From Opitutia bacterium (GTDB taxonomy: Bacteria; Verrucomicrobiota; Verrucomicrobiia; Opitutales; Opitutaceae), in contig JACRHT010000012.1 in the NCBI GenBank assembly GCA_016217545.1, forward strand, positions 62,001-126,000: DNA of 64,000 bases. Reading direction: 5' to 3'. The position numbers and the translations under genes are program-made. Shown one piece after another: positions 1 through 64,000 of this stretch; the stretch's first letter is position 1, and each line of letters begins with the position of its first letter. A model generated the notes under the pieces. The model ran no database searches, was not told the origin of the DNA, and saw nothing but the letters and a program-made list of their open reading frames with translations.

Positions 1-2
1 GC

Positions 3-269
3 CGGCCGCCACTGGTGTCGGAGGAGGCGTTGCGCCGCATCCACGAATTGCGGGATGCGGCACAGCGCCTCGTGGTGGCCGACCGCGCACCGGAGCCGAT
101 CCTCTTGGGACGACACCTCATCACGCTGGGCATGAAGCCGGGGCCGCACTTCAAGTCGGCCTTGGACGCAGCGTTCGAGTCGCAGCTCGATGGGGCATTC
201 CACGACGAGGACGGCGGGATTTTATGGATGAGGAACTATTTGCGGGCGCATCCGCAGTTCCTAAAGTGA
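3..269 (+). CDS. tRNA nucleotidyltransferase (CCA-adding type), C-terminal fragment
   Basis: The frame is open from the first complete codon in the window, so the 5' part of the gene lies outside. About 88 codons remain. The visible residues contain [19 protein letters not shown] followed by a QLDG motif. This matches the C-terminal RNA-binding part of bacterial CCA-adding enzymes and related poly(A) polymerases, where a 'G-x-DL-x-x-LG-x-x-PGP' segment precedes 'Q-L-D-G'. The enzyme adds or repairs the 3' CCA end of tRNA in the cytoplasm. The nucleotidyltransferase head cannot be seen, so CCA-adding enzyme versus poly(A) polymerase is unresolved. The transaldolase gene starts 7 bp after the stop, so the two may be cotranscribed. 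Confidence 0.8.
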
Positions 270-276
270 CGGCCTC

Positions 277-1227
277 ATGTCTTCCCCGAGCCAGCTCGAC
301 CAACTGAAGCAGTTCACCGTCGTGGTCGCCGACACCGGCGACTTCGCCAGCATGAAGCAATTCGCGCCGCGCGACGCGACGACGAACCCGAGCCTGATCC
401 TCAAGGCCGCCGCCATGCCCGACTACGCGTGGATCGTCGACAAAGCGGTGAAGGACGCACCCGCCGGCGCCGACCTCGGCGCGGTGATCGACGGGTTGCT
501 GGTGTTGTTCGGCAGCGAGATTTTGAAAATCGTCCCCGGCCGCGTCTCAACGGAGGTCGACGCACGGTTGTCGTTCGACACGGCGGCGACCGTCGTGAAG
601 GCCCGCGAGATCATCGCGCGCTACGAGAAAGCGGGCATCGGCCGCGAGCGTGTGCTGATCAAGATCGCGTCGACTTGGGAAGGCATCAAAGCCGCCGAGC
701 AGCTCGAGAAGGACGGCATCCGCTGCAACCTCACCCTGCTCTTCTCGTTCGCGCAGGCGGTCGCATGCGCCGAGGCGAAAGTGCAGCTCATCTCGCCGTT
801 CGTCGGACGCATCCTCGACTGGTATAAGAAATCCACGGGCAAGGACTACGCTCCGGCCGAGGATCCCGGCGTGAAGTCGGTCACCGAGATCTACACTTAC
901 TACAAGAAATACGGCTACAAGACGGAAGTGATGGGTGCTTCGTTCCGTAACACCGGCGAAATCACCGAGCTAGCCGGCTGCGACCTGCTGACGATCAGCC
1001 CGCAACTGCTCGCCGAACTCGCGAAGAGCGACGCGCCGATCACGCGCAAGCTCGACCCGGCCGCGGCGAAGGACGCGGCGATCGCGAAGGTGAGCTTCGA
1101 CGAGAAAAGCTTCCGCTTCGCGCTGAACGAGGACGCGATGGCGACGGAGAAGACCGCGGAAGGCATCCGCCAGTTCTCCGCCGACATCGTGAAACTCGAG
1201 CAACTGCTGGCGAAAAAGCGCGGCTGA
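277..1227 (+). CDS. tal: Transaldolase
   Basis: A 316-residue protein of the usual length for TalB-type transaldolases. It moves a dihydroxyacetone unit from sedoheptulose 7-phosphate to glyceraldehyde 3-phosphate in the cytoplasmic non-oxidative pentose phosphate pathway. Family motifs visible are VVADTGDF near residue 20 (Asp19 or Asp22 region), DATTNPSL at 33-40, the Schiff-base lysine in LIKIAST (Lys129), CNLTLLFS, and a MGASFRN segment that binds substrate. The ATG start follows the preceding stop by 7 bp. There is no obvious Shine-Dalgarno sequence, as for many genes here. A strong hairpin terminator follows about 50 bp after the stop. Confidence 0.96.
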
Positions 1228-1276
1228 GGAGCACGCGCCGACTTGCTCGCAAGCGAGTGCGGCGAGCCAAAAGAAA

Positions 1277-1308
1277 AAGCCCCGGAGCAATCCGGGGCTT
1301 CGTTTTTT
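1277..1308. terminator. Bidirectional intrinsic terminator between tal and the S9 peptidase
   Basis: A perfect 10-bp stem, AAGCCCCGGA, with loop GCAA and its complement is followed by CGTTTTTT on the plus strand. It is preceded by an A-run at 1274-1278 that gives a U-run on the minus strand. It lies between two convergent genes and can serve both. Confidence 0.9.
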
Positions 1309-1329
1309 GGCGTGCGCGGTGCGGGCGAA

Positions 1330-3348
1330 TCACTCGCTGCCGGTTTTCGCGGGCATTTCCACCACGCGAAGTTCGCCGGGTTTGGCATGTCCCTTCAACG
1401 ATTCGGAGGGCATGTAGCGAGCCAGGAAGGATTCGACGGCGCGGTAAAACCGGAGCGAGTTCTCGGCTTTTCCGAAACCGTGCCCTTCCTCGGTCTCCAC
1501 GTAGCTCTCGTAGGTTTTGCCGTGTTTTTTGAGCGCGGCTTCGAGCACTTCCCAATTGCTGATCTCAACGCGCGGGTCGTTCAGGCCATAGGCGTGCAAG
1601 GTGGGCACGCGGATGTTGGCGACGTGGGTGACCGGCGAACGGGCGGCCAGGACCTCCGGATCGCGCCCGATCCGGAGTTCGAACACCGCCTTTGAGGCCG
1701 CGCTCTTGCCGAGATCCCACCGGGTGATGAGGCGCAAGTCCGAGACGCCGACGTAGTTGATTCCGACGCGAAAAAGCTCGGGGGTCATCGTGACGCCCGC
1801 GAGCGCGGCGTAGCCACCGTAGCTGGCGCCGATGATGCCGACGCGCTGCGGATCGCACCACCCTTGGGAGATGGCCCATTGCACGGCGTCGGTCAGATCG
1901 TTCTGCATCTTGCCGCCCCATTCGCCATAGCCGGCGTGCTCGAACGAACTCCCGTAGCCGCCCGAGCCACGGTAGTTCACCTGCAGGACGGCGTAGCCGC
2001 GATCGGCGAGAAACTGCACTTCGGCGTTAAAACCCCAGCTGTCGCGGATGCCGAACGGTCCACCGTGCGGCATGATCAAGAGCGGCGTGTCACGGTCGGC
2101 CTTGCCGCCGGGTTTGGTGAAGTAGCCGTGGATCAGCATGCCATCCCGCGCCGTGTATTGGATCGGCTCCATTGGACTCATGAATTCGGGTTTCACGCCC
2201 GGGCGCACAGCGTTGATCGGTTGCACGCGCATGCCATCCCCGCGCAGGTCGCCGAGGAAATAGCGGCCCGGGTCGCGATCCGAAGTGATGAGGAAGAGAA
2301 ACCGTTTCTCGTCCTCGGACATCGAAAAGATGTGAACATTGTGGTCGGGAAAGTTGCGCTCGAGACTCGCGCCGATTGCTTTCCAGCGCGGGTCGAGCCA
2401 ATGAGTCGCCCGCTTCACGCCTTCGTGGCGAACGCCGATGAGGCGCTCTCGTTTGGGAGAGAAAACCAGACCGGTGACGTGCGTTTCCGCCGACTCGAAC
2501 ACGGCGCGGTCGAGCTTGCCGGTCTCCAAGTCGAAGGCCCGCAGCGTGCCGAGGTCGTTCTCGGACGTGTCGAGCACATAGGCTTCCTTGCCGTCGGCGC
2601 GAAGCCCTAGAATGTCCCACTTGGACGCCCGAATATCGAACTGGCGCATTTTGCGCCACGGCTCGTCGTTGCGAGCGCGATACTGAAAGACGAGTTCGGC
2701 TCCCTTTACCTCGGTGGTGATGCGCTGCTGAAGCGTGCGGTCGAATTCGCCGGCATCGACGTCGCGATCCAGCCCGACGACCTGGCTGCGGCGCCCGGTA
2801 TGCACGTTTACGCGGTAGATCGCCGGCGTCGGATAGAATCGCTGACCGCCATCGTTGAAACGCCGATCGTCGGACTCGGCGGTGAGCCCATAGATCAAAA
2901 TGTGGTCCGGATCCCATGGGGCGGTATCCACGAGACTTCCCGAGAATATCGAACTCTCGTCGCGGCGCACGCGGGGTTCGACCAGGCGCTTCATCGACTT
3001 GGCGGCCAGGTCGGTGCTGGCGATGAGCGGAATCTCGTGTCCCTGCGAAAACACGCGATACAGGATGCGTTCGTTGCCTTTCCAGGTGATGGACGAGATG
3101 TTTTCTTTTTCGTAGGCAACGACGACGCTCGCTTTGCCGGTCGTCGTATCCAGCAGGGCGATGCTGTAGCGGCCGCCGTTCGGCGCGATCATGGCGATCT
3201 TATTGCCATCCGGCGAAAGCGCCATCGATTGAATGGCATCGGTGCCGAAAAAAGTCTCGATCGGGATGAGTTCCCGAGCGGTGACGGAGGACGATAACAG
3301 GGCGAGCGTGAACGCGGTCCAGCATGACCGCGCAACGAGTCGGTTCAT
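1330..3348 (-). CDS. S9 family serine peptidase (prolyl oligopeptidase/acylaminoacyl-peptidase type), secreted
   Basis: A 672-residue secreted peptidase. I chose the ATG at 3348 because it begins a signal peptide (MNRLVARSCWTAFTLALLSS...VTA); an upstream in-frame ATG would add 23 residues before it. The N-terminal part (about 30-400) looks like the beta-propeller of the family (SPDGNKIAMIAP). The C-terminal alpha/beta hydrolase carries the nucleophile in GASYGGY (Ser509), an Asp in LNDPRVE and a His in EEGHGF. The family cleaves short peptides, often after Pro or removing acyl-amino acids. It lies next to two TonB receptors and has a paralogue on their far side (9436-11430). The two share the tail KPGELRVVEMPAK. 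Periplasmic peptide degradation after TonB uptake is inferred. Confidence 0.9.
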   Translation of the reverse strand: MNRLVARSCWTAFTLALLSSSVTARELIPIETFFGTDAIQSMALSPDGNKIAMIAPNGGRYSIALLDTTTGKASVVVAYEKENISSITWKGNERILYRVFSQGHEIPLIASTDLAAKSMKRLVEPRVRRDESSIFSGSLVDTAPWDPDHILIYGLTAESDDRRFNDGGQRFYPTPAIYRVNVHTGRRSQVVGLDRDVDAGEFDRTLQQRITTEVKGAELVFQYRARNDEPWRKMRQFDIRASKWDILGLRADGKEAYVLDTSENDLGTLRAFDLETGKLDRAVFESAETHVTGLVFSPKRERLIGVRHEGVKRATHWLDPRWKAIGASLERNFPDHNVHIFSMSEDEKRFLFLITSDRDPGRYFLGDLRGDGMRVQPINAVRPGVKPEFMSPMEPIQYTARDGMLIHGYFTKPGGKADRDTPLLIMPHGGPFGIRDSWGFNAEVQFLADRGYAVLQVNYRGSGGYGSSFEHAGYGEWGGKMQNDLTDAVQWAISQGWCDPQRVGIIGASYGGYAALAGVTMTPELFRVGINYVGVSDLRLITRWDLGKSAASKAVFELRIGRDPEVLAARSPVTHVANIRVPTLHAYGLNDPRVEISNWEVLEAALKKHGKTYESYVETEEGHGFGKAENSLRFYRAVESFLARYMPSESLKGHAKPGELRVVEMPAKTGSE

Positions 3349-3446
3349 AGATGTTGTGTGTTGTGGGGGGAAAGCGGCCCGCGCGTGAAAATTGGCTCGG
3401 CGGACCGGGCTGTTCAAGTCGCGGTTGGGTGAATCATCGGTTGCTC

Positions 3447-3475
3447 AAAAAAAGGCCGGACCTTGCGGTCCGGCC
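3447..3475 (-). terminator. Intrinsic terminator of the first TonB receptor gene
   Basis: Read on the minus strand, a perfect 9-bp stem GGCCGGACC with loop GCAA and its complement is followed by seven T residues. It lies 24 bp past the receptor stop codon. Confidence 0.9.
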
Positions 3476-3498
3476 CGGGAGAAACAGTGTGCGTCAGC

Positions 3499-6243
3499 TC
3501 AGAACTTGTAGTTCGCCGAGATGACGAAACGGCGACCGAACGCGTCGTAGGTATTGATGTCGCGGTTCTGGTCGGACTCGCCCGCGGCGAACGGGGGATC
3601 CTCGCCGAACACGTTCAACACGGCCACCGACAGGCGCAGGCCTTGCAGCCAGCTGTTGCCGAAGTTGCTGAAGCGATAGCTGAAGCGAACGTCGAACGTC
3701 TCGTTGGAGTCGATCGGGCGTTCGGTGGCGGCAACGAGGTCGTCCACTTCGGGAATCCACGAGTGGCTGATGCCCGCGGTCATCTGCTTGTAGGTCCAGT
3801 TGAGCTGGGTGAACGTGCGATAACGCGGGTAGGTGCTGCCCGTGAAGCCGTCGGCGAAGTTGCCGGGGAGCGACGTCGGGAGCGTCTGCTGAACGTATTC
3901 GTGGATGTAGGTGCCGGTGAGGCTGAGGTCGAGCTTGCCCCACGACTTGGTGTCGTAGGCGTAGTCGACGGAGACGTCGGCGCCGGACTGCCAGACGCCC
4001 GCGATGTTCAGGCGCGGGTTGGTCATCCACACCGCGTCGGATTGGCCGGAGGTGATCTGGCCGGGAGCGGTGACCGCAGCACCGTCCGTGAAGTGAGCTT
4101 CACCCGCAACGCTCACACCGAGGCGCACGAGGCTGGCATACGGGGACGCAGGTCCGAGGGCTTCAACGGATTGGAGCAGGGTGGTCTGCGGGACGGTGCC
4201 GATGAGGTCGCGCTCATCGATGTTGAACCAGTCCGCGGTGAGAGAGAAGCCCTTCAGCTTACGGGGAGACCAAACGAAGCCGGCGGTCCAGTTACGCGAC
4301 TCGGACGGAACGAGGTTCGGGTTCGAACCACCGCGCGAGCGGTATTGGCGATTGCCGGTCGTGACGTTCATCGGCGTGCCGTCGGCGTTGTAGCGGTTGA
4401 TGTTGATCGAACCGGTGAAGCCGGAGTTGGACGGACCGTAGAGGGAGAACAGGTCGGGCGCGGTGAACGACTCGCCGTAGGTGGCGCGAACGATGAACTC
4501 GTCGTTGAACGGCATCCAGCGGAGGGTGAACTTGGGAACCAACGGATCCGTGGTGGCGGTGTAGAGTTCCTTGCGGCCCGCGAGGCCGATCTCGACCGTC
4601 TTGGCGAGCGGGATATTTTGCGCGGGGCTGAACACCGGAATACGGAGTTCGGCAGAGAAGCCGTCGACCGCGATCTTGGCGGCGAAGGGATTCGTCGGCG
4701 TGCCTTGCAGCCAGAGCGCGAGGCGGTCGTTGCGGTCGTTGACCATGGAGACGCGTTCCGTGCGGGTCTCGGCGCCGAGGCCGAGTTGGACCGCGCCGGC
4801 AGGGAGATCGAAGAGCTCACCGGTGACGCGGATGTCGAAGCTATTCACGCGGCTGACGTAGTCCTGATAACCGATGCCGACGATGCCTTCGATGACGCCC
4901 GCAGCCTGTTTGCGAGCGAAGGGGTTGTAGGTGCCGTTGGTGACCGCAGTGTTATAGGCGTTGGTGTCGATCAGGTTGAGCTGACGCAGGGCCAAGGTGC
5001 TGCGATTGAGGGTGGCAGCGGCTTCCCACGTCCAGGAGCTTCCGATGGTGCCGCGCAGACCGAAGACGCCGCGCATACCGAGCGAGTCGCCCTTGCGGAT
5101 ACGCGGGAAATCGACGAAGCGATTGCGCGCCTGCACGAGCACGTCGGCGGGATTGAACGCGCTGCTGGCCGCAACGTTGCCGGAGACGGGCTGAGCGTTG
5201 AGGGAGCTTTCGGTGAGGCTGTTGGTGAAAAGCACGTCGCCGAAAGCGGTCACGTTGTCGTTCCATTTGTGTTGGACGGCCATCGAAGCGCTGTAGCGCG
5301 TGGTCTTCTGGAACATCGTCGCCTTCGCGGAGAGGTCGAAGAATTGAGCGACTTGGTCCTGATTATACGGTCCCTGGTAAATGCCTTGGGCCACGAGCTG
5401 CGCAAACGTCAGATCGAGTCCTTGCGGCGGGGCGTTGAGGTTCGGGTTGAGGTAGTAGAGGTTTACGGCGTCCGGGGTGATGACACCCGCAAATGTGGGC
5501 GTGCGGAACTGGTTCATACCCCACGGGCGCTCATACTGGTAGAGTGGATCCGTGCTGCGCCATTCGGCGGAGAACGTGAGCTGGGTCTTCTCGTTGCCGG
5601 CACCGAGCGTCATGTAGGCTTGGCGGGTCGTATGGTCGCTGGCATCGGGAGCCCAGCTGAAGCTGCCACCCACTTCCGCGCCACGGTAGTTGGTTTTGAG
5701 AATCACGTTGACGACGCCGGACACCGCATCCGAACCGTAGGTCGCCGAAGCGCCATCGCTGAGGATTTCGACGCGCTCGACGGCGGCGATCGGGATGAGG
5801 CTGACGTCGACAAAGGATCCGGCACCAGTCGCTGCGACCGGGGAGATCGCCGCGCGGCGACCGTTGATGAGGACGAGCGTCGAGCGATTGCGGAGCGAGA
5901 CCGTGGACGCGCCATTCGTGCTGTTCGCGCGAGTGTTCGCGTTTTCGGCACCGATGTTGCCGCGGCCGAAGAAAGCCGGGTTGGTTTTCTTGAGGACGTC
6001 CGTCAAATCGCTGGTGACGCCGGAGTTTTGAATCTCGATCGAGGTGAGGACCGTGACCGGGACGGCGGGGGTGTCCGCCGCGATCGGGATCAGGGAGCCC
6101 GTGACGACAAACTTTTCGAGTTTCAGGGTCTCTTCTTCCGTAGGGGCAGGAGCGGCGGTCTGCGCGACCACCGCGGGGATCAGGCCAGCGCCCAAGAGAA
6201 GCGCCAGCGCCGACCGCATATTCCAAGCGGAACGTGCGTTCAT
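3499..6243 (-). CDS. TonB-dependent outer membrane receptor
   Basis: A 914-residue receptor. Start at 6243 was chosen for the signal peptide (about residues 1-28, ending AVVAQ); an upstream in-frame start would add 30 residues. After the signal comes LKLEKFVVTGS, a TonB-box-like region common in verrucomicrobial receptors. The plug domain follows, with PVTVLTS, LINGRRA, VERVEILSDGASATYGSDA and VSGVVNVILK (about residues 50-190). The rest is beta-barrel and ends in FVISANYKF, with the terminal Phe that outer membrane assembly expects. The family imports large substrates using TonB-ExbBD energy. The substrate is unknown; the adjacent S9 peptidases suggest peptides (inference). A second receptor with the same plug features lies upstream on the same strand, but a terminator separates them. 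Confidence 0.93.
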   Translation of the reverse strand: MNARSAWNMRSALALLLGAGLIPAVVAQTAAPAPTEEETLKLEKFVVTGSLIPIAADTPAVPVTVLTSIEIQNSGVTSDLTDVLKKTNPAFFGRGNIGAENANTRANSTNGASTVSLRNRSTLVLINGRRAAISPVAATGAGSFVDVSLIPIAAVERVEILSDGASATYGSDAVSGVVNVILKTNYRGAEVGGSFSWAPDASDHTTRQAYMTLGAGNEKTQLTFSAEWRSTDPLYQYERPWGMNQFRTPTFAGVITPDAVNLYYLNPNLNAPPQGLDLTFAQLVAQGIYQGPYNQDQVAQFFDLSAKATMFQKTTRYSASMAVQHKWNDNVTAFGDVLFTNSLTESSLNAQPVSGNVAASSAFNPADVLVQARNRFVDFPRIRKGDSLGMRGVFGLRGTIGSSWTWEAAATLNRSTLALRQLNLIDTNAYNTAVTNGTYNPFARKQAAGVIEGIVGIGYQDYVSRVNSFDIRVTGELFDLPAGAVQLGLGAETRTERVSMVNDRNDRLALWLQGTPTNPFAAKIAVDGFSAELRIPVFSPAQNIPLAKTVEIGLAGRKELYTATTDPLVPKFTLRWMPFNDEFIVRATYGESFTAPDLFSLYGPSNSGFTGSININRYNADGTPMNVTTGNRQYRSRGGSNPNLVPSESRNWTAGFVWSPRKLKGFSLTADWFNIDERDLIGTVPQTTLLQSVEALGPASPYASLVRLGVSVAGEAHFTDGAAVTAPGQITSGQSDAVWMTNPRLNIAGVWQSGADVSVDYAYDTKSWGKLDLSLTGTYIHEYVQQTLPTSLPGNFADGFTGSTYPRYRTFTQLNWTYKQMTAGISHSWIPEVDDLVAATERPIDSNETFDVRFSYRFSNFGNSWLQGLRLSVAVLNVFGEDPPFAAGESDQNRDINTYDAFGRRFVISANYKF

Positions 6244-6416
6244 AGTTCGTTTGTGTTGCAGTTTTGTTAGAGCCGACTGCGGGCTAAGCCCGGGGTCTGC
6301 TTGGTGTGACCTTCGGGAAATACCCCCTGCCAAGACGAGGCAAGACGAAATGCGCTAAAATCGAGACCAAGAGGCTTATTTTCAAGCCCAAGCGGCAAAA
6401 TGTCGGGTTTAGTCCC

Positions 6417-6450
6417 ACAAAAAAAGGCGGCCCGCAACGCGGGCCGCCTT
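6417..6450 (-). terminator. Intrinsic terminator of the second TonB receptor gene
   Basis: On the minus strand a perfect 12-bp stem AAGGCGGCCCGC, with a 3-nt loop, is followed by a run of seven T. It begins about 24 bp after the stop at 6475 and separates the two receptor transcripts. Confidence 0.92.
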
Positions 6451-6474
6451 GATCGAGAGTATGCGAAGCGAAGC

Positions 6475-9234
6475 TTAGAACGCGTATTTCGCTTCGACGA
6501 AGTAGAGGCGACCGATCGGGTTGTAGGTCGCGATGTCGACGTTCGAGTCCGTGAACGTGCCACCGGCGGCCGGCGGCATCTTGTTGAACACGTTGTTCAC
6601 GCCGAGACGGACGGTGAGGCCGTTGATGAACTTCCAGTCGGAGCCGAAGGTGTAGCGGCCGGACAGGTCGAAGCTATCGTAGGACTTCACGTTGAAGGGC
6701 GAGCGGGCGGTGCCGGTGCCGTTCACGTCTTCAACACCCGGGATGTGCTGCCAGCCGAGGTTCGCACCCCAGTGACCGCGGCTCCAGGCAACCGACGCGT
6801 AGCTCATCCAACGCGGGATCGTGCCGTTGGTGTTGCTGGCCAGGCCGACCGTCTCGAACGGATCGACGTTGGGGAGCGACTGAACGGTGTAGGACTTGTA
6901 GTAGCCCACCGAGACATTCGCATCGAAGCGGCCCCAGACATCGTGCTGGTAGCTGTATTCGACCTTCATGTCCACGCCGCTGAGCTTGACGGCGGCGATG
7001 TTCACGAGGGTGTCGGTGACGTAGATGTCATCGATCGCGTTGTTGCCGATCTGGCCGGGGGCGGTGATCGGGGTGCCACCGAACTTCGTGATTTGGACGA
7101 AGCCGGCATAGGGCGAGGCGGCGCCATTGTCTTCGACGTCCTGGAGGATCGTCTCGGCGCCGATCGAGGAGATCAGGTCGACCTGCTTGATGTTGAAGTA
7201 GTCGACGGTGAGCGCGAGACCCTTGATGGCCTTGGGCGAGTAGACGAAGCCGAAGGTGTAGTTCTTCGAACGCGAGGGCATGAGCTTCGAGTTCGAGCCG
7301 CTACGGACGTTGGCCTGACCGGAGATCGTGCCACCACCGCGCTTGTCGAGCGCGAGCGGATCGGTGAAGCCGATGCCGCCCGGTCCGAACAGGTTGAAGA
7401 GCGTCGGTGCCGAGAACGACTTCGAATAGGTGCCGCGGATCAGCAGCTCCTCGCTGAACGGACGCCAGCTGAGGGAGACCTTGGGAACGGTCGGGTCGTC
7501 GGTGTCGCTGTATTTCTCATAGCGGACCGCGGAGTCGAGCTCGAGGGAGTAGACGCCGGGCATGTTCTGCGACTTGCCGATGAGCGGAACGCGCACTTCG
7601 GCGAAAATCGAGGAGACCGAGCGGCTTGAGTCGAACGGATCGAGCGTGGTGGCGGATTCCCAACCGAAGGTCGCCGCCTGCGAGTAGACGTCGGCGGTTT
7701 GCTTCAGCGACTCGGTGCGATACTCGCCACCGACCGCGAAGCCGACCGGGCCGGCGGGCAACTCAAAGAGTTCACCCGCCACGCGGGCGTCGTAGGTGGT
7801 GAGGGTCGAGTTGGCGTTGCCAATCGCGGTGCCGAAGAAGCCGGCCGCCTCGACGGCGCCGGCGGCCTGTTGGCGCGCCGCAAGATTGATGAGACCGTTG
7901 GCGACGGCGTCGGCGCGGAGGACCGCGTTGACGACGTTCTTGTTGGTGTAGGATTGGTCGACGAGATTCTTGTTCGCCGCGGTTTCCCACGTGTATTTGT
8001 CACCGAGCTTGCCGCGCGCACCGATGATGCCGCGAATGGTCGCGGTATCGTAGTAGTATTGGCGGGGATTGGTGATGAAACGATTGCGCACGAGCATCGT
8101 CTGGGTCGTCGGGTTCGACGGATTGGCCGCGTCGAGGACGGCCGAGATCGGCTGCGCGTTCAGCTGCGAGTAGGTCTGGGTCTTGGTGTAGATAAGGTCG
8201 CCGAAGACCGTGATGTCGTCCGAGGCCTTGTGCTCGAAGTTGAGCATCGCGCTCGAACGCTTGTTCTGGAGGATCATCGTGACGTATTCCGACAGGTTGA
8301 ACGCGTATTGCTGTTCATTGCCGAGACCGCTGATGAGGTTCGAGGAGTTGACCTGAATGTAGATGCCCTGCGCGACGAGCGTGGCGAGGTCGGTGTGACC
8401 GGCCGGGGGAGCATTGAGGCCGGGCTTCAGGATGTAGTAGACGTTCGGGTTCGTGCGGGTGTTGATGACGCCACCGAAGCTGGCCGTGCCGTAGGTCGGG
8501 TTGGAGAACTCGCGGTCTTTGTTGAACACCGGGTCCGACTCCGTGTATTCGGCGGAGAACGTCACCGAGGTCTTGTCCGAGGCGCCGCCACCGACCACCG
8601 AGAACGAACGCTCGGCATATTTGCCGCTGTTGCTGGAGAAGCCGTAGTGCGAGCCGATTTCCATGCCCTTGTAGTCACTCTTGAGCACGACGTTGACCAC
8701 GCCGGCGACGGCATCGGTGCCGTAGGTGGCCGAAGCGCCGTCCTGGAGGATTTCGATCTTCGCGATCGCGGAGATCGGGATCAGGTTCACGTCGACGAAC
8801 TGGCGTCCGCCCGACGCGAGAACCGCGGAATACGACATGCGGCGGCCGTTCACGAGAACGAGCGTCTGCGTATTGCGGAACGAGACCTGCGAACCGCCGC
8901 CGGTGGAGCCGGACGAGATGTTCGCGTTCGAGTTGCCGAGGTTGCCGTTGCCCGAGAACTGCGGCGCGGCTTTGCGCAGCACTTCGAGGACGTTGGTGGT
9001 GACACCGGTGGCCTCGATGGCCTTGGTGTCGAGGGTCGTGACGGGCAGCGCAGTCTGCGTGCCGGCGAAGGGGATGTAAGAGCCCGTGACCTCGAATTTA
9101 TCGAGCTTCAGGACTTTTTCATCCGTTGCGGCATCCGAGGCGCCTGCCGCTTGGGCAAAGCCTTGGGTAGCCAGAGAGACGCTGCCCAAGACAAGGGCAA
9201 ACGCCGCCAAGGACATCCTTGGGGAGGAGTTCAT
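6475..9234 (-). CDS. TonB-dependent outer membrane receptor
   Basis: A 919-residue receptor paralogous to its neighbour at 3499-6243. The start at 9234 gives a signal peptide ending near ATQGFAQA; an in-frame ATG 39 bp upstream has none. Visible features are LKLDKFEVTGSYIPF after the signal, plug motifs LVNGRRMSYS, AKIEILQDGASATYGTDA and VAGVVNVVLK, and a C-terminal strand ending LYFVEAKYAF. The plug of both receptors contains a glycine/asparagine/serine-rich stretch before the NGRR motif. The gene is divergent from an S9 peptidase (9436-11430), and its CA-rich leader without a Shine-Dalgarno sequence resembles that gene's. Peptide transport is inferred from context; the substrate is not shown by the sequence. 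Confidence 0.93.
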   Translation of the reverse strand: MNSSPRMSLAAFALVLGSVSLATQGFAQAAGASDAATDEKVLKLDKFEVTGSYIPFAGTQTALPVTTLDTKAIEATGVTTNVLEVLRKAAPQFSGNGNLGNSNANISSGSTGGGSQVSFRNTQTLVLVNGRRMSYSAVLASGGRQFVDVNLIPISAIAKIEILQDGASATYGTDAVAGVVNVVLKSDYKGMEIGSHYGFSSNSGKYAERSFSVVGGGASDKTSVTFSAEYTESDPVFNKDREFSNPTYGTASFGGVINTRTNPNVYYILKPGLNAPPAGHTDLATLVAQGIYIQVNSSNLISGLGNEQQYAFNLSEYVTMILQNKRSSAMLNFEHKASDDITVFGDLIYTKTQTYSQLNAQPISAVLDAANPSNPTTQTMLVRNRFITNPRQYYYDTATIRGIIGARGKLGDKYTWETAANKNLVDQSYTNKNVVNAVLRADAVANGLINLAARQQAAGAVEAAGFFGTAIGNANSTLTTYDARVAGELFELPAGPVGFAVGGEYRTESLKQTADVYSQAATFGWESATTLDPFDSSRSVSSIFAEVRVPLIGKSQNMPGVYSLELDSAVRYEKYSDTDDPTVPKVSLSWRPFSEELLIRGTYSKSFSAPTLFNLFGPGGIGFTDPLALDKRGGGTISGQANVRSGSNSKLMPSRSKNYTFGFVYSPKAIKGLALTVDYFNIKQVDLISSIGAETILQDVEDNGAASPYAGFVQITKFGGTPITAPGQIGNNAIDDIYVTDTLVNIAAVKLSGVDMKVEYSYQHDVWGRFDANVSVGYYKSYTVQSLPNVDPFETVGLASNTNGTIPRWMSYASVAWSRGHWGANLGWQHIPGVEDVNGTGTARSPFNVKSYDSFDLSGRYTFGSDWKFINGLTVRLGVNNVFNKMPPAAGGTFTDSNVDIATYNPIGRLYFVEAKYAF

Positions 9235-9435
9235 AGTTCGTTCAGTTGTTGTGTTGTGTTGGTGAGTCGCCACCGGGTGACCCGGCTGACAGCTCGCGCG
9301 TGGTTAGAACAACTTAACCCGAACGTAGCAAATCGATTCTCTCGTCGCCCCTACCGGCAAATCTCCCGGCGGCCGCACCGAGCTTGCCGCGACACGACGC
9401 GAAGCATTTGATGTCGGCGCACACACAACTGAAAT
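9235..9435. promoter_or_regulatory. Divergent intergenic region between TonB receptor and S9 peptidase
   Basis: This 201-bp stretch must hold the promoters for both divergent genes. Both leaders are CA-rich and contain ACAACTGAA shortly before the ATG: ...ACAACTGAACGAACT-ATG for the receptor and ...ACAACTGAAAT-ATG for the peptidase. Neither has a purine-rich Shine-Dalgarno sequence. I could not assign a convincing -35/-10 pair. Confidence 0.5.
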
Positions 9436-11430
9436 ATGAACCTGCTGCGCGCCCCCCGCCTGCTGGCTGCCGCTGTCTGCGGCGCCCTCTCGATCATCAG
9501 TCTCGCCGGAGCCGAACGGCCCCCGCTTATCCCCGCCGAGCAATTCTTCGCCGAAGCGGATCTTCGCACCGTCCGGCTCTCGCCCGACGGCAAGAACCTC
9601 GCTTTTCTCACCACGCTCGGCACCGGCAAGGTCGGCATCGCGTTGATGCACCTCGACACGGGCAAAGTCGAACCGCTCGTCGTCGCCAAGGATGAGAACA
9701 TCGAATCCTTCGGCTGGAAAGGTTCCGACTACATCGTCTACGCCGGCGATGTCGGCGGCAACGAGTCCCCGGCCTATCGCTCCATTTCCCTCAGCAAACG
9801 CCGTGTCGTCGCCCTCGCTGAATCCTACCGCGAGCGCTTCGCCGATCGCGCCAACTTCGCGAGTCTCGTCGACTGGCTCGAATACGAGCCGAACTACATC
9901 ATGATCATCGGCCCGCGCGAGATCGGCAGCTTCGACGTCGGGGTCTATCGCATGGACATCCGCAACGGCGAGCGCCGGCCCGTCCCGATCACCACGCAGA
10001 AAAACGACGAGGGCGGCTTCATCGTCGACTGCGCCGGCGTCATCCGCGCGCGCAGCCGGCTCACCGCCGACAAGATCATCTTCGAAGTGCGCCGCGACAG
10101 CACGAGCGGCTGGAGCAAAGTCGCCGAGTTTCCCTCGAAGGAGCCGAAGTGGGACTTCCTCGAGTTCGCCGCCGACAACGAGACCCTCTACTTCATCTCG
10201 CGCGAGCACACCGACACCATGGAGCTGCGCTCGATCAACTGCCGCACGCTCCAAGTCAGCGAATCGCTCTTCCATAATCCCGACGGCGACGTCGACGGCA
10301 TCATCACTTCCTACGATCGCACCAAGCTCTACGGCGTCAGCTACGAAACCGACAAGGCGCACTACCACTGGATCAGTCCCGCGCGCGCCCAACTGCAGGC
10401 GAAAATCGACGCCACCCTGCCCGGCACGGTGAACAACGTCATCAGCACCAGCGCCGACGAGCAGGTCATGGTCGTCCACGCTGGCAGCGATCGCGACCCC
10501 GGCACCTACTACGTCCTCGATCTCCGCGCCCCGCGCCTCATGGCCCTCGGCAAGATAAACCGCTTCATCAATCCCGCCCAGATGCAGCCGATGGAGCCCG
10601 TGCAATTCACCGCGCGCGACGGTCTCGTCGTCCACGGCTATCTCACCCGCGCCGCCGGCTCCGACGGCAAACCTGCCCCGCTCATCATCAATCCGCACGG
10701 AGGCCCCTTCGGCATTCGCGACAGCTGGGGCTTCAATCCCGAAGTCCAGTTCCTCGCCAACCGCGGCTACTCCGTCCTCCAAATCAACTACCGCGGCTCC
10801 GGCGGCTACGGCTACAAATTCCAGGAAGCCGGCAAACGCGAATGGGGCGGCAAAATGCAGGATGACCTCACCGACGGCGTGAAATGGGCCATCGACCAAA
10901 AAATCGCCGACCCCGCCCGCGTCGCCATCTACGGCGCCAGCTACGGCGGCTATGCCGCGCTCGCCGGCGCCACGTTCACGCCCGACCTCTATAAGTGCGC
11001 CGTCAACTACGTCGGCGTCTCCGACCTCGGCCTCATCACCAGCTGGGGCCGCGGCCGCTTCGACCGCTCGAGCGACGAGTTCTACCAGGAATGGGTCGGC
11101 GACGATCCGCGCTACAAGTTCGACCGCTCCCCCGTGAACTTCGTCGAGCGCATCAAAATCCCCACCCTGCATGCCTACGGCTTCAACGACCCGCGCGTCG
11201 AGATCGACAACTGGAAACGCCTCGAGGCGAAACTGAAACAGTTCGGCAAAACCTACGAAATCGTCATCGCCGGCAACGAAGGCCACGGCTTCCGCAACGA
11301 GAATTCGCGCATCGGCTTCTACCAGAAACTGGAGTCCTTCTTCTCCCGCTACCTCGTCGGCGAAGTCACCGCCGCGGCCAAGCCGGGCGAACTGCGCGTC
11401 GTCGAGATGCCAGCCAAGGACAAGCCCTGA
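9436..11430 (+). CDS. S9 family serine peptidase (prolyl oligopeptidase/acylaminoacyl-peptidase type), secreted
   Basis: A 664-residue paralogue of the peptidase at 1330-3348. The first ATG starts a clear signal peptide (residues 1-26, MNLLRAPRLLAAAVCGAL...LAGA). A propeller-type N-terminal half (LSPDGKNLAFLT) precedes the hydrolase domain. That domain has PHGGPFGIRDSWGF (oxyanion region), the nucleophile in GASYGGY (Ser502), Asp in FNDPRVE and His in NEGHGF. It ends with KPGELRVVEMPAK, the same tail as the paralogue. It is transcribed away from the TonB receptor at 6475-9234, so the locus reads peptidase-receptor-receptor-peptidase. Its likely role is periplasmic cleavage of imported or extracellular oligopeptides (inference). 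Confidence 0.92.
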   Translation: MNLLRAPRLLAAAVCGALSIISLAGAERPPLIPAEQFFAEADLRTVRLSPDGKNLAFLTTLGTGKVGIALMHLDTGKVEPLVVAKDENIESFGWKGSDYIVYAGDVGGNESPAYRSISLSKRRVVALAESYRERFADRANFASLVDWLEYEPNYIMIIGPREIGSFDVGVYRMDIRNGERRPVPITTQKNDEGGFIVDCAGVIRARSRLTADKIIFEVRRDSTSGWSKVAEFPSKEPKWDFLEFAADNETLYFISREHTDTMELRSINCRTLQVSESLFHNPDGDVDGIITSYDRTKLYGVSYETDKAHYHWISPARAQLQAKIDATLPGTVNNVISTSADEQVMVVHAGSDRDPGTYYVLDLRAPRLMALGKINRFINPAQMQPMEPVQFTARDGLVVHGYLTRAAGSDGKPAPLIINPHGGPFGIRDSWGFNPEVQFLANRGYSVLQINYRGSGGYGYKFQEAGKREWGGKMQDDLTDGVKWAIDQKIADPARVAIYGASYGGYAALAGATFTPDLYKCAVNYVGVSDLGLITSWGRGRFDRSSDEFYQEWVGDDPRYKFDRSPVNFVERIKIPTLHAYGFNDPRVEIDNWKRLEAKLKQFGKTYEIVIAGNEGHGFRNENSRIGFYQKLESFFSRYLVGEVTAAAKPGELRVVEMPAKDKP

Positions 11431-11492
11431 GCCGAAGACCCTAGTGCTCGTCGGTTGACTCGCCTGCACCGCCCTTCAACCGTGGACATCGC

Positions 11493-12374
11493 ATGTCCGC
11501 GGTTTGGTCGCTGCTCGCATCCGGGATGGACTATGCCGGCCTTTTTCCGCCGGCGAAGCTCGGCATGCCCGACGCCGTCCGCCGGCATGTCGACTATCTC
11601 GCCGGCCCGCACCGCGCCCTGCTCGGCGCCTTCGTCCTGCCCCTCGACCGCCTCGCCGAATTCGAAACCGCCTTCGCGACGCTGACCCCGGCCCGGCAAA
11701 CCGGCTGGCAACTCAATGTCCTCGCCGGCGCCGATCCCGCCGCCGATGCCGCGATCATCACCGCCTTCAACGCCCGCCACGCCGCCGCCCGCATTGTCGC
11801 CGTCGAAACCAAAGCGACCGAGCCCGCCGGGATCGCCCGCGCCGTCGCTCCGTTCGCTCCCTCCCTCGACGTCTGGGTTGAGCTTCCCTCCACCGCCACC
11901 GATCTGCCGGCCCTGCTCGACGCCGTCCGCGCCACCGGCCGCTGCGCCAAGCTGCGCACCGGCGGCGTCACCCCCGACGCCTTCCCCGCTCCCGCCGCCG
12001 TCGCCCGCTTCCTGCGCGAATGCCACCGCGCCGGCGTCGTCATGAAAGCCACCGCCGGGCTCCACCACCCGCTGCGCGGCGACTACCCGCTCACCTACGA
12101 GGTCGGCAGCCCGCACGGCCCGATGTTCGGTTTCCTCAACGTCCTCCTCGCCGCCACGCTCACCCAGGCCGGTGGCTCCGAGGCCGAAACGATCGCCCTG
12201 CTCGACGAACGCGACGCGCGCGCCTTCACCGTCACCGCTGAATCGATCGCGTGGCGCGGTTTCCGCTTCACCGCGCCGCAACTCGCCGCGACTCGCCAGA
12301 CGCTTTGCCGCTCGTTCGGTTCGTGCTCCTTCACCGAGCCCCTCGACGGCCTGCAAGAACTCCATTGGTTATGA
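11493..12374 (+). CDS. Conserved protein of unknown function, coupled to fumarylacetoacetase
   Basis: A 293-residue cytoplasmic protein without signal peptide or membrane segments. I recognise it only as a conserved family of unknown function. Its hallmarks are MDYAGLFPPAKL near the N-terminus, CAKLRTGG at about 150, KATAGLHHPLRGDYPL at about 184-200 and HGPMFGFLNV. The His pair and conserved Lys/Arg look like an active or binding site (inference). Its last codons overlap the ATG of the fumarylacetoacetase gene (TTATGA), so the two are translationally coupled and probably work in the same aromatic degradation pathway. It could be an enzyme or a chaperone-like partner; nothing in the sequence decides. 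Confidence 0.75.
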   Translation: MSAVWSLLASGMDYAGLFPPAKLGMPDAVRRHVDYLAGPHRALLGAFVLPLDRLAEFETAFATLTPARQTGWQLNVLAGADPAADAAIITAFNARHAAARIVAVETKATEPAGIARAVAPFAPSLDVWVELPSTATDLPALLDAVRATGRCAKLRTGGVTPDAFPAPAAVARFLRECHRAGVVMKATAGLHHPLRGDYPLTYEVGSPHGPMFGFLNVLLAATLTQAGGSEAETIALLDERDARAFTVTAESIAWRGFRFTAPQLAATRQTLCRSFGSCSFTEPLDGLQELHWL

Positions 12375-13681
12375 GCCTCAACTTCACGCACGACCCCGCC
12401 CGCCGCAGTTGGGTGGACTCGGCCAATCTCCCCGACGCAGACTTCCCGCTGCAAAACCTGCCCTACGGCGTCTTCCGCACCAGCGGCAATCCCGCCCGCC
12501 GCATCGGCGTCGCGATCGGTGACCGCATCGTCGACCTGCATGCCGCCGCCTCCGCCGGGCTCCTGCCGGAAAGCGTCGCCGCCGTCTGCCAGCAACCCGC
12601 GCTCAATGCCCTCATGGCCGCTGGCGCTCCCGCGTGGTCAGCGCTCCGCGCCCGCCTCAGCGAATTGCTCGACGCCTCCAGCCCGCTCGCCGAACTGCGC
12701 GCGCGCGTCGAAGCCTGCCTCGTCCCGCTGCGTAGCGCCACGCTCCTCCTCCCCGCGCAAATCGGCGACTACTCGGATTTCTACGCGTCCATTCACCACG
12801 CGACGAACGTCGGCTCCATGCTGCGGCCCGACAATCCGCTCCTGCCAAACTACAAGTGGGTTCCCATCGGCTACCACGGCCGCGGCTCGTCGATCGTCGC
12901 CAGCGGCACCGCCATCCGCCGCCCGCACGGACAACTCAAGCCCGCCGACGCACCCGCGCCGGTCTTTGGCCCGTGCAAGAATCTCGACTACGAGCTCGAG
13001 ATCGGCGCGTTCGTCGGCCCCGGCAACACACTCGGCGAACGCATCCCGCTCTCCGCCGCGCCGCAGCATCTCTTCGGCATCGCGCTGTTGAACGACTGGT
13101 CGGCGCGCGACATCCAAACGTGGGAATACCAACCGCTCGGGCCGTTCCTCGCGAAAAATTTCGCCAGCACACTCTCTCCGTGGGTCGTCACCTTCGAGGC
13201 GCTCGCGCCTTTCCGCGTCCCCGCGATGGCGCGCCCTGCGAGCGATCCGGCGCCCCTGCCCTACCTCGTCGATCATCAGGACGCCGCGCTCGGCGGCATC
13301 GACCTCACGCTCGAGGTTTGGTTGCTCACGGCCAAGATGCGACTCGCCGGCGAGTCGCCTCACCGCGTTTCGCGCGGCAAGTTCACGGAGATGTATTGGA
13401 CGCTCGGCCAAATGCTCGCGCATCACGCGAGCAACGGCTGCAACCTCTCGCCCGGTGATCTTCTCGGCAGCGGCACGGTCTCCGGTCCGACGCGCGATGC
13501 GCGCGGTTGCCTCCTCGAATACACCTGGCGCGGCACCGACCCGCTGCGCCTGCCCAACGGCGAGGAACGCAAATTCCTCGCCGACGGCGACGAGGTCATC
13601 ATGCGCGGCTACGCCGAGCGCCCCGGCGCCCGCCGCATCGGCCTCGGCGAATGCCGCGGCATGATCATGCCCGCCGCCTGA
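12371..13681 (+). CDS. fahA: Fumarylacetoacetase
   Basis: A 436-residue protein, about the family length. The ATG at 12371 overlaps the stop of the preceding gene by 4 bp, which decides the start; the frame stays open 120 bp further upstream. The enzyme hydrolyses 4-fumarylacetoacetate to fumarate and acetoacetate, the last step of Tyr/Phe (homogentisate) breakdown. Diagnostic segments are GDYSDFYASIHHATNVG, which includes the catalytic His and a metal-binding Asp, then VPIGYHGRGSSIV, LDYELEIGAFVG, LLNDWSARDIQTWEY and GTVSGPTRDARGCLLE. No other homogentisate pathway gene is in the window. Confidence 0.96.
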   Translation: MSLNFTHDPARRSWVDSANLPDADFPLQNLPYGVFRTSGNPARRIGVAIGDRIVDLHAAASAGLLPESVAAVCQQPALNALMAAGAPAWSALRARLSELLDASSPLAELRARVEACLVPLRSATLLLPAQIGDYSDFYASIHHATNVGSMLRPDNPLLPNYKWVPIGYHGRGSSIVASGTAIRRPHGQLKPADAPAPVFGPCKNLDYELEIGAFVGPGNTLGERIPLSAAPQHLFGIALLNDWSARDIQTWEYQPLGPFLAKNFASTLSPWVVTFEALAPFRVPAMARPASDPAPLPYLVDHQDAALGGIDLTLEVWLLTAKMRLAGESPHRVSRGKFTEMYWTLGQMLAHHASNGCNLSPGDLLGSGTVSGPTRDARGCLLEYTWRGTDPLRLPNGEERKFLADGDEVIMRGYAERPGARRIGLGECRGMIMPAA

Positions 13682-13812
13682 GCGCGCAGCCCGCGCGCCC
13701 CCACGGCGCAACAGGTCGCGCTCGTCGCACGTTTCGCCCCGCTGAACGGTGCCACGCCGCGCCGCGCCGCAACGGTGTCGCCTTCATCCGCCGCGCCCGC
13801 CACGCTGCGCTC

Positions 13813-14289
13813 ATGAAATTTCTTCGCTCCCTCCTCGCCGCCCTCAGCCTCGCCACGCTCGCCACCGCCGCCGTGGACAAGGCGAAATTAAAGGAGGAAA
13901 TCGCCGCGATGGAGGACCAGTTCTGCGCCATGGCGAAGGAGAAGGGCATCCTCGCCGCGTTCCAGCATTTCGCCGCGCCCGACGTCGCGTTCATCGACAC
14001 CGACCCGCGCCAGTTTCGCGGCCCCGCCGCCGTGCTCCAACGCATGGGTCAGGACAAGCCCGGCGTCTCGCTGACCTGGTCCGCCTCGTTCACCGACGTC
14101 TCCGACGACGGCACACTCGGCTACAACTACGGCCGCTACGAATTCCGCTCGCCCGGCCCCGACGGCAAGGAGCGCGTCGGCACCGGCTGGTTTCTCACCA
14201 TTTGGAAGCGCCAGCCCGACGGCACGTGGCGCTACGTGATGGACAACGGCGCGCCGGATCGCCCGGTCGCGGCACCAGGGAAGAACTAG
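13813..14289 (+). CDS. Secreted NTF2/SnoaL-like (DUF4440-type) protein
   Basis: A 158-residue protein. The ATG at 13813 starts a short signal peptide (MKFLRSLLAALSLATLATA); the open frame extends upstream without one. The mature part has the cone-fold pattern of NTF2-like proteins: an N-terminal helix (KLKEEIAAMEDQFCAMAKEKG), then ALL-type strands including FAAPDVAFIDTDPRQFRGPAAV and GTGWFLTIWKRQPDGTWRYVMDNG. Such proteins bind small ligands or act as minor enzymes, and the specific role is unknown. It follows fahA by 131 bp and converges on purK. Confidence 0.8.
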   Translation: MKFLRSLLAALSLATLATAAVDKAKLKEEIAAMEDQFCAMAKEKGILAAFQHFAAPDVAFIDTDPRQFRGPAAVLQRMGQDKPGVSLTWSASFTDVSDDGTLGYNYGRYEFRSPGPDGKERVGTGWFLTIWKRQPDGTWRYVMDNGAPDRPVAAPGKN

Positions 14290-14407
14290 TCAACTTCCCG
14301 AACCGCGCGCATTGCGGGCGTGGCAGGCAGCGACCTTGGTCGCGCCGGAGAGCTAAATGCGCGCGCAAGCACGCTACCTACGGTGTGCTCAATTTTCGGA
14401 CCGGCCC

Positions 14408-15607
14408 TTAGCTCGCGAGGCGCCCCTTGTATTTCTGCGCGAGTTCGAACGCCATCTCGGCGTCCCGCGCCACCACTGTGAAGTGCCCCATCTTGCGCCC
14501 GACGCGCGGCTCTTCCTTGCCGTAAAGGTGCAAGCGGACGTTCGGCTGCACGAGCAGCGCGTCCCAATTCGGCTCGCCGACGCACTTGCCAGCCGCGTCC
14601 CATTTCCACGCATCGCCGAGGATGTTCACCATCACGACCGGTGAGAGCAGCGTCACCGCGCCGAGCGGCAACCCGCAGATCGCGCGCACCTGCTGCTCGA
14701 ACTGCGAAGTCATGCACGCATCGATCGTGTAGTGGCCGCTGTTGTGCGTGCGCGGCGCGAGCTCGTTGATCAGCACATCGCCCGACCTCGTGACGAAAAA
14801 CTCCACGCCGAGCACGCCGACGAGATCGATCTTCTCCGCGACGAGCCGCGCGAGTTTCTCCGCCTTGGCCAGCACCTCGGCCGGCACGCGCGCGGGCACG
14901 ATCGAGAAATCCAAAATGTGGTTCGTGTGAATGTTCTCCGAGATCGGAAACACGCGCACCGCCGCGCTCGCCGAGCGCGCGACGACGGCGGAAACCTCGC
15001 ACGCGAAATCCACGAACTGCTCGATCACGACCGGATGCCCGGCGAATTTCTTCAGCGCCGCCGGCACGTCGGCCTCGGTCATCACCTTGAGCTGGCCCTT
15101 GCCGTCGTAGCCGAAGTCCGCGGTCTTCACCACGCACGGCACGCCGACCTCGCGGATCGCCGCTTCAAGAATTGTAGCCGGGGTCGCCGACCCCGGTCCG
15201 GGCTCACCGAGCCCGGCTACACCCACCTCCGCGAAACGCGCGTGCGGAAAACCGTTGTCGCGGAGCCAGCGCTTCTCGCGCGAGCGGTTCTGCGTCGTCT
15301 CGAGCACACTCCAGTGCGGGCGCAGTTGCGTGAGCGACTCGATGTGCTTCAGCGGCGCCGCCGGGACGTTTTCGAATTCGTAGGTGACCACGTCGCACTC
15401 GCGCGCGAACGCCGCCAGCGCCGCGAGATCCTCGTAGGGCGCGTTCACTTCCTTGTGCGCGACAGCCCCGGCGGGGCAGTTCGCCTGCGGTTCGTAGACG
15501 TGGATGCGGTAACCGAGCCGCGTCGCCGCGTGCGCGAGCATGCGTCCGAGCTGCCCGCCGCCGAGCACGCCGATCGTTTTTCCGGGGAGAAGAGGAGCTT
15601 TCGTCAC
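14408..15607 (-). CDS. purK: N5-carboxyaminoimidazole ribonucleotide synthase (ATP-grasp), with in-frame palindrome insert
   Basis: A 399-residue enzyme that uses ATP and bicarbonate to carboxylate aminoimidazole ribonucleotide in purine synthesis. I chose a GTG start at 15607. It gives VTKAPLLPGKTIGVLGGGQLGRML, close to other PurK N-termini; the frame extends 14 codons further to a TTG. ATP-grasp motifs include VVTYEFENVP, VVKTADFGYDGKGQ, VIEQFVDFACEVS, GVLGVEFFVT and NELAPRTHNSGHYTIDAC. Residues about 130-145 (VAGLGEPGPGSATPAT) are encoded by a 47-bp twin-hairpin palindrome that seems to have been inserted without shifting the frame, in the loop before the ATP-binding domain. It lies downstream of purE, with a repeat-filled gap that contains the GTG start. 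Confidence 0.94.
   Translation of the reverse strand: MTKAPLLPGKTIGVLGGGQLGRMLAHAATRLGYRIHVYEPQANCPAGAVAHKEVNAPYEDLAALAAFARECDVVTYEFENVPAAPLKHIESLTQLRPHWSVLETTQNRSREKRWLRDNGFPHARFAEVGVAGLGEPGPGSATPATILEAAIREVGVPCVVKTADFGYDGKGQLKVMTEADVPAALKKFAGHPVVIEQFVDFACEVSAVVARSASAAVRVFPISENIHTNHILDFSIVPARVPAEVLAKAEKLARLVAEKIDLVGVLGVEFFVTRSGDVLINELAPRTHNSGHYTIDACMTSQFEQQVRAICGLPLGAVTLLSPVVMVNILGDAWKWDAAGKCVGEPNWDALLVQPNVRLHLYGKEEPRVGRKMGHFTVVARDAEMAFELAQKYKGRLAS
15174..15220. repeat. Twin-hairpin palindromic element inside purK
   Basis: A 47-bp element with ends GTAG...CTAC made of two adjacent hairpins: CCGGGGTC-GCC-GACCCCGG and CCGGGCTC-ACC-GAGCCCGG. The first half is identical to the first half of the element at 41235-41285, which lies in a second coding gene. 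It is read in frame within purK and encodes a Gly/Ala/Pro-rich segment. Confidence 0.85.
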
Positions 15608-15697
15608 AGAGGAAAACCCGAGAGACACAGAGAACACAGAGCCTTTCAATCCAATCCTCAGTGGGCTCCGTGTTCCTCCTTCCGTCTCTGTGTCGAG
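15605..15697. repeat. ACACAGAG-type repeat filling the purE-purK junction
   Basis: The gap consists of repeated words ACAGAG/CACAGAG (GAGACACAGAGAACACAGAG at 15622-15641) followed by an imperfect inverted copy, GGCTCCGTGTTCC...GTCTCTGTGTC (15664-15694). The purK GTG start (15605-15607) is part of the first CACAGAGG word. Similar low-complexity words recur in many bacterial genomes as interspersed repeats. Confidence 0.7.
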
Positions 15698-15699
15698 AG

Positions 15700-16185
15700 T
15701 CAGGGCAATTTCGATTTCAGGATCTTCTTGGTCTGCGTGGCGCGGAAATCACTCCACGCGCGCTTCGTCTTCGCGTCGGATTGTGCGAGCAGCGAGGCGG
15801 CAAAGAGCGCGGCGTTGGTCGCGCCGGCCTTGCCGATCGCGAAGGTCGCCACCGGCACGCCGGCCGGCATCTGTGCGATGGAGAGCAGCGAGTCGAGGCC
15901 CTTCAAAGTCTTCGACTCCACAGGCACGCCGAGCACCGGGAGCGTCGTGAGCGAGGCGGTCATGCCCGGCAAATGCGCTGCGCCGCCCGCGCCGGCGATG
16001 ATGAGCTTCAGCCCGCGGCGCTCGGCCGACTCGGCGTAGCTCACCATGAGTTTCGGCGTGCGATGCGCGCTGACGACGCGCTTCTCGAACGGGACGCCGA
16101 GCGCCTCGAGTTGCGCGGCCGCATGCTGCATCGTCTCCCAATCGGAGGTGCTGCCCATGATGATGCCGACGAGTGGTTTTGCCAT
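15700..16185 (-). CDS. purE: N5-carboxyaminoimidazole ribonucleotide mutase
   Basis: A 161-residue class I PurE. It converts N5-CAIR to CAIR, the step after PurK, in the cytoplasm. Start at the ATG 16185, giving [16 protein letters not shown]; an upstream in-frame ATG adds 10 residues outside the family consensus. Family motifs are GSTSDWETM (phosphate/substrate loop), VVSAHRTP with the catalytic His, and [12 protein letters not shown]. The C-terminus is extended and Lys-rich compared with the core ([20 protein letters not shown]). It is the first gene of a purE-purK pair on the minus strand; a 92-bp repeat-rich spacer separates them. Confidence 0.96.
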
Positions 16186-16242
16186 GAGGCGCCTACCTAT
16201 CGACGGTCGCCGCACCGCTGTCAGCCCAGAAATCTCGCTAAG

Positions 16243-16446
16243 TCACGAGCGCGCGCCGAGCAGCCGCGCCGGCAGGGTGAACAGCGCTTTCACGAGCGAA
16301 AACACCCCGCCGATCGCCGCGCCCGCCAGGCGGAACGGGAGCGCGATCAGCCAGACGATCGGGGCCAGCACGAGCGCGAGCAGCGCCAGCGGCCAACACA
16401 GCACCAGCAGCACGCACCACACGAAGAAGGTGAGGATCGTCGTCAT
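16243..16446 (-). CDS. Small two-segment membrane protein
   Basis: A 67-residue, very hydrophobic protein. It has two likely membrane segments (MTTILTFFVWCVLLVLCWPLAL and ALVLAPIVWLIALPFRL) and an amphipathic C-terminal part (SLVKALFTLPARLLGARS). No family is recognised. It starts 21 bp after the stop of the RDD protein gene and is probably the last gene of the sigma factor operon beginning at 19670. Its hydrophobic pattern and tight position make it more likely real than chance. Function unknown. Confidence 0.65.
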   Translation of the reverse strand: MTTILTFFVWCVLLVLCWPLALLALVLAPIVWLIALPFRLAGAAIGGVFSLVKALFTLPARLLGARS

Positions 16447-16467
16447 GGCGCGCGCCGTTTCATGGCC

Positions 16468-18450
16468 TCAAAGGAGCGACGTGCCCTTCGGCACGCGCAC
16501 GATGGTCGTGCCCGCGACGCGGTCGTGCCAGCTCTGCTTCTCCTCGTCGAAGGAGACCCAGATGAAGCCGAGGCACGCGGGGAAGAACGACAGGAACGCC
16601 GTCAGCGCGCGCACGATCGCCACCGCCCAATCGATCGGCCGGTCGTCGAGACGCACGACCTTCAGTCGGCAGATGATGCCGCCCACGGTGGTGCCACGGA
16701 GCTTCCACATCACGGCATGATACGCCGCGACGCCGATGAAAAGTGCTCCCGGCCCGTGTTGCAGGGCGCCGAAAATCCCGAGCGGAATCACCAGCATGAT
16801 GAAGTCGATCAACGCCGCGCCGGCGCGGATCCACAGGCCGGCGCGCGGCAGCGTGGCCGCCATCAACGGCGGCACAGCGCTCGCCGCGGTCGACGCGCCA
16901 TACACGGGCGGCACGACCTCGGGCGCCGGACTCGGGGCCGGAGCCGGCGGGGGCGTCCAAACCGGCGCGCTCGCCGCTCCGAAGCCCGCACTCTGCGCCG
17001 GCATCGCAGCCGCCGGCGGCACATAGGTCGTGGGCGCGGGACTGACGGTGCTTTCGCCCGCCACAGGCGCGGTGAACGCCGCGGCTGCCACCGGCACAGG
17101 CGCAGGCACGACCGGTGCCGCGGGTTTCTTCTCGCGGCCGAACATCGCCAGCACCGCGCAGCCGAAGCCGAGGAACCACACGAGCAACGTGAGGATGCCA
17201 CCGAGCACGGGCACAAGGTAGAGCAGGATGAAAAGGAGACCGCCGAACAGCACCGCGAACGCCGGGTGGAAACGATCGCCGGTGAGCTTGCGCCCAACGA
17301 GGCCGTAGATCGCCGCCTTGCCGAACATCGCACTGAGCAGCGTGGCAACGGGGAGCACGAGCAAGGCGACCGGAATGCCGATAATCGTGATGCACAGCAG
17401 CACGAACATCACCGGCAACGCCAGGATCGACAGCATCGCCGCGAGGATGACGTAGAACGGCTCCTCGATCAGCTTGTCACCGGTCGTAGCGATCTTCTTC
17501 GGGAAGAGGAGTCCGAGCAGTGCGTAGAACGCGATCGAGAAGGCCGTGACGATCCACAGCCAGCCCAGGTGCGCACCGAAGGCGAGCGGGCGACCGAAGC
17601 GCAGCGCGTGGTCCCACCAGCTCACGAGTGAAGCCGGCCGAATGTTCGGACCAATCGACTGGACCTCGACACTGCCGTGCACGACGGCGCTGGGATCACG
17701 TTGGATCTCGCCCATTACGCACGTGAGATTGCCATCGACGACCGCCTTCGGACCGAGCGTAAGGTTGCCGAGCACGGCAACCACGTTGCCGTGCACCCGG
17801 CCGTTGACCGTGTTGTCGCCCATCACCGCGACGGCGTCGTTCATCACTTCGCCCTCGACCGTCAGATTGCCCATCACCGCGACGGCGTCGTGAGGGACCA
17901 CGGTGCCGGCAGCGACAACATTGTCGTCTCCCACCATGACGCGGTCGCCGTTGTTCGACGTGCGGGTGCGCTTGCTGCGCTTCAATTCGGAAACTTGTTT
18001 CTGCACCTCGCGCACGGCGGCGCGGGCTTCCTCGCGAGCGCGTTCGGCGGCGGCGCGGGCCTCGCTCCGCGATTTCTCGGAACCTGACCGCGCTTTCTTT
18101 ACGGCCTTCTCGGCTTCAGCGAGCGCGCGCTCGGCCTGCGCGCGGGCTTTTTCGGCGGCTTCGACGGCGGCTTGGTCGGCCTGGTCGTCGTCGGCCGGCT
18201 CGGCGGCGGCTTCCGTCGTCGTCGCGGTGGTTTCAGCGGGCGCGGCGGTTTCAGTCGGCTGCGCGGGAACGGCAGTTTCGTTGGGAACCGCGGCTGGTTC
18301 CGCGGCCGGTGCCTGTTCGGTCGGAGCGGGCGGAGGAGTTTGCTTGTCCGGTGACGCCGGAGGGTCGTCCGCACGGAGCAGCGCGCCCGCGGCGAAAAAC
18401 GCCAGCAGCGGCAGCAGCCACGCGAGGGTCTTGAAGCGCACAATCTTCAT
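16468..18450 (-). CDS. Membrane protein with coiled coil, bactofilin-like repeats and C-terminal RDD domain
   Basis: A 660-residue multidomain protein. In order it has a signal peptide or first membrane segment (about 1-27), a Pro/Ala/Thr-rich linker (28-85), and an Ala/Glu/Arg coiled coil (about 88-160). Next are short beta-helix repeats of bactofilin/polymer-forming type (DAVAVMGNLTVEGEV, DAVAVMGDNTVNGRV, NVVAVLGNLTLG; about 165-255) and then a hydrophobic block with about four membrane helices (270-420). A second Pro/Ala linker leads to an RDD domain (about 520-655; RAGLWIRAGAALIDF, TVGGIICRLKVV, SWHDRVAGTTIV). Its start overlaps the preceding stop as ATGA. The role is probably envelope scaffolding or stress response under the linked ECF sigma factor (inference). 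Confidence 0.85.
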   Translation of the reverse strand: MKIVRFKTLAWLLPLLAFFAAGALLRADDPPASPDKQTPPPAPTEQAPAAEPAAVPNETAVPAQPTETAAPAETTATTTEAAAEPADDDQADQAAVEAAEKARAQAERALAEAEKAVKKARSGSEKSRSEARAAAERAREEARAAVREVQKQVSELKRSKRTRTSNNGDRVMVGDDNVVAAGTVVPHDAVAVMGNLTVEGEVMNDAVAVMGDNTVNGRVHGNVVAVLGNLTLGPKAVVDGNLTCVMGEIQRDPSAVVHGSVEVQSIGPNIRPASLVSWWDHALRFGRPLAFGAHLGWLWIVTAFSIAFYALLGLLFPKKIATTGDKLIEEPFYVILAAMLSILALPVMFVLLCITIIGIPVALLVLPVATLLSAMFGKAAIYGLVGRKLTGDRFHPAFAVLFGGLLFILLYLVPVLGGILTLLVWFLGFGCAVLAMFGREKKPAAPVVPAPVPVAAAAFTAPVAGESTVSPAPTTYVPPAAAMPAQSAGFGAASAPVWTPPPAPAPSPAPEVVPPVYGASTAASAVPPLMAATLPRAGLWIRAGAALIDFIMLVIPLGIFGALQHGPGALFIGVAAYHAVMWKLRGTTVGGIICRLKVVRLDDRPIDWAVAIVRALTAFLSFFPACLGFIWVSFDEEKQSWHDRVAGTTIVRVPKGTSLL

Positions 18451-19067
18451 GAGTGGGTTCGGTAAAGGGTTCGGTAGGCGACGGCGCCGAGGCCGAAGAA
18501 GGAAGCGTAGAGCATCGCGACGACGGCGATGCCGCCGTAGAGCCAGAGCGCCGGGATGCCGCCGATCACGCGGCCGGCAAACTCGACCATCCAGGTGCCG
18601 AGCGCGACGAGGGAGGAGAGGAACTGCACGCGCTCACCGACTTCTTGCGTGATCGCGCCGGCTTGCGGCACCCGGCCGAGGAGCGTGAGGGCATAGACCG
18701 CGGCGACGACGAGGCCGGAAGACGCGGTGGCGAAGGCGGCTTTCACGCCGGTCGGCCAGTAGCTCCAGCTCTTGTGCCACCAAGCGACGGCGTTGCGCTG
18801 CTCGATGGCGGCGAGGACGCGCGCCTCGAGGGTGCGCGGAGCGCGGCGCGGCGGCAGCGCGCGGAGTTCGGCGTGGACGAGTTGTTCGACTTGAGCAGCG
18901 GAAAGCGCGGCTTGCGGCGCCGCGGAAGCGGTCTGCGCGTGGCGCGCGGCGAGTTTGGCCTCGAAGCGCGCGGCGAAATCGGCCGGGGCCTTGCGCGGCG
19001 GGAGCGCGCGGAGCTCGCGGTGGATGAACTGCTCGAGTTCGTCAGGATTCATTTTCTCGGGATTCAT
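18447..19067 (-). CDS. Putative anti-sigma factor/membrane protein with duplicated N-terminal motif
   Basis: A 206-residue protein starting 9 bp after the ECF sigma factor stop and overlapping the next gene by 4 bp. The N-terminal cytoplasmic part holds two copies of one motif: LEQFIHRELRALPPRKAPADFAARF (quoted as LEQFIHRELRALPPRKAP plus a similar tail; about 11-43) and VEQLVHAELRALPPRRAP (about 60-90). Two or three hydrophobic segments follow (around 107-130, 150-170, 172-195). I saw no HxxxCxxC zinc motif, so it is not a classical ZAS anti-sigma factor. Position makes it the obvious candidate partner of the sigma factor (inference). An alternative start is Met6. Confidence 0.75.
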   Translation of the reverse strand: MNPEKMNPDELEQFIHRELRALPPRKAPADFAARFEAKLAARHAQTASAAPQAALSAAQVEQLVHAELRALPPRRAPRTLEARVLAAIEQRNAVAWWHKSWSYWPTGVKAAFATASSGLVVAAVYALTLLGRVPQAGAITQEVGERVQFLSSLVALGTWMVEFAGRVIGGIPALWLYGGIAVVAMLYASFFGLGAVAYRTLYRTHS

Positions 19068-19076
19068 GACGAGGGC

Positions 19077-19670
19077 TCAGGGTTGGAAGGTTTCGTGGGC
19101 GGTGCCGCGACGGACAAGGATCTTGGCCAGCGCCTCACGGGCACGGAGGATGTCGGTTTTGACCTTGGAGAGGGAGACGCCGAGTTTCTTGGCGATGTCC
19201 TCGTAAGGCATGTCTTCGAAGTGAAACAGGATCAGCGGCACGCGCTGGTGATCGGGCAGTTTGGAGAGGGCCTGCTCGATGTATTCGCGGCGTTCGGAGG
19301 AATCGACGCCGACGAAAAACGTGTCGGGCGCGGCGAACTCGACCTCCTTCTCCTCACCCTCGTCGTTGCGGTGGACGAGGTCGGAGAAGAAGCTCCAACG
19401 CTTCTTGTAGCGCTGGATGTGGTTGATCGACATGTTGGTCGCCACCGTCTTCAGCCAGCCGCCGGCCGTCGGGCTGCCGGCGAGCTTTTCCCAATGCTCG
19501 TGGGCTTTGATGAATACCTCCTGCGCAATATCCTCCGCTTGCGTCTCATTTCCGATGAGCCGCACGGCGGTGGAGTAGACCATGTCTTGGTAGTTGCGCA
19601 TGAAGGTGGTGAAGTCGGTCGGGACCGTCATCCCGTCTGAGTTCGTTTGCACTGGAGTTGTGTCGTGCAT
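19077..19670 (-). CDS. ECF-type RNA polymerase sigma factor
   Basis: A 197-residue sigma-70 family protein with regions 2 and 4 only. Region 2 shows FMRNYQDMVYSTAVRLIGN, EDIAQEVFIKAHEHWEKL and GWLKTVATNMSINHIQRYKKR. Region 4 shows IEQALSKLPDHQRVPLILFHFEDMPYEDIAKKL followed by the HTH GVSLSKVKTDILRAREAL. An acidic loop (NDEGEEKEVEF) separates them. A good Shine-Dalgarno sequence, GGAGGT (19677-19682), lies 6 bp upstream of the ATG, unlike many genes here. It heads an operon with a membrane partner, a bactofilin/RDD protein and a small membrane protein, so it probably controls an envelope response. Confidence 0.94.
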   Translation of the reverse strand: MHDTTPVQTNSDGMTVPTDFTTFMRNYQDMVYSTAVRLIGNETQAEDIAQEVFIKAHEHWEKLAGSPTAGGWLKTVATNMSINHIQRYKKRWSFFSDLVHRNDEGEEKEVEFAAPDTFFVGVDSSERREYIEQALSKLPDHQRVPLILFHFEDMPYEDIAKKLGVSLSKVKTDILRAREALAKILVRRGTAHETFQP

Positions 19671-19808
19671 CAGAACACCTCCGCGCCGGTCGAAGTTGCA
19701 GAAAGTTTCGCCACCAAAAACGACTGTGAACCAGCGAGTTGAATCAGCGTCAAACGACCCGATTCGAGACCGCCGAACGAACGCCCGCGAGCGGGCATGA
19801 GGCGGGAA

Positions 19809-20570
19809 TCACCCACGACGCCCTCCCCGACCGGCAGTCTTGGTCCCAGTCGGCTTGCTGTCGATGATCCACTTCGCCGCCGCGAGGGCGTGAATCTCGG
19901 TGCTATCCAGGATCGGTTCGCTGAAATCGTCGGGCTTGAGCAACAGGCCGAGCTCGGACGAACCGAGCACGATCGCCTGCGCGCCTTGCTCGCGGAGCTC
20001 GCCCGCGAGACGCAGCAGTGTATCGCGCGACGATTCGCGCACGATGCCGCGACAAACCTCGCCGTAGATGATGCGGTCGAGTTCATCCAAATCCCGCGCG
20101 TGCGGCTGCAAGACGGCAATCGGCTTCCGTGGCCGGCCGGGCTCCGGTTTGTCCTTCGGCCGTTCGAGCAGGAAATCGTGCTCCAGCGTGAAACGCGTGC
20201 CGAGCAGACCCACGCGGGTGACGCGCGCGCCGCGGAGCTCTTTCAGGACGGCATCGCCGAGGTGGAGCAGCGGGATATCGACCGCGGATTCCACGTGCTC
20301 TGCGACGTAGTGCATGAGGTTCGAGCAAATCAGGACGCCGTCCGCGCCGGCGCGTTCGAGCGTGCGCACGGCTTCGGCGAGCATGGCCCCGGCGTCGTTC
20401 CAGCGGTTTTCCTTCACCAACGTGTCGAGCGACTGGAACTCGAGGCTATTGATGATCATCCGCGCCGTGTAGAGGCTGCCGAAGCGGCTGCGCACCGTCT
20501 CGTTGATGAGGCGGTAGTAGAGAGCGGTCGATTCCCAGCCGATGCCGCCGATGAGGCCGAGGCAGTTCAT
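19809..20570 (-). CDS. Aspartate/glutamate racemase family protein with Ser in place of the second catalytic Cys
   Basis: A 253-residue protein. Start at 20570 gives MNCLGLIGGIGWESTALYYR, the conserved N-terminus; the frame runs open 147 bp upstream without homology. The first catalytic Cys is present in ICSNLMHY (Cys82). The second site, normally G-C-T-E, reads G-S-S-E (Ser204), so the two-base racemisation mechanism is probably altered. The protein may be a racemase with changed activity, a one-base isomerase, a lyase-like relative or inactive. It is divergent from putA with a 186-bp gap. No pathway partner is evident. Confidence 0.85.
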   Translation of the reverse strand: MNCLGLIGGIGWESTALYYRLINETVRSRFGSLYTARMIINSLEFQSLDTLVKENRWNDAGAMLAEAVRTLERAGADGVLICSNLMHYVAEHVESAVDIPLLHLGDAVLKELRGARVTRVGLLGTRFTLEHDFLLERPKDKPEPGRPRKPIAVLQPHARDLDELDRIIYGEVCRGIVRESSRDTLLRLAGELREQGAQAIVLGSSELGLLLKPDDFSEPILDSTEIHALAAAKWIIDSKPTGTKTAGRGGRRG

Positions 20571-20756
20571 GCGATTGCGTGCGGACGCGTAGCCATCGTG
20601 TGTGCCGCCCATCGGATGCCGCGCGCGCCGCGATGGCAAGCGGCGAGAAGAAATCGATTTTCCTGCAATTAGAACTCGTGAACGCACGTTTTTGATGCCG
20701 CGCGCCCGTTGCGACACCGCGGCCGAATCGGACTATTGCGCCAACGCTTTCACGCC

Positions 20757-23700
20757 ATGGCTCAATTCCTCACCCCCGACCCGAAAGTTGAATCCGCCGT
20801 TCGCGCCAAGGGCGAACAGCTCTTTGCCCTCATGGACAAGCAGCCGCCGCCGGCGCTGTTCTCCAAGAAAGGCGCCTACGCTCGCCTGATGGATTGGTCG
20901 ATGAAGGACCCGGCGTTCAAGACGCAGCTCTTCCGCTTCGTCGACGTCCTCCCCTCGCTCAACTCCTCCGGCGAAATCGTCCGCCACCTCCAGGAATACC
21001 TCGGCGACAAAGCCGTGGAGCTCAACCCCGCGCTCAAGGCCGGCCTCGCCGCCTCGTCGTTCGCGCCCGCGCTCGTCGCCGGCCCGGTGAAGGCGCAGAT
21101 CGTCGACATGGCCGGGCAATTCGTCGCCGGCGAGACGGGCGAAGACCTGCTCAAGCAGATCAAAAAGAACATCAAACTCGGCATCGCCACGACCATCGAC
21201 CTCCTCGGCGAAGCGGTCGTGAGCGAGGAAGAGGCCGACGTGTTCCTGCAGCGCAATCTCGAGATCCTCGACTCGGTCTCGAAGTTCTACGCGAAGGAGC
21301 CCGAGCCGTGCTTCAGCGATCTCGGCCCCGACAACAAGCCGCTCCCGCGCCTCAATCTCTCGGTCAAAATTTCCGCGCTCACGCCCGACGTCCATCCGGC
21401 CGATCCGGAAAACTCGATCAAGGCGCTCAAGCACCGCCTCCGCCCGATTCTCCGCCGCGCCATCGAAGTCGGCGCGCTGGTGAATTTCGACATGGAGAGC
21501 TACAAGCTGAAGGACCTCACGCTCGCGCTCTTCAAATCGATCTTCGAGGAACCCGAGTTCGCGCAAAAGCCCGCCATCGGCATCGCGATGCAGGCCTACC
21601 TGCGCGACGCCGAGCAGGACATCCGCGACATCGTCGCGTGGGCGCGCAAAAACAACCGCCCGCTCAACATCCGCCTCGTGAAGGGCGCGTATTGGGACGC
21701 CGAGACCGTCCTCGCCCAGCAGCGCGAGTGGCCGATCCCGGTGTGGCAAAAGAAGCCCGAGTCCGACGCGAACTACGAGAAGATGACCGTGTTCCTCCTC
21801 GAGAACGCCGACATCATCACGCCGAACTTCGCGTCGCACAACGTCCGCTCGGTCTCTCACGCCATCGTCCAAGCCGAGCGTCTCGGCGTGCACCCGAAGC
21901 ACTACGAGTTCCAAGCGCTCTATGGCATGGCCGACGAGCTCAAGGCCGCGCTGCTCCAGATGGGCCACCGCGTCCGCGAATACAGCGCCATCGGCGAACT
22001 GTTGCCCGGCATGGCGTATCTCGTCCGCCGCCTCCTCGAGAACACTTCCAACGAAGGCTTCCTCCGCATCAAAAACATGGGCGAAGCCTCGAAGGAGCAG
22101 CTCCTCGGCAACCCCGTCAACGCCCTCGCCGCCGCCACTGAGCCGCTCGCGCGCAAGCCGCGCCCGGCCGGCGCGTTCGTCAACGCCGCCAACACCGACT
22201 ACACGCTCGCCGCCAACCGCGAGAAGCAGCGCGTCGCGTTGAAGCAGTTCGAGGCGACCCAGCTCGGCAAGAAGTGGCCCGTGATCATCAACGGCAAGAA
22301 GGTCACCGACCGCCCGTTCCTCCCGTCCGTCAACCCCGCGCGTCCCGCGCAGGTCGTCGGCTACTGGGCCAAGGGCACGGTGCAGGACGCCGAGGACGCT
22401 GTCGCCGCCTCCGTCGCGTTCTTCCCGAAGTGGCGCGCCACGCCGGTCGACGATCGCGCGAAAATGCTCGAGCGCGCCACCGACCTCATGGAGTCGCGCC
22501 GCATGGAGATTAATTCGCTGCTCATCCTCGAAGCCGCGAAGCCGTGGGTCGAAGCCGACGCCGACACGTCCGAAGCGATCGACTTCCTGCGCTTCTACGC
22601 CGTCGAGATGCGCCGCATGGCGAAGCCCGTCGTCACGCAAAAAGTCCCCGGCGAACACTGCGTGCAACAGTGGACGCCGCGCGGTGTCGGCGTTTCGGTC
22701 GCGCCGTGGAATTTCCCGCTCGCGATCCTCACCGGCCTCACGGTCGCGCCGCTCGTCGCGGGCAATTGCATGATCATCAAACCCGCGCGCCAGACCTCGA
22801 TCATCGGCGCGTTCCTGATGGACATCCTCACGCAGGCCGGCGTGCCCGCGGGCGCGTTGCACTACCTGCCCTGCTCCGGCGCCGACGCCGGCGCGCACCT
22901 CGTCGCGCACCCGAAGATCGATTTCATCGCCTTCACCGGCTCGCGCGAAGTCGGCCTCGGCATCTACGAGGAGGCGGGCAAGACCAAGCCCGGCCAGCTC
23001 AACCTCAAGAAGGTCGTGTGCGAGATGGGCGGCAAAAACGCCATGATCATCGACAACGACGCCGACATCGACGAGGCGATCCCGGCGTGTCTCTACAGCG
23101 CGTTCGGTTTCGCGGGCCAGAAGTGCTCCGCGCTCTCGCGCCTCATCGTGCTCGAAGGCGTTTACGACAAATTCGTCGAGCGCTTCCTCTCCGCGTGCCC
23201 GACCTTCCCCGTCGGCGATCCGTCGCTCCCCGGCACGATCGTCAATCCAGTCATCGACGACGCCGCGCAGAAATCGATCCTCGGCTACATCGAAGCCGGC
23301 AAGAAGGAGTCCAAGCTCGCCTGGCAAGCCACGCTCACGCCCGAGCAGATCGCGAGCGGCGGCTACTTCGTGCCGCCGACCGTGTTCACCGGATGCAAAC
23401 CCGACCACAAGATCGTCCGCGAGGAAATCTTCGGCCCGGTCGTCGCGATCCTCAAGGCCAAGGACCTCGACGAAGCCTTCGCGATGGCGAACGACAACGA
23501 CTACGCGCTGACCGGCGGCTTCTTCTCGCGCAGCCCGCGCGCAATCGAGCGCGCCCGCGAGGAGTTCCTCGTCGGCAACCTCTACATCAACCGCGGCAAC
23601 ACCGGCGCGATCGTGGAGCGCCATCCGTTCGGCGGCTTCAAGATGTCCGGCGGCGGCACGAAGGCCGGCGGCCGCGAGTATTTGGAAAACTTCCTCTTTC

Positions 23701-23762
23701 CGCGTCTCATCGCGGAGAACGTGCTCCGCCGCGGCTTCACGCCGCCGGAAGAGAACGAGTAA
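20757..23762 (+). CDS. putA: Bifunctional proline dehydrogenase / L-glutamate-gamma-semialdehyde dehydrogenase
   Basis: A 1001-residue PutA that oxidises proline to glutamate in two steps. The ATG at 20757 was preferred because family similarity starts there. The N-terminal PRODH domain (about 1-440) has LVKGAYWDAE and YEFQALYGMADE, with a YLVRRLLENTSNEGFL tail. The C-terminal ALDH domain (about 490-1000) has VAPWNFPLAI, FTGSREVGLGI, VCEMGGKNAMI, the catalytic Cys790 in FAGQKCSALSR and EEIFGPVVAI. There is no N-terminal ribbon-helix-helix segment, so unlike E. coli PutA it should not act as a DNA-binding autorepressor. A strong terminator follows 72 bp after the stop. Confidence 0.97.
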   Translation: MAQFLTPDPKVESAVRAKGEQLFALMDKQPPPALFSKKGAYARLMDWSMKDPAFKTQLFRFVDVLPSLNSSGEIVRHLQEYLGDKAVELNPALKAGLAASSFAPALVAGPVKAQIVDMAGQFVAGETGEDLLKQIKKNIKLGIATTIDLLGEAVVSEEEADVFLQRNLEILDSVSKFYAKEPEPCFSDLGPDNKPLPRLNLSVKISALTPDVHPADPENSIKALKHRLRPILRRAIEVGALVNFDMESYKLKDLTLALFKSIFEEPEFAQKPAIGIAMQAYLRDAEQDIRDIVAWARKNNRPLNIRLVKGAYWDAETVLAQQREWPIPVWQKKPESDANYEKMTVFLLENADIITPNFASHNVRSVSHAIVQAERLGVHPKHYEFQALYGMADELKAALLQMGHRVREYSAIGELLPGMAYLVRRLLENTSNEGFLRIKNMGEASKEQLLGNPVNALAAATEPLARKPRPAGAFVNAANTDYTLAANREKQRVALKQFEATQLGKKWPVIINGKKVTDRPFLPSVNPARPAQVVGYWAKGTVQDAEDAVAASVAFFPKWRATPVDDRAKMLERATDLMESRRMEINSLLILEAAKPWVEADADTSEAIDFLRFYAVEMRRMAKPVVTQKVPGEHCVQQWTPRGVGVSVAPWNFPLAILTGLTVAPLVAGNCMIIKPARQTSIIGAFLMDILTQAGVPAGALHYLPCSGADAGAHLVAHPKIDFIAFTGSREVGLGIYEEAGKTKPGQLNLKKVVCEMGGKNAMIIDNDADIDEAIPACLYSAFGFAGQKCSALSRLIVLEGVYDKFVERFLSACPTFPVGDPSLPGTIVNPVIDDAAQKSILGYIEAGKKESKLAWQATLTPEQIASGGYFVPPTVFTGCKPDHKIVREEIFGPVVAILKAKDLDEAFAMANDNDYALTGGFFSRSPRAIERAREEFLVGNLYINRGNTGAIVERHPFGGFKMSGGGTKAGGREYLENFLFPRLIAENVLRRGFTPPEENE

Positions 23763-23834
23763 GCGACACCCCCGCCCGAAAGGGCGACCCACCAAGCACA
23801 CGCCATTGCTGGCTGTTACCTCCCCCAAGCAAAC

Positions 23835-23869
23835 AAGGCGCGCCGCAGAAAAGCGGCGCGCCTTTTTCT
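23835..23869 (+). terminator. Intrinsic terminator after putA
   Basis: A perfect 12-bp stem AAGGCGCGCCGC with loop AGAAAA is followed by TTTCTTT. It lies 72 bp beyond the putA stop. Confidence 0.92.
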
Positions 23870-23955
23870 TTCGCCCTTGCCTCATGCAATCGACTCAGGT
23901 TGCGTTTCTCCGGGCCTCCTGCCGACGACCGTGTCGGTGCGATGGCCCTTTTTGC

Positions 23956-24894
23956 ATGCACTGCTCCATTAGACGTCTCGCCGCACTGACCTGCATTCCG
24001 GCATTAGCTCTTCTCTTCGGTTCCTGCGCGCAGAACCTGGCTTCGCCCGCGCCCGCAACCTCGGCGGCTCCCTCGCCTGAAATTGACGCGCTCCTCGCCC
24101 GGATCGACTCAGCCTACGCCGCCGCGCGCACGATGAGCGCCGATTTCCGCTACACCGTGAAATCCGACGTGCGCAACCAAGAGGTGATCGGGCATGCGCG
24201 GCTGATGAAGCCCAACTACGCGCGTCTGACCCTCACTCGCATCGCCGAGCCGGCGTTTCCCAACCTGATCGGGTCGGATGGCTACATGACCTACACCTAC
24301 GTGCCGAAAAATTTCCGCGGCGGCCGCAACCCGATCTCGACTCCACTGAACCCTGAGTTCCGCACGCCCGCCGATCCGAGCGCGCCGCGAGAGATTTCCA
24401 CGCGATCAGCGGTGTCTGATCGTATTATCACAAACCGCACCTTCGAACCGGGCCCGCACGACCCTGATCTCGCCGCACGTCAGGCCTCGGGCCTCGAGGG
24501 CGGCGGTCTCATCGACGCAACGGTCACCGACCCCCGGGGTCGCGATCTTCGCCTGTGGGACAGCATCGCGCTGCACGCGTTCTTCGACCCGCGGGTAGCG
24601 CTGCGCATGCTCTATTTCCGCATCCCGAGCGAACTGAAGATGGAAGCTCCGCAAACCATCAACGGCGTCACTTACACGGTGATTTATCACCGCTACGAAA
24701 CGGGCAACATCGAGGGAGGCGAGCTGTCCGCGTTCGATCAGCGCGTATTCGTGGGGCCGGACAATCTCATCCACCGCTACGAGCTGCGCTTCGTCTCGAA
24801 CGGCAAGCCTGGCTTGCAGCTCATGGAGCTGAGCAACGTGCGGATCAACGAGCCCATGCCGGTCGAATCGTTCTCCTTCACGCCTCCGCGTTAG
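23956..24894 (+). CDS. Lipoprotein of LolA/DUF2092-like fold, function unknown
   Basis: A 312-residue protein. The ATG at 23956 gives a lipoprotein signal with lipobox LLFGSC (Cys at about residue 24), which decides the start over upstream in-frame ATGs nearer the putA terminator. The mature part follows the LolA/LppX-superfamily pattern: a helix ('IDALLARIDSAYAAARTMSA'), then strands FRYTVKSDVRN, VIGHARLMKPNYARLTL and GSDGYMTYTYVPK, and a C-terminal half with YRYE/FVGPDNLIHRYELRF strands. Such proteins bind lipids or hydrophobic ligands in the periplasm. No partner gene is visible; it converges on the TPR protein gene. Confidence 0.75.
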   Translation: MHCSIRRLAALTCIPALALLFGSCAQNLASPAPATSAAPSPEIDALLARIDSAYAAARTMSADFRYTVKSDVRNQEVIGHARLMKPNYARLTLTRIAEPAFPNLIGSDGYMTYTYVPKNFRGGRNPISTPLNPEFRTPADPSAPREISTRSAVSDRIITNRTFEPGPHDPDLAARQASGLEGGGLIDATVTDPRGRDLRLWDSIALHAFFDPRVALRMLYFRIPSELKMEAPQTINGVTYTVIYHRYETGNIEGGELSAFDQRVFVGPDNLIHRYELRFVSNGKPGLQLMELSNVRINEPMPVESFSFTPPR

Positions 24895-24913
24895 GCGGAG
24901 CGCCCGTTAAACC

Positions 24914-24938
24914 GTGGCGGGCGGCAAGCCCGCGCCAC
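24914..24938. repeat. Single palindrome, possible half of the dispersed hairpin family
   Basis: GTGGCGGGC-GGCAA-GCCCGCGCCAC forms an imperfect hairpin in the convergent gap. No T-run follows, so it is not a standard terminator. Its style resembles one half of the twin-hairpin elements elsewhere in the window. Confidence 0.45.
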
Positions 24939-24984
24939 TTTTCCGCCTCAGCGGCTGAACGTCTCCGACGCGGCCGCCTTGTTC

Positions 24985-27900
24985 TCACCACTTCAGCGCG
25001 CGGTAGATTGTCCGGTAGTAACCCCAGAACGGCTGCTCGGAATCGACGACCTCACGCTGCACGGCGATGATCTTCGGCACCTCGCCGAGGCGCTCCACGG
25101 CTTCGTAATCCTTGCGCGCCATCGCGGCGAGCACCTCGCCGTGATGGCGGAAATACGCCGGGTTTTCGACATACTCGGTCACCGTGCGATGCACGTCAGC
25201 CTTCTCCGGCGGCGGTGGCATCGTGTAGGTGAGCTGCTCCTTGAATTCGTGCAGGTCGATCCACGCCGTCTCGATCACGCCCTTCACCGCCTCGGGATCG
25301 AGGTAACAGCCGCGCTCGAACGCGAGGTCTCGTTCCGCCTTCTCGAAAATCACGGCGCGCAGGTAGCGCGCGATTTCCGTCCGACCTTTTTCGCGATTGT
25401 CCAGATAGGCCGCGCGCCAGCGGATCTCGTTTTCGAACTTCCGATAATTTTCCCGGTGCTTGGGCAGCTTGGCGGCGGCGAGCGCCTTCTCGAAGTAACC
25501 CAGCACCTCGCCGCCTTTCAGGCGGACGCCGTCCATCTCGACGTAGCCGAGCAGCGCCCGCAGGAAGAGCACGTATTCGCCGTCCTCGATCGAGTCGTCG
25601 CGTGACTTGTCACCCGGATACGGCACGACCTCAAGCGCATCAGCCTCCTTGAGCTTCGCGCGAGCTACGTCGAATTTGCCGGCAAATAGCGCCTCAAGGC
25701 CCGCACTCGCCGCCGCCTCGGACTGCGCCTGGTGCAGGAGGTAGCGCTCGCTTGTCACTCCCGCCTCCGTCTTGGCCGCGAACGCGAAATCCCCGGCGGC
25801 GAAAGCCAGCCGGAACTCGAGCAGGTCGCCGCCTTTCAGGTTTTTCCAGCGCGGATCCGCTTTCAGCTCGAGCAGGCGTCGCATCAGCAGCGAGCAGTCC
25901 GCGTTCAGTCGCTGAAGCGCGGCCGCGTCGAGGTCCTCCGAGTGAAAATTCCACACGTTCCGGCCCTCGTCGAAGTGCGGAGCGACCTGCGGTGCGAGCG
26001 CGCGCAGCATCAGCTCCGGCGCGAGCAGGCCGAACGAGGCGCTGTCCTTCGCGTTGGCCTCCGCGGGCTGGAGCGCTTCGCGGGCGTCGGTGATTCGGCG
26101 CGGGATGATCTGCGCCCAAGTCCATTGCAGCGCCACGGCGGGCACGGCGCGCAACTCCGCCGCGATTTCCGGCAACGGCCCGGCGCTGCGCGTGCGATTC
26201 ACCTCATCGATCCACGCGGTGAGATCCGCGTAAGCCGTGGCGGCGGGCGAAGCACCGCGCAGGGAACTCACGAAGGCGCTCAACTCCGCCGGATAAACTC
26301 CCCCGGTGTGCGTCGGCAACTGGAGGTTTTCGATCTCGTAGCCGAGCTGGTCGCGCTGCTCGAGCAAGGGCAGCAGGTCGAGCGTGCCGGTGAGGTCACC
26401 GGCCTTCCGTCGCAGTTGCGCCAGCGTCAGCAGAAACGGCCGGTCGTGAATCTGGATCGCGGCGACGTAGGTCGAATAATCCGCCTCGAAGGCCCGGCAA
26501 ATCTGGCGCCACGGCAGCGGCCCCGGCAGCGATTTCTCCTCGGCGAGCAACTGCCGCAGCGTCCACGCGCGCGTCTCGAGTCGGAGGAAAGTCGGTTGTG
26601 CTTCCTGAGCCTTCGCGGTGCCCAAGTGGGGCGGAAGCCAGTCGTTGAAGTGCGCGTGCAGCAGGCCGGGCGGAAGTCCTTCCGTCGGCGCTCCGCTTTC
26701 GGTGCTGTCGGTCGGCGCGGGATAGTTCGCGCACGCGCCGCTCATCCGCACCAGCTGCCCGATGCGCGCCGTGCACTCCTGCTGCCGCGCGGCGTCAGCC
26801 TCAGGCACGGTCAGCCGCTCGAAGGTCGCGAGCGCGGCGCCGATTCGGTAGTGATCGCCGAGGCGCAACGCGTCTTCGGGCGTGTCGAGGGCGTTATCCA
26901 CGGCGAAAGGTTCGTGCTGCGTCTGCCAGAGATCGATCGCGCGTTTCAGTCGCGCATCACCGGGCGCGAGCGGCGCGCCACCGGTGATTTCCGCGATGGT
27001 GTTCAACAGGTCGCCGTCGGGCCAAGCCGACGGGAGCGCCTTCACTTCGCTCAGCGGCCAGTTCGGCGCGAGCGCGCGCAATCGCGCCAGATTCTCGACC
27101 GCGAGCGCCGCGCTGTCCGCGTCGCCTTCGTTGGGAGTCGAGGCGAACAGCTGCGCCGCCTTTTCGAGTTCTTCACGGAAAGTCGCACGATCGGACGCGG
27201 GCTCGGCTCCGACACGCAGCGCCAGCCAGCTGGCGAACAGCCGGCGGCGAGCGGCCAACGTCGGCAGCTCGAGCTCCGTCTTCGTCAGACTTTCCACGAC
27301 CGTGCGCAGCTGCGCAAATCGCGCACTGCGGCCCGCCATCGCCCCCGGCTCGTTCCGACGCTGCCGCGCCTGCGCGACCAACGCCTCGATCTGGAATCGC
27401 TGCGCCGCCAGCTCGGGCGCACCGGGCTCCAGCCGCGCGCAAGCGGCTCGGTCCGCGTCGAGTTGCGCGCGCAAGCGAGCCGTCGCCGGCAGCTCCGCCG
27501 CGCCGAGCGCCGAGGCGGCCTGCAAGCGCTCCTCGGCCACATCGAGCTGGCCGTTTTCGAGGGACGTCGCGGCGTCCTCCATGAGCGCATCCAACTGAAA
27601 GGCGCCGAAGTCGTAGGGCTCCTCCGCGAGGTCGTCGGCGACGACCGCGCCTTGTTGTTGCCGCCAGTAAACGTGATCGGCGATCCGCGCGAACGCGGCG
27701 GGGCGGATGTCGTCGCTCGCGCCGGCCTGCGCGAACGCGTCCGGAAATTCCTTCTTCAGCTCATCGAGCCGCGTCCGCGCCGCCTCGACGTGCCCGGTTT
27801 TCAAACCGGCCCACGCCACGCCAGCGCGCGCGGTGACGTCTTGCGGGAACTTTTGCAGCACGGCGAAGAAATCCTGCTCGGCCTGTTTCCATTGCTCGAA

Positions 27901-28110
27901 TCGCAACAGCCACACGCCGCGCTCACGCAAGAACGCGAGCCGCGCTTCGCCGCCCGTGGGTTCAGCCGGTGCGTCGACCGCGCGGTCGATCCGCGCGCGG
28001 GCGCTGCGGCAGGCGTCGGTTTCACCGGCGCTGAGGACGCTCGCGGCGGCAAGCAGCGCGCCCAGCGTCAGTGGAAGGAGAAGGCGGGCAAATTCCCGGG
28101 GAATTTTCAT
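24985..28110 (-). CDS. Large secreted protein with TPR-like repeats, unknown function
   Basis: A 1041-residue protein. The ATG at 28110 begins a signal peptide (MKIPREFARLLLPLTLGALLAAASVLSA); another in-frame ATG 18 bp upstream is possible. The N-terminal 250 residues look like tetratricopeptide helices (FEQWKQAEQDFFAVLQKFPQ, AWAGLKTGHVEAARTRLDEL, LENGQLDVAEERLQAASAL). The rest is Ala/Leu/Arg-rich and helical, with no catalytic motif I can recognise. It may be a periplasmic scaffold. It lies downstream of the nitronate monooxygenase-like gene on the same strand, with a small hairpin in the gap. No family assigned. Confidence 0.75.
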   Translation of the reverse strand: MKIPREFARLLLPLTLGALLAAASVLSAGETDACRSARARIDRAVDAPAEPTGGEARLAFLRERGVWLLRFEQWKQAEQDFFAVLQKFPQDVTARAGVAWAGLKTGHVEAARTRLDELKKEFPDAFAQAGASDDIRPAAFARIADHVYWRQQQGAVVADDLAEEPYDFGAFQLDALMEDAATSLENGQLDVAEERLQAASALGAAELPATARLRAQLDADRAACARLEPGAPELAAQRFQIEALVAQARQRRNEPGAMAGRSARFAQLRTVVESLTKTELELPTLAARRRLFASWLALRVGAEPASDRATFREELEKAAQLFASTPNEGDADSAALAVENLARLRALAPNWPLSEVKALPSAWPDGDLLNTIAEITGGAPLAPGDARLKRAIDLWQTQHEPFAVDNALDTPEDALRLGDHYRIGAALATFERLTVPEADAARQQECTARIGQLVRMSGACANYPAPTDSTESGAPTEGLPPGLLHAHFNDWLPPHLGTAKAQEAQPTFLRLETRAWTLRQLLAEEKSLPGPLPWRQICRAFEADYSTYVAAIQIHDRPFLLTLAQLRRKAGDLTGTLDLLPLLEQRDQLGYEIENLQLPTHTGGVYPAELSAFVSSLRGASPAATAYADLTAWIDEVNRTRSAGPLPEIAAELRAVPAVALQWTWAQIIPRRITDAREALQPAEANAKDSASFGLLAPELMLRALAPQVAPHFDEGRNVWNFHSEDLDAAALQRLNADCSLLMRRLLELKADPRWKNLKGGDLLEFRLAFAAGDFAFAAKTEAGVTSERYLLHQAQSEAAASAGLEALFAGKFDVARAKLKEADALEVVPYPGDKSRDDSIEDGEYVLFLRALLGYVEMDGVRLKGGEVLGYFEKALAAAKLPKHRENYRKFENEIRWRAAYLDNREKGRTEIARYLRAVIFEKAERDLAFERGCYLDPEAVKGVIETAWIDLHEFKEQLTYTMPPPPEKADVHRTVTEYVENPAYFRHHGEVLAAMARKDYEAVERLGEVPKIIAVQREVVDSEQPFWGYYRTIYRALKW

Positions 28111-28218
28111 CGGCTCGATGGGCGGCATTCGCAATGCGCCGGGAACCGAGATCGGCCCTGCGGGCGCAGTCGAAATGCAGTCGCGCCTCTCTCGCCATCG
28201 CAATCCCCACCCGCGAGC

Positions 28219-28236
28219 CTACGCGGTTTCGCGTAG
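28219..28236. other. Small perfect hairpin between two minus-strand genes
   Basis: CTACGCG-GTTT-CGCGTAG is a 7-bp perfect stem 38 bp past the end of the flavoprotein gene. On the minus strand no T-run follows, so its role as a terminator is doubtful. Confidence 0.4.
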
Positions 28237-28274
28237 TTTCCCGGGGCGGAAATCAGCTGCGGTGGCCCGAGCCG

Positions 28275-29702
28275 CTAGACGCCGGCGTAGGCCAGCACGT
28301 CGTCGACGCCGTAGTCGTTCGCGCCGGGTTTGAGGTAGCGCGCGATGCCGCGCACGTCGTCGCCGGCGGTGACGATCGGCGGTTCGACGCTGCCATCCGC
28401 ACCGCGTTGGCCGAGGCCGATGGCGGCGAGCAGGCCGTTGCAGAGGCATTTGCGGCCGACGGTTTCGGCGATGTCGCCGCCTTTGGCCGCGAACTTGTCG
28501 GCGGGCGCGGCGGGACAGCGAAAACCTACCGCGCCGTCGGGCTGCGCGTAGGCGTCGCGGAGGTAGCCGAGATCGCATTTGCGCGCACGCGCGTCGTAGA
28601 CCGCGGCGTCGGCCACGGTGCCGGGAAGATCGACGACCTTGAACGGCATGCCGGTGGGCGACGCGCGTGGGTCGGTGCGGAGATCGAGCGCACCCTCGCG
28701 GGCCTTCGCGAGCGCGGCAGCTTTGATTTCCGGCGTGAGCCCGCTCTCGCGACAGAAGGCGAAAGGCGTGCCGACTTGCACGCCGGCGGCGCCGGCGGCC
28801 TCGGCGGCGCGGAGCGCCTCGGGCGTGGCTTGCGAACCGGCGAGGTAGAACGGCAGGCCGATCGCTTTGATGGCGTTGAGATCCGGTGTGTCGCGCGGGC
28901 CGTAGATGGGTTCGCCGCGCTCGTTGAGCGTCGTGCCGCCGCGCGGCGGCGCGTTGTGGCCGCCGGCCGTGGCGCCTTCGACGACGAAGCCGTCGACCTT
29001 GCCGCTGGACTTGCGGGCGAGCGTAAGGGCAAGAACCGACGAGGAAACGATCGCGAGGAAGCGCGGGCGCGGCAGCGCGAGCTTTTCGCCCGGCAACAGC
29101 GTGGCGGGATCGAGTGTGATGGCGTGCTCGTCCTTGGTGCCTTCGACGGTGACGCGCATCTCGGCTTTCTCACCGGCGGCGAAGCGGTCGAGGATGCCGG
29201 GGATGGATTTCGGAATGCCGGCGCCCATCAGCACGTAGTCGACCTTGGCGAGCATGGCGCCGTAAAGCGAAGCGAGCGTGGGCAACTGGATTTTCTCGAG
29301 GAGATTGATGCCGACAACGCCGTCGTGCTTTTCCTTCGCGAGGTAAACCTCGACGAAGTTCGCCGCGGCGGTGAGGCCGAGCAATTCGGCCGCGGAATCG
29401 AGCGAAAACATCGGCGCGAGCTTGTAGGGCTGGCCACGGGCGATGCCGCCGGACACGAAGTATTTCTCGAGGATTTGCCCGACATTCGGCAGCGGGCACG
29501 CGTCGAGCGCGCGGCGCATCGCGCCGTCGAGATCGCCGTCCTGCAGGCGGCGGACGAAGACGGTGTTCAGTGCCGTGCCGGAAACGACGCCGAGGTGCCC
29601 GCGCAACGAGACGGCGCGGGCGAGATTCCAATTCGAAACACCGATGCCCATGCCGCCTTGAATCAAGCGCGGCCAGTGCGTGGGGGGATTGGTCCAATGC
29701 AT
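28275..29702 (-). CDS. Nitronate monooxygenase-like FMN-dependent protein
   Basis: A 475-residue TIM-barrel flavoprotein related to nitronate monooxygenase / 2-nitropropane dioxygenase and FabK-like enzymes. Visible features are PRLIQGGMGIGVSNWNLA (FMN-binding start), GINLLEKIQLP, DYVLMGAGIP, VEGATAGGHNAPPRG with the conserved His, and FYLAGSQATPE then AAGVQVGTPFAFCRESG (phosphate-binding region). It is longer than typical enzymes (about 320-380). The extra C-terminal part contains several Cys (ARKCDLGYL, GFRCPAAP, GRKCLCNG), which could bind a metal. Substrate unknown. Confidence 0.82.
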   Translation of the reverse strand: MHWTNPPTHWPRLIQGGMGIGVSNWNLARAVSLRGHLGVVSGTALNTVFVRRLQDGDLDGAMRRALDACPLPNVGQILEKYFVSGGIARGQPYKLAPMFSLDSAAELLGLTAAANFVEVYLAKEKHDGVVGINLLEKIQLPTLASLYGAMLAKVDYVLMGAGIPKSIPGILDRFAAGEKAEMRVTVEGTKDEHAITLDPATLLPGEKLALPRPRFLAIVSSSVLALTLARKSSGKVDGFVVEGATAGGHNAPPRGGTTLNERGEPIYGPRDTPDLNAIKAIGLPFYLAGSQATPEALRAAEAAGAAGVQVGTPFAFCRESGLTPEIKAAALAKAREGALDLRTDPRASPTGMPFKVVDLPGTVADAAVYDARARKCDLGYLRDAYAQPDGAVGFRCPAAPADKFAAKGGDIAETVGRKCLCNGLLAAIGLGQRGADGSVEPPIVTAGDDVRGIARYLKPGANDYGVDDVLAYAGV

Positions 29703-29803
29703 GACGCCTCAATTGCGAGGCCGCGCGCCGCGCGAGGTCAATCACGGGACCCGTCACCTTGGCGCATATCTTGCCGAAAACTGGGCGTGAACGCGTCGAG
29801 GCG

Positions 29804-31828
29804 CTATTTCGCGGGAAAAATGCGCGTGGTGAAATTCGCCGCGGCGCCGCGCGTCTCGAGAAAAAGCGTCTCGCGGCGACGGGGCGGCACGTCCGGCGTG
29901 TCGCCGTGCCAGAGGCGGAACTCGCCGGCGCACTCGATCTCGACGATGAGTGTGCGTGCGCCGAAGCGCACGGGAACCACGGCGCGGTCGCGGAACGTCG
30001 CGCCGCGCACCTCGCGCCAGTAACCGAACGGCTCGGGGCGACCGTGAGCGAAATCGGGCGCAGCGGAGAATTCGGAGCCGAGTTGCGCGGCACCTTCGAG
30101 CTGGAGGGTGAAGCCGAGCGCGTGTGGGTGGCCGTCATCGGTGGCGAGCTCGACGCGATCGACGAACGCGTCGCCGGAGATCTCGATCGTGCGGCGAGCG
30201 CGGGCGTGCGGCGTGTAGCGCGGTTGCTCGACGCTCAGGCGCGCGGGCGCGGCGGAGAATTCGAGCACGCGGCCGAGTTGCGGGGATTGCGGGATGCCGT
30301 CGACGCGCGGCCATTGTTTCGCGTCGTTGAGCGCGGCGAGGTCCTCGCCTTCGCCGTCGATGAGCGGGACGTTGTGATTGGCGCCGCGAGCGAAGTAGCC
30401 GCGGTGCATCGGCGAACCGTAGCCCGTGGTGCCGGTGTCGTGGCTGACGTCGATGCCGTCGAAACTCGCGGACCAGTTAAGCGCCTCGGGCTGCGCGTGC
30501 GAACGCTGGAGCTGGCCGTAGTGGACGAAGACCTGCCACGGGCCGGACTTGAGCACGGCCATGCGCGAGGACTCGAGGAGGCGCGTCGTCACGACGGGCA
30601 ACTCGGGCAAGGTCGGTGCGGCGGGCGGCGGATCGAGCAAGGTGTCCCAATCGCGGCGCTCGGCGGCGGCTTGGAGACCAAGCGCCGTGGGAAACACGCG
30701 GTAGGCCGACGCGAAGAGCGAGCGATCGGGTGCGGTGCCGGGCGCGCCGCTGTCGGCGGGATTCGGGAGCTTGCCGTCGGGGAAACGCAGCGTGAGCAGG
30801 CTGAGCAGGAGGTTTTGCGCGATGTTGAGTTCGTCGGCGAGCTCGGCGGCGCGACCGTGGAGGCCGGCGGCGGTGAAGAGCGAGAGCGTGGCTTGCGCCA
30901 CGTAGGCGTTATAGCCGAGCGATTGCTCCCACCAGAGGTAGTCGCTCGTCACACCCTCGGCCATCTGGCGGCGGAGGCCGAAGCGGCCGTCGAGCGCCTC
31001 GCGCCACATCGCTTCGTCGCCGAGGAGCAGCGCGACCTGCGCGACGGCGCCGCGTTGCCAGACGGCGATGTTGTGGATCGCCTGGAAATTCTTGTTCAGC
31101 ACGGCGACTTCGGGGCGGAAGAGTTTTTCGGTCCACGCGGCGCGGCGATCGGCGGTAACGGTCTCGCCGAGGAGGCGCGCGGTGTCGGCGAATTTGATCA
31201 GGCCGTTCGCCTCGCTGAGCGTCTGCCAGAAGAGGCGCGCGCCGGTGCGCGTCGGTGCGTTCTCCGGTGGCGAAGGCCACTTCAGGTAGTTGTCGGCGTA
31301 GAAATCGAGCTGCGCGGCGGCCCAGTCGGCGTAGCGCGGCTCACCGGTGAGCCGCGAGAGCTTCGCGGCGCGGACCATCATGGCGAGGTGACGGTCGCGG
31401 AAGCCGACGACCCACCACGCGTGGAGTTTAGGCGTGATGGAGACGTGCGGATCGGAGGGGCTGGAGAAATGATCGATCTCTTCGCCGGGGATGCGGTCGA
31501 CCCAGGTGAGGCGCGAGGCGTCCTTGGGACTGATGCCGTCGTGCGACCAGCCAGCGATCCACTCGACGCGGTCGCGGTGGCGGGAGATCCAGGCGTCGAG
31601 CTCCGCGTGTTCGCGGGCGAGCCATTTTTGCCAGGCGGGGTCGCTGGCGACACGTTCGCGGGCGCCGGCCCAATCTTCGCGGGCGGCACGCCACGGTTGG
31701 CCGGCGGCGGCGTAGATCTTCCAGTCGCGGAACTGGGCCGCGGGATCGGGCTTGGGGAAACGCGGAGCGGCGGGTGCCGCGGCGGCGAACGAAGCGAGAA
31801 GCAGGAACGAGAGCGGCAGCGCGCGCAT
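29804..31828 (-). CDS. Alginate lyase/heparinase II-III-like polysaccharide lyase, secreted
   Basis: A 674-residue protein. The ATG at 31828 starts a signal peptide (MRALPLSFLLLASFAAAAPA); the frame is open 96 bp upstream. The N-terminal alpha/alpha toroid (about 60-400) has WVVGFRDRHLAMM, FWQTLSEANGL, KNFQAIHNIAVWQRGA and SDYLWWEQSLGYNAYV. The His/Asn and Tyr/Trp pattern fits the lyase active cleft. The C-terminal half is a beta-sandwich of heparinase II/III type, with HDTGTTGYGSPMHRGYF and NHNVPLIDGEGE. Such enzymes cleave uronic-acid polysaccharides by beta-elimination in the periplasm. Substrate cannot be told from the sequence; no other polysaccharide gene is adjacent. Confidence 0.82.
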   Translation of the reverse strand: MRALPLSFLLLASFAAAAPAAPRFPKPDPAAQFRDWKIYAAAGQPWRAAREDWAGARERVASDPAWQKWLAREHAELDAWISRHRDRVEWIAGWSHDGISPKDASRLTWVDRIPGEEIDHFSSPSDPHVSITPKLHAWWVVGFRDRHLAMMVRAAKLSRLTGEPRYADWAAAQLDFYADNYLKWPSPPENAPTRTGARLFWQTLSEANGLIKFADTARLLGETVTADRRAAWTEKLFRPEVAVLNKNFQAIHNIAVWQRGAVAQVALLLGDEAMWREALDGRFGLRRQMAEGVTSDYLWWEQSLGYNAYVAQATLSLFTAAGLHGRAAELADELNIAQNLLLSLLTLRFPDGKLPNPADSGAPGTAPDRSLFASAYRVFPTALGLQAAAERRDWDTLLDPPPAAPTLPELPVVTTRLLESSRMAVLKSGPWQVFVHYGQLQRSHAQPEALNWSASFDGIDVSHDTGTTGYGSPMHRGYFARGANHNVPLIDGEGEDLAALNDAKQWPRVDGIPQSPQLGRVLEFSAAPARLSVEQPRYTPHARARRTIEISGDAFVDRVELATDDGHPHALGFTLQLEGAAQLGSEFSAAPDFAHGRPEPFGYWREVRGATFRDRAVVPVRFGARTLIVEIECAGEFRLWHGDTPDVPPRRRETLFLETRGAAANFTTRIFPAK

Positions 31829-31966
31829 GGCGCGGGGAGAGTCGCGCGGGACGACGAACGCGTCAACGGCGAGGAGCCGGGAGATTTTCCGCCGCGCGAG
31901 ACGGAGAGAATTTTCCGCGCGCAAGGAACGCGAAGGAGCGTTGCGCCGGGGCCCAGCGGTGCCGCT

Positions 31967-34900
31967 TTATCTCTTCTGCTGCTGGCGCCAGCGGCGGACG
32001 CCGAAGAGCGCGAGACCGGCGCCCATGAGCATCGCGCCGTAAGTGGAGGGCTCGGGAACGGGCCGCCACGGACGGACTTCGTTGCCGTGATCAAAGCCTT
32101 CGGAGGGATAGTCGGTCGTCCAGATCGTGTCGTTGCCGACCCAGGAACCGGACGGGGCGAAAGTGACGAGGTTGAGCGGCGAGGTCGCCTTGTTGCCCGG
32201 ATCGTTCGCCACGATGAAGAGGTCGTTGAAGTCGTTCCAGTTGGCGACGGAGAGCGTGTAAGAGGTGAGCGAGAGCGTCGTGAAGTTAACGACGGAGTCG
32301 GTGCTCGCGAAATCGATGATGGAGTTGCCGGTGACGCTGAGGGTGCCGAAGGTGGTGGTGGTGCCATTGAGCTCGAGGGTGCCGCCGTTGAGCTGGATGT
32401 TGATGCCGGAGTTGTTGAAGTCGGCGCCGAGGCGGAGCGTGGAGCCGGCGTTGACGACGATGGTGCCGGTGCCGAGGAGCTGGGAGACTTCGAGGAGGGA
32501 GAGGCCGCCGTCGAGGGTGAGCGTGGAGTTGCTGCCGAAGTCGAGGGTGCCGAGGCCGGCGAGAGTGCCGATCTTCTGGGCGAAGCCGACGAGCGACATG
32601 GTGGCGCCGCTGTCGATCTGCAGGTCGATGGTGGAGCTGTTGAGGGCGTTGTTGGCGCCCATGGCGAGCGTGCCGGCGGAGACGGTGACGTTGCCGGCGA
32701 AGGTGTTGGTGCTGTTGGAGAGCGTGAGGGTGCCGGCGCCGTCCTTGGTGAGCTGGGAGCTGGCGGTGCCGGTGAGCTGGCCGGCGATGGTGGTGTTGGC
32801 GGCGCCGCCGACGGTGAGGGTGTTGCTGCCGACGGCGACGGTGTTGTTGAGGGCGAGCGAGCCGGCGTCGGTGTTGATGCGGACGTTGGCGTTGGCGATG
32901 GTGATCGCGCCGCCGATGGTATTGTCGCCCGCGATATTGCGGAGAGCGCCGGTGTTGCCGATACCGGTGCCGCTGAGGCTCATGGTCTCGTTGCCGATGG
33001 TGAGATTGGCGCCGCCGTTGTAGTTGATGTCCTTCTGGAGCTGGAGGGCGGCGCCGTCGGCGACGGTGACGCCGGCGACGGTGGTGCCGAGGCCGTAGGT
33101 GTGGCGAACGTTCACGACGCCGGAGTTGATCGTGGTCACGCCGTCATAGGAATTGTTGCCAGTGAGCGTGAGGGTGCCGCTGCCGTCTTTGGTGAGAGTG
33201 CCAGTGCCGGTGCCGATGGCGCCGTTGATCCAGGTGTCGCCGGAGCCGCCAACGGTGAGGTTGCTGTTGTTCGCGCTGGTGACGTTGCCGTTGAGGGTGA
33301 GGCGGTCGGCGTCGGAATTGATGCGGCTGCTGGAGGCGAGGTTGACGATGCCGTTCCAGGTGTTGTTGCCGGCGAGATTGCGGAGGGCGCCGTCGTTGGC
33401 GATGCCGGTGCCGTTGAGCGTGAGGCGCTCGAGGCCGATGGTGACGTCGTTGCCGCCGTTGTAGGCGACGTCCTTCTGGATCTCGAGGGCGGCGCCGTTG
33501 GCGACGGTGGTGCCGGCGTTGACGTCGTTGGAGTTGTGGCCGCCGAGCGCGGTGTCGGTGCGGATGTTGAGGACGCCGGCGTTGACGTTGGTGGCTTCGG
33601 AGTAGGTGTTGTTGCCGGCGAAGGTCATGCGGCCGGCGCCGAGTTTGGTGACGCCGCCGGAGACGACGCTGGCGGTGAACAGCAGGTCGTCGTATTGGGC
33701 GCCGTTGGCGACGGTGATGTTGCGGTTGCCGGCGGCGGGGGTGAGCCAAAATTGGTAGCCGGTGACGGTGGCGGTGTCGGGGGAGGAGCCGACGTTGACG
33801 TCGCCGTTGAGAACGAGGGTGCCGCCCGCGCCGAGGGCGATGGTGCCGCCGTTGAGCGTGAGGCCGTTGATGGTCTCGTAGGTGCTGTTGAGGTTGAACG
33901 TGCCGTAGCGGTTGACGGTGACGTTCACGTTATCCGCAAGTTTTTCGATGCCGTAGCCGGTGGCGTAGAGGAGCGTGGCGGAGTCGGTGCCGTTGCCGAT
34001 GGTGATGTCGCCGCGAATGGTGGTGTTGCGGAAGCCGACGGCGTTGTTGGTGGCGAGGACGAGCGTGCCGCGATTGACGGTGGTGGTGCCGGTGAAATTG
34101 TTCACCTGCCACTGGGAGTTGAGCCAGACTTCGCCGGTGCTGTTCACGACGAGATTGCCGGCGGTGCCGGTGCCCATGGCGCCGATGAACACGGTCTTGC
34201 CGGGGCCGTCGACGGTGAGCGTCTTGGTGCCGAGATCGATCGTGGTGCCGGTGGTGCCGACGTAGAGGCGGTCACCGAGGGTGCCAGAATTGACCGTGCT
34301 GTCGGCAGTGAGAGCGATGTTGCCGTTGAACCAGTTCACGTCGCCGCTGACGTTGCGGAGCGTACCGCCGGCGAGGGTGATGGCGTTGGAGGCGGTGACG
34401 CCGCCGCCTTGGATTTCAAGGGTGGCGCCGGTGTTCACAGTGGCGGAGCCGGAGCCGAGCGAGGTGGCGTTGCGGATGTTGATCGTGCCGCCGGAGACCG
34501 TGGTGTTGCCCGTGTAGTTGTTGGCGGCGGAAAGGGTCAGGGTGCCGGAGCCGGTCTTGGTGAGGCCGCCGGTGTTGGTGTTGGCGAGCGAGGAGGCGAA
34601 GGTAACGTTGTTGCCGTTGGTGTCGACGGCGATGGCGCTGGAGCTGTTGCCGATGCGCGACGAAAGGTCGGTCGTGATGCCGCTGCCGTATTGGAGCGTG
34701 CCGCCGGTGAAACGGACGGTGCCGGCGGTGCCGAGGGCGACGGCGTTGTTGGCGACGACCGTGCCGCCAGCGAGCGTGGTGCCGCCGGTGTAGCTGTTGG
34801 CACCGGAGAGCGTGAGCGTGCCGGCGTCGTTTTTGATGAGGGCGCCGCCGCTGCTGTTGATCTGGCTGGAGAAGGTCGTGTTGCCCGCGCCGGCGATGGT

Positions 34901-36442
34901 GAGGTTGTAGGCACCGAGGTCCGTGTAGGAAGCGAGCGTGAGGCTGCCGGCGGTGGATTTGATGGTGGCGGCGCCGCCCAGCAGGATCTGGCCGCTAAGG
35001 GTGTTCGAACCGGAGAGGTTGTTGATGGCGCCAGCGGAACTGACGCCGGTGCCGGTGATCGTGAAATCGCCCTCGCTGACCGCGATGTTATTGGAAAGCT
35101 CGAGGGTGGCGCCGTTGGCCACGGTGTTGCCGAACGTCGAGGTGCCGAGCGCGCCGCTGTTGGTGATCGCGAGCGTGCCTCCGTTGATGAGTGTGGGGCC
35201 GACGTAGGTGTTCGCGTTGGAGAGAACGAGGCGTCCGGCGCCGGCTTTGGTGAAGTTGGCGTAGTAGGAATTGCTGACGACGCCGGAGAACGTGGTCGTG
35301 CCGGTGTTGTCGACCGTGATCGTGCGGTCGCCGGCGCCGAGACTGAACGTGCCGGAGAGAGTGAGGTCCTGCGAGCCGCCGATGGTGAAATTCGCGTTCG
35401 CGACGGTGTTGTTGGTCAGCGAGCGGGCGCCGCCACTGGCGCTGAGGGTGCCGCCTGCGATCGTGAGGGTCCCGCTGCCGAGCGCAGAGTTATTGCCGAC
35501 GGCGAGGGTGCCGGCGTTGAGGGTCGTGCCGCCCGTGTAGTTGTTGGCGGCGTTGAGGATGAGCGTGCCGGCGCCGGACTTGGTGAGGCCGCCGGTGTTG
35601 GTGTTGGCGAGCGAGGAGGCGAAGGTGACGTTGTTGCCGTTCGTATCGATCGCGATGGCACTGGTGCTGTTGCCGATGCGGGAAGAATAGTCGGTGGTGA
35701 TGCCAGAGCCGTATTGGAGCGTGCCGCCGGTGAAGCGGACGGTGCCGGTGGTGCCGAGGGCGTTCGCGGAATCGGCACGCAGAGTGCCGCCCGCGATGGT
35801 CGTGCCACCGGTATAGCTGTTGTTGCCGGAGAGCACCCAAGTGCTGTTGCCGCTTTTCGTGACCGTGCCGCCCGTGCCGTTGATCGTCGAGCTGACGGTG
35901 CCGAGGCCGGAGCCGTTGCCACCCAGGGTGAGCGTGTTCGTTGCGCTCGTGGTGATGCTGCCGCCGGTCGTGGAAATGGTGAGCGCGCCGGAGCTGCCAA
36001 CGTTGAAACTCGACGCGGCGCCGAGCGTAAGGCGGAAATTGGCACCAGTGAGCGTCTGGCCCGAGTCGTCGTTGTTGGTGATGCCCGTCGCCCCGAGCGT
36101 GTAGGTGCGCGTCGGGCCGCTCGTCTTGCTAATCGTGAAGGCTCCGGCTCCGTTCGCGAAAGTGATGCCACCAATCGTGTAGTTCGAACCGACCGAAATG
36201 GTGCCGCCAGTCGCGCCCCCGATGGAGGCGAACTCGCCGACCGCGTTGACGACGTTGTTGCCGGACCAATTGGTAGTCGTATCCCAGTTGCCGCCACCTG
36301 CCGGCAACCAATTCACAGTCTGCGCGGGCAACGACGCCGCGAGCCACGCCATCGATCCCAATACCGCCGCAGAAAACCGCACACCACGGAGCGCAATTCT
36401 CCGGAGCAGGGCGTCGGCAATAGCAGTGGAGCGGGCGCGCAT
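31967..36442 (-). CDS. Autotransporter-type beta-strand repeat protein with PEP-CTERM sorting signal
   Basis: A 1491-residue surface protein. Residues 1-41 form a long signal peptide (…MAWLAASLPAQ). The body is a Gly/Asn/Thr-rich right-handed beta-helix of autotransporter-associated repeats. Typical units are 'GAGTLTLSGNNSYTGGTT' and 'GGTLRADSANALG', repeated about every 20-40 residues. A stretch near residues 200-300 is almost duplicated at the DNA level about 340 residues later. The C-terminus is a PEP-CTERM tail: VPEPSTYGAM, a hydrophobic helix, then RRWRQQQKR. Such proteins are exported and processed by exosortase; none is in the window. Role probably cell surface or biofilm matrix. It is divergent from the Ig-like protein gene at 36649. 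Confidence 0.93.
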   Translation of the reverse strand: MRARSTAIADALLRRIALRGVRFSAAVLGSMAWLAASLPAQTVNWLPAGGGNWDTTTNWSGNNVVNAVGEFASIGGATGGTISVGSNYTIGGITFANGAGAFTISKTSGPTRTYTLGATGITNNDDSGQTLTGANFRLTLGAASSFNVGSSGALTISTTGGSITTSATNTLTLGGNGSGLGTVSSTINGTGGTVTKSGNSTWVLSGNNSYTGGTTIAGGTLRADSANALGTTGTVRFTGGTLQYGSGITTDYSSRIGNSTSAIAIDTNGNNVTFASSLANTNTGGLTKSGAGTLILNAANNYTGGTTLNAGTLAVGNNSALGSGTLTIAGGTLSASGGARSLTNNTVANANFTIGGSQDLTLSGTFSLGAGDRTITVDNTGTTTFSGVVSNSYYANFTKAGAGRLVLSNANTYVGPTLINGGTLAITNSGALGTSTFGNTVANGATLELSNNIAVSEGDFTITGTGVSSAGAINNLSGSNTLSGQILLGGAATIKSTAGSLTLASYTDLGAYNLTIAGAGNTTFSSQINSSGGALIKNDAGTLTLSGANSYTGGTTLAGGTVVANNAVALGTAGTVRFTGGTLQYGSGITTDLSSRIGNSSSAIAVDTNGNNVTFASSLANTNTGGLTKTGSGTLTLSAANNYTGNTTVSGGTINIRNATSLGSGSATVNTGATLEIQGGGVTASNAITLAGGTLRNVSGDVNWFNGNIALTADSTVNSGTLGDRLYVGTTGTTIDLGTKTLTVDGPGKTVFIGAMGTGTAGNLVVNSTGEVWLNSQWQVNNFTGTTTVNRGTLVLATNNAVGFRNTTIRGDITIGNGTDSATLLYATGYGIEKLADNVNVTVNRYGTFNLNSTYETINGLTLNGGTIALGAGGTLVLNGDVNVGSSPDTATVTGYQFWLTPAAGNRNITVANGAQYDDLLFTASVVSGGVTKLGAGRMTFAGNNTYSEATNVNAGVLNIRTDTALGGHNSNDVNAGTTVANGAALEIQKDVAYNGGNDVTIGLERLTLNGTGIANDGALRNLAGNNTWNGIVNLASSSRINSDADRLTLNGNVTSANNSNLTVGGSGDTWINGAIGTGTGTLTKDGSGTLTLTGNNSYDGVTTINSGVVNVRHTYGLGTTVAGVTVADGAALQLQKDINYNGGANLTIGNETMSLSGTGIGNTGALRNIAGDNTIGGAITIANANVRINTDAGSLALNNTVAVGSNTLTVGGAANTTIAGQLTGTASSQLTKDGAGTLTLSNSTNTFAGNVTVSAGTLAMGANNALNSSTIDLQIDSGATMSLVGFAQKIGTLAGLGTLDFGSNSTLTLDGGLSLLEVSQLLGTGTIVVNAGSTLRLGADFNNSGINIQLNGGTLELNGTTTTFGTLSVTGNSIIDFASTDSVVNFTTLSLTSYTLSVANWNDFNDLFIVANDPGNKATSPLNLVTFAPSGSWVGNDTIWTTDYPSEGFDHGNEVRPWRPVPEPSTYGAMLMGAGLALFGVRRWRQQQKR
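34511..34814. repeat. Long internal direct repeat, copy A, in the PEP-CTERM gene
   Basis: This roughly 300-bp block is highly similar to 35534-35837 at an offset of 1023 bp (341 codons, in frame). It includes the shared protein phrases FTGGTLQYGSGITTD and NGNNVTFASSLANTNTGGLT. The high DNA identity suggests recent duplication or gene conversion. Confidence 0.85.
35534..35837. repeat. Long internal direct repeat, copy B, in the PEP-CTERM gene
   Basis: Partner of the block at 34511-34814, at an exact 1023-bp offset and in the same frame. Differences are mostly third-position changes plus a few substitutions, such as TTDYSSRIGNS versus TTDLSSRIGNS. Confidence 0.85.
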
Positions 36443-36648
36443 GGGGTTCCTGATACTACGAAAGTCAAAGGGTTGCCCCGGAAGAGTCCATCACAAATTA
36501 GGGATAAACACCTAGGACTTGGTGGACCACTTGGGGTCTACACGCCAAATCCTAGCCTAAATCCTAGGGTCTTACTCCCATAAATTGACTTGCTCACCCC
36601 GCAAGCGGCCGGTCTAATCGGCCCTACGGACAAAATCTGAGGTCACCC
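36443..36648. promoter_or_regulatory. AT-richer divergent region with AAATCCTAG direct repeats
   Basis: This 206-bp gap is richer in A/T than its surroundings and separates two divergent surface-protein genes. It holds AAATCCTAG twice, 12 bp apart (36547-36555 and 36559-36567), plus a CCTAGG at 36511. The direct repeats could be regulator sites. A TTGACT at 36585-36590 could be a -35 element, but no good -10 is at normal spacing. A GAGG (36639-36642) precedes the plus-strand ATG as Shine-Dalgarno sequence. Confidence 0.45.
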
Positions 36649-38562
36649 ATGAAACTGAATCTACCCCGTTTTGCACTCAGCTGCTTCGCGATGCTGGCCG
36701 GACTCGCGAGCGCCAACGCCCAAGTCGGGCCAGGCACTCCCGAGGTCACCTACAACCCAGGCTTGACCCGAGTTGAGGGCGACCAGCCGCTCACCCGCAC
36801 CGTCTACGTGGCGATCACCTCGCCTTCGAACGTCCCTGTGGGCTCGTCGACTTCCATCACGCCTGTTTTCAGCATGCTGAGCCAGCCGGCTGGCATCCCT
36901 GACGCGGTCGCGTTGAGTTACGTTTCGTTCAACCCTTCGACGCTGACCTTCACCGGCCCGGGACAAACCATCCTCGCCCGCGTCGACCTCGCCTTCCCCG
37001 ACGGCGTGCCCGGCGGCCTCTACGCCTACAAGTTCCTCACTCCCGGCTGGCCGGTCGGCACGCAGGATCTGGGCGGCTTCCTCAATGCCACGATCTATCC
37101 CGCGCCGCCGCCCCCGGGCCCGCCGACCGTTGAAATCACGTCGCCGGTCGCGAACGCGCAATTCACCTACAATCCGGCCGTCGGCCTTCAGGTTCCCATC
37201 ACCTTTCTGGCGAATGCTCCCGTGGTTTCCCCGCTGCGCACCGTGGTCGGCGACGTGAACGGCATTTCCATCACGCCGCTGCAACAAGTCACCAATACCG
37301 ACGGCTCCGTCACCGCGACCGGTTCCGTCAACATCACGGCCCCGGGCACCTACACCATTACCGCCCGCGCCACGAATGACGAAGGCACCGCCACCGACGT
37401 CAGCGACTTCACCGTCGTCCTCTCCGTCCCTCCCCCGACGGTCGCCATCGCCTCGCCGGTCAACGGCAGCACCTACACGCTCCCGGCTTCCGGCCCGCTC
37501 AGCGTGCCCTATTCGTTCAGCGGTCACAGCTTCTACGGCGGCATGCGAACGCTCACCGCCACGCTGAACGGGCAACCGGTCACGTTCACTCCCGCCGGCA
37601 TCGGCACCTTGGACGCCACCGGCACGGGCGACTTCTCGATCACGACCGCCGGCTCCTACGAGCTCGTCGTCACCGGCACCGACGACTACGGCTCCGCGAC
37701 CGCGCGCACGACGTTCACCGTCACCTCGGCCACCAACGCGCCGCGCCCCTGCATCAAGATCAATTCCCCGGATAACTGCGCCGTCTACACGCGCGTAGCT
37801 GGCTCCGGTCCCACGCTCATTCCGTTCTCCTACACCGGCGTGGCCGGCACCGGGTTCACCATCAGCTCCCTCACCGGCACGCTGAACGGCTCCCCGGTCA
37901 CCGCTACGGTCACGGGCATCGGCACCCAAACCGCCACGGGCACCGGCACGTTCTCCATCACCACCGCGGGCACCTACACGCTTTCGGCCACCGCCAAGAG
38001 CGGCAACTCCGTCGCCTCGACCTCCGTCACCTTCAGGGTGAAGGAAGTCCAGCCCCCGCAGGTCACCTGCAGCGTCAACTGGATCGCTCCCACCTCCGGA
38101 TGCACCAGCTACAAGGGCGGCGCCAGCGTCGGCATCAAATTCGAAGTCAACTGCCGCGAATGCCGTTCGCGTGACGACGATGATTGTCACTGGGGCTATC
38201 GTTCGCGTGACGACGACGATTGCCACCGGGACTACTCCGGTTGCGATCGCAACTATTACGGCTGCGACCGCAATTACTCCGGCTGCGACCGTGACGGCTA
38301 CAGCTCCTCCTACACCGCCGTCGATCGCACCGTGGTCGTATCCGTTTCGGAGATCTACTCCAACGGCTCCGCGGGCGCGCCGCGCCTCTACGCCTACGGC
38401 GACACGGCGACCAGCTCGACCTACACCATCAAGAACGGCAACGACTACACGCTGAACTTCGGCACCGCGTCCGGCAAACACCGCTACCGGATCGAAGTCT
38501 ATCGTCCGAAATCGGGCGGCGGCACCGAGCTCCTCGGCCAGCGCGAGTTCACTACCAAGTAA
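36649..38562 (+). CDS. Secreted Ig-like repeat protein with Cys/Asp/Tyr-rich repeat segment
   Basis: A 637-residue secreted protein. The signal peptide covers residues 1-24 (…LAGLASANA). After an N-terminal beta domain (30-160) come three Ig-like/Big-type domains of about 95 residues each (about 161-255, 258-355, 362-465). They share openings such as PPTVEITSPVANA and PPTVAIASPVNGS and closings such as AGTYTLSATAKSG. Residues about 502-555 are unusual: two SRDDDDCH units, then three seven-residue units like GCDRNYY and GCDRNYS. A final strand-rich domain follows (YRIEVYRP). The Asp/Cys tract may bind Ca2+ or another metal, or form disulfides or Tyr crosslinks (inference). A terminator follows. 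Confidence 0.85.
   Translation: MKLNLPRFALSCFAMLAGLASANAQVGPGTPEVTYNPGLTRVEGDQPLTRTVYVAITSPSNVPVGSSTSITPVFSMLSQPAGIPDAVALSYVSFNPSTLTFTGPGQTILARVDLAFPDGVPGGLYAYKFLTPGWPVGTQDLGGFLNATIYPAPPPPGPPTVEITSPVANAQFTYNPAVGLQVPITFLANAPVVSPLRTVVGDVNGISITPLQQVTNTDGSVTATGSVNITAPGTYTITARATNDEGTATDVSDFTVVLSVPPPTVAIASPVNGSTYTLPASGPLSVPYSFSGHSFYGGMRTLTATLNGQPVTFTPAGIGTLDATGTGDFSITTAGSYELVVTGTDDYGSATARTTFTVTSATNAPRPCIKINSPDNCAVYTRVAGSGPTLIPFSYTGVAGTGFTISSLTGTLNGSPVTATVTGIGTQTATGTGTFSITTAGTYTLSATAKSGNSVASTSVTFRVKEVQPPQVTCSVNWIAPTSGCTSYKGGASVGIKFEVNCRECRSRDDDDCHWGYRSRDDDDCHRDYSGCDRNYYGCDRNYSGCDRDGYSSSYTAVDRTVVVSVSEIYSNGSAGAPRLYAYGDTATSSTYTIKNGNDYTLNFGTASGKHRYRIEVYRPKSGGGTELLGQREFTTK
38164..38301 (+). repeat. Tandem coding repeats in the Ig-like protein gene
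   Basis: Two 23-bp near-identical copies (38164-38186 and 38200-38222) encode RSRDDDDC. They are followed by three 21-bp units (from about 38239), each encoding a seven-residue G-C-D-R-(N/D)-(Y/G)-x unit. The period of 21 bp keeps frame. Confidence 0.85.
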
Positions 38563-38585
38563 CCCGCTCCGACTCCCCTTCCTCC

Positions 38586-38613
38586 AAGGCACGGCCCGCG
38601 CCGTGCCTTTTTT
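38586..38613 (+). terminator. Intrinsic terminator of the Ig-like protein gene
   Basis: A perfect 10-bp stem AAGGCACGGC with loop CCGC is followed by a T-run. It overlaps the last bases of the convergent gene, whose stop codon is at 38612-38614. Confidence 0.9.
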
Positions 38614-40117
38614 ATTTCTTCTTCGCGGCCGGCGGCGGCTGCGCCGCCCGGTCCGCCATCATCCGTTCCAGCACGGCGTAATTCAGCTCGGCCGACACCG
38701 GCCGCACCACCGACAGCAGGAACAACGGTGACCAACCCTTCCCCCGCAGCCGCTCCTCGATTTTTTGCTGCGCGACCAAGCTCGCCGCACTCTCTCCAGA
38801 GAAAAGCTTTCGCAATTCAGGCAACGCGTCCACCTGCCCGGCCAGGGCCGCCGCGCAAAACACCGCCGCCGCCGCCTCGTCGCGCGCCGCCGTCGCCGGC
38901 AGCCGCAGGCACGCCGCCCGCACTTGGTCCAGCAATGCCGCGTTCGGATAGCGGATGAGATGCTGCCCGACGATCGCGATGCCCGCTGTGCCATCGTCGC
39001 CGCGCGCGCCGATCAACACCGACGCTTCGCGCTGCAACGACGCCGGATTCCGGCCCACCGCGTGGACCGCCAAAGTCAGTCGCGCCACATCCCGCCCCGA
39101 GAGGCTCGCCCGCGATTGCCGCAGCAGGTCCAGCGCCTCGAACGTGTCGCCAAACTCGATCAACCGCTCGCCCCGGTGCATGATCGCATAGGGCGAACTT
39201 GGCCGCGGCGCCGCAGCCAGCGCCTTCCGCGCGGCGGACACATCGCCGCGCCGCAACTGGGCCTCCAGCGCGCACACTTCGCGCGCCACCGCCGGCACCT
39301 TGGGGTTGTTCGCCACCTTGGTCAGCAAATCCCAATTGCGCTCCCACCGCGCCGACGTGAGCAGAGCATGCGTCCACGCCGCCGCCGCTTCCGGTTCGGC
39401 CATCAACTGGATTTGCGCCAGCCCCGCCACGCCCGCCATCTGACCGCGGGCGAGCATGCTCCGGCACCAGATCCGCGCGATCTCGTTCGCATGGTCCGGG
39501 TGCTGCTGAAACATCTGCCGATAAAATCCGTCGACCGTCTCCGGCTGGATCAGGTGCAGCAACTGCGCCAGCAACATGCCGCTCGCATAGTCGCCCGGGT
39601 TCAGTTGCCGCGCCACCAGCAGGCTCGCGATCGCCTCCCGCGGCCGGCCGTCCGCCAGCGCCGCTTCAGCCTTCTCGCGAAACAGGTCCGCCCGCACCTG
39701 TTTCAATTCGTGCCAGGCGCGCGGCCAGAAAACCTGCCGCAAACTCACCCGATACCCCACCCAACGCATGCCGCCCCACGCCAACAGTCCGCCGAGGAGG
39801 ACCACGGTGGCCAGCGCGCCCGCGTGACTCGCCCACACCCGGCCCCAATACGGCCGCACCTGCGCGGGCGGCACGCTGCACACCCACTCGCCCTTCGCGC
39901 TCTTCATCAGCAGCGGACAGACCCGCTGCTGAAACCGCTCCGGCTTCGCCCAGAAAATCACCGCGTCGCACCGCACATCGCCGCCCGAGCCTGAATCGCT
40001 CGGATTGTGGCAGGGGCAATGCCCCTTGCGCCCGCGCGCGACGAAGATCGTCTTGCGCGCGTTCCACCACCACCACGCGCCGATCGTCCGGAACCAGTCG
40101 GCGAGCCAGCGTTTCAT
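38612..40117 (-). CDS. Membrane-anchored TPR-like protein with N-terminal Cys motif, unknown function
   Basis: A 501-residue protein. The ATG at 40117 gives MKRWLADWFRTIGAWWWWNARKT; an upstream in-frame ATG adds 12 residues. A soluble N-terminal region carries a Cys cluster, HCPCHNPSDSGSGGDVRC, later RVCPLL and WVCSVPP, possibly a metal site. One membrane helix follows (about 112-130, ALATVVLLGGLLAWGG). The remaining 350 residues are helical repeats like TPRs (EAIASLLVARQLNPGDYASG, WERNWDLLTKVANNP, RRGDVSAARKALAAAP). The C-terminus is Pro/Ala/Lys-rich. No family assigned. It converges on the Ig-like protein gene and follows the symporter gene on the same strand with a 49-bp gap. Confidence 0.78.
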   Translation of the reverse strand: MKRWLADWFRTIGAWWWWNARKTIFVARGRKGHCPCHNPSDSGSGGDVRCDAVIFWAKPERFQQRVCPLLMKSAKGEWVCSVPPAQVRPYWGRVWASHAGALATVVLLGGLLAWGGMRWVGYRVSLRQVFWPRAWHELKQVRADLFREKAEAALADGRPREAIASLLVARQLNPGDYASGMLLAQLLHLIQPETVDGFYRQMFQQHPDHANEIARIWCRSMLARGQMAGVAGLAQIQLMAEPEAAAAWTHALLTSARWERNWDLLTKVANNPKVPAVAREVCALEAQLRRGDVSAARKALAAAPRPSSPYAIMHRGERLIEFGDTFEALDLLRQSRASLSGRDVARLTLAVHAVGRNPASLQREASVLIGARGDDGTAGIAIVGQHLIRYPNAALLDQVRAACLRLPATAARDEAAAAVFCAAALAGQVDALPELRKLFSGESAASLVAQQKIEERLRGKGWSPLFLLSVVRPVSAELNYAVLERMMADRAAQPPPAAKKK

Positions 40118-40166
40118 CCCGTCGAGAAAACGGCCCGCCCCACAATGGCGCAAGCCGCATCCCCGC

Positions 40167-42005
40167 TCAATGCCCCGCGCCGGCCGAGTGCTCCTGGATG
40201 TATTCGTTCTTCAGGCCGAGCGTCTCCGGCGCGTGCAGCACGAGCATCTTCATGCGGATGTCGCCCGGCACCTTCGCCGCCGTGAGCTTCGAGACGACGA
40301 TCATCAGTGTGATCGCCAGCGGGACCGTCCAGATCGCCGGCTGCTCGCACAGGATGCGGAGCAGCGGATGCTCTTTCCAAAACGCGTTCATCGGCGCGAA
40401 GCCCGCGAACAGCTTCCCCATCGGCCCCTTGTCGAGCGCGAGATTGCTGATGTTGACGACCGTCGCCGCGCCGAGCGCGAACAACCCGCCGCTCAACATG
40501 CCCGTCGCCGCGCCGGTCATCGTCATGCCACGCCACCACACGCTCATGAACAGCAGCGGGAAATAGCTCGCCGCTGCGATCGCGAACGCCTGGCCGACCA
40601 TGAAATTGATCTCGAGCGGCTCGACAAAACAGCCGAGCCCGATTGCCACGGCGCCGATGGCGACCGCCGCGATCTTGAACATCCGCAACCGCTCCTCCGC
40701 CGTCGCGTGCGGCTTGAGCATGCGCCCGTAGACGTCGTGCGCCAACGCACCCGTCATCGAGACGAGCAATCCACTAAACGTGCTCATGAACGCCGCGAAC
40801 GCACCCGCGCACGTGATGCCGCTCAAAATGCTGCCCCACACGCCGCCGACCACACGCGGCAACTCGAGCACGATCTTGTCCGTGCCCTTCGCGCCGGCGC
40901 CCGCGTAGAGCTCGGGCAGCAAATTTCTGCCGATCACACCGAACACCGGCGGGAACACGTAGAAAATGCCGATCAAGATCATCACCCACATCGTCGTGCG
41001 CTTCGCCGCCACGCCGTCGGGGTTCGTGTAGAACCGCACCAGGATGTGGGGCAATCCCGCCGTGCCGCACACCAGCGCGATGATCAGCGAGTAAGTGTAG
41101 AGCAGCGAATACGGCCGCGCTTGTTCCGCGTTCAGACCCGCCGCCTTCGCCGCCTTCGTCGTCAGCGGTCCGAACGGCGAAACCCACGCGGTGTCCGCCG
41201 GGGCTTTTTCCACCAGCGGCTTCCGCTCGACGCTGTAGCCGGGGTCGCCGACCCCGGCCCGGCCAGCCTCAACGAGGCCGGCTACAGTGGCGGCCGGTTT
41301 CGCCGCCGCGAGCGCGCGACCGTCGTTCGCCCCGACGTGCGCACCGTAGAACCCGTAAACCGACATCAGCACGAACACCGGCACGCTGATCGCGAACATC
41401 TTCATCCAATACTGGAACGCCTGCACCAGCGTGATGCCCTTCATGCCACCGAGCGCGACGTTCAGCGTGATCACCGCACCGACCGCCACCACGCCGACCC
41501 AGTAAGGCAGGCCGGGGAAAATGTAGGCCAGCGTCGTGCCCGCGCCCTTCATCTGCGGCATCGTGTAGAAAAACCCGATGAACAGCACGAAGCACACCGC
41601 GATTTTCCGGAACAGCGGCGAGTCGAACCGACCCTCCGCGAAATCCGGGATCGTATACGCGCCAAACCGCCGCAGCGGCCCCGCGATAAACAACAGCAGG
41701 AAAAGGTAGCCGCACGCGTAACACACCGGATACCACAACGCGTCGTAGCCGCTCGACATCACCATGCCCGCGATGCCCATGAACGACGCCGCGGAAAGAT
41801 ACTCGCCGGAAATCGCCGACGCGTTCCATCCGACCGACACCGAGCGGCCCGCGACAAAGAAGTCGCTCGCCGTCTTCGACGTTTTCGCTGAGCGGAAACC
41901 CATCCACACCGTCACGGCGACCGTGACGAACGAGAATCCGAAAATCCACGGATCGACGCCGCCGAGCATGCCGGTCGCGGCCACGAAAAGAGGCAGCGCG
42001 CTCAT
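40167..42005 (-). CDS. Sodium:solute symporter (SSS family, ActP-like), with in-frame palindrome insert
   Basis: A 612-residue inner membrane transporter with about 13-14 helices. It resembles acetate/monocarboxylate ActP-type members: FFVAGRSVSVGWNASAISGEYLSAASF is the family's characteristic start (shortened here to its core GRSVSVGWNASAISGEYLSA), followed by GITLVQAFQYW, GLPHILVRFYTNPDG and FSGLLVSMTGALAHDVY. The start at 42005 overlaps the stop of a DUF485-type gene (ATGA). Residues about 241-257 (VAGLVEAGRAGVGDPGY) are encoded by a 51-bp twin-hairpin palindrome in a loop between membrane helices. Substrate is probably a short organic acid (inference). Confidence 0.92.
   Translation of the reverse strand: MSALPLFVAATGMLGGVDPWIFGFSFVTVAVTVWMGFRSAKTSKTASDFFVAGRSVSVGWNASAISGEYLSAASFMGIAGMVMSSGYDALWYPVCYACGYLFLLLFIAGPLRRFGAYTIPDFAEGRFDSPLFRKIAVCFVLFIGFFYTMPQMKGAGTTLAYIFPGLPYWVGVVAVGAVITLNVALGGMKGITLVQAFQYWMKMFAISVPVFVLMSVYGFYGAHVGANDGRALAAAKPAATVAGLVEAGRAGVGDPGYSVERKPLVEKAPADTAWVSPFGPLTTKAAKAAGLNAEQARPYSLLYTYSLIIALVCGTAGLPHILVRFYTNPDGVAAKRTTMWVMILIGIFYVFPPVFGVIGRNLLPELYAGAGAKGTDKIVLELPRVVGGVWGSILSGITCAGAFAAFMSTFSGLLVSMTGALAHDVYGRMLKPHATAEERLRMFKIAAVAIGAVAIGLGCFVEPLEINFMVGQAFAIAAASYFPLLFMSVWWRGMTMTGAATGMLSGGLFALGAATVVNISNLALDKGPMGKLFAGFAPMNAFWKEHPLLRILCEQPAIWTVPLAITLMIVVSKLTAAKVPGDIRMKMLVLHAPETLGLKNEYIQEHSAGAGH
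41235..41285. repeat. Twin-hairpin palindromic element inside the symporter gene
   Basis: A 51-bp element with ends GTAG...CTAC. The first hairpin, CCGGGGTC-GCC-GACCCCGG, is identical to that of the element in purK (15174-15220). The second is CCAGCCTC-AAC-GAGGCCGG. The frame is kept through the gene. Confidence 0.85.
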
Positions 42006-42316
42006 TGTTCCGCCCTCCCCTTCTTCACCTGCTCGACCTCGTCCTGCTCGAGCCACATCGAGCGACGGATGAAAAACCACGAGATGCCCCACACCGCCGG
42101 GAAGAACAACACGCCGAGCAGCAGCCAGCTCAACGTGAAACCCGCGATGCGCGTCGCCATCAGCTGCGGCGCGAAATAGTTGGCGAGCGGGAGACCGAAC
42201 AACACGACCAGGAAGGCCGCGGCGCAGGCGATGGACAACTTCAGTTGGCGGCGCATGAGCGTATGGAGAAACGCTTCGCTGTGCACCGCGTCGTCATGGG
42301 GTATCGGGGCAGGCAT
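42002..42316 (-). CDS. DUF485-type small membrane protein (YjcH-like)
   Basis: A 104-residue protein with two membrane helices (LSIACAAAFLVVLFGLPLANYF and FTLSWLLLGVLFFPAVWGISW). A short charged C-terminus follows (FIRRSMWLEQDEVEQVKKG). This is the layout of DUF485/YjcH proteins, which are regularly encoded just upstream of ActP-type symporters and are thought to assist them. Its stop overlaps the symporter start by 4 bp, so the two are coupled. A perfect 17-bp inverted repeat lies 33 bp upstream of its ATG. Confidence 0.85.
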   Translation of the reverse strand: MPAPIPHDDAVHSEAFLHTLMRRQLKLSIACAAAFLVVLFGLPLANYFAPQLMATRIAGFTLSWLLLGVLFFPAVWGISWFFIRRSMWLEQDEVEQVKKGRAEQ

Positions 42317-42349
42317 CGGGCGGCGAGCGTGCGTGGCCGCCGCAACGAG

Positions 42350-42366
42350 ACAACAACGTTTGTTGT
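42350..42366. promoter_or_regulatory. Perfect 17-bp palindrome upstream of the DUF485-symporter pair
   Basis: ACAACAA-CGT-TTGTTGT is AT-rich against a GC-rich background and lies 33 bp upstream of the first ATG. Its place and symmetry fit a dimeric repressor or activator site. No regulator gene is adjacent. Confidence 0.55.
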
Positions 42367-42454
42367 TCTAACCGCAGACTGGCACCACCGAGGGCCGCAC
42401 GGCGCAGCGGGAACAAACACCGGGCACGGCACGCCCACGCACCGCCGGTGGCGC

Positions 42455-44623
42455 TTATCCGGCGCGGCGACGCGCCTTGCGGCGCCAGATTCCCAACGCG
42501 AGGACCATCGCCGCCAACATGCCGGCCCCGTAGGTGCGCGGTTCCGGAATGCACCGGGCGCTGAGGCGATTGTCGAAATCGTTCCACACGGCCTCGCCGC
42601 CGGAGGAAAACACAATGCGCGAGAGGTAGCGCGAATCGGGACTGTTCGCGATGTAGAACTCGTCCGTCGCCGACCAGTTCAGCAGCGTGAGGGTCACACC
42701 GTCCGCGATCGCCAGCCAATCGATGGAGAACACGGATTTGCTCGAGCCAAAATCGATGATCGAGTTGGCGGTGACGCTCACCGCGCAGAGGGATTGCGTG
42801 GTGTTGTTGAGATAGAGCGTGCCACCGCTGAGCGTGAGGTCACTCCAGTTCGTGGTCTGGTTGTTGCCCGCCATCAAAATCGAGCCGCCGTTGAGACGGA
42901 TGTCGCCGCTCAGTGCCGCGCCGGAGGACTTGGCGAGAACCAGCTCACCCGAAGAGACGAAGGCCGCGCACATGTAGTTGTCGCCAGAACCGCCGATGGT
43001 GGTGGTCCCGCTGCCCGCCAGCTGAATCGAGCTGAGGCTCAGCAGGCTGTTGATCGTCTGATTGCCGGAGCCGGTGACCGAAACCATCCCGGCATTGACC
43101 TGCGGGCCCGTGAGCAGCGAGGTGCCGGAGCCGCCAAAGGTGAGCGTGCCACTGCCGAGGTTGATGGTGCTGTTGGTGGTGAACGTCACTGAATCGCGAA
43201 TCGTGAGATCCAGCGCGTTGAGCTGCGAACCGGTGAGGTTCACCCGCGATGCCCCGCCCACCACCACCTCCGCGCCGCCGGAATTGATGTCGCCGGCCAC
43301 ACTCACCGTCGCGGCGGTGTTGGTGTTGTTGAAGGTGATGCCGATCTCGGAACTGAGGTCGCCTCCGAAGGACACGTTGCCCGTTCCGCCGATCGTCGAC
43401 TTCCATGTCGACGCAGCCTGTTCGAATCGCGTGCTGCCGGATCCGCTCACAACCAAATCGCCAGCGGAGATTCTGTCCGCAAACGTCGTGGCGCCGGAAC
43501 CGGTCACGGCAAGGGTGTAGGAGACATCCGCCGTTCCGCTGAACGTCGTCGCGCCGGAGTTCGCCACGACAATGTCGCCGGCGCTGGCGTTGCCGCGAAA
43601 ATCAATCGCTCCCGAGCCTCCGGCCGTCAGCGTCCCGGCCGCCCAATATTCCTGACTGAACGTGGTGGCGCCCGAGCCTGCGACAGACACTCCGCCCGAG
43701 CCGCCCACCTGACTAAAAACCGTGCTGCCCGCACCGTTGACCGTGAGCGTGGAGGATCCCGTGTCCAAATAGCCGCCCAACGTCAACGTGCCCGCGGAAG
43801 AAGTGATCGTGGAATCGCCCTGCAAGTTCACTTGGGCCGCGAGCGTGTTGGCCCCCGAATTGTTGACGATCGTGCCCGCCACATCGAACGAGCCTTCCGT
43901 GACGGTGATGTTGTTCTGGAGGCGCAGCGTGCCGGCCGCGCCCACGGTGTTGCCCCATGTGAGCTCGCCGAGCGCCGCGCTGTTGGTCAAAACCACGCTG
44001 CCCTGGTCGACGCGCAGCACGTGGCCGAACGTGTTGGTCCCGCTCAGCGTCAACGTGCCGGCGCCTTGCTTGGTCAACGTATTGCCGGCGGATCCGCCGG
44101 AGAGGACGCCTGAGAGCGATACATTCCCCGCCCCACCCACGTTCAGGTCGTTGTAGCCCAGGTTGACGTTACCCGAGACCGTCAGCGCGCCGCTGTTGGC
44201 CGTCCACGTTTGAGCGGCATTGAGCTGCAAGCCCATCGCGATCGTCTGGCTGGCCGCGCTGTTCGAAGTGATGCCGCCGACGTCGGTGCGCAGTATTTTC
44301 GAGGTGGAGCTGCCGAGCGTGAAGGCGCCCGCGGAGCTGCTGAAAGTCACGCCGCGCACCGTATAGTTCGAGTCCATGTCGGGGCTCAGGCGCTTCGTGC
44401 CGGCAAACACGATGTCCGTGGATGTCCCGCTGGTCGGCGCCTTCGCGCCGCCCGTGCTGGTCGTCCAATTCGCGTTGCTGCTCCACTTGTTGCTGGTGCT
44501 GCTTCCGCCCGACCACGTGAAGACCGTCTGCGCAAAGGCGCCCGCCGCCAGGCAGGACAACGCTGCGCCCGCCGCCAAGCGACGGAGGATGGAATAGATG
44601 AGGATGCCTGCGCTTTTCTTCAC
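42455..44623 (-). CDS. Autotransporter-type beta-strand repeat protein with PEP-CTERM sorting signal
   Basis: A 722-residue protein that starts with GTG at 44623; no better start precedes the signal peptide (residues 1-31, LRRLAAGAALSCLAAGAFA). Mature residues begin TVFTWSGGSSTSNKWSSNANW, the usual opening of such proteins (shown here in part: FTWSGGSSTSNKWSS). The body is Gly/Ser/Thr-rich beta-helix repeats such as GAGTLTLSGTNTF, GSGATTFSGTADVS and VVSGSGSTRF. The C-terminus is IPEPRTYGAG, a hydrophobic helix and RRKARRRAG, a PEP-CTERM tail. Likely an exported surface or matrix protein processed by an exosortase encoded elsewhere. It is half the length of the paralogue at 31967-36442. Confidence 0.9.
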   Translation of the reverse strand: MKKSAGILIYSILRRLAAGAALSCLAAGAFAQTVFTWSGGSSTSNKWSSNANWTTSTGGAKAPTSGTSTDIVFAGTKRLSPDMDSNYTVRGVTFSSSAGAFTLGSSTSKILRTDVGGITSNSAASQTIAMGLQLNAAQTWTANSGALTVSGNVNLGYNDLNVGGAGNVSLSGVLSGGSAGNTLTKQGAGTLTLSGTNTFGHVLRVDQGSVVLTNSAALGELTWGNTVGAAGTLRLQNNITVTEGSFDVAGTIVNNSGANTLAAQVNLQGDSTITSSAGTLTLGGYLDTGSSTLTVNGAGSTVFSQVGGSGGVSVAGSGATTFSQEYWAAGTLTAGGSGAIDFRGNASAGDIVVANSGATTFSGTADVSYTLAVTGSGATTFADRISAGDLVVSGSGSTRFEQAASTWKSTIGGTGNVSFGGDLSSEIGITFNNTNTAATVSVAGDINSGGAEVVVGGASRVNLTGSQLNALDLTIRDSVTFTTNSTINLGSGTLTFGGSGTSLLTGPQVNAGMVSVTGSGNQTINSLLSLSSIQLAGSGTTTIGGSGDNYMCAAFVSSGELVLAKSSGAALSGDIRLNGGSILMAGNNQTTNWSDLTLSGGTLYLNNTTQSLCAVSVTANSIIDFGSSKSVFSIDWLAIADGVTLTLLNWSATDEFYIANSPDSRYLSRIVFSSGGEAVWNDFDNRLSARCIPEPRTYGAGMLAAMVLALGIWRRKARRRAG

Positions 44624-44715
44624 GACCGGACCAGGCCGGGGTATCGCAGCCCGCTAAATGCAGACACCCCGACGCCAACGAAATCGGCACCGCCCCGCCG
44701 GTCTTGAGCGAAAAA

Positions 44716-45501
44716 TCAGAAATCGATCGTCCGCAACGGCCCCGGCTTCACCACGAAGCGGTCATCGTAGGGCGTCACCCGCTTGAACTCCGAGCGCGTG
44801 ATCTCGACGTGCGCGTTGACCGGCACGAAGAGCACCGACGCCGACCCGGTCGCGGAAACCTTGGTCACCGCCGGTCCCGCATCGGCCAGCACGCGCTCGA
44901 ACTCGAGTCGTCCCGCCGCCGCTTTCACGCCGACGACCAGCGCGACGCGCACCTTCTCGCGCAGACGCACCTCGATGCTTTGCAAGCAATGATCGGTGCG
45001 CGCCACGCGAACAAACACCTGAAATTTCTCCGGCGGGAACCTCGAATCGTCCAGCTTCCGCAACGGGACTTCGTAGGTGATCGACGTCGCGGCGTCCGCG
45101 CCAGCGACTTCGGTCGCGTGCGCCAGATCGAGCAATTCGCCGAGCGTCTTCCGGTCGCGTTGGGTTTGTTTGGTGCGAGTCTTGCGGAACTTCTTCTGCT
45201 CTGCCTCGGTGGCCGGACGGCCGTCCTTCTCCAGCATCGTCCACTGCACGTCGTAATGCTGCGAGGGATCGAAGCGCGAGCGGTTGCGGGATTTCACGAC
45301 GCCTTTCTTGTCGAGTTCGACGTGCTCCTCCGTGAAGGCCCAGCGGTTCGCATCCTTCGCGAAGCCGCGCACCGCCTCGGCCAGCGGCAGGGGTGCACCG
45401 GCGAACGGATCGTCCGCGGGAGCGCTTGCAATCGTTTCATCGGCCCGCGCCGCAAGCGCGAGCCAGACCAAACCGGAGAGAAGGAAAACAAGTCGACGCA
45501 T
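44716..45501 (-). CDS. Secreted protein of unknown function
   Basis: A 261-residue protein with a signal peptide (MRRLVFLLSGLVWLALAARA). The mature part has a charged, Lys/Arg-rich middle (KFRKTRTKQTQRDRKTLGELL) and strand-rich C-terminal half (VFVRVARTDHCLQSIEVRLREKVRVALVVG). It resembles small periplasmic proteins whose beta-sheet binds hydrophobic ligands, but I cannot name a family. It follows pckG on the same strand and is separated from it by a terminator. Confidence 0.7.
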   Translation of the reverse strand: MRRLVFLLSGLVWLALAARADETIASAPADDPFAGAPLPLAEAVRGFAKDANRWAFTEEHVELDKKGVVKSRNRSRFDPSQHYDVQWTMLEKDGRPATEAEQKKFRKTRTKQTQRDRKTLGELLDLAHATEVAGADAATSITYEVPLRKLDDSRFPPEKFQVFVRVARTDHCLQSIEVRLREKVRVALVVGVKAAAGRLEFERVLADAGPAVTKVSATGSASVLFVPVNAHVEITRSEFKRVTPYDDRFVVKPGPLRTIDF

Positions 45502-45670
45502 GAGTCTCTAAGACCGTGCGCGGGGAATTTGTTTCGGCAAACGCGTCCTGACGGGCGGTCTTCCTCCAAAGCGCGTGGATGGTTCACCGGGCGAATGTTC
45601 GGGCGGCTCAGCGACCCATGCCGGAAGTGCTCGCCGAATCCCGTCCGAACATCAGGCCACGCCGCGAGCA

Positions 45671-45699
45671 AAGAAAAAGCCGGGCGCGGAGCCCGGCTT
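45671..45699 (-). terminator. Intrinsic terminator of pckG
   Basis: On the minus strand a 9-bp stem AAGCCGGGC with loop TCCGC and its complement is followed by TTTTTCTTT. It begins 28 bp after the pckG stop. Confidence 0.9.
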
Positions 45700-45726
45700 C
45701 GTGAGGATGGAATGCGCTCGCAGGTC

Positions 45727-47550
45727 TCAGCCCATGCGGCACATGAGCAGTTCGCGCTCGAAGATCAGCTCCTTCGGCAACGTCGCGTGCAGGTCGAAGA
45801 ACAGCTCGCCCTGGCCGAGCACTTCCGTCTTCCACGCTTCCTTGTCGAACTTCTGCAGCTCGTCGAACTTCGCCTCGGGGAAATCGAGGCCGTCCCACTC
45901 GATGTCGCGGTAGCGCGGCACCCAGCCGATCGGCGTCTCCTTCGCTTTGCCGCCCGCGCGCACGCGGTCGACGATCCACTTGAGGACGCGCATGTTCTCG
46001 GAGAAGCCCGGCCACATGAATTTGCCCTCAGCGTCCTTGCGGAACCAGTTCACGTGGAACACGCGCGGGGTCTCGGTGAGGCCCTTCTGCATGTTGATCC
46101 AGTGACGGAAGTAGTCGCCCATGTTGTAGCCGCAGAACGGCAGCATCGCCATCGGGTCGCGGCGGACCTTGCCGATCGTGCCGGCGGCGGCGGCGGTCAT
46201 TTCCGAGCCCATCGTCGCGCCGATGTAGACGCCGCTGGACCAGTTGAACGCCTGGAACACGAGCGGCATCGTCGTCGCGCGACGGCCGCCGAAGATGATG
46301 GCGTGGATCGGCACGCCCTCGGGATCTTCCCAGGCCGGGTCGATCGTCGGGCACTGCTTGGCCGGCGCGGTGAAGCGCGCGTTGGCGTGCGCGGCGGTGA
46401 CGCCCTTTTCCTTCGCGAGCGCGGGCGTCCAGTCGTTGCCCTTCCAGTCGATCGCGTGCGCGGGCGCTTCCTTGGTCATGCCTTCCCACCACACGCCGCA
46501 TTCGTCGGTGAGCGCGACGTTGGTGAAGATGGTGTTCTTCGCGAGCGCCTTCATGGCGTTCGGGTTGGTGTGATCGCCCGTGCCGGGCGCCACGCCGAAG
46601 AAGCCGGCTTCCGGATTGATCGCGCGCAGGCGGCCCTGGGCGTCGGGCTTGATCCACGCGATGTCGTCGCCGACCGTCCACACCTTCCAGCCTTGCTTCT
46701 GGAAGTGCGGCGGCGGAATCAGCATCGCGAAGTTCGTCTTGCCGCAGGCGCTCGGGAACGCGGCCGCAACGTAGGTCTTCTCGCCGTTCGGGTTCTCGAC
46801 GCCGAGGATGAGCATGTGCTCGGCCATCCAGCCTTCGTCACGCGCCATCGCGGAGGCGATGCGGAGCGCGAAACACTTTTTGCCGAGCAGCGCGTTGCCA
46901 CCGTAGCCGGAGCCGAAGCTCCAGATTTCGCGGGTCTCGGGGAAGTGGACGATATACTTCTCCTTGTTGCAGGGCCACACGACGTCCTTCTGGCCGGGCG
47001 CGAGCGGAGCGCCGACGGAGTGGACGCAGGGGACGACGCGTTTGAAATCCTTGTCGATGAGTTTGAACACGTCCGCGCCGATGCGCGCCATGATGCGCAT
47101 GTTGACGACGACGTAGGGCGAGTCGGTGAGCTCGACGCCGATCTGCGACATCGGCGAGCCGATCGGGCCCATGCTGTAAGGCAGCACATACATCGTGCGC
47201 CCCTTCATGCAGCCGTCGAAGAGACCCTTGAGGGTCTTGCGCATCTCGAACGGGTTGACCCAATTGTTGGTCGGGCCCGCCGCGTCCTTCGAAAGCGAAC
47301 AGATGAACGTGCGGTCCTCCACGCGCGCGACGTCGCTGGCGTCGGAACGCGCGAGGAAGCAGCCGGGCCACTTCTGCTGGTTGAGTTTGATGAACGTTCC
47401 GCTGGCGACCATCTGTTCGCACAACGCGTCGTATTCTTCCTGCGAACCGTCGACCCAGTGGATGGCGTCCGGCTTGCACAGCGCGGCGATCTTTTCGACC
47501 CACGTGATCAGGTGCGGATTTGAGCTCAGCGGCTTCGGGGAGTTCTTCAT
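45727..47550 (-). CDS. pckG: Phosphoenolpyruvate carboxykinase (GTP)
   Basis: A 607-residue cytoplasmic enzyme that converts oxaloacetate and GTP to phosphoenolpyruvate, the entry to gluconeogenesis. The ATG at 47550 gives [21 protein letters not shown], fitting the family N-terminus; the open frame adds 8 residues. Motifs are [20 protein letters not shown] (substrate loop, shown to 20 residues), [20 protein letters not shown], the P-loop with reactive Cys [22 protein letters not shown] for Mn2+, and [17 protein letters not shown] terminator follows. With acetate-type transport next door (40167-42316), growth on short acids is plausible (inference). Confidence 0.97.
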
Positions 47551-47966
47551 AGCGCCGGCGACACTACGGGGCAACCTCCCTCCAGCAACGGGAAAGCCTG
47601 TGCAGACACGCCATTAAACCCGCGCTTCTTCCTGCATAAGCAATCAAATGCTCAGGCGAATTTCCGCGCGAAATTCAGGTCCCTTTCAGGTGCAAAGCTA
47701 CGCCAAACGCGGGCGTAAGTCTCGCCCGCGGCCGCTCACGCAAGGCGTATGCACGCTGCGTTTTGCACGCACCCAGCATGCGTCAGTCGCACCCGCGTCG
47801 CCGCGCATGAGTTGATGCGGAGTGCGCGCGCGTTGCGCGCCGCGTGTCATGCCGTTGCGAACCGCCGCCGCCGGCCGTCGCACGCATCGTGTCGGTCGGC
47901 GCGCCGCCATCGCGCTTCGACCACGCCGGGCTCGCCAAGCGAGCGACGACGCGCACGCTGGCCCGC
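47551..47966. other. Gap of about 400 bp without a gene
   Basis: This must contain the divergent promoters of pckG and the YciI-like gene. It has a perfect 8-bp hairpin at 47708-47730 and GC-rich sequence with repeated GCGTGC/GCACGC words (47747-47775). I saw no clear coding frame, tRNA or promoter hexamer pair. Confidence 0.5.
47708..47730. repeat. Small palindrome in the pckG upstream gap
   Basis: CGCGGGCG-TAAGTCT-CGCCCGCG is a perfect 8-bp stem with a 7-nt loop, preceded nearby by GCTAC. It may be a degraded half of the twin-hairpin family or a regulatory hairpin. Confidence 0.45.
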
Positions 47967-48416
47967 ATGAAACTTACCCCTTGGCTGCTCGCCTCCCTGT
48001 TTCTCGCCTCCGTCCTGTTGGGTGACGACAAAGCTCCGCCCGCCGCGCCCGCCCCGGCACCCAAGCTGCCGCCAAACATGACCATCTATTACTTCTGCCT
48101 GCTCACCCGCGGTCCCAACGCGGGCAAAGGCACGAAGGAGGAACTCGCCGCCGGTCAGGCTGCCCACATGGCCAACATCCAGCGTCTCGCCGACACCGGC
48201 AAGCTGCTCGTCGCGGGCCCCATGATGGATCGCGGCGACTGGCGCGGGATCTTCATCTTCAAGTGCGCCTCGCTCGAGGAAGCGAAGGAACTCGTCGCCT
48301 CCGATCCGCTCGTCAAGGAGCAGCGCCTCCTCGCCGACGTTCGTCCGTGGCTCACGATGAAGGGCAACATCCGCGACCCGGAATTCCCCACCGCGCCCGC
48401 CGCGCAGACGCCCTGA
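47967..48416 (+). CDS. Secreted YciI-like protein
   Basis: A 149-residue protein. The ATG at 47967 starts a signal peptide (MKLTPWLLASLFLASVLLG); the open frame upstream has none. After a Pro/Ala linker comes a YciI-type ferredoxin-like fold: MTIYYFCLLTRGPNAGKG, AAHMANIQRLADTGKLLVAGPMMD, GIFIFKCASLEEAKELVASDPLV and an RLLADVRPW tail. The His and Asp seen in active-site-like positions of YciI proteins (AAHMANI, ASDPL) are present. Function unknown. The protein is exported, whereas most YciI proteins are cytoplasmic. Confidence 0.82.
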   Translation: MKLTPWLLASLFLASVLLGDDKAPPAAPAPAPKLPPNMTIYYFCLLTRGPNAGKGTKEELAAGQAAHMANIQRLADTGKLLVAGPMMDRGDWRGIFIFKCASLEEAKELVASDPLVKEQRLLADVRPWLTMKGNIRDPEFPTAPAAQTP

Positions 48417-48452
48417 GCGTCTCCACGTGTATCGCACCTAGCAGCCCAATCG

Positions 48453-48477
48453 AAGTGTAACCTATTAGGTTACACTT
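48453..48477. repeat. Perfect 25-bp AT-rich palindrome between convergent genes
   Basis: Twelve-base arms AAGTGTAACCTA and TAGGTTACACTT surround one T. It lies 36 bp after the YciI-like stop and 9 bp beyond the stop of the convergent cation transporter gene. It is AT-rich in a GC-rich region. No T-run follows and the loop is minimal, so a protein-binding site or mobile-element trace is as likely as a terminator. Confidence 0.7.
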
Positions 48478-48486
48478 TCCGCAGAC

Positions 48487-49389
48487 TCACTTCATCGGCT
48501 CGACGTGCACGGTGACGTCGCTGATGGAGTGCGGCGCGGAGGCGATCAGCGCGTCCTTCACCGCGTGCGCGATGTCGTGGCCCTCGCGCACGGGAATCTC
48601 ACCGTCGACGCGCACTTGGATGTCCACGAGATGGCTGAGCCCGCTCTTGCGCACGCGCACCTTGTGCAGCGCGAGCACGCCCGGCACCGCAGCGGCGATC
48701 TCGCGCACCTCGCCCTCGAATTGCGCGGACACCGCCGTGTCCATGATGTCGCCGAGCGCCTTGCCGCTCATGTTGAAGCCGTTGAACGCGATGATCACGC
48801 AGGCGAACAGCGCCGCCCAGTCGTCGGCCGTCTCCCAGCCCTTGCCGCCCCACAGCGCGATCGCGATGCCGACGAATGCCGCACCCGAAGTCAGCGCGTC
48901 GGAGTAATGATGCATCGCTTCGACGCCGAGCGCCGTGCTGCCGACTTCCTCGCCCGCCGCGCCCATGCGGCGCGAAAACCAAATCTTGGCCGCCACCACG
49001 GCGGCGAGCACCACGAGGGTCCACCACTCCGGCGCATGGTGCGGCGTGCGGATTTCGTGCACCGCCTGCAAGCCGACGAAGATCGCCATCGCAAAGACGA
49101 ACAACGCCACCACCAGCGCTGCGAGCGCCTCGGCTTTGCCGTGACCGTAAGGGTGATTCGCATCCGGCGGCCGAGCCGCCACGCGAAAGCCCGCCCACAC
49201 GAGCAGCGAAGTCAAGATGTCCAACAGCGATTCCGCCGCGTCGGCGATGAGCGCATAAGTGTGACCGAAGATGCCGCCGGCAAACTTCACGGCAGCGAGC
49301 GCGGCGTTCAGCGCGATGCCGCGCAACACCAGCCGCGCGCCATCCTCGGCGCGTCGCGCGGTGCGGGCATGTTGGTCAGGCGGCGACAT
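48487..49389 (-). CDS. Cation diffusion facilitator family transporter
   Basis: A 300-residue inner membrane metal/proton antiporter. The ATG at 49389 gives MSPPDQHARTARRAEDGARL; an upstream in-frame ATG adds 11 residues. About six membrane helices are visible, with the metal-site motif ADAAESLLDIL in helix 2 (Asp) and HPYGHGKAEAL after helix 2. The HHYSDALTSGAAF motif in helix 5 has His and Asp that complete the transport site. The C-terminal domain (about 210-300) has VRVRKSGLSHLVDIQVRVDG and the end SISDVTVHVEP. The metal is probably Zn2+, Fe2+ or Mn2+; the sequence does not decide. Convergent with the YciI-like gene. Confidence 0.95.
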   Translation of the reverse strand: MSPPDQHARTARRAEDGARLVLRGIALNAALAAVKFAGGIFGHTYALIADAAESLLDILTSLLVWAGFRVAARPPDANHPYGHGKAEALAALVVALFVFAMAIFVGLQAVHEIRTPHHAPEWWTLVVLAAVVAAKIWFSRRMGAAGEEVGSTALGVEAMHHYSDALTSGAAFVGIAIALWGGKGWETADDWAALFACVIIAFNGFNMSGKALGDIMDTAVSAQFEGEVREIAAAVPGVLALHKVRVRKSGLSHLVDIQVRVDGEIPVREGHDIAHAVKDALIASAPHSISDVTVHVEPMK

Positions 49390-49568
49390 CGCCCTCACGC
49401 TACGCGCGGCCCCGCGTGTCACTCAAGCCTCGCGGCGCGCCTAATCCTGCCAGCCGCGCCCGCGAATCTTTCACGCGCCTAATTTCCCCGCTTCCGTCAG
49501 TCGCGCCCGCCCGCGCCGGCTTGAAGCCAGTTGACCCATCCCGGCCGCGCGCTACGGTCCGCGTCGCC

Positions 49569-50024
49569 ATGGAAGAAATGGAAACCACGGTCGCCACCGA
49601 CCCGGTCATTCAATTTTCGGTCTTCATCGAGAACCGCGTCGGCCGCCTCCACGACCTGACGGCCATGCTCGCGAAGAACAACGTCCACATCATGGCGATG
49701 ACGACGCTGGACACGACCGACTGCGCCATCGACCGGATGGTCGTCGACGACCCCGAGCGCGCCCGCGAGCTGCTCGCGGTGAACAATTTTTATTTCACCG
49801 AGTGCCAGGTGCTCGCGGTCGAGTTCGTCGACGAATCGAAGCTGCAGGAGATCTTCCGCAGCTTCTACGAATCCGAGATGAACATCCACTACGTCTACTC
49901 GTTCGTCTCGCGCCCGCGCGCGAAGTGCGGGCTCATCCTCAACGTCGAGGACCTCGAACTCGCGGCGCAGACGTTGAATCGCCGCGGCTTCAAGATTCTC
50001 ACGCAGCGCGACATCGCGCGCTGA
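49569..50024 (+). CDS. Tandem ACT domain protein
   Basis: A 151-residue cytoplasmic protein starting at ATG 49569 (MEEMETTVATDPVIQFSVFI). It has two ACT-type domains: the first (about 14-80) with FIENRVGRLHDLTAMLAKNN, VHIMAMTTLDTTD and IDRMVVDDP; the second (about 82-150) with CQVLAVEFVDESKLQEIFR, IHYVYSFVSRPRAKCGLIL and AAQTLNRRGFKILT. ACT domains bind amino acids and control enzymes. It could be a stand-alone regulator of acetolactate synthase or another amino-acid enzyme, but no such enzyme is adjacent. Confidence 0.88.
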   Translation: MEEMETTVATDPVIQFSVFIENRVGRLHDLTAMLAKNNVHIMAMTTLDTTDCAIDRMVVDDPERARELLAVNNFYFTECQVLAVEFVDESKLQEIFRSFYESEMNIHYVYSFVSRPRAKCGLILNVEDLELAAQTLNRRGFKILTQRDIAR

Positions 50025-50091
50025 GCCAGGTCTTCGCCCTCGCTCCCGTTCCGGCGGGTGCGATTCGCACGTCGCCCGCCATACGCAGCGG

Positions 50092-50126
50092 CAAAACAAA
50101 ACCGCCCCGGCACGGGCCGAGGCGGT
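50092..50126 (-). terminator. Intrinsic terminator of the third TonB receptor gene
   Basis: On the minus strand a 10-bp stem (ACCGCCTCGG with CCGGGGCGGT, one G-T pair) is followed by TTTGTTTTG. It begins about 26 bp past the receptor stop. Confidence 0.85.
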
Positions 50127-50151
50127 GAGGGAAAACTCCACTGAGCGGCGT

Positions 50152-53100
50152 TCAGAGATCGAACGTCGCGGTGAGGATGAACTGGCGCGGGTCGATGATG
50201 CGGTAGCCCCACGGCGTGCCGTCGGGATTGACCGCGAAGGCCTGCAGGCGGCCGTCTTCGAGGACGTTGTTCACGTTGAGTTGCAGGCGACAGGTGCCCT
50301 TCTGCAGGCGGATCGTGTAGCCCGCGGAGACGTCGAGCGTGTAGCGCGCCTTGTCGTAGACCGGCTTGTTCGGGTCGAGGTCGCGCACGACGCCGTCGGC
50401 TTCCGGCGCGGCGCCGAGGTAGCCGATGATGGCCCTGTCGTTCCAGCGGACGGCGCCGCCGATATCGAGCGGCTTGAGCCACTTGTGGTCGGTGCTGCTG
50501 CGGAACTTGAAGTTGGTGAGGAACGAGGCGGCCCACTCGCGATGCTGGGTGCGGAGCTTTCCCTGCGTGGCGACGGCGAGCTTCATCGGCGCGAGCAGGT
50601 TCTGGAGATACCAGTTCTCGGGCGTGAGGTTACCGACCTTGTAGGTGCCGTTCCAGTAAGCGGAGCCGTCGAAGGGGCTTTTGGCGGCTTTCCACTCGGG
50701 CATGCGCGATGCGACGTAGTTTTGGAGGTCGGGCGACATGATGCCGTTGAGCGCTTTCGACTGCCGCACGGTGCCCTTGAGCGTCCAGTCGCGAGTCGGG
50801 TTGTAAGTGATCTCGACTTCGCGGCCGCGGGAAATGGCGTCGCTGGAATCGCCGTGGGTCTTGTTGCGATGGCTGTCGATGAAGGCCGGCGAAACGGTCA
50901 TGAGCGCGGCGGCGCCTTCTTCGAGCTGCGTGGTCGTCCAGTCGGCGTGGGCCTTCTGGAGTTCGAGCATGTAGAAGCCTTCGAGGTCGGGGTCGCCGCC
51001 GGTCATGTTGCCGTCGGCGTCGAGACGCACGGCGCGCTGGACGATGGTGTTGATCTCGCTGGAGCCGCGGCCGATGTCGATCGTCTCATACTGCTTGGCG
51101 CGGATGGAGAGTCGCGGGTCGCCGCGCTCGTCGCGGAAGAATTGGAGATCGAAACCGTAATCCTTCGTGCGACCGCGCGGATCGGGCAGCGGATTGCCGT
51201 AGATGTTGTAGGCGAGCGAACCGGGGACGAAGGCGTCGGCCTCGTTGTAGGTAAGCGCGAGCCAGCTGAGCGGGCGCACCACGAGGCCGTAGTTCGTCGT
51301 CTGGCCGCGTTGGCTCACCCAGTCGTAGGTGCCGAAGCTATCCATGTCGGACAGATCGTAGTAACCGTTGGTCAGATTATTCGGCGATTTGGCGGGATTG
51401 CCGTCGCGCGTGCGGTTGAAGTCGCGGCGGATCGCGGCCAGCGGCACGATACGGTCATCGAGGAACCAACCCTGCCACACGGCGCCGGTCGTGCTCAGCA
51501 GGCGGCGGTTGAGGCGGTTGGCGTAGTAATACTCGTCGAAGTCGACGCTCTCGTTGATCCACTGGCCGGTGGCGCCGTTGTAGTAACGAAGCGTGTAGGT
51601 GCCCTGGGCGCCGGGCAGACCGACGGGCGCGTAGTCGACGTTCTGGCCCTTGGCATCGCCGACGTAGTAGCGCGGGTAGGCGCGCCACGAGGCGTTGTTG
51701 CGGTTGAAGGTGGCGGCGTCGGGCGTCATCCACGCCTCGGTGGAGGACATGGTGTCTTTGTAGCCGAGGCTGCCGCCGAAGAGCCGGCGATATTCGGCAT
51801 AACCGGTGAGGGCGTGTTTGCCGAGGAAGCGGAGCCAGCTCTTGTTTTGCGTGAAGTCCGTCCGATAGCCGAGGACGGAGCGGTAATTTTCGGTATTGTT
51901 GCGCGACTTTCGGAAAGCCGGCTCGGAGCCGCCGATGTAGGGGCGGAGGAAATACGGATTCACCGAACCGTCGAGGAGGCGCTCGTTGATGTCGATGTAG
52001 ACCTGGAGCTTGCCGCCGTCGGATTTGCCGAGGAATTCGCGGCTGTAGGTGCTGATGTGCTCGCGGAGAAAGCCCGCCTGGAAGTCGAGGCTCTGCGTGG
52101 GCGTGCGGAAGATGTTCTGCTCAAGCTCGCCCCACGCCACCTCGCCGCGCACGCGTGAGAAGTTGGGTGAGAGAATGCTCGTCGTCGTCCAGTCGTAGAG
52201 GGATTGGTCGCTGATGCCCGGCGTGGTGAAGAGCGGATACTGCGCGGTGTAGCGGAGGTAGCGTGTGGTGTTTTGCAGCAGGCGCGCGGTGCCGGCGATG
52301 TTCTGCGGGCCGGTGCCGGCCGTGCCGCTGACCGGCATGCGGTTGATGGTGTAGAGCTGCACCTGGCCGTTATCGATATACCAGCTGGGCCGACCGGTGA
52401 AACCGGTGTCGGTCGCCGCGATCGAATACGGCAGCAGCGTCGCCTCGTTGGCGCTGGTCACGCCGGTGATGCTCGTGCCGTTGGCGAGATGGACGGTTTC
52501 GGTGAGCGGGTCCCACGTGGGTTTGCCGCTGGCGACCCAGTCGGAATACATGTCGCGCGGCGTGGACGAATTCGGGCGGTTGTTGAAATTGCGGTAGGAT
52601 TCGAAGCCGCCGCGGATCGTGGTCTTCGTGAACGGCCGGTAGGTCATCAGCGCATTGAAGCGGCGCGTGATGTCGGCGGAGGGCTTTTGCTCGAAGCCGC
52701 GGTGGTCGTGCACGCCGAGGACGCGCAGGGCGAGTTTGTTGGGCAGCAGCACGTAGTTGGCGTCGAAGCTCCCGCGGTAGCCGTCGGAGCTGTCGACGCG
52801 CGTCTGCAAACGATAGCGGTTGCGCGTGGTGTTGGCGCGCGCGGTGTTGGCGTTCACGCCGCCGCCGGTGGCGCCGAGGCCGAAGAGCGTGGAGTTCGGA
52901 CCGCGCAGGATTTCGATCGACTCGACGTTGTAGGTGTCGACCGGAAGCGAGGAGCTGAAGCCGTTGACCGCGATGTTCGCGGCGGTGAGCCCGCGCATGC
53001 GCGTGGCGCCATTGGGATTCGAGGCGACGTCGTCGGTGACGTTGCCGCGATCGACCGTGAAGCTGGTCCACTGATAAATGCCTTCGGTGCCCAGCTCGTA

Positions 53101-53424
53101 GCGGAACATGTCGTTGATATCGAGCGACGCGGTGTCCTCGAGCTGCTGCTTCGTGATGACCGAGATCGACGCGGCGACATCCTCGAGCTTGGTGTTGAGG
53201 CGCGTGCCCGACATCGTCGAGTAGGCTTGGTAGCCTTGGTCCTTCGACGAGTTCACCTGGAAGGGCGAAAGCTCGACGACGTTGTCGAGACGGTCGACCG
53301 GCGCAGCCGGTTTGGCGGGCGAGGTATTTTCCTGAGCGCGGCCGAGCAGGCCGGCGGTGAGCGCGGCTCCGAACGCGCAGGTGCGAAGAGCACGGTTTCC
53401 GAGGAGCAGGTGGCGATGGGACAT
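50152..53424 (-). CDS. TonB-dependent outer membrane receptor (large, carbohydrate-locus type)
   Basis: A 1090-residue receptor. The ATG at 53424 begins a signal peptide (MSHRHLLLGNRALRTCAFGA...LLG); an upstream ATG adds 20 residues. After the signal comes VVELSPFQVNSSKDQGYQA, the TonB-box-like motif of large verrucomicrobial receptors. The plug follows (TRLNTKLEDVAASISVITKQ, MRGLTAANIAVNGF, VESIEILRGPNSTLFGLGA), then a long barrel ending RQFILTATFDL. It differs from the two receptors at 3499-9234 in length and plug type. It is divergent from a LacI-type regulator that precedes a glycosidase gene, so it probably imports an oligosaccharide (inference). Confidence 0.93.
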   Translation of the reverse strand: MSHRHLLLGNRALRTCAFGAALTAGLLGRAQENTSPAKPAAPVDRLDNVVELSPFQVNSSKDQGYQAYSTMSGTRLNTKLEDVAASISVITKQQLEDTASLDINDMFRYELGTEGIYQWTSFTVDRGNVTDDVASNPNGATRMRGLTAANIAVNGFSSSLPVDTYNVESIEILRGPNSTLFGLGATGGGVNANTARANTTRNRYRLQTRVDSSDGYRGSFDANYVLLPNKLALRVLGVHDHRGFEQKPSADITRRFNALMTYRPFTKTTIRGGFESYRNFNNRPNSSTPRDMYSDWVASGKPTWDPLTETVHLANGTSITGVTSANEATLLPYSIAATDTGFTGRPSWYIDNGQVQLYTINRMPVSGTAGTGPQNIAGTARLLQNTTRYLRYTAQYPLFTTPGISDQSLYDWTTTSILSPNFSRVRGEVAWGELEQNIFRTPTQSLDFQAGFLREHISTYSREFLGKSDGGKLQVYIDINERLLDGSVNPYFLRPYIGGSEPAFRKSRNNTENYRSVLGYRTDFTQNKSWLRFLGKHALTGYAEYRRLFGGSLGYKDTMSSTEAWMTPDAATFNRNNASWRAYPRYYVGDAKGQNVDYAPVGLPGAQGTYTLRYYNGATGQWINESVDFDEYYYANRLNRRLLSTTGAVWQGWFLDDRIVPLAAIRRDFNRTRDGNPAKSPNNLTNGYYDLSDMDSFGTYDWVSQRGQTTNYGLVVRPLSWLALTYNEADAFVPGSLAYNIYGNPLPDPRGRTKDYGFDLQFFRDERGDPRLSIRAKQYETIDIGRGSSEINTIVQRAVRLDADGNMTGGDPDLEGFYMLELQKAHADWTTTQLEEGAAALMTVSPAFIDSHRNKTHGDSSDAISRGREVEITYNPTRDWTLKGTVRQSKALNGIMSPDLQNYVASRMPEWKAAKSPFDGSAYWNGTYKVGNLTPENWYLQNLLAPMKLAVATQGKLRTQHREWAASFLTNFKFRSSTDHKWLKPLDIGGAVRWNDRAIIGYLGAAPEADGVVRDLDPNKPVYDKARYTLDVSAGYTIRLQKGTCRLQLNVNNVLEDGRLQAFAVNPDGTPWGYRIIDPRQFILTATFDL

Positions 53425-53491
53425 GGGATGGAGTGCAGGACAGCGTCCGTCCCGATCGCGGCGGGCGGAAGGAACGGACAACACGGACGAG

Positions 53492-53569
53492 GAACCCTGA
53501 GGGTTCGAAGGGGTGGCTTAGCGGGCCGAACCTCTGCCTCGCCGCCGGGAGCCGCAATCCACGCGGATT
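53492..53569. promoter_or_regulatory. Candidate operators in the TonB receptor-LacI intergenic region
   Basis: Two symmetric sites lie between the divergent genes. One is GAACCC-TGA-GGGTTC (53492-53506), a perfect 6-bp arm palindrome. The other is AATCC-ACGC-GGATT (53556-53569), an almost perfect palindrome centred on CG, the arrangement expected for LacI-family operators. Autoregulation and control of the receptor are inferred. Confidence 0.5.
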
Positions 53570-53629
53570 CGTTCCGTCCGAATGAGGGGAGCGTTGCCCT
53601 CGCCGGTCCGCTCGGAACGCTCGCGAGTC

Positions 53630-54664
53630 ATGAGCGCAGTTTCCCGCCGTCCGACGATCCGCAGCCTCGCCGAGAGTCTCGGCGTGTCGCGCACCACCGT
53701 ATCCGAAGCGCTGCGCAACCGGCCGCGCGTGAGCGCGGAGACCCGCGAACGCATCCAGCGGGCGGCGCACGACGCAGGCTACCGGTTCAACCCGCTCGCG
53801 AGTTCCGTGCTAAGCCAGGTCCGCCGCACGCGCCTCGGCGCCTTCCACGGTGTGCTCGCCGCCATCGGTCAGGAAGAGCCGGCGCGCATCCCCTTCCCCG
53901 GCGCGTATTGGCGCGACCTGTTGCAAGGCGCCACCGAGCGCGGACTCGAACTGGGCTTCAAGCTCGAGCACTTCGTCGTCGGCCAAAACCGCCTGACGGT
54001 TCCGCGACTGGACACGATCCTGCGCTCCCGCGGCATCCGCGGCGTGTTGATCATGCCGGCGTGGGACCAACCGGATTTCCGCGCCCTGAATTGGCCCGCG
54101 CTCAGCGGCGTCTACGCCGACTACCTGATGGAGAGCCCGGGGTTGCCGTCGGTGTGTCCCGATCACCCGCGGGGCATGGAGCTGGCGATGTCGCGGTTGC
54201 ACCAGCTGGGGTTTCGCCGCCCCGGCCTCGTGCTCCTGCAACAGGAAAGCGCGCGTCTGCACGACCGCTGGCTCGCGGCCTTTCTCGCCTTTCTCCACCT
54301 CCATCCCGACGTGCGCGCGCTGCCGCCACTGATCGTGCCGGCGATGAACGCCGAAAGCTTCAAGCGCTGGTTCCGCAAACATCGGCCCGATGTCGTCGTC
54401 GGCCACCGCGCCGAGATGATCGCTTGGATGGAAGACTGCGGCGCCCGCGTGCCCGAGACGCACGGCTTCTGCTGCCTCAACCTCGGCCTCAACGCCCAAC
54501 CCTGCGCCGGCCTCGATCAGCGTCCTTACCACGTCGGCGTGCGCGCGATCGAACTCGTGATCTCGCAAATCCACCAAAACACCTACGGCACGCCGGAACT
54601 GCCCTCGAACACGACGGTGCCGATGCGCTGGGTCGACGGCCCGACGCTGCAAGCGCGGAGCTGA
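53630..54664 (+). CDS. LacI family transcriptional regulator
   Basis: A 344-residue regulator. The ATG at 53630 (MSAVSRRPTIRSLAESLGVS) places the HTH near the N-terminus; another ATG 48 bp upstream is in frame. The DNA-binding part has TIRSLAESLGVSRTTVSEAL and the hinge region VSAETRERIQRAAHDAGYRFN. The effector-binding part is periplasmic-binding-protein-like (RTRLGAFHGVL, RSRGIRGVLIMPAW, RLHQLGFRRPGLVLL, RPDVVVGHRAEMIAWM). It lacks the usual P-(D/E)-x-x-A-V-x-S ligand phrase, having PETHGFCCLNLG instead. It is divergent from the TonB receptor and followed by a convergent glycosidase gene; it probably controls both. Confidence 0.93.
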   Translation: MSAVSRRPTIRSLAESLGVSRTTVSEALRNRPRVSAETRERIQRAAHDAGYRFNPLASSVLSQVRRTRLGAFHGVLAAIGQEEPARIPFPGAYWRDLLQGATERGLELGFKLEHFVVGQNRLTVPRLDTILRSRGIRGVLIMPAWDQPDFRALNWPALSGVYADYLMESPGLPSVCPDHPRGMELAMSRLHQLGFRRPGLVLLQQESARLHDRWLAAFLAFLHLHPDVRALPPLIVPAMNAESFKRWFRKHRPDVVVGHRAEMIAWMEDCGARVPETHGFCCLNLGLNAQPCAGLDQRPYHVGVRAIELVISQIHQNTYGTPELPSNTTVPMRWVDGPTLQARS

Positions 54665-54684
54665 AATTAAGACGCAACGCGTGT

Positions 54685-54749
54685 GGTAGGGTCGGACCGC
54701 TGGGCCGACCGCGAACGTCCAACCGGCGGCCCTGCGGTCCCGCTTTACC
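54685..54749. repeat. Twin-hairpin palindromic element after the LacI gene
   Basis: A 65-bp element with ends GGTAGGG and TTTACC (a decayed CCTACC). The first hairpin is GGTCGG-ACCGCTGGG-CCGACC. The second half, GGCGGCCCTGCGGTCCCGC, is less regular. It resembles the element at 62825-62895, with which it shares ACCGCTGGGCC. Confidence 0.75.
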
Positions 54750-54794
54750 TGAACGCGCGCCGCTCCGCCCAACACCACGCGGCGGTCGCGGTGC

Positions 54795-56921
54795 TCACGG
54801 CATGCGGTTGAATCCCTCGCTGCGCACGACCCAGCCTTCTTTCGGAAAACCCGGCGCTTCGCCCGCGGGCGCGCCGTCCCAGCCGCCGGCCATCGTGCCG
54901 ACGGCGAGCAGCATCGCTACGTTCACTGGCAGATAGGCCGGGCAATTGTCCGGCTCCTTCGGTCGGCGCACGTGACCGTTCACCATGAAACGCGCGGCCG
55001 GCGTCGGGTTGCACAGGATGTCGATCGCGGTCTGCGGCTCGCCGAGGCGCGTCGCGGTGAGCGCTCCCTGGCCGTAAGCCCAGCTGACCCACGCATTCGC
55101 TCCGCCGTTGCGGCGCATCACTTCGTGAAACGTGCGGCGCATCGTCTCGAGGTCGACCGCGGCGGTCTGCGGCATGAAACCGAGCGCCATCAGCATCGAG
55201 GTCGGCGCGCCGCCTTTGTGCGCATACAGATCCGGCTGCGTCTCGATCTCGACGTAGAAGCCCTCCGGGCTCACGGGCAACGGCGAGAGCTTCGCGAGCA
55301 CGTCGGCCCATTTCGGCTCGGGCGCGAGACCGAGCCGCTCGCGCCACGCCTGCGCGACCTTCAAGCCGTAGTGCCAGTAAGCGAGTTCGAAGGTCGGATT
55401 CTGCGTGGTGTTCGCGCCGGCCTTTTCGCTGACGTTCTTGATCGGCGGGCCGAGCACGTAGCGGTTCGTCTTCGGGTCGAGAAAGGCAAAGGAGGCGAGG
55501 AACTTCGCCGACTCGAACACCACGTCGCGGTAGCGTTCGAGCGTCTCGCGTGTGGGCTGGGCGCGATAAACCAGCTCGCACAGCGCGATCGGGTTCGGCT
55601 GGTTCCAGATGATGTAGGGATTGATCGTCCCCGGCCCGGTGCGGCCGTCGATGCCCGACATCTTCGGCCAGCGCACGCCGTCGAAACCCTGCGCTTGCGC
55701 GTCCTTCAATCCGGCGGGCAACAGCACGTCGCGATACCACACGAGGCTCTTCTCGAGCAGCTCCGTGCGGCCCCACACGTAGAAATGCGCCGCGTGCCAG
55801 AAATACATTTCCGAGTGATGCTTTCCGAACCACGTGATGTTCGTCAGCCCGTCCTCCGACGGCGGAAACGCGCCGGCGTAATTCACCTTCACGAGGTAGA
55901 GCGAGAGAATGATGCGGCGCTCCAGCTCCTTCGCCCGCGGGTCGGTGCTGCCGGCGAAATCGATGATGCCACCCCGCATCCAGTAATCCTTCCAACCCGC
56001 CACGCTCGACGCGCGCACATCGGCGAACGTCAGCGCACTTTCGGGCGACGCGACCGCGGCCGGCGCGAATTCGCAGGCGAACGCCAGCGCGTCGCCGCCG
56101 CGGGCCGCGAGTTGGAAATGATGCGGCGCCAGCTCGCGCAGCTCCGCCTCGCCGGTCCAGCGCACGCGCACGAAGTAGCGGCTCGCATCGAGTTCGCGCC
56201 GCAGCTCGGCGAAACCCGCACCGCTGCGCGCGAGCGTGGTGCGGTGCTTGTCCGGATGATCCCAGGCGAACGGCGGCTTGTTGCGGGCGTTGAGCTTGTA
56301 GGAATACGGAAAACGCAGCGCGACCGCGAGCCGCCCGGCCTTCACCAGCGGCGACTCGATGCGCACCGCCGCGGCCGCCGCGGAAGCGTGCGCGACCGTC
56401 TCGACGACCACCGGCTCGCCGGCGAGCGTGTAGGCGCTGCGCACAAGGCCCGTCCAGGGATTGAGCGTCTGCTCGATCGCGGAGAGCTCCACTTCCTCGA
56501 CGATCCGCCCATCGAGCCAGAGACTGATCTGCCCGAGCGGGATCGGGTGCGGGTTCTCGCGAAAATACGTTCCCGCGGGACTGTTTTGCCGCCCCGCAAA
56601 GTGCACCGTGCGCCCGTGGAAATCGTGCGCCATCATCGCATCCTCGAGCTTCAGGCCCTGCACGTTCGGGAACTCGTGCCACGCCCACGGCAGCGTCGAA
56701 CTCGTCTCGAGCGGGATGCCCTCGTCGTAGAAATGGCTCTCGAAAGTCTGCAGACCCGTCGGGTCGACCGTGAACGCGAAGTCGCCGTTGCCCACGCTCA
56801 GCGGGCTCTCGACGTCGACGCGGGTGAGGCGGACCGTGTGGCGCTCGACGACGGCTTGGCGATCGATCGGCGCCGCCAGCGCAACGATCGAAAACACCGG
56901 AAGCAGGAAAAGGTGACGCAT
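54795..56921 (-). CDS. Secreted six-hairpin glycosidase-like protein (GH65-like)
   Basis: A 708-residue protein. The ATG at 56921 starts a signal peptide (MRHLFLLPVFSIVALAAP); the frame is open 78 bp upstream. The N-terminal beta-sandwich (about 20-270; SPLSVGNGDFAFTVDPTGL, TFESHFYDEGIP) and the later alpha/alpha toroid are the order seen in GH65/GH95-type enzymes. The toroid shows LTNITWFGKHHSEMYFWHAA, GFDGVRWPKMSG, TINPYIIWNQPNPIALCE and NPTFELAYWHYGL. These fit an active-site cleft, but the catalytic residue cannot be fixed by eye. It probably hydrolyses an oligosaccharide imported through the adjacent TonB receptor (inference). It converges on the LacI gene. Confidence 0.8.
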   Translation of the reverse strand: MRHLFLLPVFSIVALAAPIDRQAVVERHTVRLTRVDVESPLSVGNGDFAFTVDPTGLQTFESHFYDEGIPLETSSTLPWAWHEFPNVQGLKLEDAMMAHDFHGRTVHFAGRQNSPAGTYFRENPHPIPLGQISLWLDGRIVEEVELSAIEQTLNPWTGLVRSAYTLAGEPVVVETVAHASAAAAAVRIESPLVKAGRLAVALRFPYSYKLNARNKPPFAWDHPDKHRTTLARSGAGFAELRRELDASRYFVRVRWTGEAELRELAPHHFQLAARGGDALAFACEFAPAAVASPESALTFADVRASSVAGWKDYWMRGGIIDFAGSTDPRAKELERRIILSLYLVKVNYAGAFPPSEDGLTNITWFGKHHSEMYFWHAAHFYVWGRTELLEKSLVWYRDVLLPAGLKDAQAQGFDGVRWPKMSGIDGRTGPGTINPYIIWNQPNPIALCELVYRAQPTRETLERYRDVVFESAKFLASFAFLDPKTNRYVLGPPIKNVSEKAGANTTQNPTFELAYWHYGLKVAQAWRERLGLAPEPKWADVLAKLSPLPVSPEGFYVEIETQPDLYAHKGGAPTSMLMALGFMPQTAAVDLETMRRTFHEVMRRNGGANAWVSWAYGQGALTATRLGEPQTAIDILCNPTPAARFMVNGHVRRPKEPDNCPAYLPVNVAMLLAVGTMAGGWDGAPAGEAPGFPKEGWVVRSEGFNRMP

Positions 56922-57079
56922 GGGGAGACGGGGTTGTGCGTGCGCGGCACCCCGCGCGACGCGGCGGCGACTGTGAAGCGCCCGCCGCACCGGCCGCAAA
57001 CGAAACCCTCGACGAGTCCTTCGGACCGTCCACTTGTCAGCGATCGACTACTGCTGACGCGGGGCGCTTCGCGCGCGCG

Positions 57080-57619
57080 TCAGCTCTTCGACTCGAGCAA
57101 CCGCTCGCCGTCGAGTTGGTAGATCGCGGAGAGGTAGCCTTCCTCGAAAACTTCGCCGACCTTCAGTTTGCCCACGAGCGTGATCGGCGTGTCCATCAGC
57201 GGCGGGATGCCGCCATTGGCCATCTTCACGGTCACCCACTCGTTGATGCGCGGCATGACGCCGAAGCAACACGAACTCTGGTCCTTCATGAGAAGAAATT
57301 CGGTGACCTTTCCCTCCTTGAATTTCGTCGGCAGCATGAAGCCCGTGATCGCGACTTTCTTCGCGTCGAGCTTGCGGACGAAATCCGGGATCTGATCCTT
57401 CGGCTTCGCGTTCGCGTCGGCCGGAGCCGCCTTGCCGTCCGGCGTGCTCGCGGTCTCGTAGCCCGGCGGCACGTAGTTGAACGCGCCGAGCAACGAAAAT
57501 TCCACGCGCTCGAATTCCTTCTTCTCGCCGTCCGCCGGCTTCGCCGCGGTGTCGGCGCCGCGCAGCGTGAGCGCGCCGCAAGCCAGAGTGAGCAACAGAA
57601 GTTTCGTGGCAGCCTTCAT
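57080..57619 (-). CDS. DUF3299 secreted protein
   Basis: A 179-residue protein. The ATG at 57619 begins a signal peptide (MKAATKLLLLTLACGALTLRG); the frame is open far upstream. The mature part matches DUF3299: IPDFVRKLDAKKVAITGFMLP, EGKVTEFLLMKDQSSCCFG, VMPRINEWVTVKM and PITLVGKLKVGEVFEEGYLSAIYQL (quoted as PITLVGKLKVGEVFEEGYL). The adjacent Cys pair (SSCCFG) is a family hallmark and could bind a metal. DUF3299 proteins are encoded with ABC-type systems of the Vibrio zinc-regulated zrg kind. Here such genes lie at 60841-63614, on the same strand. Confidence 0.85.
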   Translation of the reverse strand: MKAATKLLLLTLACGALTLRGADTAAKPADGEKKEFERVEFSLLGAFNYVPPGYETASTPDGKAAPADANAKPKDQIPDFVRKLDAKKVAITGFMLPTKFKEGKVTEFLLMKDQSSCCFGVMPRINEWVTVKMANGGIPPLMDTPITLVGKLKVGEVFEEGYLSAIYQLDGERLLESKS

Positions 57620-57669
57620 CGCCGCGCACCGTAGGCCGTTTCGCCCGGGCGTCAAAAGGTTTGGTGCGC

Positions 57670-58848
57670 TCAACGCACCCCGAGGTCCTTGAGCGCGGCT
57701 GGCGCAACCAGCCGGCCCTTGAACCAGAAAATGCGCGTCTCGTCCCAGCGACAGAGCAGCCACTCGTCGCCGCGTCGCGCCAGGAATCCATATTGGTCGC
57801 GCGCGGACCACGGCGCACCTGTCGCATCGCCGTCAATCGGGCCCGCCCGCGCGAGCAATAGATTGGTCACGGTGTAATGTTGATCGCCGATCGCGAGGTT
57901 TGTGGACGATCGGACGCGAGCGGCAAGCCAGGCGTCGAATTTCGCCGGCATCTCCATCGACTCCAAAAGCAGCCAGTGGTTCGCCCCGCCCTCCCACCCG
58001 TGCACCAGCAGCGCCTCGCGGCCGTCATCGCCGCGCAAGCGATATTCGCGCACCTCAAAACGCGCCCGCGGCTGGAGCACGGCAACTTTCGCGTGTGCCG
58101 TCACCGCGAACGACTGGCCGGCGATCGCCCCGCGCGCGCCTGCCGGAACGACCTGCGCCGGTGCCGGCTTCATCGCCGGTGCCGCCGCAAACACGACGTT
58201 GGGATCCGGATCGTAGTTTTCGTAACAGCCCCGGATCAGAAAAAACGAAATCAACCCGATGATCCACACGGCGGCCTTCACCTGTTCCCAATCGATGGAG
58301 GAGCCGACCGGCGCACTGTAGTTCTCGTTGTAACCCGCCATCCGCGGCAGCCCGAACGCGCTTTCGACCAGCCGCCGGCCGATCGTCTGTCCGATGTAGA
58401 ACTCGATTTTCCCATTCACCCACGTCGCCACGAACAGCCGCTGCTGGCCCGCATCCGCGTTGAAGTAGCGCGCGGTCTCGTGCCACGCGACGTTGCCCGG
58501 CGGCTCGCCCTCGATTTCCTCCGCATAAGACTCGTCCACGAGCGTGATGGGAATCTGCCGGCCTTCGTATTCGACCGTGTCGCCGACTTTCTTCGCTTCC
58601 GCCTCGGCGATCGTGAGTGGACGACGCGGCTCGAGCAGCGTGAACCATTTCCAAGTCGGGCCGTCCTCCGTCTCCTCGAACACGAGCGTCGCACCGAGGC
58701 CGTTGGCGTCGGCGACGTTGAACTCCGTCCAGTAATACTTCTCGCCGTCGATCTCGACGCTGTAGACGACCCAGCCGCGCACGGTGTAGCGCCGGCCGCG
58801 CAACTGGCCCGACATCCCGACTTTGAGCGCGGTGGGGTTCTTGCTCAT
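57670..58848 (-). CDS. DUF4178 domain protein with one membrane helix
   Basis: A 392-residue protein. The N-terminal half (about 10-75) has GMSGQLRGRRYTVRGWVVYS and YYWTEFNVADANGLGATLVF, typical of DUF4178. A single membrane helix follows (about 193-212, KAAVWIIGLISFFLIRGC). The C-terminal part repeats a similar beta-rich organisation (FEVREYRLRGDDGREALLVHG, HWLLLESMEM, EWLLCRWDETRIFWFKG). Its ATG overlaps the stop of the glutathionylspermidine synthase-like gene (ATGA), so the two are coupled. It is probably a membrane-associated partner of the YjfLMC-like group. Confidence 0.85.
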   Translation of the reverse strand: MSKNPTALKVGMSGQLRGRRYTVRGWVVYSVEIDGEKYYWTEFNVADANGLGATLVFEETEDGPTWKWFTLLEPRRPLTIAEAEAKKVGDTVEYEGRQIPITLVDESYAEEIEGEPPGNVAWHETARYFNADAGQQRLFVATWVNGKIEFYIGQTIGRRLVESAFGLPRMAGYNENYSAPVGSSIDWEQVKAAVWIIGLISFFLIRGCYENYDPDPNVVFAAAPAMKPAPAQVVPAGARGAIAGQSFAVTAHAKVAVLQPRARFEVREYRLRGDDGREALLVHGWEGGANHWLLLESMEMPAKFDAWLAARVRSSTNLAIGDQHYTVTNLLLARAGPIDGDATGAPWSARDQYGFLARRGDEWLLCRWDETRIFWFKGRLVAPAALKDLGVR

Positions 58849-59972
58849 CGAAAGAAATGCGGCACGAAGCGGCTCAGGTTGCCCGTGATCAGCCGCGTGT
58901 CTTCACGCACGCCCAGCCCCGCCGGTTCATGGTCGACGACCCACACGCCGCACACCGGCCGGTTGCCGCCGAACTCCGGAATCGGCGCCAGCGCCTGGTA
59001 GACGAAGCCCTCGGCGCCGTAATCGCCGTCGTTCTCCTCCACGGCCACGCCGCCCTCGACGCGCGTGACGTTGGCGCCTTCACGACTCAGCTTCGGCTTG
59101 CGCACGAACGAGCCGCCGAGCCCCGCCGCGTCCACGGTCTCGAACGCCGGCAGCAGATTCGGGTGCTCGGGATAAAGCTCCCACAGCACCGGCAGCAGGC
59201 CCTTGTTGCTCAGCAGCATTTTCCACGCGGGCTCGATGAACTGCACCGGATCGCGCGCGAGATGCGGCGCGAACTCCTCATGCCAGAGCCACTCCCAAGG
59301 GTAGAGCTTGAAGCAGCGCTCGATCGCCTCGCCGCGCAAATCCGCAAACGCGCCGCGCGCCGCGTCCCACCCGATGTCCTCGATGCGCACCTCGCGCGTG
59401 AGCACGCCGGCCTGCTCCGCGGTGTCGCGGAGATACAGCACCGTCTGCTCGTCCTCGGGGTTGTTCTTGATCGACGAAAAATGCACCGGCTTCCCCGCGT
59501 AGCGGCGCCACGCCTCGATGAGGCGCTCGTGGAGCGAGTTAAACTGGTCGGCCTCCGCGCGCACATCCTGCAACCAGAACCACTGCGTCACCGCCGCCTC
59601 AACGAGCGCGGTGGGCGTGTCGGCGTTGTATTCGAGGAGCTTCGGCTCGCCACTGCCGTCGAACGCCAGATCGAAGCGCCCGTAGAGCGAAAAATCATCG
59701 CGCTCCCACGAACGCAAAATCGCCGGCACCGCCGCGTCCGGAATGCCGAGCCGCGCCCACCAACTCCGCGCGATGACCTGCTCGGCCGCGTCGATGCAGA
59801 GGTAGTGCAGCGTGTGGGCCGCGGCCTCGAGACGGTCGATCTCCGCCGCGGAAAACTCGTAGCACGCCGACTCATCCCAATACGGCCCGTTGTCGTGCGT
59901 GTGGTAGGTGAGCCCGTGATACTCGACGCGTTCGCGCCAGTCCCGGCGCGGGGGGATCGCGTGGCGTTGCAT
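58845..59972 (-). CDS. Glutathionylspermidine synthase-type ATP-grasp protein (YjfC-like)
   Basis: A 375-residue ATP-grasp ligase of the GSP_synth family. The ATG at 59972 overlaps the stop of the preceding gene by one base (TGATG); the frame is open upstream in the shadow of that gene. Motifs are YWDESACYEFSAAEID, RFDLAFDGSGEPKLLEYNAD (substrate and Mg site), WFWLQDVRAEADQFNSLHE, KMLLSNKGLLPVLWELYPEH and GGSFVRKPKLSREGANVT, with FGGNRPVCGVWVVDHEPAG near the end. YjfC/YgiC relatives lack the amidase domain of true glutathionylspermidine synthases, as here. The acceptor is unknown; a peptide or amine is likely. Confidence 0.92.
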   Translation of the reverse strand: MQRHAIPPRRDWRERVEYHGLTYHTHDNGPYWDESACYEFSAAEIDRLEAAAHTLHYLCIDAAEQVIARSWWARLGIPDAAVPAILRSWERDDFSLYGRFDLAFDGSGEPKLLEYNADTPTALVEAAVTQWFWLQDVRAEADQFNSLHERLIEAWRRYAGKPVHFSSIKNNPEDEQTVLYLRDTAEQAGVLTREVRIEDIGWDAARGAFADLRGEAIERCFKLYPWEWLWHEEFAPHLARDPVQFIEPAWKMLLSNKGLLPVLWELYPEHPNLLPAFETVDAAGLGGSFVRKPKLSREGANVTRVEGGVAVEENDGDYGAEGFVYQALAPIPEFGGNRPVCGVWVVDHEPAGLGVREDTRLITGNLSRFVPHFFR

Positions 59973-60355
59973 CACGAGTGGATGTAGGTCGAGCGCCCGC
60001 TCGACGTGCTGCCGAAACCGCCGCGCGGGATGTCGGTGCGGAGCGACTCCGCCACGCGCGCCGCATCGGCCGTGGGCGAGGAAAGATTCACCACGCTCTG
60101 AAACGGCGACTCGTGCCAGGCGCCGGCGTAATAGAACTGCTTCTTCGCGGGATCGTAGGCGTTGTAGGGCTGCGCAAAGAAACCGCGAAACGGCGCGTGG
60201 TAGTAGCCGGCGCCGGGGATGAAGTGGTCGTTCTCGTAGATGCTGTCGGGCGTCACGTGCGGCTCGTTCACCGTCACGGTGGGCGCGCACGACGTCAGCG
60301 CGCCGGCCGATACGCCGCCGAGCAACACGAGACTGATCTTCCGCGAACGTTTCAC
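59972..60355 (-). CDS. Small lipoprotein in the YjfL-YjfC cluster (YjfM position)
   Basis: A 127-residue protein with a lipoprotein signal, MKRSRKISLVLLGGVSAGALTSC (lipobox ALTSC, Cys23). The mature part is rich in Tyr, Phe, Ser and Pro (YYHAPFRGFFAQPYNAYDP, FYYAGAWHESPF) and ends in a Gly/Ser tail. In E. coli the gene between yjfL (DUF350) and yjfC is yjfM, which also encodes a small Ser/Gly-rich envelope protein. The position matches; homology is not certain. It is coupled to the ATP-grasp gene. Confidence 0.72.
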   Translation of the reverse strand: MKRSRKISLVLLGGVSAGALTSCAPTVTVNEPHVTPDSIYENDHFIPGAGYYHAPFRGFFAQPYNAYDPAKKQFYYAGAWHESPFQSVVNLSSPTADAARVAESLRTDIPRGGFGSTSSGRSTYIHS

Positions 60356-60374
60356 TGCTCCGCGCGAACGCGGG

Positions 60375-60677
60375 TCAACCGATCATCGCCGCCGCGATGA
60401 TGATGCACACCCCGAGGATCACCGCGCCGCCGATGATGGCGGCAGCAACGTTGCGCTCCTCGACGATTTCACGGTGCAGGTTGCCGGGCGTGAACTTGTC
60501 GAACAGCTTGTAGCCGACGATCGCCAGCGCGATGCCGACGAGGGCGAACAACACCATCAAGCCGAGCCCGGAGAGGGGCGAAGCGTAGATCCAGCGAACC
60601 GAGGGAGCGCCGTCAGCCGCGAACACGGCGGCGGGCGCGAGCGCCGCAAGCGCGGCGAGGGACAGGAGTTTTTTCAT
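60375..60677 (-). CDS. DUF350 membrane protein (YjfL-like)
   Basis: A 100-residue protein. The ATG at 60677 starts a signal peptide-like helix (MKKLLSLAALAALAPAAVFA). Two further helices follow (LSGLGLMVLFALVGIALAIVGY and VAAAIIGGAVILGVCIIIAAAM) around the conserved loop KLFDKFTPGNLHREIVEERN, the DUF350 signature. DUF350 proteins normally carry two such units; this one has a single unit. It heads the run DUF350-lipoprotein-ATP-grasp-DUF4178, which recalls the E. coli yjfLMC genes linked to PspA-type membrane stress. Confidence 0.87.
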   Translation of the reverse strand: MKKLLSLAALAALAPAAVFAADGAPSVRWIYASPLSGLGLMVLFALVGIALAIVGYKLFDKFTPGNLHREIVEERNVAAAIIGGAVILGVCIIIAAAMIG

Positions 60678-60774
60678 GGGCCGAACGCCGGGCACGCTGC
60701 GGCGACGCGCGCGCGCTGTCAATGCGCGCGCCGTTGCACGTGCGGCGGGAATTTCCAGCGAACGCCGCTTCGCC

Positions 60775-60830
60775 GTAGCGCAGGCTTCCAGCCTGCAACG
60801 AACGCCGCAGCGAGCCGGACGCGACGCTAC
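60775..60830. repeat. Twin-hairpin palindromic element upstream of the DUF350 gene
   Basis: A 56-bp element with ends GTAGC...GCTAC. The first half is the hairpin GCAGGCT-TCC-AGCCTGC; the second half is irregular. The ends match those of the elements at 15174 and 41235. Confidence 0.7.
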
Positions 60831-60840
60831 AGCCTCGGCC

Positions 60841-61326
60841 TCAATCCTCGTCGTGGTCCTTGTTCACGGGAAACGTGAACGCGACGTCCTTGAACACCGC
60901 GCCGCGAATCTCAAGCGCGGCGATCTTGCCCGCGAACTCGCCGTCGCGCTTCAGCCAATCCGCCTGCGCGGTGAACTGCGCGGTGTCGCCGATGGTTTCG
61001 CCGGAGAGTTCGTTGGCGACGGCGGCGAGCGAGAGTTTTTCGGCACGCCCCTTCACGTCGACGACCACCTCGATCGCTTTCGCCGGCAGGCGGACGAAAT
61101 TCTCCGCATGTGCATCGAGCACGTAGAGCGTGAGCGTGCCGGCCTCGGCGTCGCGCACGAATTCGAGCGCGAACTGGTGCTCGCCCACCTCCACCAGCGT
61201 GCCGCCATGCGGCGCGACATGGGCGTGGTGTGCGTGCTCATCGGATTTGGCGCGAGCGACGACCGCGAGAGCGGAGGCGGCCACAATACACAGTGCGGCC
61301 AAGGAGAAGAGACGAAGCGTTTTCAT
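60841..61326 (-). CDS. Periplasmic His-rich protein, probable metal binder
   Basis: A 161-residue protein. The ATG at 61326 starts a signal peptide (MKTLRLFSLAALCIVAASALA). The mature N-terminus is His-rich, DEHAHHAHVAPHGGTLVEVG, followed by EHQFALEFVRDAEAGTLTLYV. This 'PHGG-x-L' opening is shared with metal efflux adaptors and periplasmic metal-binding proteins. The rest is beta-rich, with no catalytic motif seen. It follows the ABC permease gene on the same strand after a 244-bp gap containing a repeat. It could deliver metal to, or monitor, the ABC system; it stands where Vibrio zrg operons carry the His-rich ZrgA (inference). Confidence 0.75.
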   Translation of the reverse strand: MKTLRLFSLAALCIVAASALAVVARAKSDEHAHHAHVAPHGGTLVEVGEHQFALEFVRDAEAGTLTLYVLDAHAENFVRLPAKAIEVVVDVKGRAEKLSLAAVANELSGETIGDTAQFTAQADWLKRDGEFAGKIAALEIRGAVFKDVAFTFPVNKDHDED

Positions 61327-61402
61327 GCGGGAGCGCGTGGCAAGCTGCGGCCTCGCGGCCGTGCTGTCAACGAACGCGCCGGCGCGCGCGCGCCACAAGC
61401 CG

Positions 61403-61452
61403 GGAGGGCTCGCGTCCCCGCGAGCCGCGGCCCGTCAGGAGACGGGCCCTCC
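61403..61452. repeat. Twin-hairpin palindromic element in the ABC permease downstream gap
   Basis: A 50-bp element with ends GGAGGGC...GCCCTCC. It has two hairpins: GGCTCGCG-TCC-CCGCGAGCC-type (61407-61426) and GGCCCGTC-AGGA-GACGGGCC (61429-61448). It has the same overall plan as the GTAG/CTAC elements. Confidence 0.75.
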
Positions 61453-61570
61453 GAAATCGCCACGCGACAACTGGCGGCATCCCGCTCGCCGCTGTCCCGA
61501 TGCAACCGGCGCAGTTTTCGCGCCGAAATTCTTCTCCCTGCGTCGGAAACGCCGGCGCCACGCCGCCCGC

Positions 61571-62773
61571 CTACGACAGCGGCGCGATCGTCTCCGCCAC
61601 CGGCACGCGGTAGGCCTTCCACGCGGGGAGCAGGCCGCCGAACATCGCGAGCGCGACGAGCGTCCCCGGGCCCCACCAGAAAACGGGGTTCCAGCGGAAC
61701 GGCTCGAGCACGACGCCCGTCTGCGTCTGGATCACCGACGCCACGCCGTAGGCCAGCACGGCGAACGCCGCGAAACCCAGCGCCGCGCCGAGCAGGCCGA
61801 TCGCGGCGGCTTCGCCGACGACCGCGCCGAACACCGTGCGGCGCCGTGCGCCGAGCGCGCGCAGGATCGCGATGTCGCGCTGGCGCGCGCTCATCGAATT
61901 GTAGATGCTCACGAGCACCGAACCGGCCGCCACGACCGCGACGAGCCACGCCACGAGCGTCAACACCTGATCGACCCAGCTGATCTTGTTGAACAGGTCG
62001 GCGACAATGCTGCCGATGGGATACGCGAAGGTCATCTTGTTGCCCTGCTTGTTGATCATCATGTCGAGCATGACGCCGGCGGAGGGCGCGCGGAGCTGGA
62101 TGAGCACGGCGCTGACGTCGCTCGCCGTGCGCGGATCGTGGCCGGCCATCGTCTGCACGCCGCTGAGCGGAATCCAGATCACACGGTCAACCGGCGTGCC
62201 GGTCGGCGCGAGCAGGCCGGTGATCGTGTAAACTTCCTCGTGCTTCGCCGCCGCGTCGAATGAGAGGCCGTGATACGGCTGAAACGTGTCGCCGATTTTC
62301 ACGCCGAGCTTCCGCGCAGCGAGCGCACCGACGACGGCTTCGCGTTTGCCGTTTTCGAACAGCCGGCCGCCGGGCAGCACGGCGTATTTCTTGCCCGGAG
62401 CGAACTCGACGTCGAAGAACTGGGGCGTCGTGCCCACGATGCGCCAGCCGTAATAATTGTCGCCGACGGCGAGCGGGATGGCAGTCTTGATCGCGGGGTG
62501 GCGGCGCACGGCCTCGACGTCCGACGCGGGGAGATTTCCCGGCGACGCCTCGAGGTGGAAGATGGCGTTGAGCACGAGCTGGAGTTTCGAGCCGCGCGCA
62601 CCGAGCACGGCGTCGTAGCCCGAATTCGTGTTGGCGAACGTCGCCTGCGACTGCGTCTTCACGACCCACACCGTCAGCAAAAGACCCGCCGCGAGCGCGA
62701 TGCTGCCTGCAGTCACGAGCGTCGAGAGCGCGTGCTGCCGGAGCGAGCGGTAGATGAGGTTCCAGATCATCAT
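61571..62773 (-). CDS. ABC transporter permease, FtsX/MacB type
   Basis: A 400-residue permease with a first helix (STLVTAGSIALAAGLLLTVWV), a large periplasmic MacB-like domain (about 45-260; SGYDAVLGARGSKLQLVLNA), and three C-terminal helices. Those helices include LTLVAWLVAVVAAGSVLVSI, then SARQRDIAILRALGARRRTVFG (cytoplasmic coupling motif) and GLLGAALGFAAFAVLAYGV. The start may be Met1 or Met2 (62770). This is the MacB/LolE/SalY class that works by mechanotransmission rather than transport across its own pore. Its ATPase gene is upstream at 62904-63614, 130 bp away with repeats between. Confidence 0.92.
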   Translation of the reverse strand: MMIWNLIYRSLRQHALSTLVTAGSIALAAGLLLTVWVVKTQSQATFANTNSGYDAVLGARGSKLQLVLNAIFHLEASPGNLPASDVEAVRRHPAIKTAIPLAVGDNYYGWRIVGTTPQFFDVEFAPGKKYAVLPGGRLFENGKREAVVGALAARKLGVKIGDTFQPYHGLSFDAAAKHEEVYTITGLLAPTGTPVDRVIWIPLSGVQTMAGHDPRTASDVSAVLIQLRAPSAGVMLDMMINKQGNKMTFAYPIGSIVADLFNKISWVDQVLTLVAWLVAVVAAGSVLVSIYNSMSARQRDIAILRALGARRRTVFGAVVGEAAAIGLLGAALGFAAFAVLAYGVASVIQTQTGVVLEPFRWNPVFWWGPGTLVALAMFGGLLPAWKAYRVPVAETIAPLS

Positions 62774-62775
62774 CC

Positions 62776-62808
62776 GATTTTGGATTTCGGATTTTGGATT
62801 TTGGATTG
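62776..62808. repeat. GGATTTT direct repeats
   Basis: Four tandem or near-tandem GGATTT words (TTTTGGATTTCGGATTTTGG and continuing) just upstream of the permease ATG. It is A/T-rich and low complexity, in a GC-rich region. Comparable CCAAAATCC words occur as dispersed repeats in other genomes. Confidence 0.65.
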
Positions 62809-62824
62809 AGCGACCGCTGCGGGC

Positions 62825-62895
62825 GGTAGGGCGGGACCGCTGGGCCCGCCGTTGCGCGAACGTCTTTGCGGCGCGCCCAGCGGTCGCGCCCTACC
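62825..62895. repeat. Twin-hairpin palindromic element between ABC ATPase and permease genes
   Basis: A 71-bp element with ends GGTAGGGC...GCCCTACC. It has the hairpin GGCGGG-ACCGCTGG-GCCCGCC-type and a second half GGCGCGCCCAGCGGTCGCGCC. Its ACCGCTGGGCC core is shared with 54685-54749; the second half carries the inverse, CCCAGCGGT. Confidence 0.85.
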
Positions 62896-62903
62896 CTCGC
62901 GAT

Positions 62904-63614
62904 TCACGTCGCACCTCCTGTGTTAGCCGGCGCGGCGCGGTTCAACGCGCGGAAATCCTCCACGTCGGGGAACTGCGCGAGCACCGCCTCGTCGTGGCTG
63001 ACGAGGAGCAGCGCGGCGCCGTTCTCGCGGCAGACTTCGCGGATCAGCGCCAGCGCCTCGCGGCTGTTGCGGGCATCGAGGTTGCCGGTCGGCTCGTCGG
63101 CGAGGACGAGTTTCGGGTGATTCGCCAGCGCGCGGGCCACCGCGACGCGCTGCTGCTGGCCAGTCGAGAGCTGCCGCGGGAAATGATGCAGCCGTTCGCC
63201 GAGTCCGACGCGCCGCAGCAACGCTTCGGCGCGCGCCCGGTCGACACCGCGGCCGAATGCCATGCCGAGCTCCACGTTTTCGAGCACGGAGTGGCCTTGG
63301 AGCAAATTGAACGTCTGGAAAATGTAGCCGATCGTCTCCGCGCGCAATCGGTCGCGGCCCGCTTCGCCCAGCGTCGCCAAGTCGTGGCCGTCGAGCGCGA
63401 GGTGGCCCGAATCGGGCGCGAGAATGCCCGCGATCAGGTTGAGAAAGGTGGTCTTGCCCGTGCCGCTTTCGCCGCGCAGCGCGCGTTGTTCGCCGGCTTC
63501 GAGCGCGAACTCCCGCACGTCCACCACCATGACTTTACCGCTTGCGTCGCCGGACCGGGTCGCGCCGCCGCGCGGATAGCTTTTCACGAGATCGCGGATG
63601 GCGAGGAGCGGCAT
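62904..63614 (-). CDS. ABC transporter ATP-binding protein (LolD/MacB type)
   Basis: A 236-residue ATPase. The Walker A motif is GESGTGKTTF (about 48-57), the signature LSTGQQQRVAVARAL, Walker B LVLADEPTGNLD, and the switch His is in LLVSHDEA. The sequence around the Q-loop reads IGYIFQTFNLLQGHSVLENV, the LolD/MacB subfamily pattern. It pairs with the FtsX-type permease at 61571-62773 on the same strand. The substrate may be a lipoprotein, peptide or metal complex; context with a His-rich protein and DUF3299 suggests a zrg-like zinc system (inference). Confidence 0.94.
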   Translation of the reverse strand: MPLLAIRDLVKSYPRGGATRSGDASGKVMVVDVREFALEAGEQRALRGESGTGKTTFLNLIAGILAPDSGHLALDGHDLATLGEAGRDRLRAETIGYIFQTFNLLQGHSVLENVELGMAFGRGVDRARAEALLRRVGLGERLHHFPRQLSTGQQQRVAVARALANHPKLVLADEPTGNLDARNSREALALIREVCRENGAALLLVSHDEAVLAQFPDVEDFRALNRAAPANTGGAT

Positions 63615-63751
63615 GTTGCGGATTAACCCTTGGAAAAACGAAAATTAAACCGGCTAACAGGTCAATGGTTCCCCCGCGTTGACGGAGTTTGCTCTGGCTT
63701 GCGTCATATCGCTTTGGCAACGTCCGGCCACTTCAACCCCACCCCATCGCT

Positions 63752-64000
63752 ATGCTGAACACACACCTCTGCAGGCGGACCGTGCTGGCCTTTGCCATGC
63801 TCGCGTCCGCCGTTTCTTCATTTGCCAGCGAAGCTGACATCAAGATCCCCGACCTGACGCAGGTCCACTTCGACGGGCTCGGCGGCATGAGCGGTCTCAC
63901 GCTGATGTATCTCGGCATCGTGCTGTGCGCGATCGGCGCCGTGTTCGGCCTCGTGCAATACGCCCAGACGAAGGCGCTGCCGGTGCACGCCTCGATGGGC
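63752..64000 (+). CDS. hppA: Membrane-bound cation-translocating pyrophosphatase, N-terminal fragment
   Basis: 83 codons are visible to the window end with no stop. The ATG at 63752 begins a signal-like helix (MLNTHLCRRTVLAFAMLASA), a short linker, then the first family helix GLTLMYLGIVLCAIGAVFGL. The next phrase, VQYAQTKALPVHASM, is the 'F-G-L-V-x-Y-x-x-x-K-x-L-P-V-x-x-x-M' start of membrane pyrophosphatases. The enzyme pumps H+ or Na+ using pyrophosphate hydrolysis. The residues that decide the ion are outside the window. A TTGACG (63679-63684) lies about 70 bp upstream, but the -10 is unclear. Confidence 0.85.
   Translation, partial: MLNTHLCRRTVLAFAMLASAVSSFASEADIKIPDLTQVHFDGLGGMSGLTLMYLGIVLCAIGAVFGLVQYAQTKALPVHASMG

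Follow-up and report, generated by a model that had tools for sequence, protein, structure and literature searches.

The 47-bp palindromic element inside the purK gene of the window analysed here, a stretch of 64,000 nucleotides from a Verrucomicrobia bacterium, is almost certainly a mobile REP doublet whose in-frame insertion is specific to this lineage. In the reading that we hold with high confidence, it is a non-autonomous GTAG REP doublet (a heterodimer of the BIME/REPIN kind), spread by a RAYT and surviving in frame in permissive protein loops. The established parts of this reading are a repeat family, a RAYT gene flanked by REPs of that family, an insertion in PurK confined to one lineage and a single open frame used in all host genes.

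Results

The purK element and its second copy

The features on which the analysis rests are as follows.

14408..15649, minus strand: purK, 5-(carboxyamino)imidazole ribonucleotide synthase, the host gene (NCBIfam models)
15173..15220, minus strand: 48-nt coding block, translated as VAGLGEPGPGSATPAT, PurK residues 144-159
15174..15220, minus strand: 47-bp head-to-head REP doublet of two 23-nt GTAG-tagged half-REPs with a 1-bp spacer
15174..15196, plus strand: half-REP of GGTC type, identical to 41235-41257
15198..15220, minus strand: half-REP of GCTC type
40170..42293, minus strand: sodium/solute-symporter-like open frame hosting the second element (280.6 bits for the best model, under the cut-off of 320.75)
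41235..41285, minus strand: second REP doublet, 51 bp, in frame as VAGLVEAGRAGVGDPGY in the sodium/solute-symporter-like gene

The letters at 15174-15220 agree with the preliminary description of a 47-bp element with GTAG/CTAC ends and two perfect 8-bp palindromes. Its layout is GTAG + CCGGGGTC-gcc-GACCCCGG, one base, and CCGGGCTC-acc-GAGCCCGG + CTAC; each 23-nt half-REP comprises a 4-nt tag, a perfect 8-bp stem and a 3-nt loop, with the GTAG tags outermost, and the two halves differ in stem sequence (GGTC type vs GCTC type). The element thus has the unpaired GTAG at one end of a short palindrome by which a REP is recognized. Since 16 residues need 48 nt, the coding block is 15173-15220, and the last codon of the segment, ACA, uses the base adjoining the element. 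The description had also spoken of twin hairpins, which holds for the two stems in DNA but not for the predicted RNA of the purK copy, a single long bulged hairpin at -38 kcal/mol (z -4.5), a stability that 0 of 200 shuffles reached; for the 41235 copy two hairpins are predicted (z -3.3), with 2 of 200 shuffles reaching their stability. The claim that the first half recurs in another coding gene was borne out, as 41235-41257 matches it at 23 of 23 bases inside a second minus-strand ORF. In 100 shuffled versions of the window neither half was matched, even with ≤3 mismatches allowed, and these shuffles together with a genome-wide reversed control rule out chance as the source of the repeat.

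Elsewhere in the window, positions 32300-35910 hold a long series of internal repeats that have diverged from one another, among them 22 copies of a 52-nt unit; most spacings are multiples of three, and the stretch is probably coding. Strong GC-rich hairpins beside A/T runs lie at 1277-1300, 6424-6450, 23835-23864 and 38586-38609; they are terminator-like and unlike the REP family.

The insertion in PurK

The host ORF exceeds the cut-off of five NCBIfam purK models. In an alignment with 109 other PurK loci (85 distinct proteins; the loci come from two overlapping collections in which some genomes occur twice), the 16-residue segment was missing from 109 of 109 while conserved residues flanked the site, the result that the preliminary description had anticipated for an insertion; the segment was not seen with unrelated codons in distant PurK proteins, as would be expected of ordinary protein sequence. 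The 16 columns hold 3 residues in 102 loci, 2 in 5 and 12 unrelated ones in 2. Two PurK proteins of the same genus read FAEV-A-A-(D/G)-G-D-L where the window PurK reads FAEV-G[VAGLGEPGPGSATPAT]I-L, which makes it 13 residues longer than in these two nearest relatives. That the gain is 13 rather than 16 means that some local residues were replaced too and that the insertion is not clean. In an AlphaFold model of PurK with a mean pLDDT of 88.6, the segment lies in a loop of lower confidence (means of 62 for residues 141-150 and 65 for residues 151-160, against 96 and 92 in the adjoining blocks), and it is predicted to lengthen the loop that joins strand 139-142 to helix 157-168.

A repeat family in genes across the genome

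A strict half-REP pattern matched 79 times in the 5.09-Mb genome and 0 times in the reversed control, and a looser one (≤3 mismatches) 172 times vs 16 in the control; in both counts a single palindrome may score on both strands. We studied the window and 45 fetched stretches, which cover all strict matches plus those looser ones, out of 172, that were among the matches listed. In these stretches 114 half-REPs form 64 groups, with inverted doublets as the common arrangement (50 head-to-head doublets, 14 singles). A genome-wide count of copies inside genes, which had been proposed as a check on the element, gave 29 doublets and 3 single REPs read in frame, or 32 elements in 27 ORFs. Whether an element lay in a gene was judged from codon usage, with long open frames of the fetched stretches as the training set; the score alone admitted 26 doublets, and reading of the frames brought in 6 more elements (the doublets of L062, L063 and L072, and the three single REPs).

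An NCBIfam scan of PurK and 18 more of the 27 host ORFs placed above model cut-off PurL (two elements), IleS, UvrA, MurF, SucB, dihydrolipoyl dehydrogenase, monomeric isocitrate dehydrogenase (a doublet and a single), RecD2 (two) and HrpA, among others; NuoG-like and rRNA-methyltransferase-like hosts had matches below cut-off.

Across the family Opitutaceae, the pattern at ≤1 mismatch occurred in 63 of 200 genomes, the window genome included, with 0 to 160 matches per genome. Among nine sampled congeners besides G000, seven had ≤2 matches and the others 6 and 7; given this patchiness even within the genus, the copies of the window genome are mostly a feature of its own lineage.

One reading frame and the inserted unit

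All 32 in-gene elements read GTA GCC GGG or a close mutant of this, with GTA always a codon, and the strict automatic classifier alone placed 26 of 26 in phase 0. The second frame always contains a stop, the TAG of the tag. The third frame contains one in 18 of 32 elements (TGA in the loop where examined) and is open, yet never used on the coding strand, in the other 14. These 14 unused open frames count against frame survival as the whole account unless the stop was lost after insertion: a change such as that from GCT-GAC to GCC-GAC is silent in the used frame, removes the third-frame stop and may post-date insertion.

The bases around the 29 in-gene doublets also followed a pattern, with T before and A after in 29 of 29 and CT before in 22 of 29, whereas NNT codons make up 7.5% of the training set. 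Doublet length was 2 mod 3 in 25 of 29, such that the doublet plus A makes whole codons; the remaining 4 break this rule and count against the favoured reading. These features point to a moved unit of GTAG...CTAC plus A, of 48 nt or 16 codons (or 51, 54 or 66 nt), inserted after CT. No clean empty site occurred among the relatives' sites listed, where apparently empty relatives differed in length by 39, 42, 45, 54, 57 or 63 nt rather than by a constant 48; this too counts against the favoured reading, and the sites listed yielded no exact empty site to define the inserted bases.

Short and long doublets

Doublets fell into two classes by spacer length. With a spacer of ≤20 bp, 29 of 32 were in frame in genes, and among longer doublets 0 of 18; put the other way, the short spacer was present in all 29 in-gene doublets and in only 3 of the 21 not in genes (Fisher p 7e-11). 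The strict classifier gave 26 in and 6 out for the short class and 0 in and 18 out for the long class, 'out' meaning that an in-frame reading was not established, which does not equal proven intergenic. Fourteen doublets were exactly 77 bp long, and in most of these, as well as in several variants, conserved AT-rich sequence adjoins the GTAG ends on the outside (TTTTCAAAAATAAT...AGAAAAACAG). The 77-bp doublets behave as a separate longer unit, and a single repeat class is ruled out by these flanked doublets, none of which is read in frame in genes. This class (L045-L083, e.g. L074:3099-3175 and L053:4274-4350) has a conserved 31-bp spacer and resembles a MITE-sized unit.

Mean pairwise difference was 12% among in-gene 47-bp doublets and 13% among 77-bp doublets, a near-equal divergence that speaks against a simple age argument. 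A bias towards genes could possibly arise through loss, with intergenic copies freely deletable and in-gene copies deletable only in whole codons. In a distant family member, G003, 4 of 17 short doublets passed the in-gene test, each of them in the same frame, and 13 gave no or an unsure result (loci of the first 30 of 160 matches, codon model trained on the window's genome), against 26 of 32 in the window genome by the same strict test; gene-only location as a general trait of short doublets is weakened accordingly.

The same loops in congeners

We searched two same-genus genomes, G096 and G040, for 30 of the 31 sites besides purK, leaving out L076; with purK, 30 of the 32 sites were comparable, the protein after the element of L062 being too short to place. 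With the window element removed, a relative was scored for extra residues (≥8) within 10 residues of the site, and genes with two sites were counted per site. Extra residues stood at the same loop in 22 of 30 sites in G096 (0.9 expected) and 12 of 30 in G040 (0.4 expected), the expectations being derived from the 27 and 11 indels in the rest of those aligned proteins. An inverted repeat of at least 8 bp was present in 15 of 24 segments of at least 8 residues in G096, where length-matched controls gave 15%, and in 3 of 17 in G040, where they gave 6%; the segments without one, 9 of 24 and 14 of 17, do not fit a palindrome-only account. The PurK, symporter, IleS, rRNA-methyltransferase-like and isocitrate dehydrogenase sites had ≤3 residues over the element-free window protein in both congeners.

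The NuoG-like site alone carries the same REP family in G096 (L257 vs L068:3086-3135), at the same place in two species with differing loop and spacer bases; the other sites differ. Palindromes of other families at shared loops include GTAGCGCCGGTCTCCGACCGGCG and GGAGCGGCTTTACGCCGC. In G096 both also flank RAYT-type genes of their own, and one of these genes (L312) scores 75.8, below the cut-off of 80. The GGAGCGGCTTTACGCCGC family (loci L318-L337, L312) matches 379 times in G096, where a RAYT-type gene lies amid its copies, and 0 times in two further genomes of the genus. That it lies mainly in genes was unsupported, at 0 of 12 distinct places from the loci of the first 20 of 379 matches; nonetheless its copies occur at three of the compared loops. 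CTCAACT-like repeats are present in some congener loop segments, and such heptanucleotide repeats (L291, L266, L295, L078:4414-4450) form in-frame linkers of QLSTLNS type at or beside REP loops.

These comparisons raise a wider idea, which we offer tentatively and think somewhat doubtful: certain protein loops in this genus may be standing landing pads, the same loop being entered by different RAYT/REP families in different species, with the families replacing each other in frame and the reading frame acting as a ratchet. Intergenic copies would be deleted, and copies in genes, lost only in whole codons, would accumulate.

The congener sites also bear on whether the in-gene hairpins are kept for a function, such as slowing ribosomes at domain boundaries or adjusting mRNA stability, with the peptide a by-product. 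The predicted mRNA structures are very stable, 29 of 32 short doublets of the window genome are in genes, and, despite differences in sequence, 51 of 58 in-gene half-REPs keep a perfect stem, as do 31 of the 42 other half-REPs. Yet in the congeners the sites are variously empty, occupied by other palindromes or filled with extra residues that contain no palindrome, so no particular hairpin is conserved; the host proteins are unrelated to one another, and only 4 of 17 short doublets of G003 pass the in-gene test. We judge retention for function improbable.

A RAYT gene among the repeats

Of ten matches to Y1 transposases in the genome, one sits between GTAG REPs of the purK-element family. This ORF, L082:3160-3621, exceeds the cut-off of the REP-associated tyrosine transposase model (113.9 bits, cut-off 80), with a REP doublet upstream and a REP beginning two bases past its stop codon. 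Its letters include an HUH motif and a Y...NP.RA motif. For three families in the genus, REPs lie next to a RAYT-type gene; L039 and L317, RAYT-type genes of two species flanked by GGCCCGCGTCCCCGCGGGCC-type palindromes, mark a further REP family.

From this proximity, mobilization by a Y1 HUH nuclease of RAYT/TnpA-REP type seems the likely route. Such a nuclease would spread the non-autonomous GTAG doublets through the genome, inserting the unit GTAG...CTAC plus A into single-stranded DNA on the 3' side of a CT/T dinucleotide. Copies arriving in another frame would meet the TAG of the tag, or often the third-frame stop, and be lost; the survivors would be those read in frame within surface loops that tolerate them, presumably at little cost or benefit to the host.

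The repeats might instead have spread without a RAYT, for instance by template switching or gene conversion between existing palindromes, a route that would suit the lack of clean empty sites among those listed and the perfect pairing of differing stems. It has little to recommend it given three families in the genus with REPs adjoining a RAYT-type gene, and given a constant tag, constant T/A flanks and a near-constant unit length, and we prefer RAYT-driven spread. That the segment is ordinary PurK sequence, as its open frame, the varying loop length among PurK proteins and a longer unrelated loop at its position in L109 and L148 (PurK loci of identical sequence) might suggest, is ruled out by the PurK alignment, with the segment missing from all other loci, and by the identity in DNA of 23 nt to the copy in an unrelated gene.

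Discussion

Transposable palindromes thus add peptides to core enzymes outside Rickettsia (PurK, PurL twice, IleS, UvrA, MurF and isocitrate dehydrogenase), here with a RAYT as their likely transposase, and loop insertions in such proteins may be repeats rather than adaptations. The unrelated palindrome families that hit the same loops in congeners offer a concrete system in which to ask how selfish DNA shapes protein loops. If the landing-pad idea is true, mobile palindromes steadily rewrite loop length in core enzymes. In the open-licence literature we found no account of the single reading frame, the two length classes or multi-family hot spots in Opitutaceae, nor of multi-family loop hot spots beyond one case, the recB genes of two Xanthomonas species with different REPs at about the same site (PMC3733652). 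Part of the pattern may already be in print, for example in the list of intragenic elements of O. terrae.

Rickettsia RPE, to which the preliminary description had likened the element as a separate example, are also palindromes translated in frame inside unrelated genes, but they measure about 150 bp or, in RPE-4/RPE-6, bear a CGTC tag, a class said to be without a dedicated transposase (PMC3733652, PMC10969869); the GTAG tag and 47-bp unit rule out membership. As an in-frame palindrome the element does stand beside RPE, but it is not an isolated case, intragenic GTAG REP dimers having already been described (PMC3733652).

Like the REPINs and RAYTs of Pseudomonas, the family has a REP doublet as its proposed mobile unit and a RAYT with its own REPs adjoining; the Pseudomonas doublets are described as extragenic, whereas the short class of the window genome lies in coding sequence (PMC3116915, PMC2817692). 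A mainly extragenic location, usual for REPs and REPINs, is not what we found for the short doublets, of which 29 of 32 are in genes, against 0 of 18 longer ones. Since intragenic GTAG REPs are treated as an accepted minority in PMC3733652, the location in genes narrows the fit to REP/REPIN without excluding it.

In form the half-REP resembles that of the Stenotrophomonas REPtron Sm, a 23-nt REP with GTAG, a perfect 8-bp palindrome and a 3-nt loop, whose measured cleavage dinucleotide is CT (PMC8266576). The stem sequence differs, and cutting there is established biochemically (PMC8266576), whereas the RAYT of the window genome is known from sequence.

The closest likeness is to the intragenic GTAG REP dimers that Di Nocera, De Gregorio and Rocco (2013) reported from several bacteria, with most in O. 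terrae (PMC3733652), and the purK element belongs to this already described kind. In O. terrae both uvrA genes carry double inserts. The GTAG-17 elements of this species form head-to-head dimers with a 1-2 bp spacer and share with the present family the outer GTAG tag, this arrangement, insertion into ORFs including uvrA, and association with a RAYT; the likeness rests on spacer and arrangement, set against the description of GTAG-17 rather than its consensus (PMC3733652). Beyond that account (PMC3733652), as far as the part drawn on here extends, go the location of 29 of 32 short doublets in genes, the one reading frame in which they are read and the site-by-site comparison with congeners.
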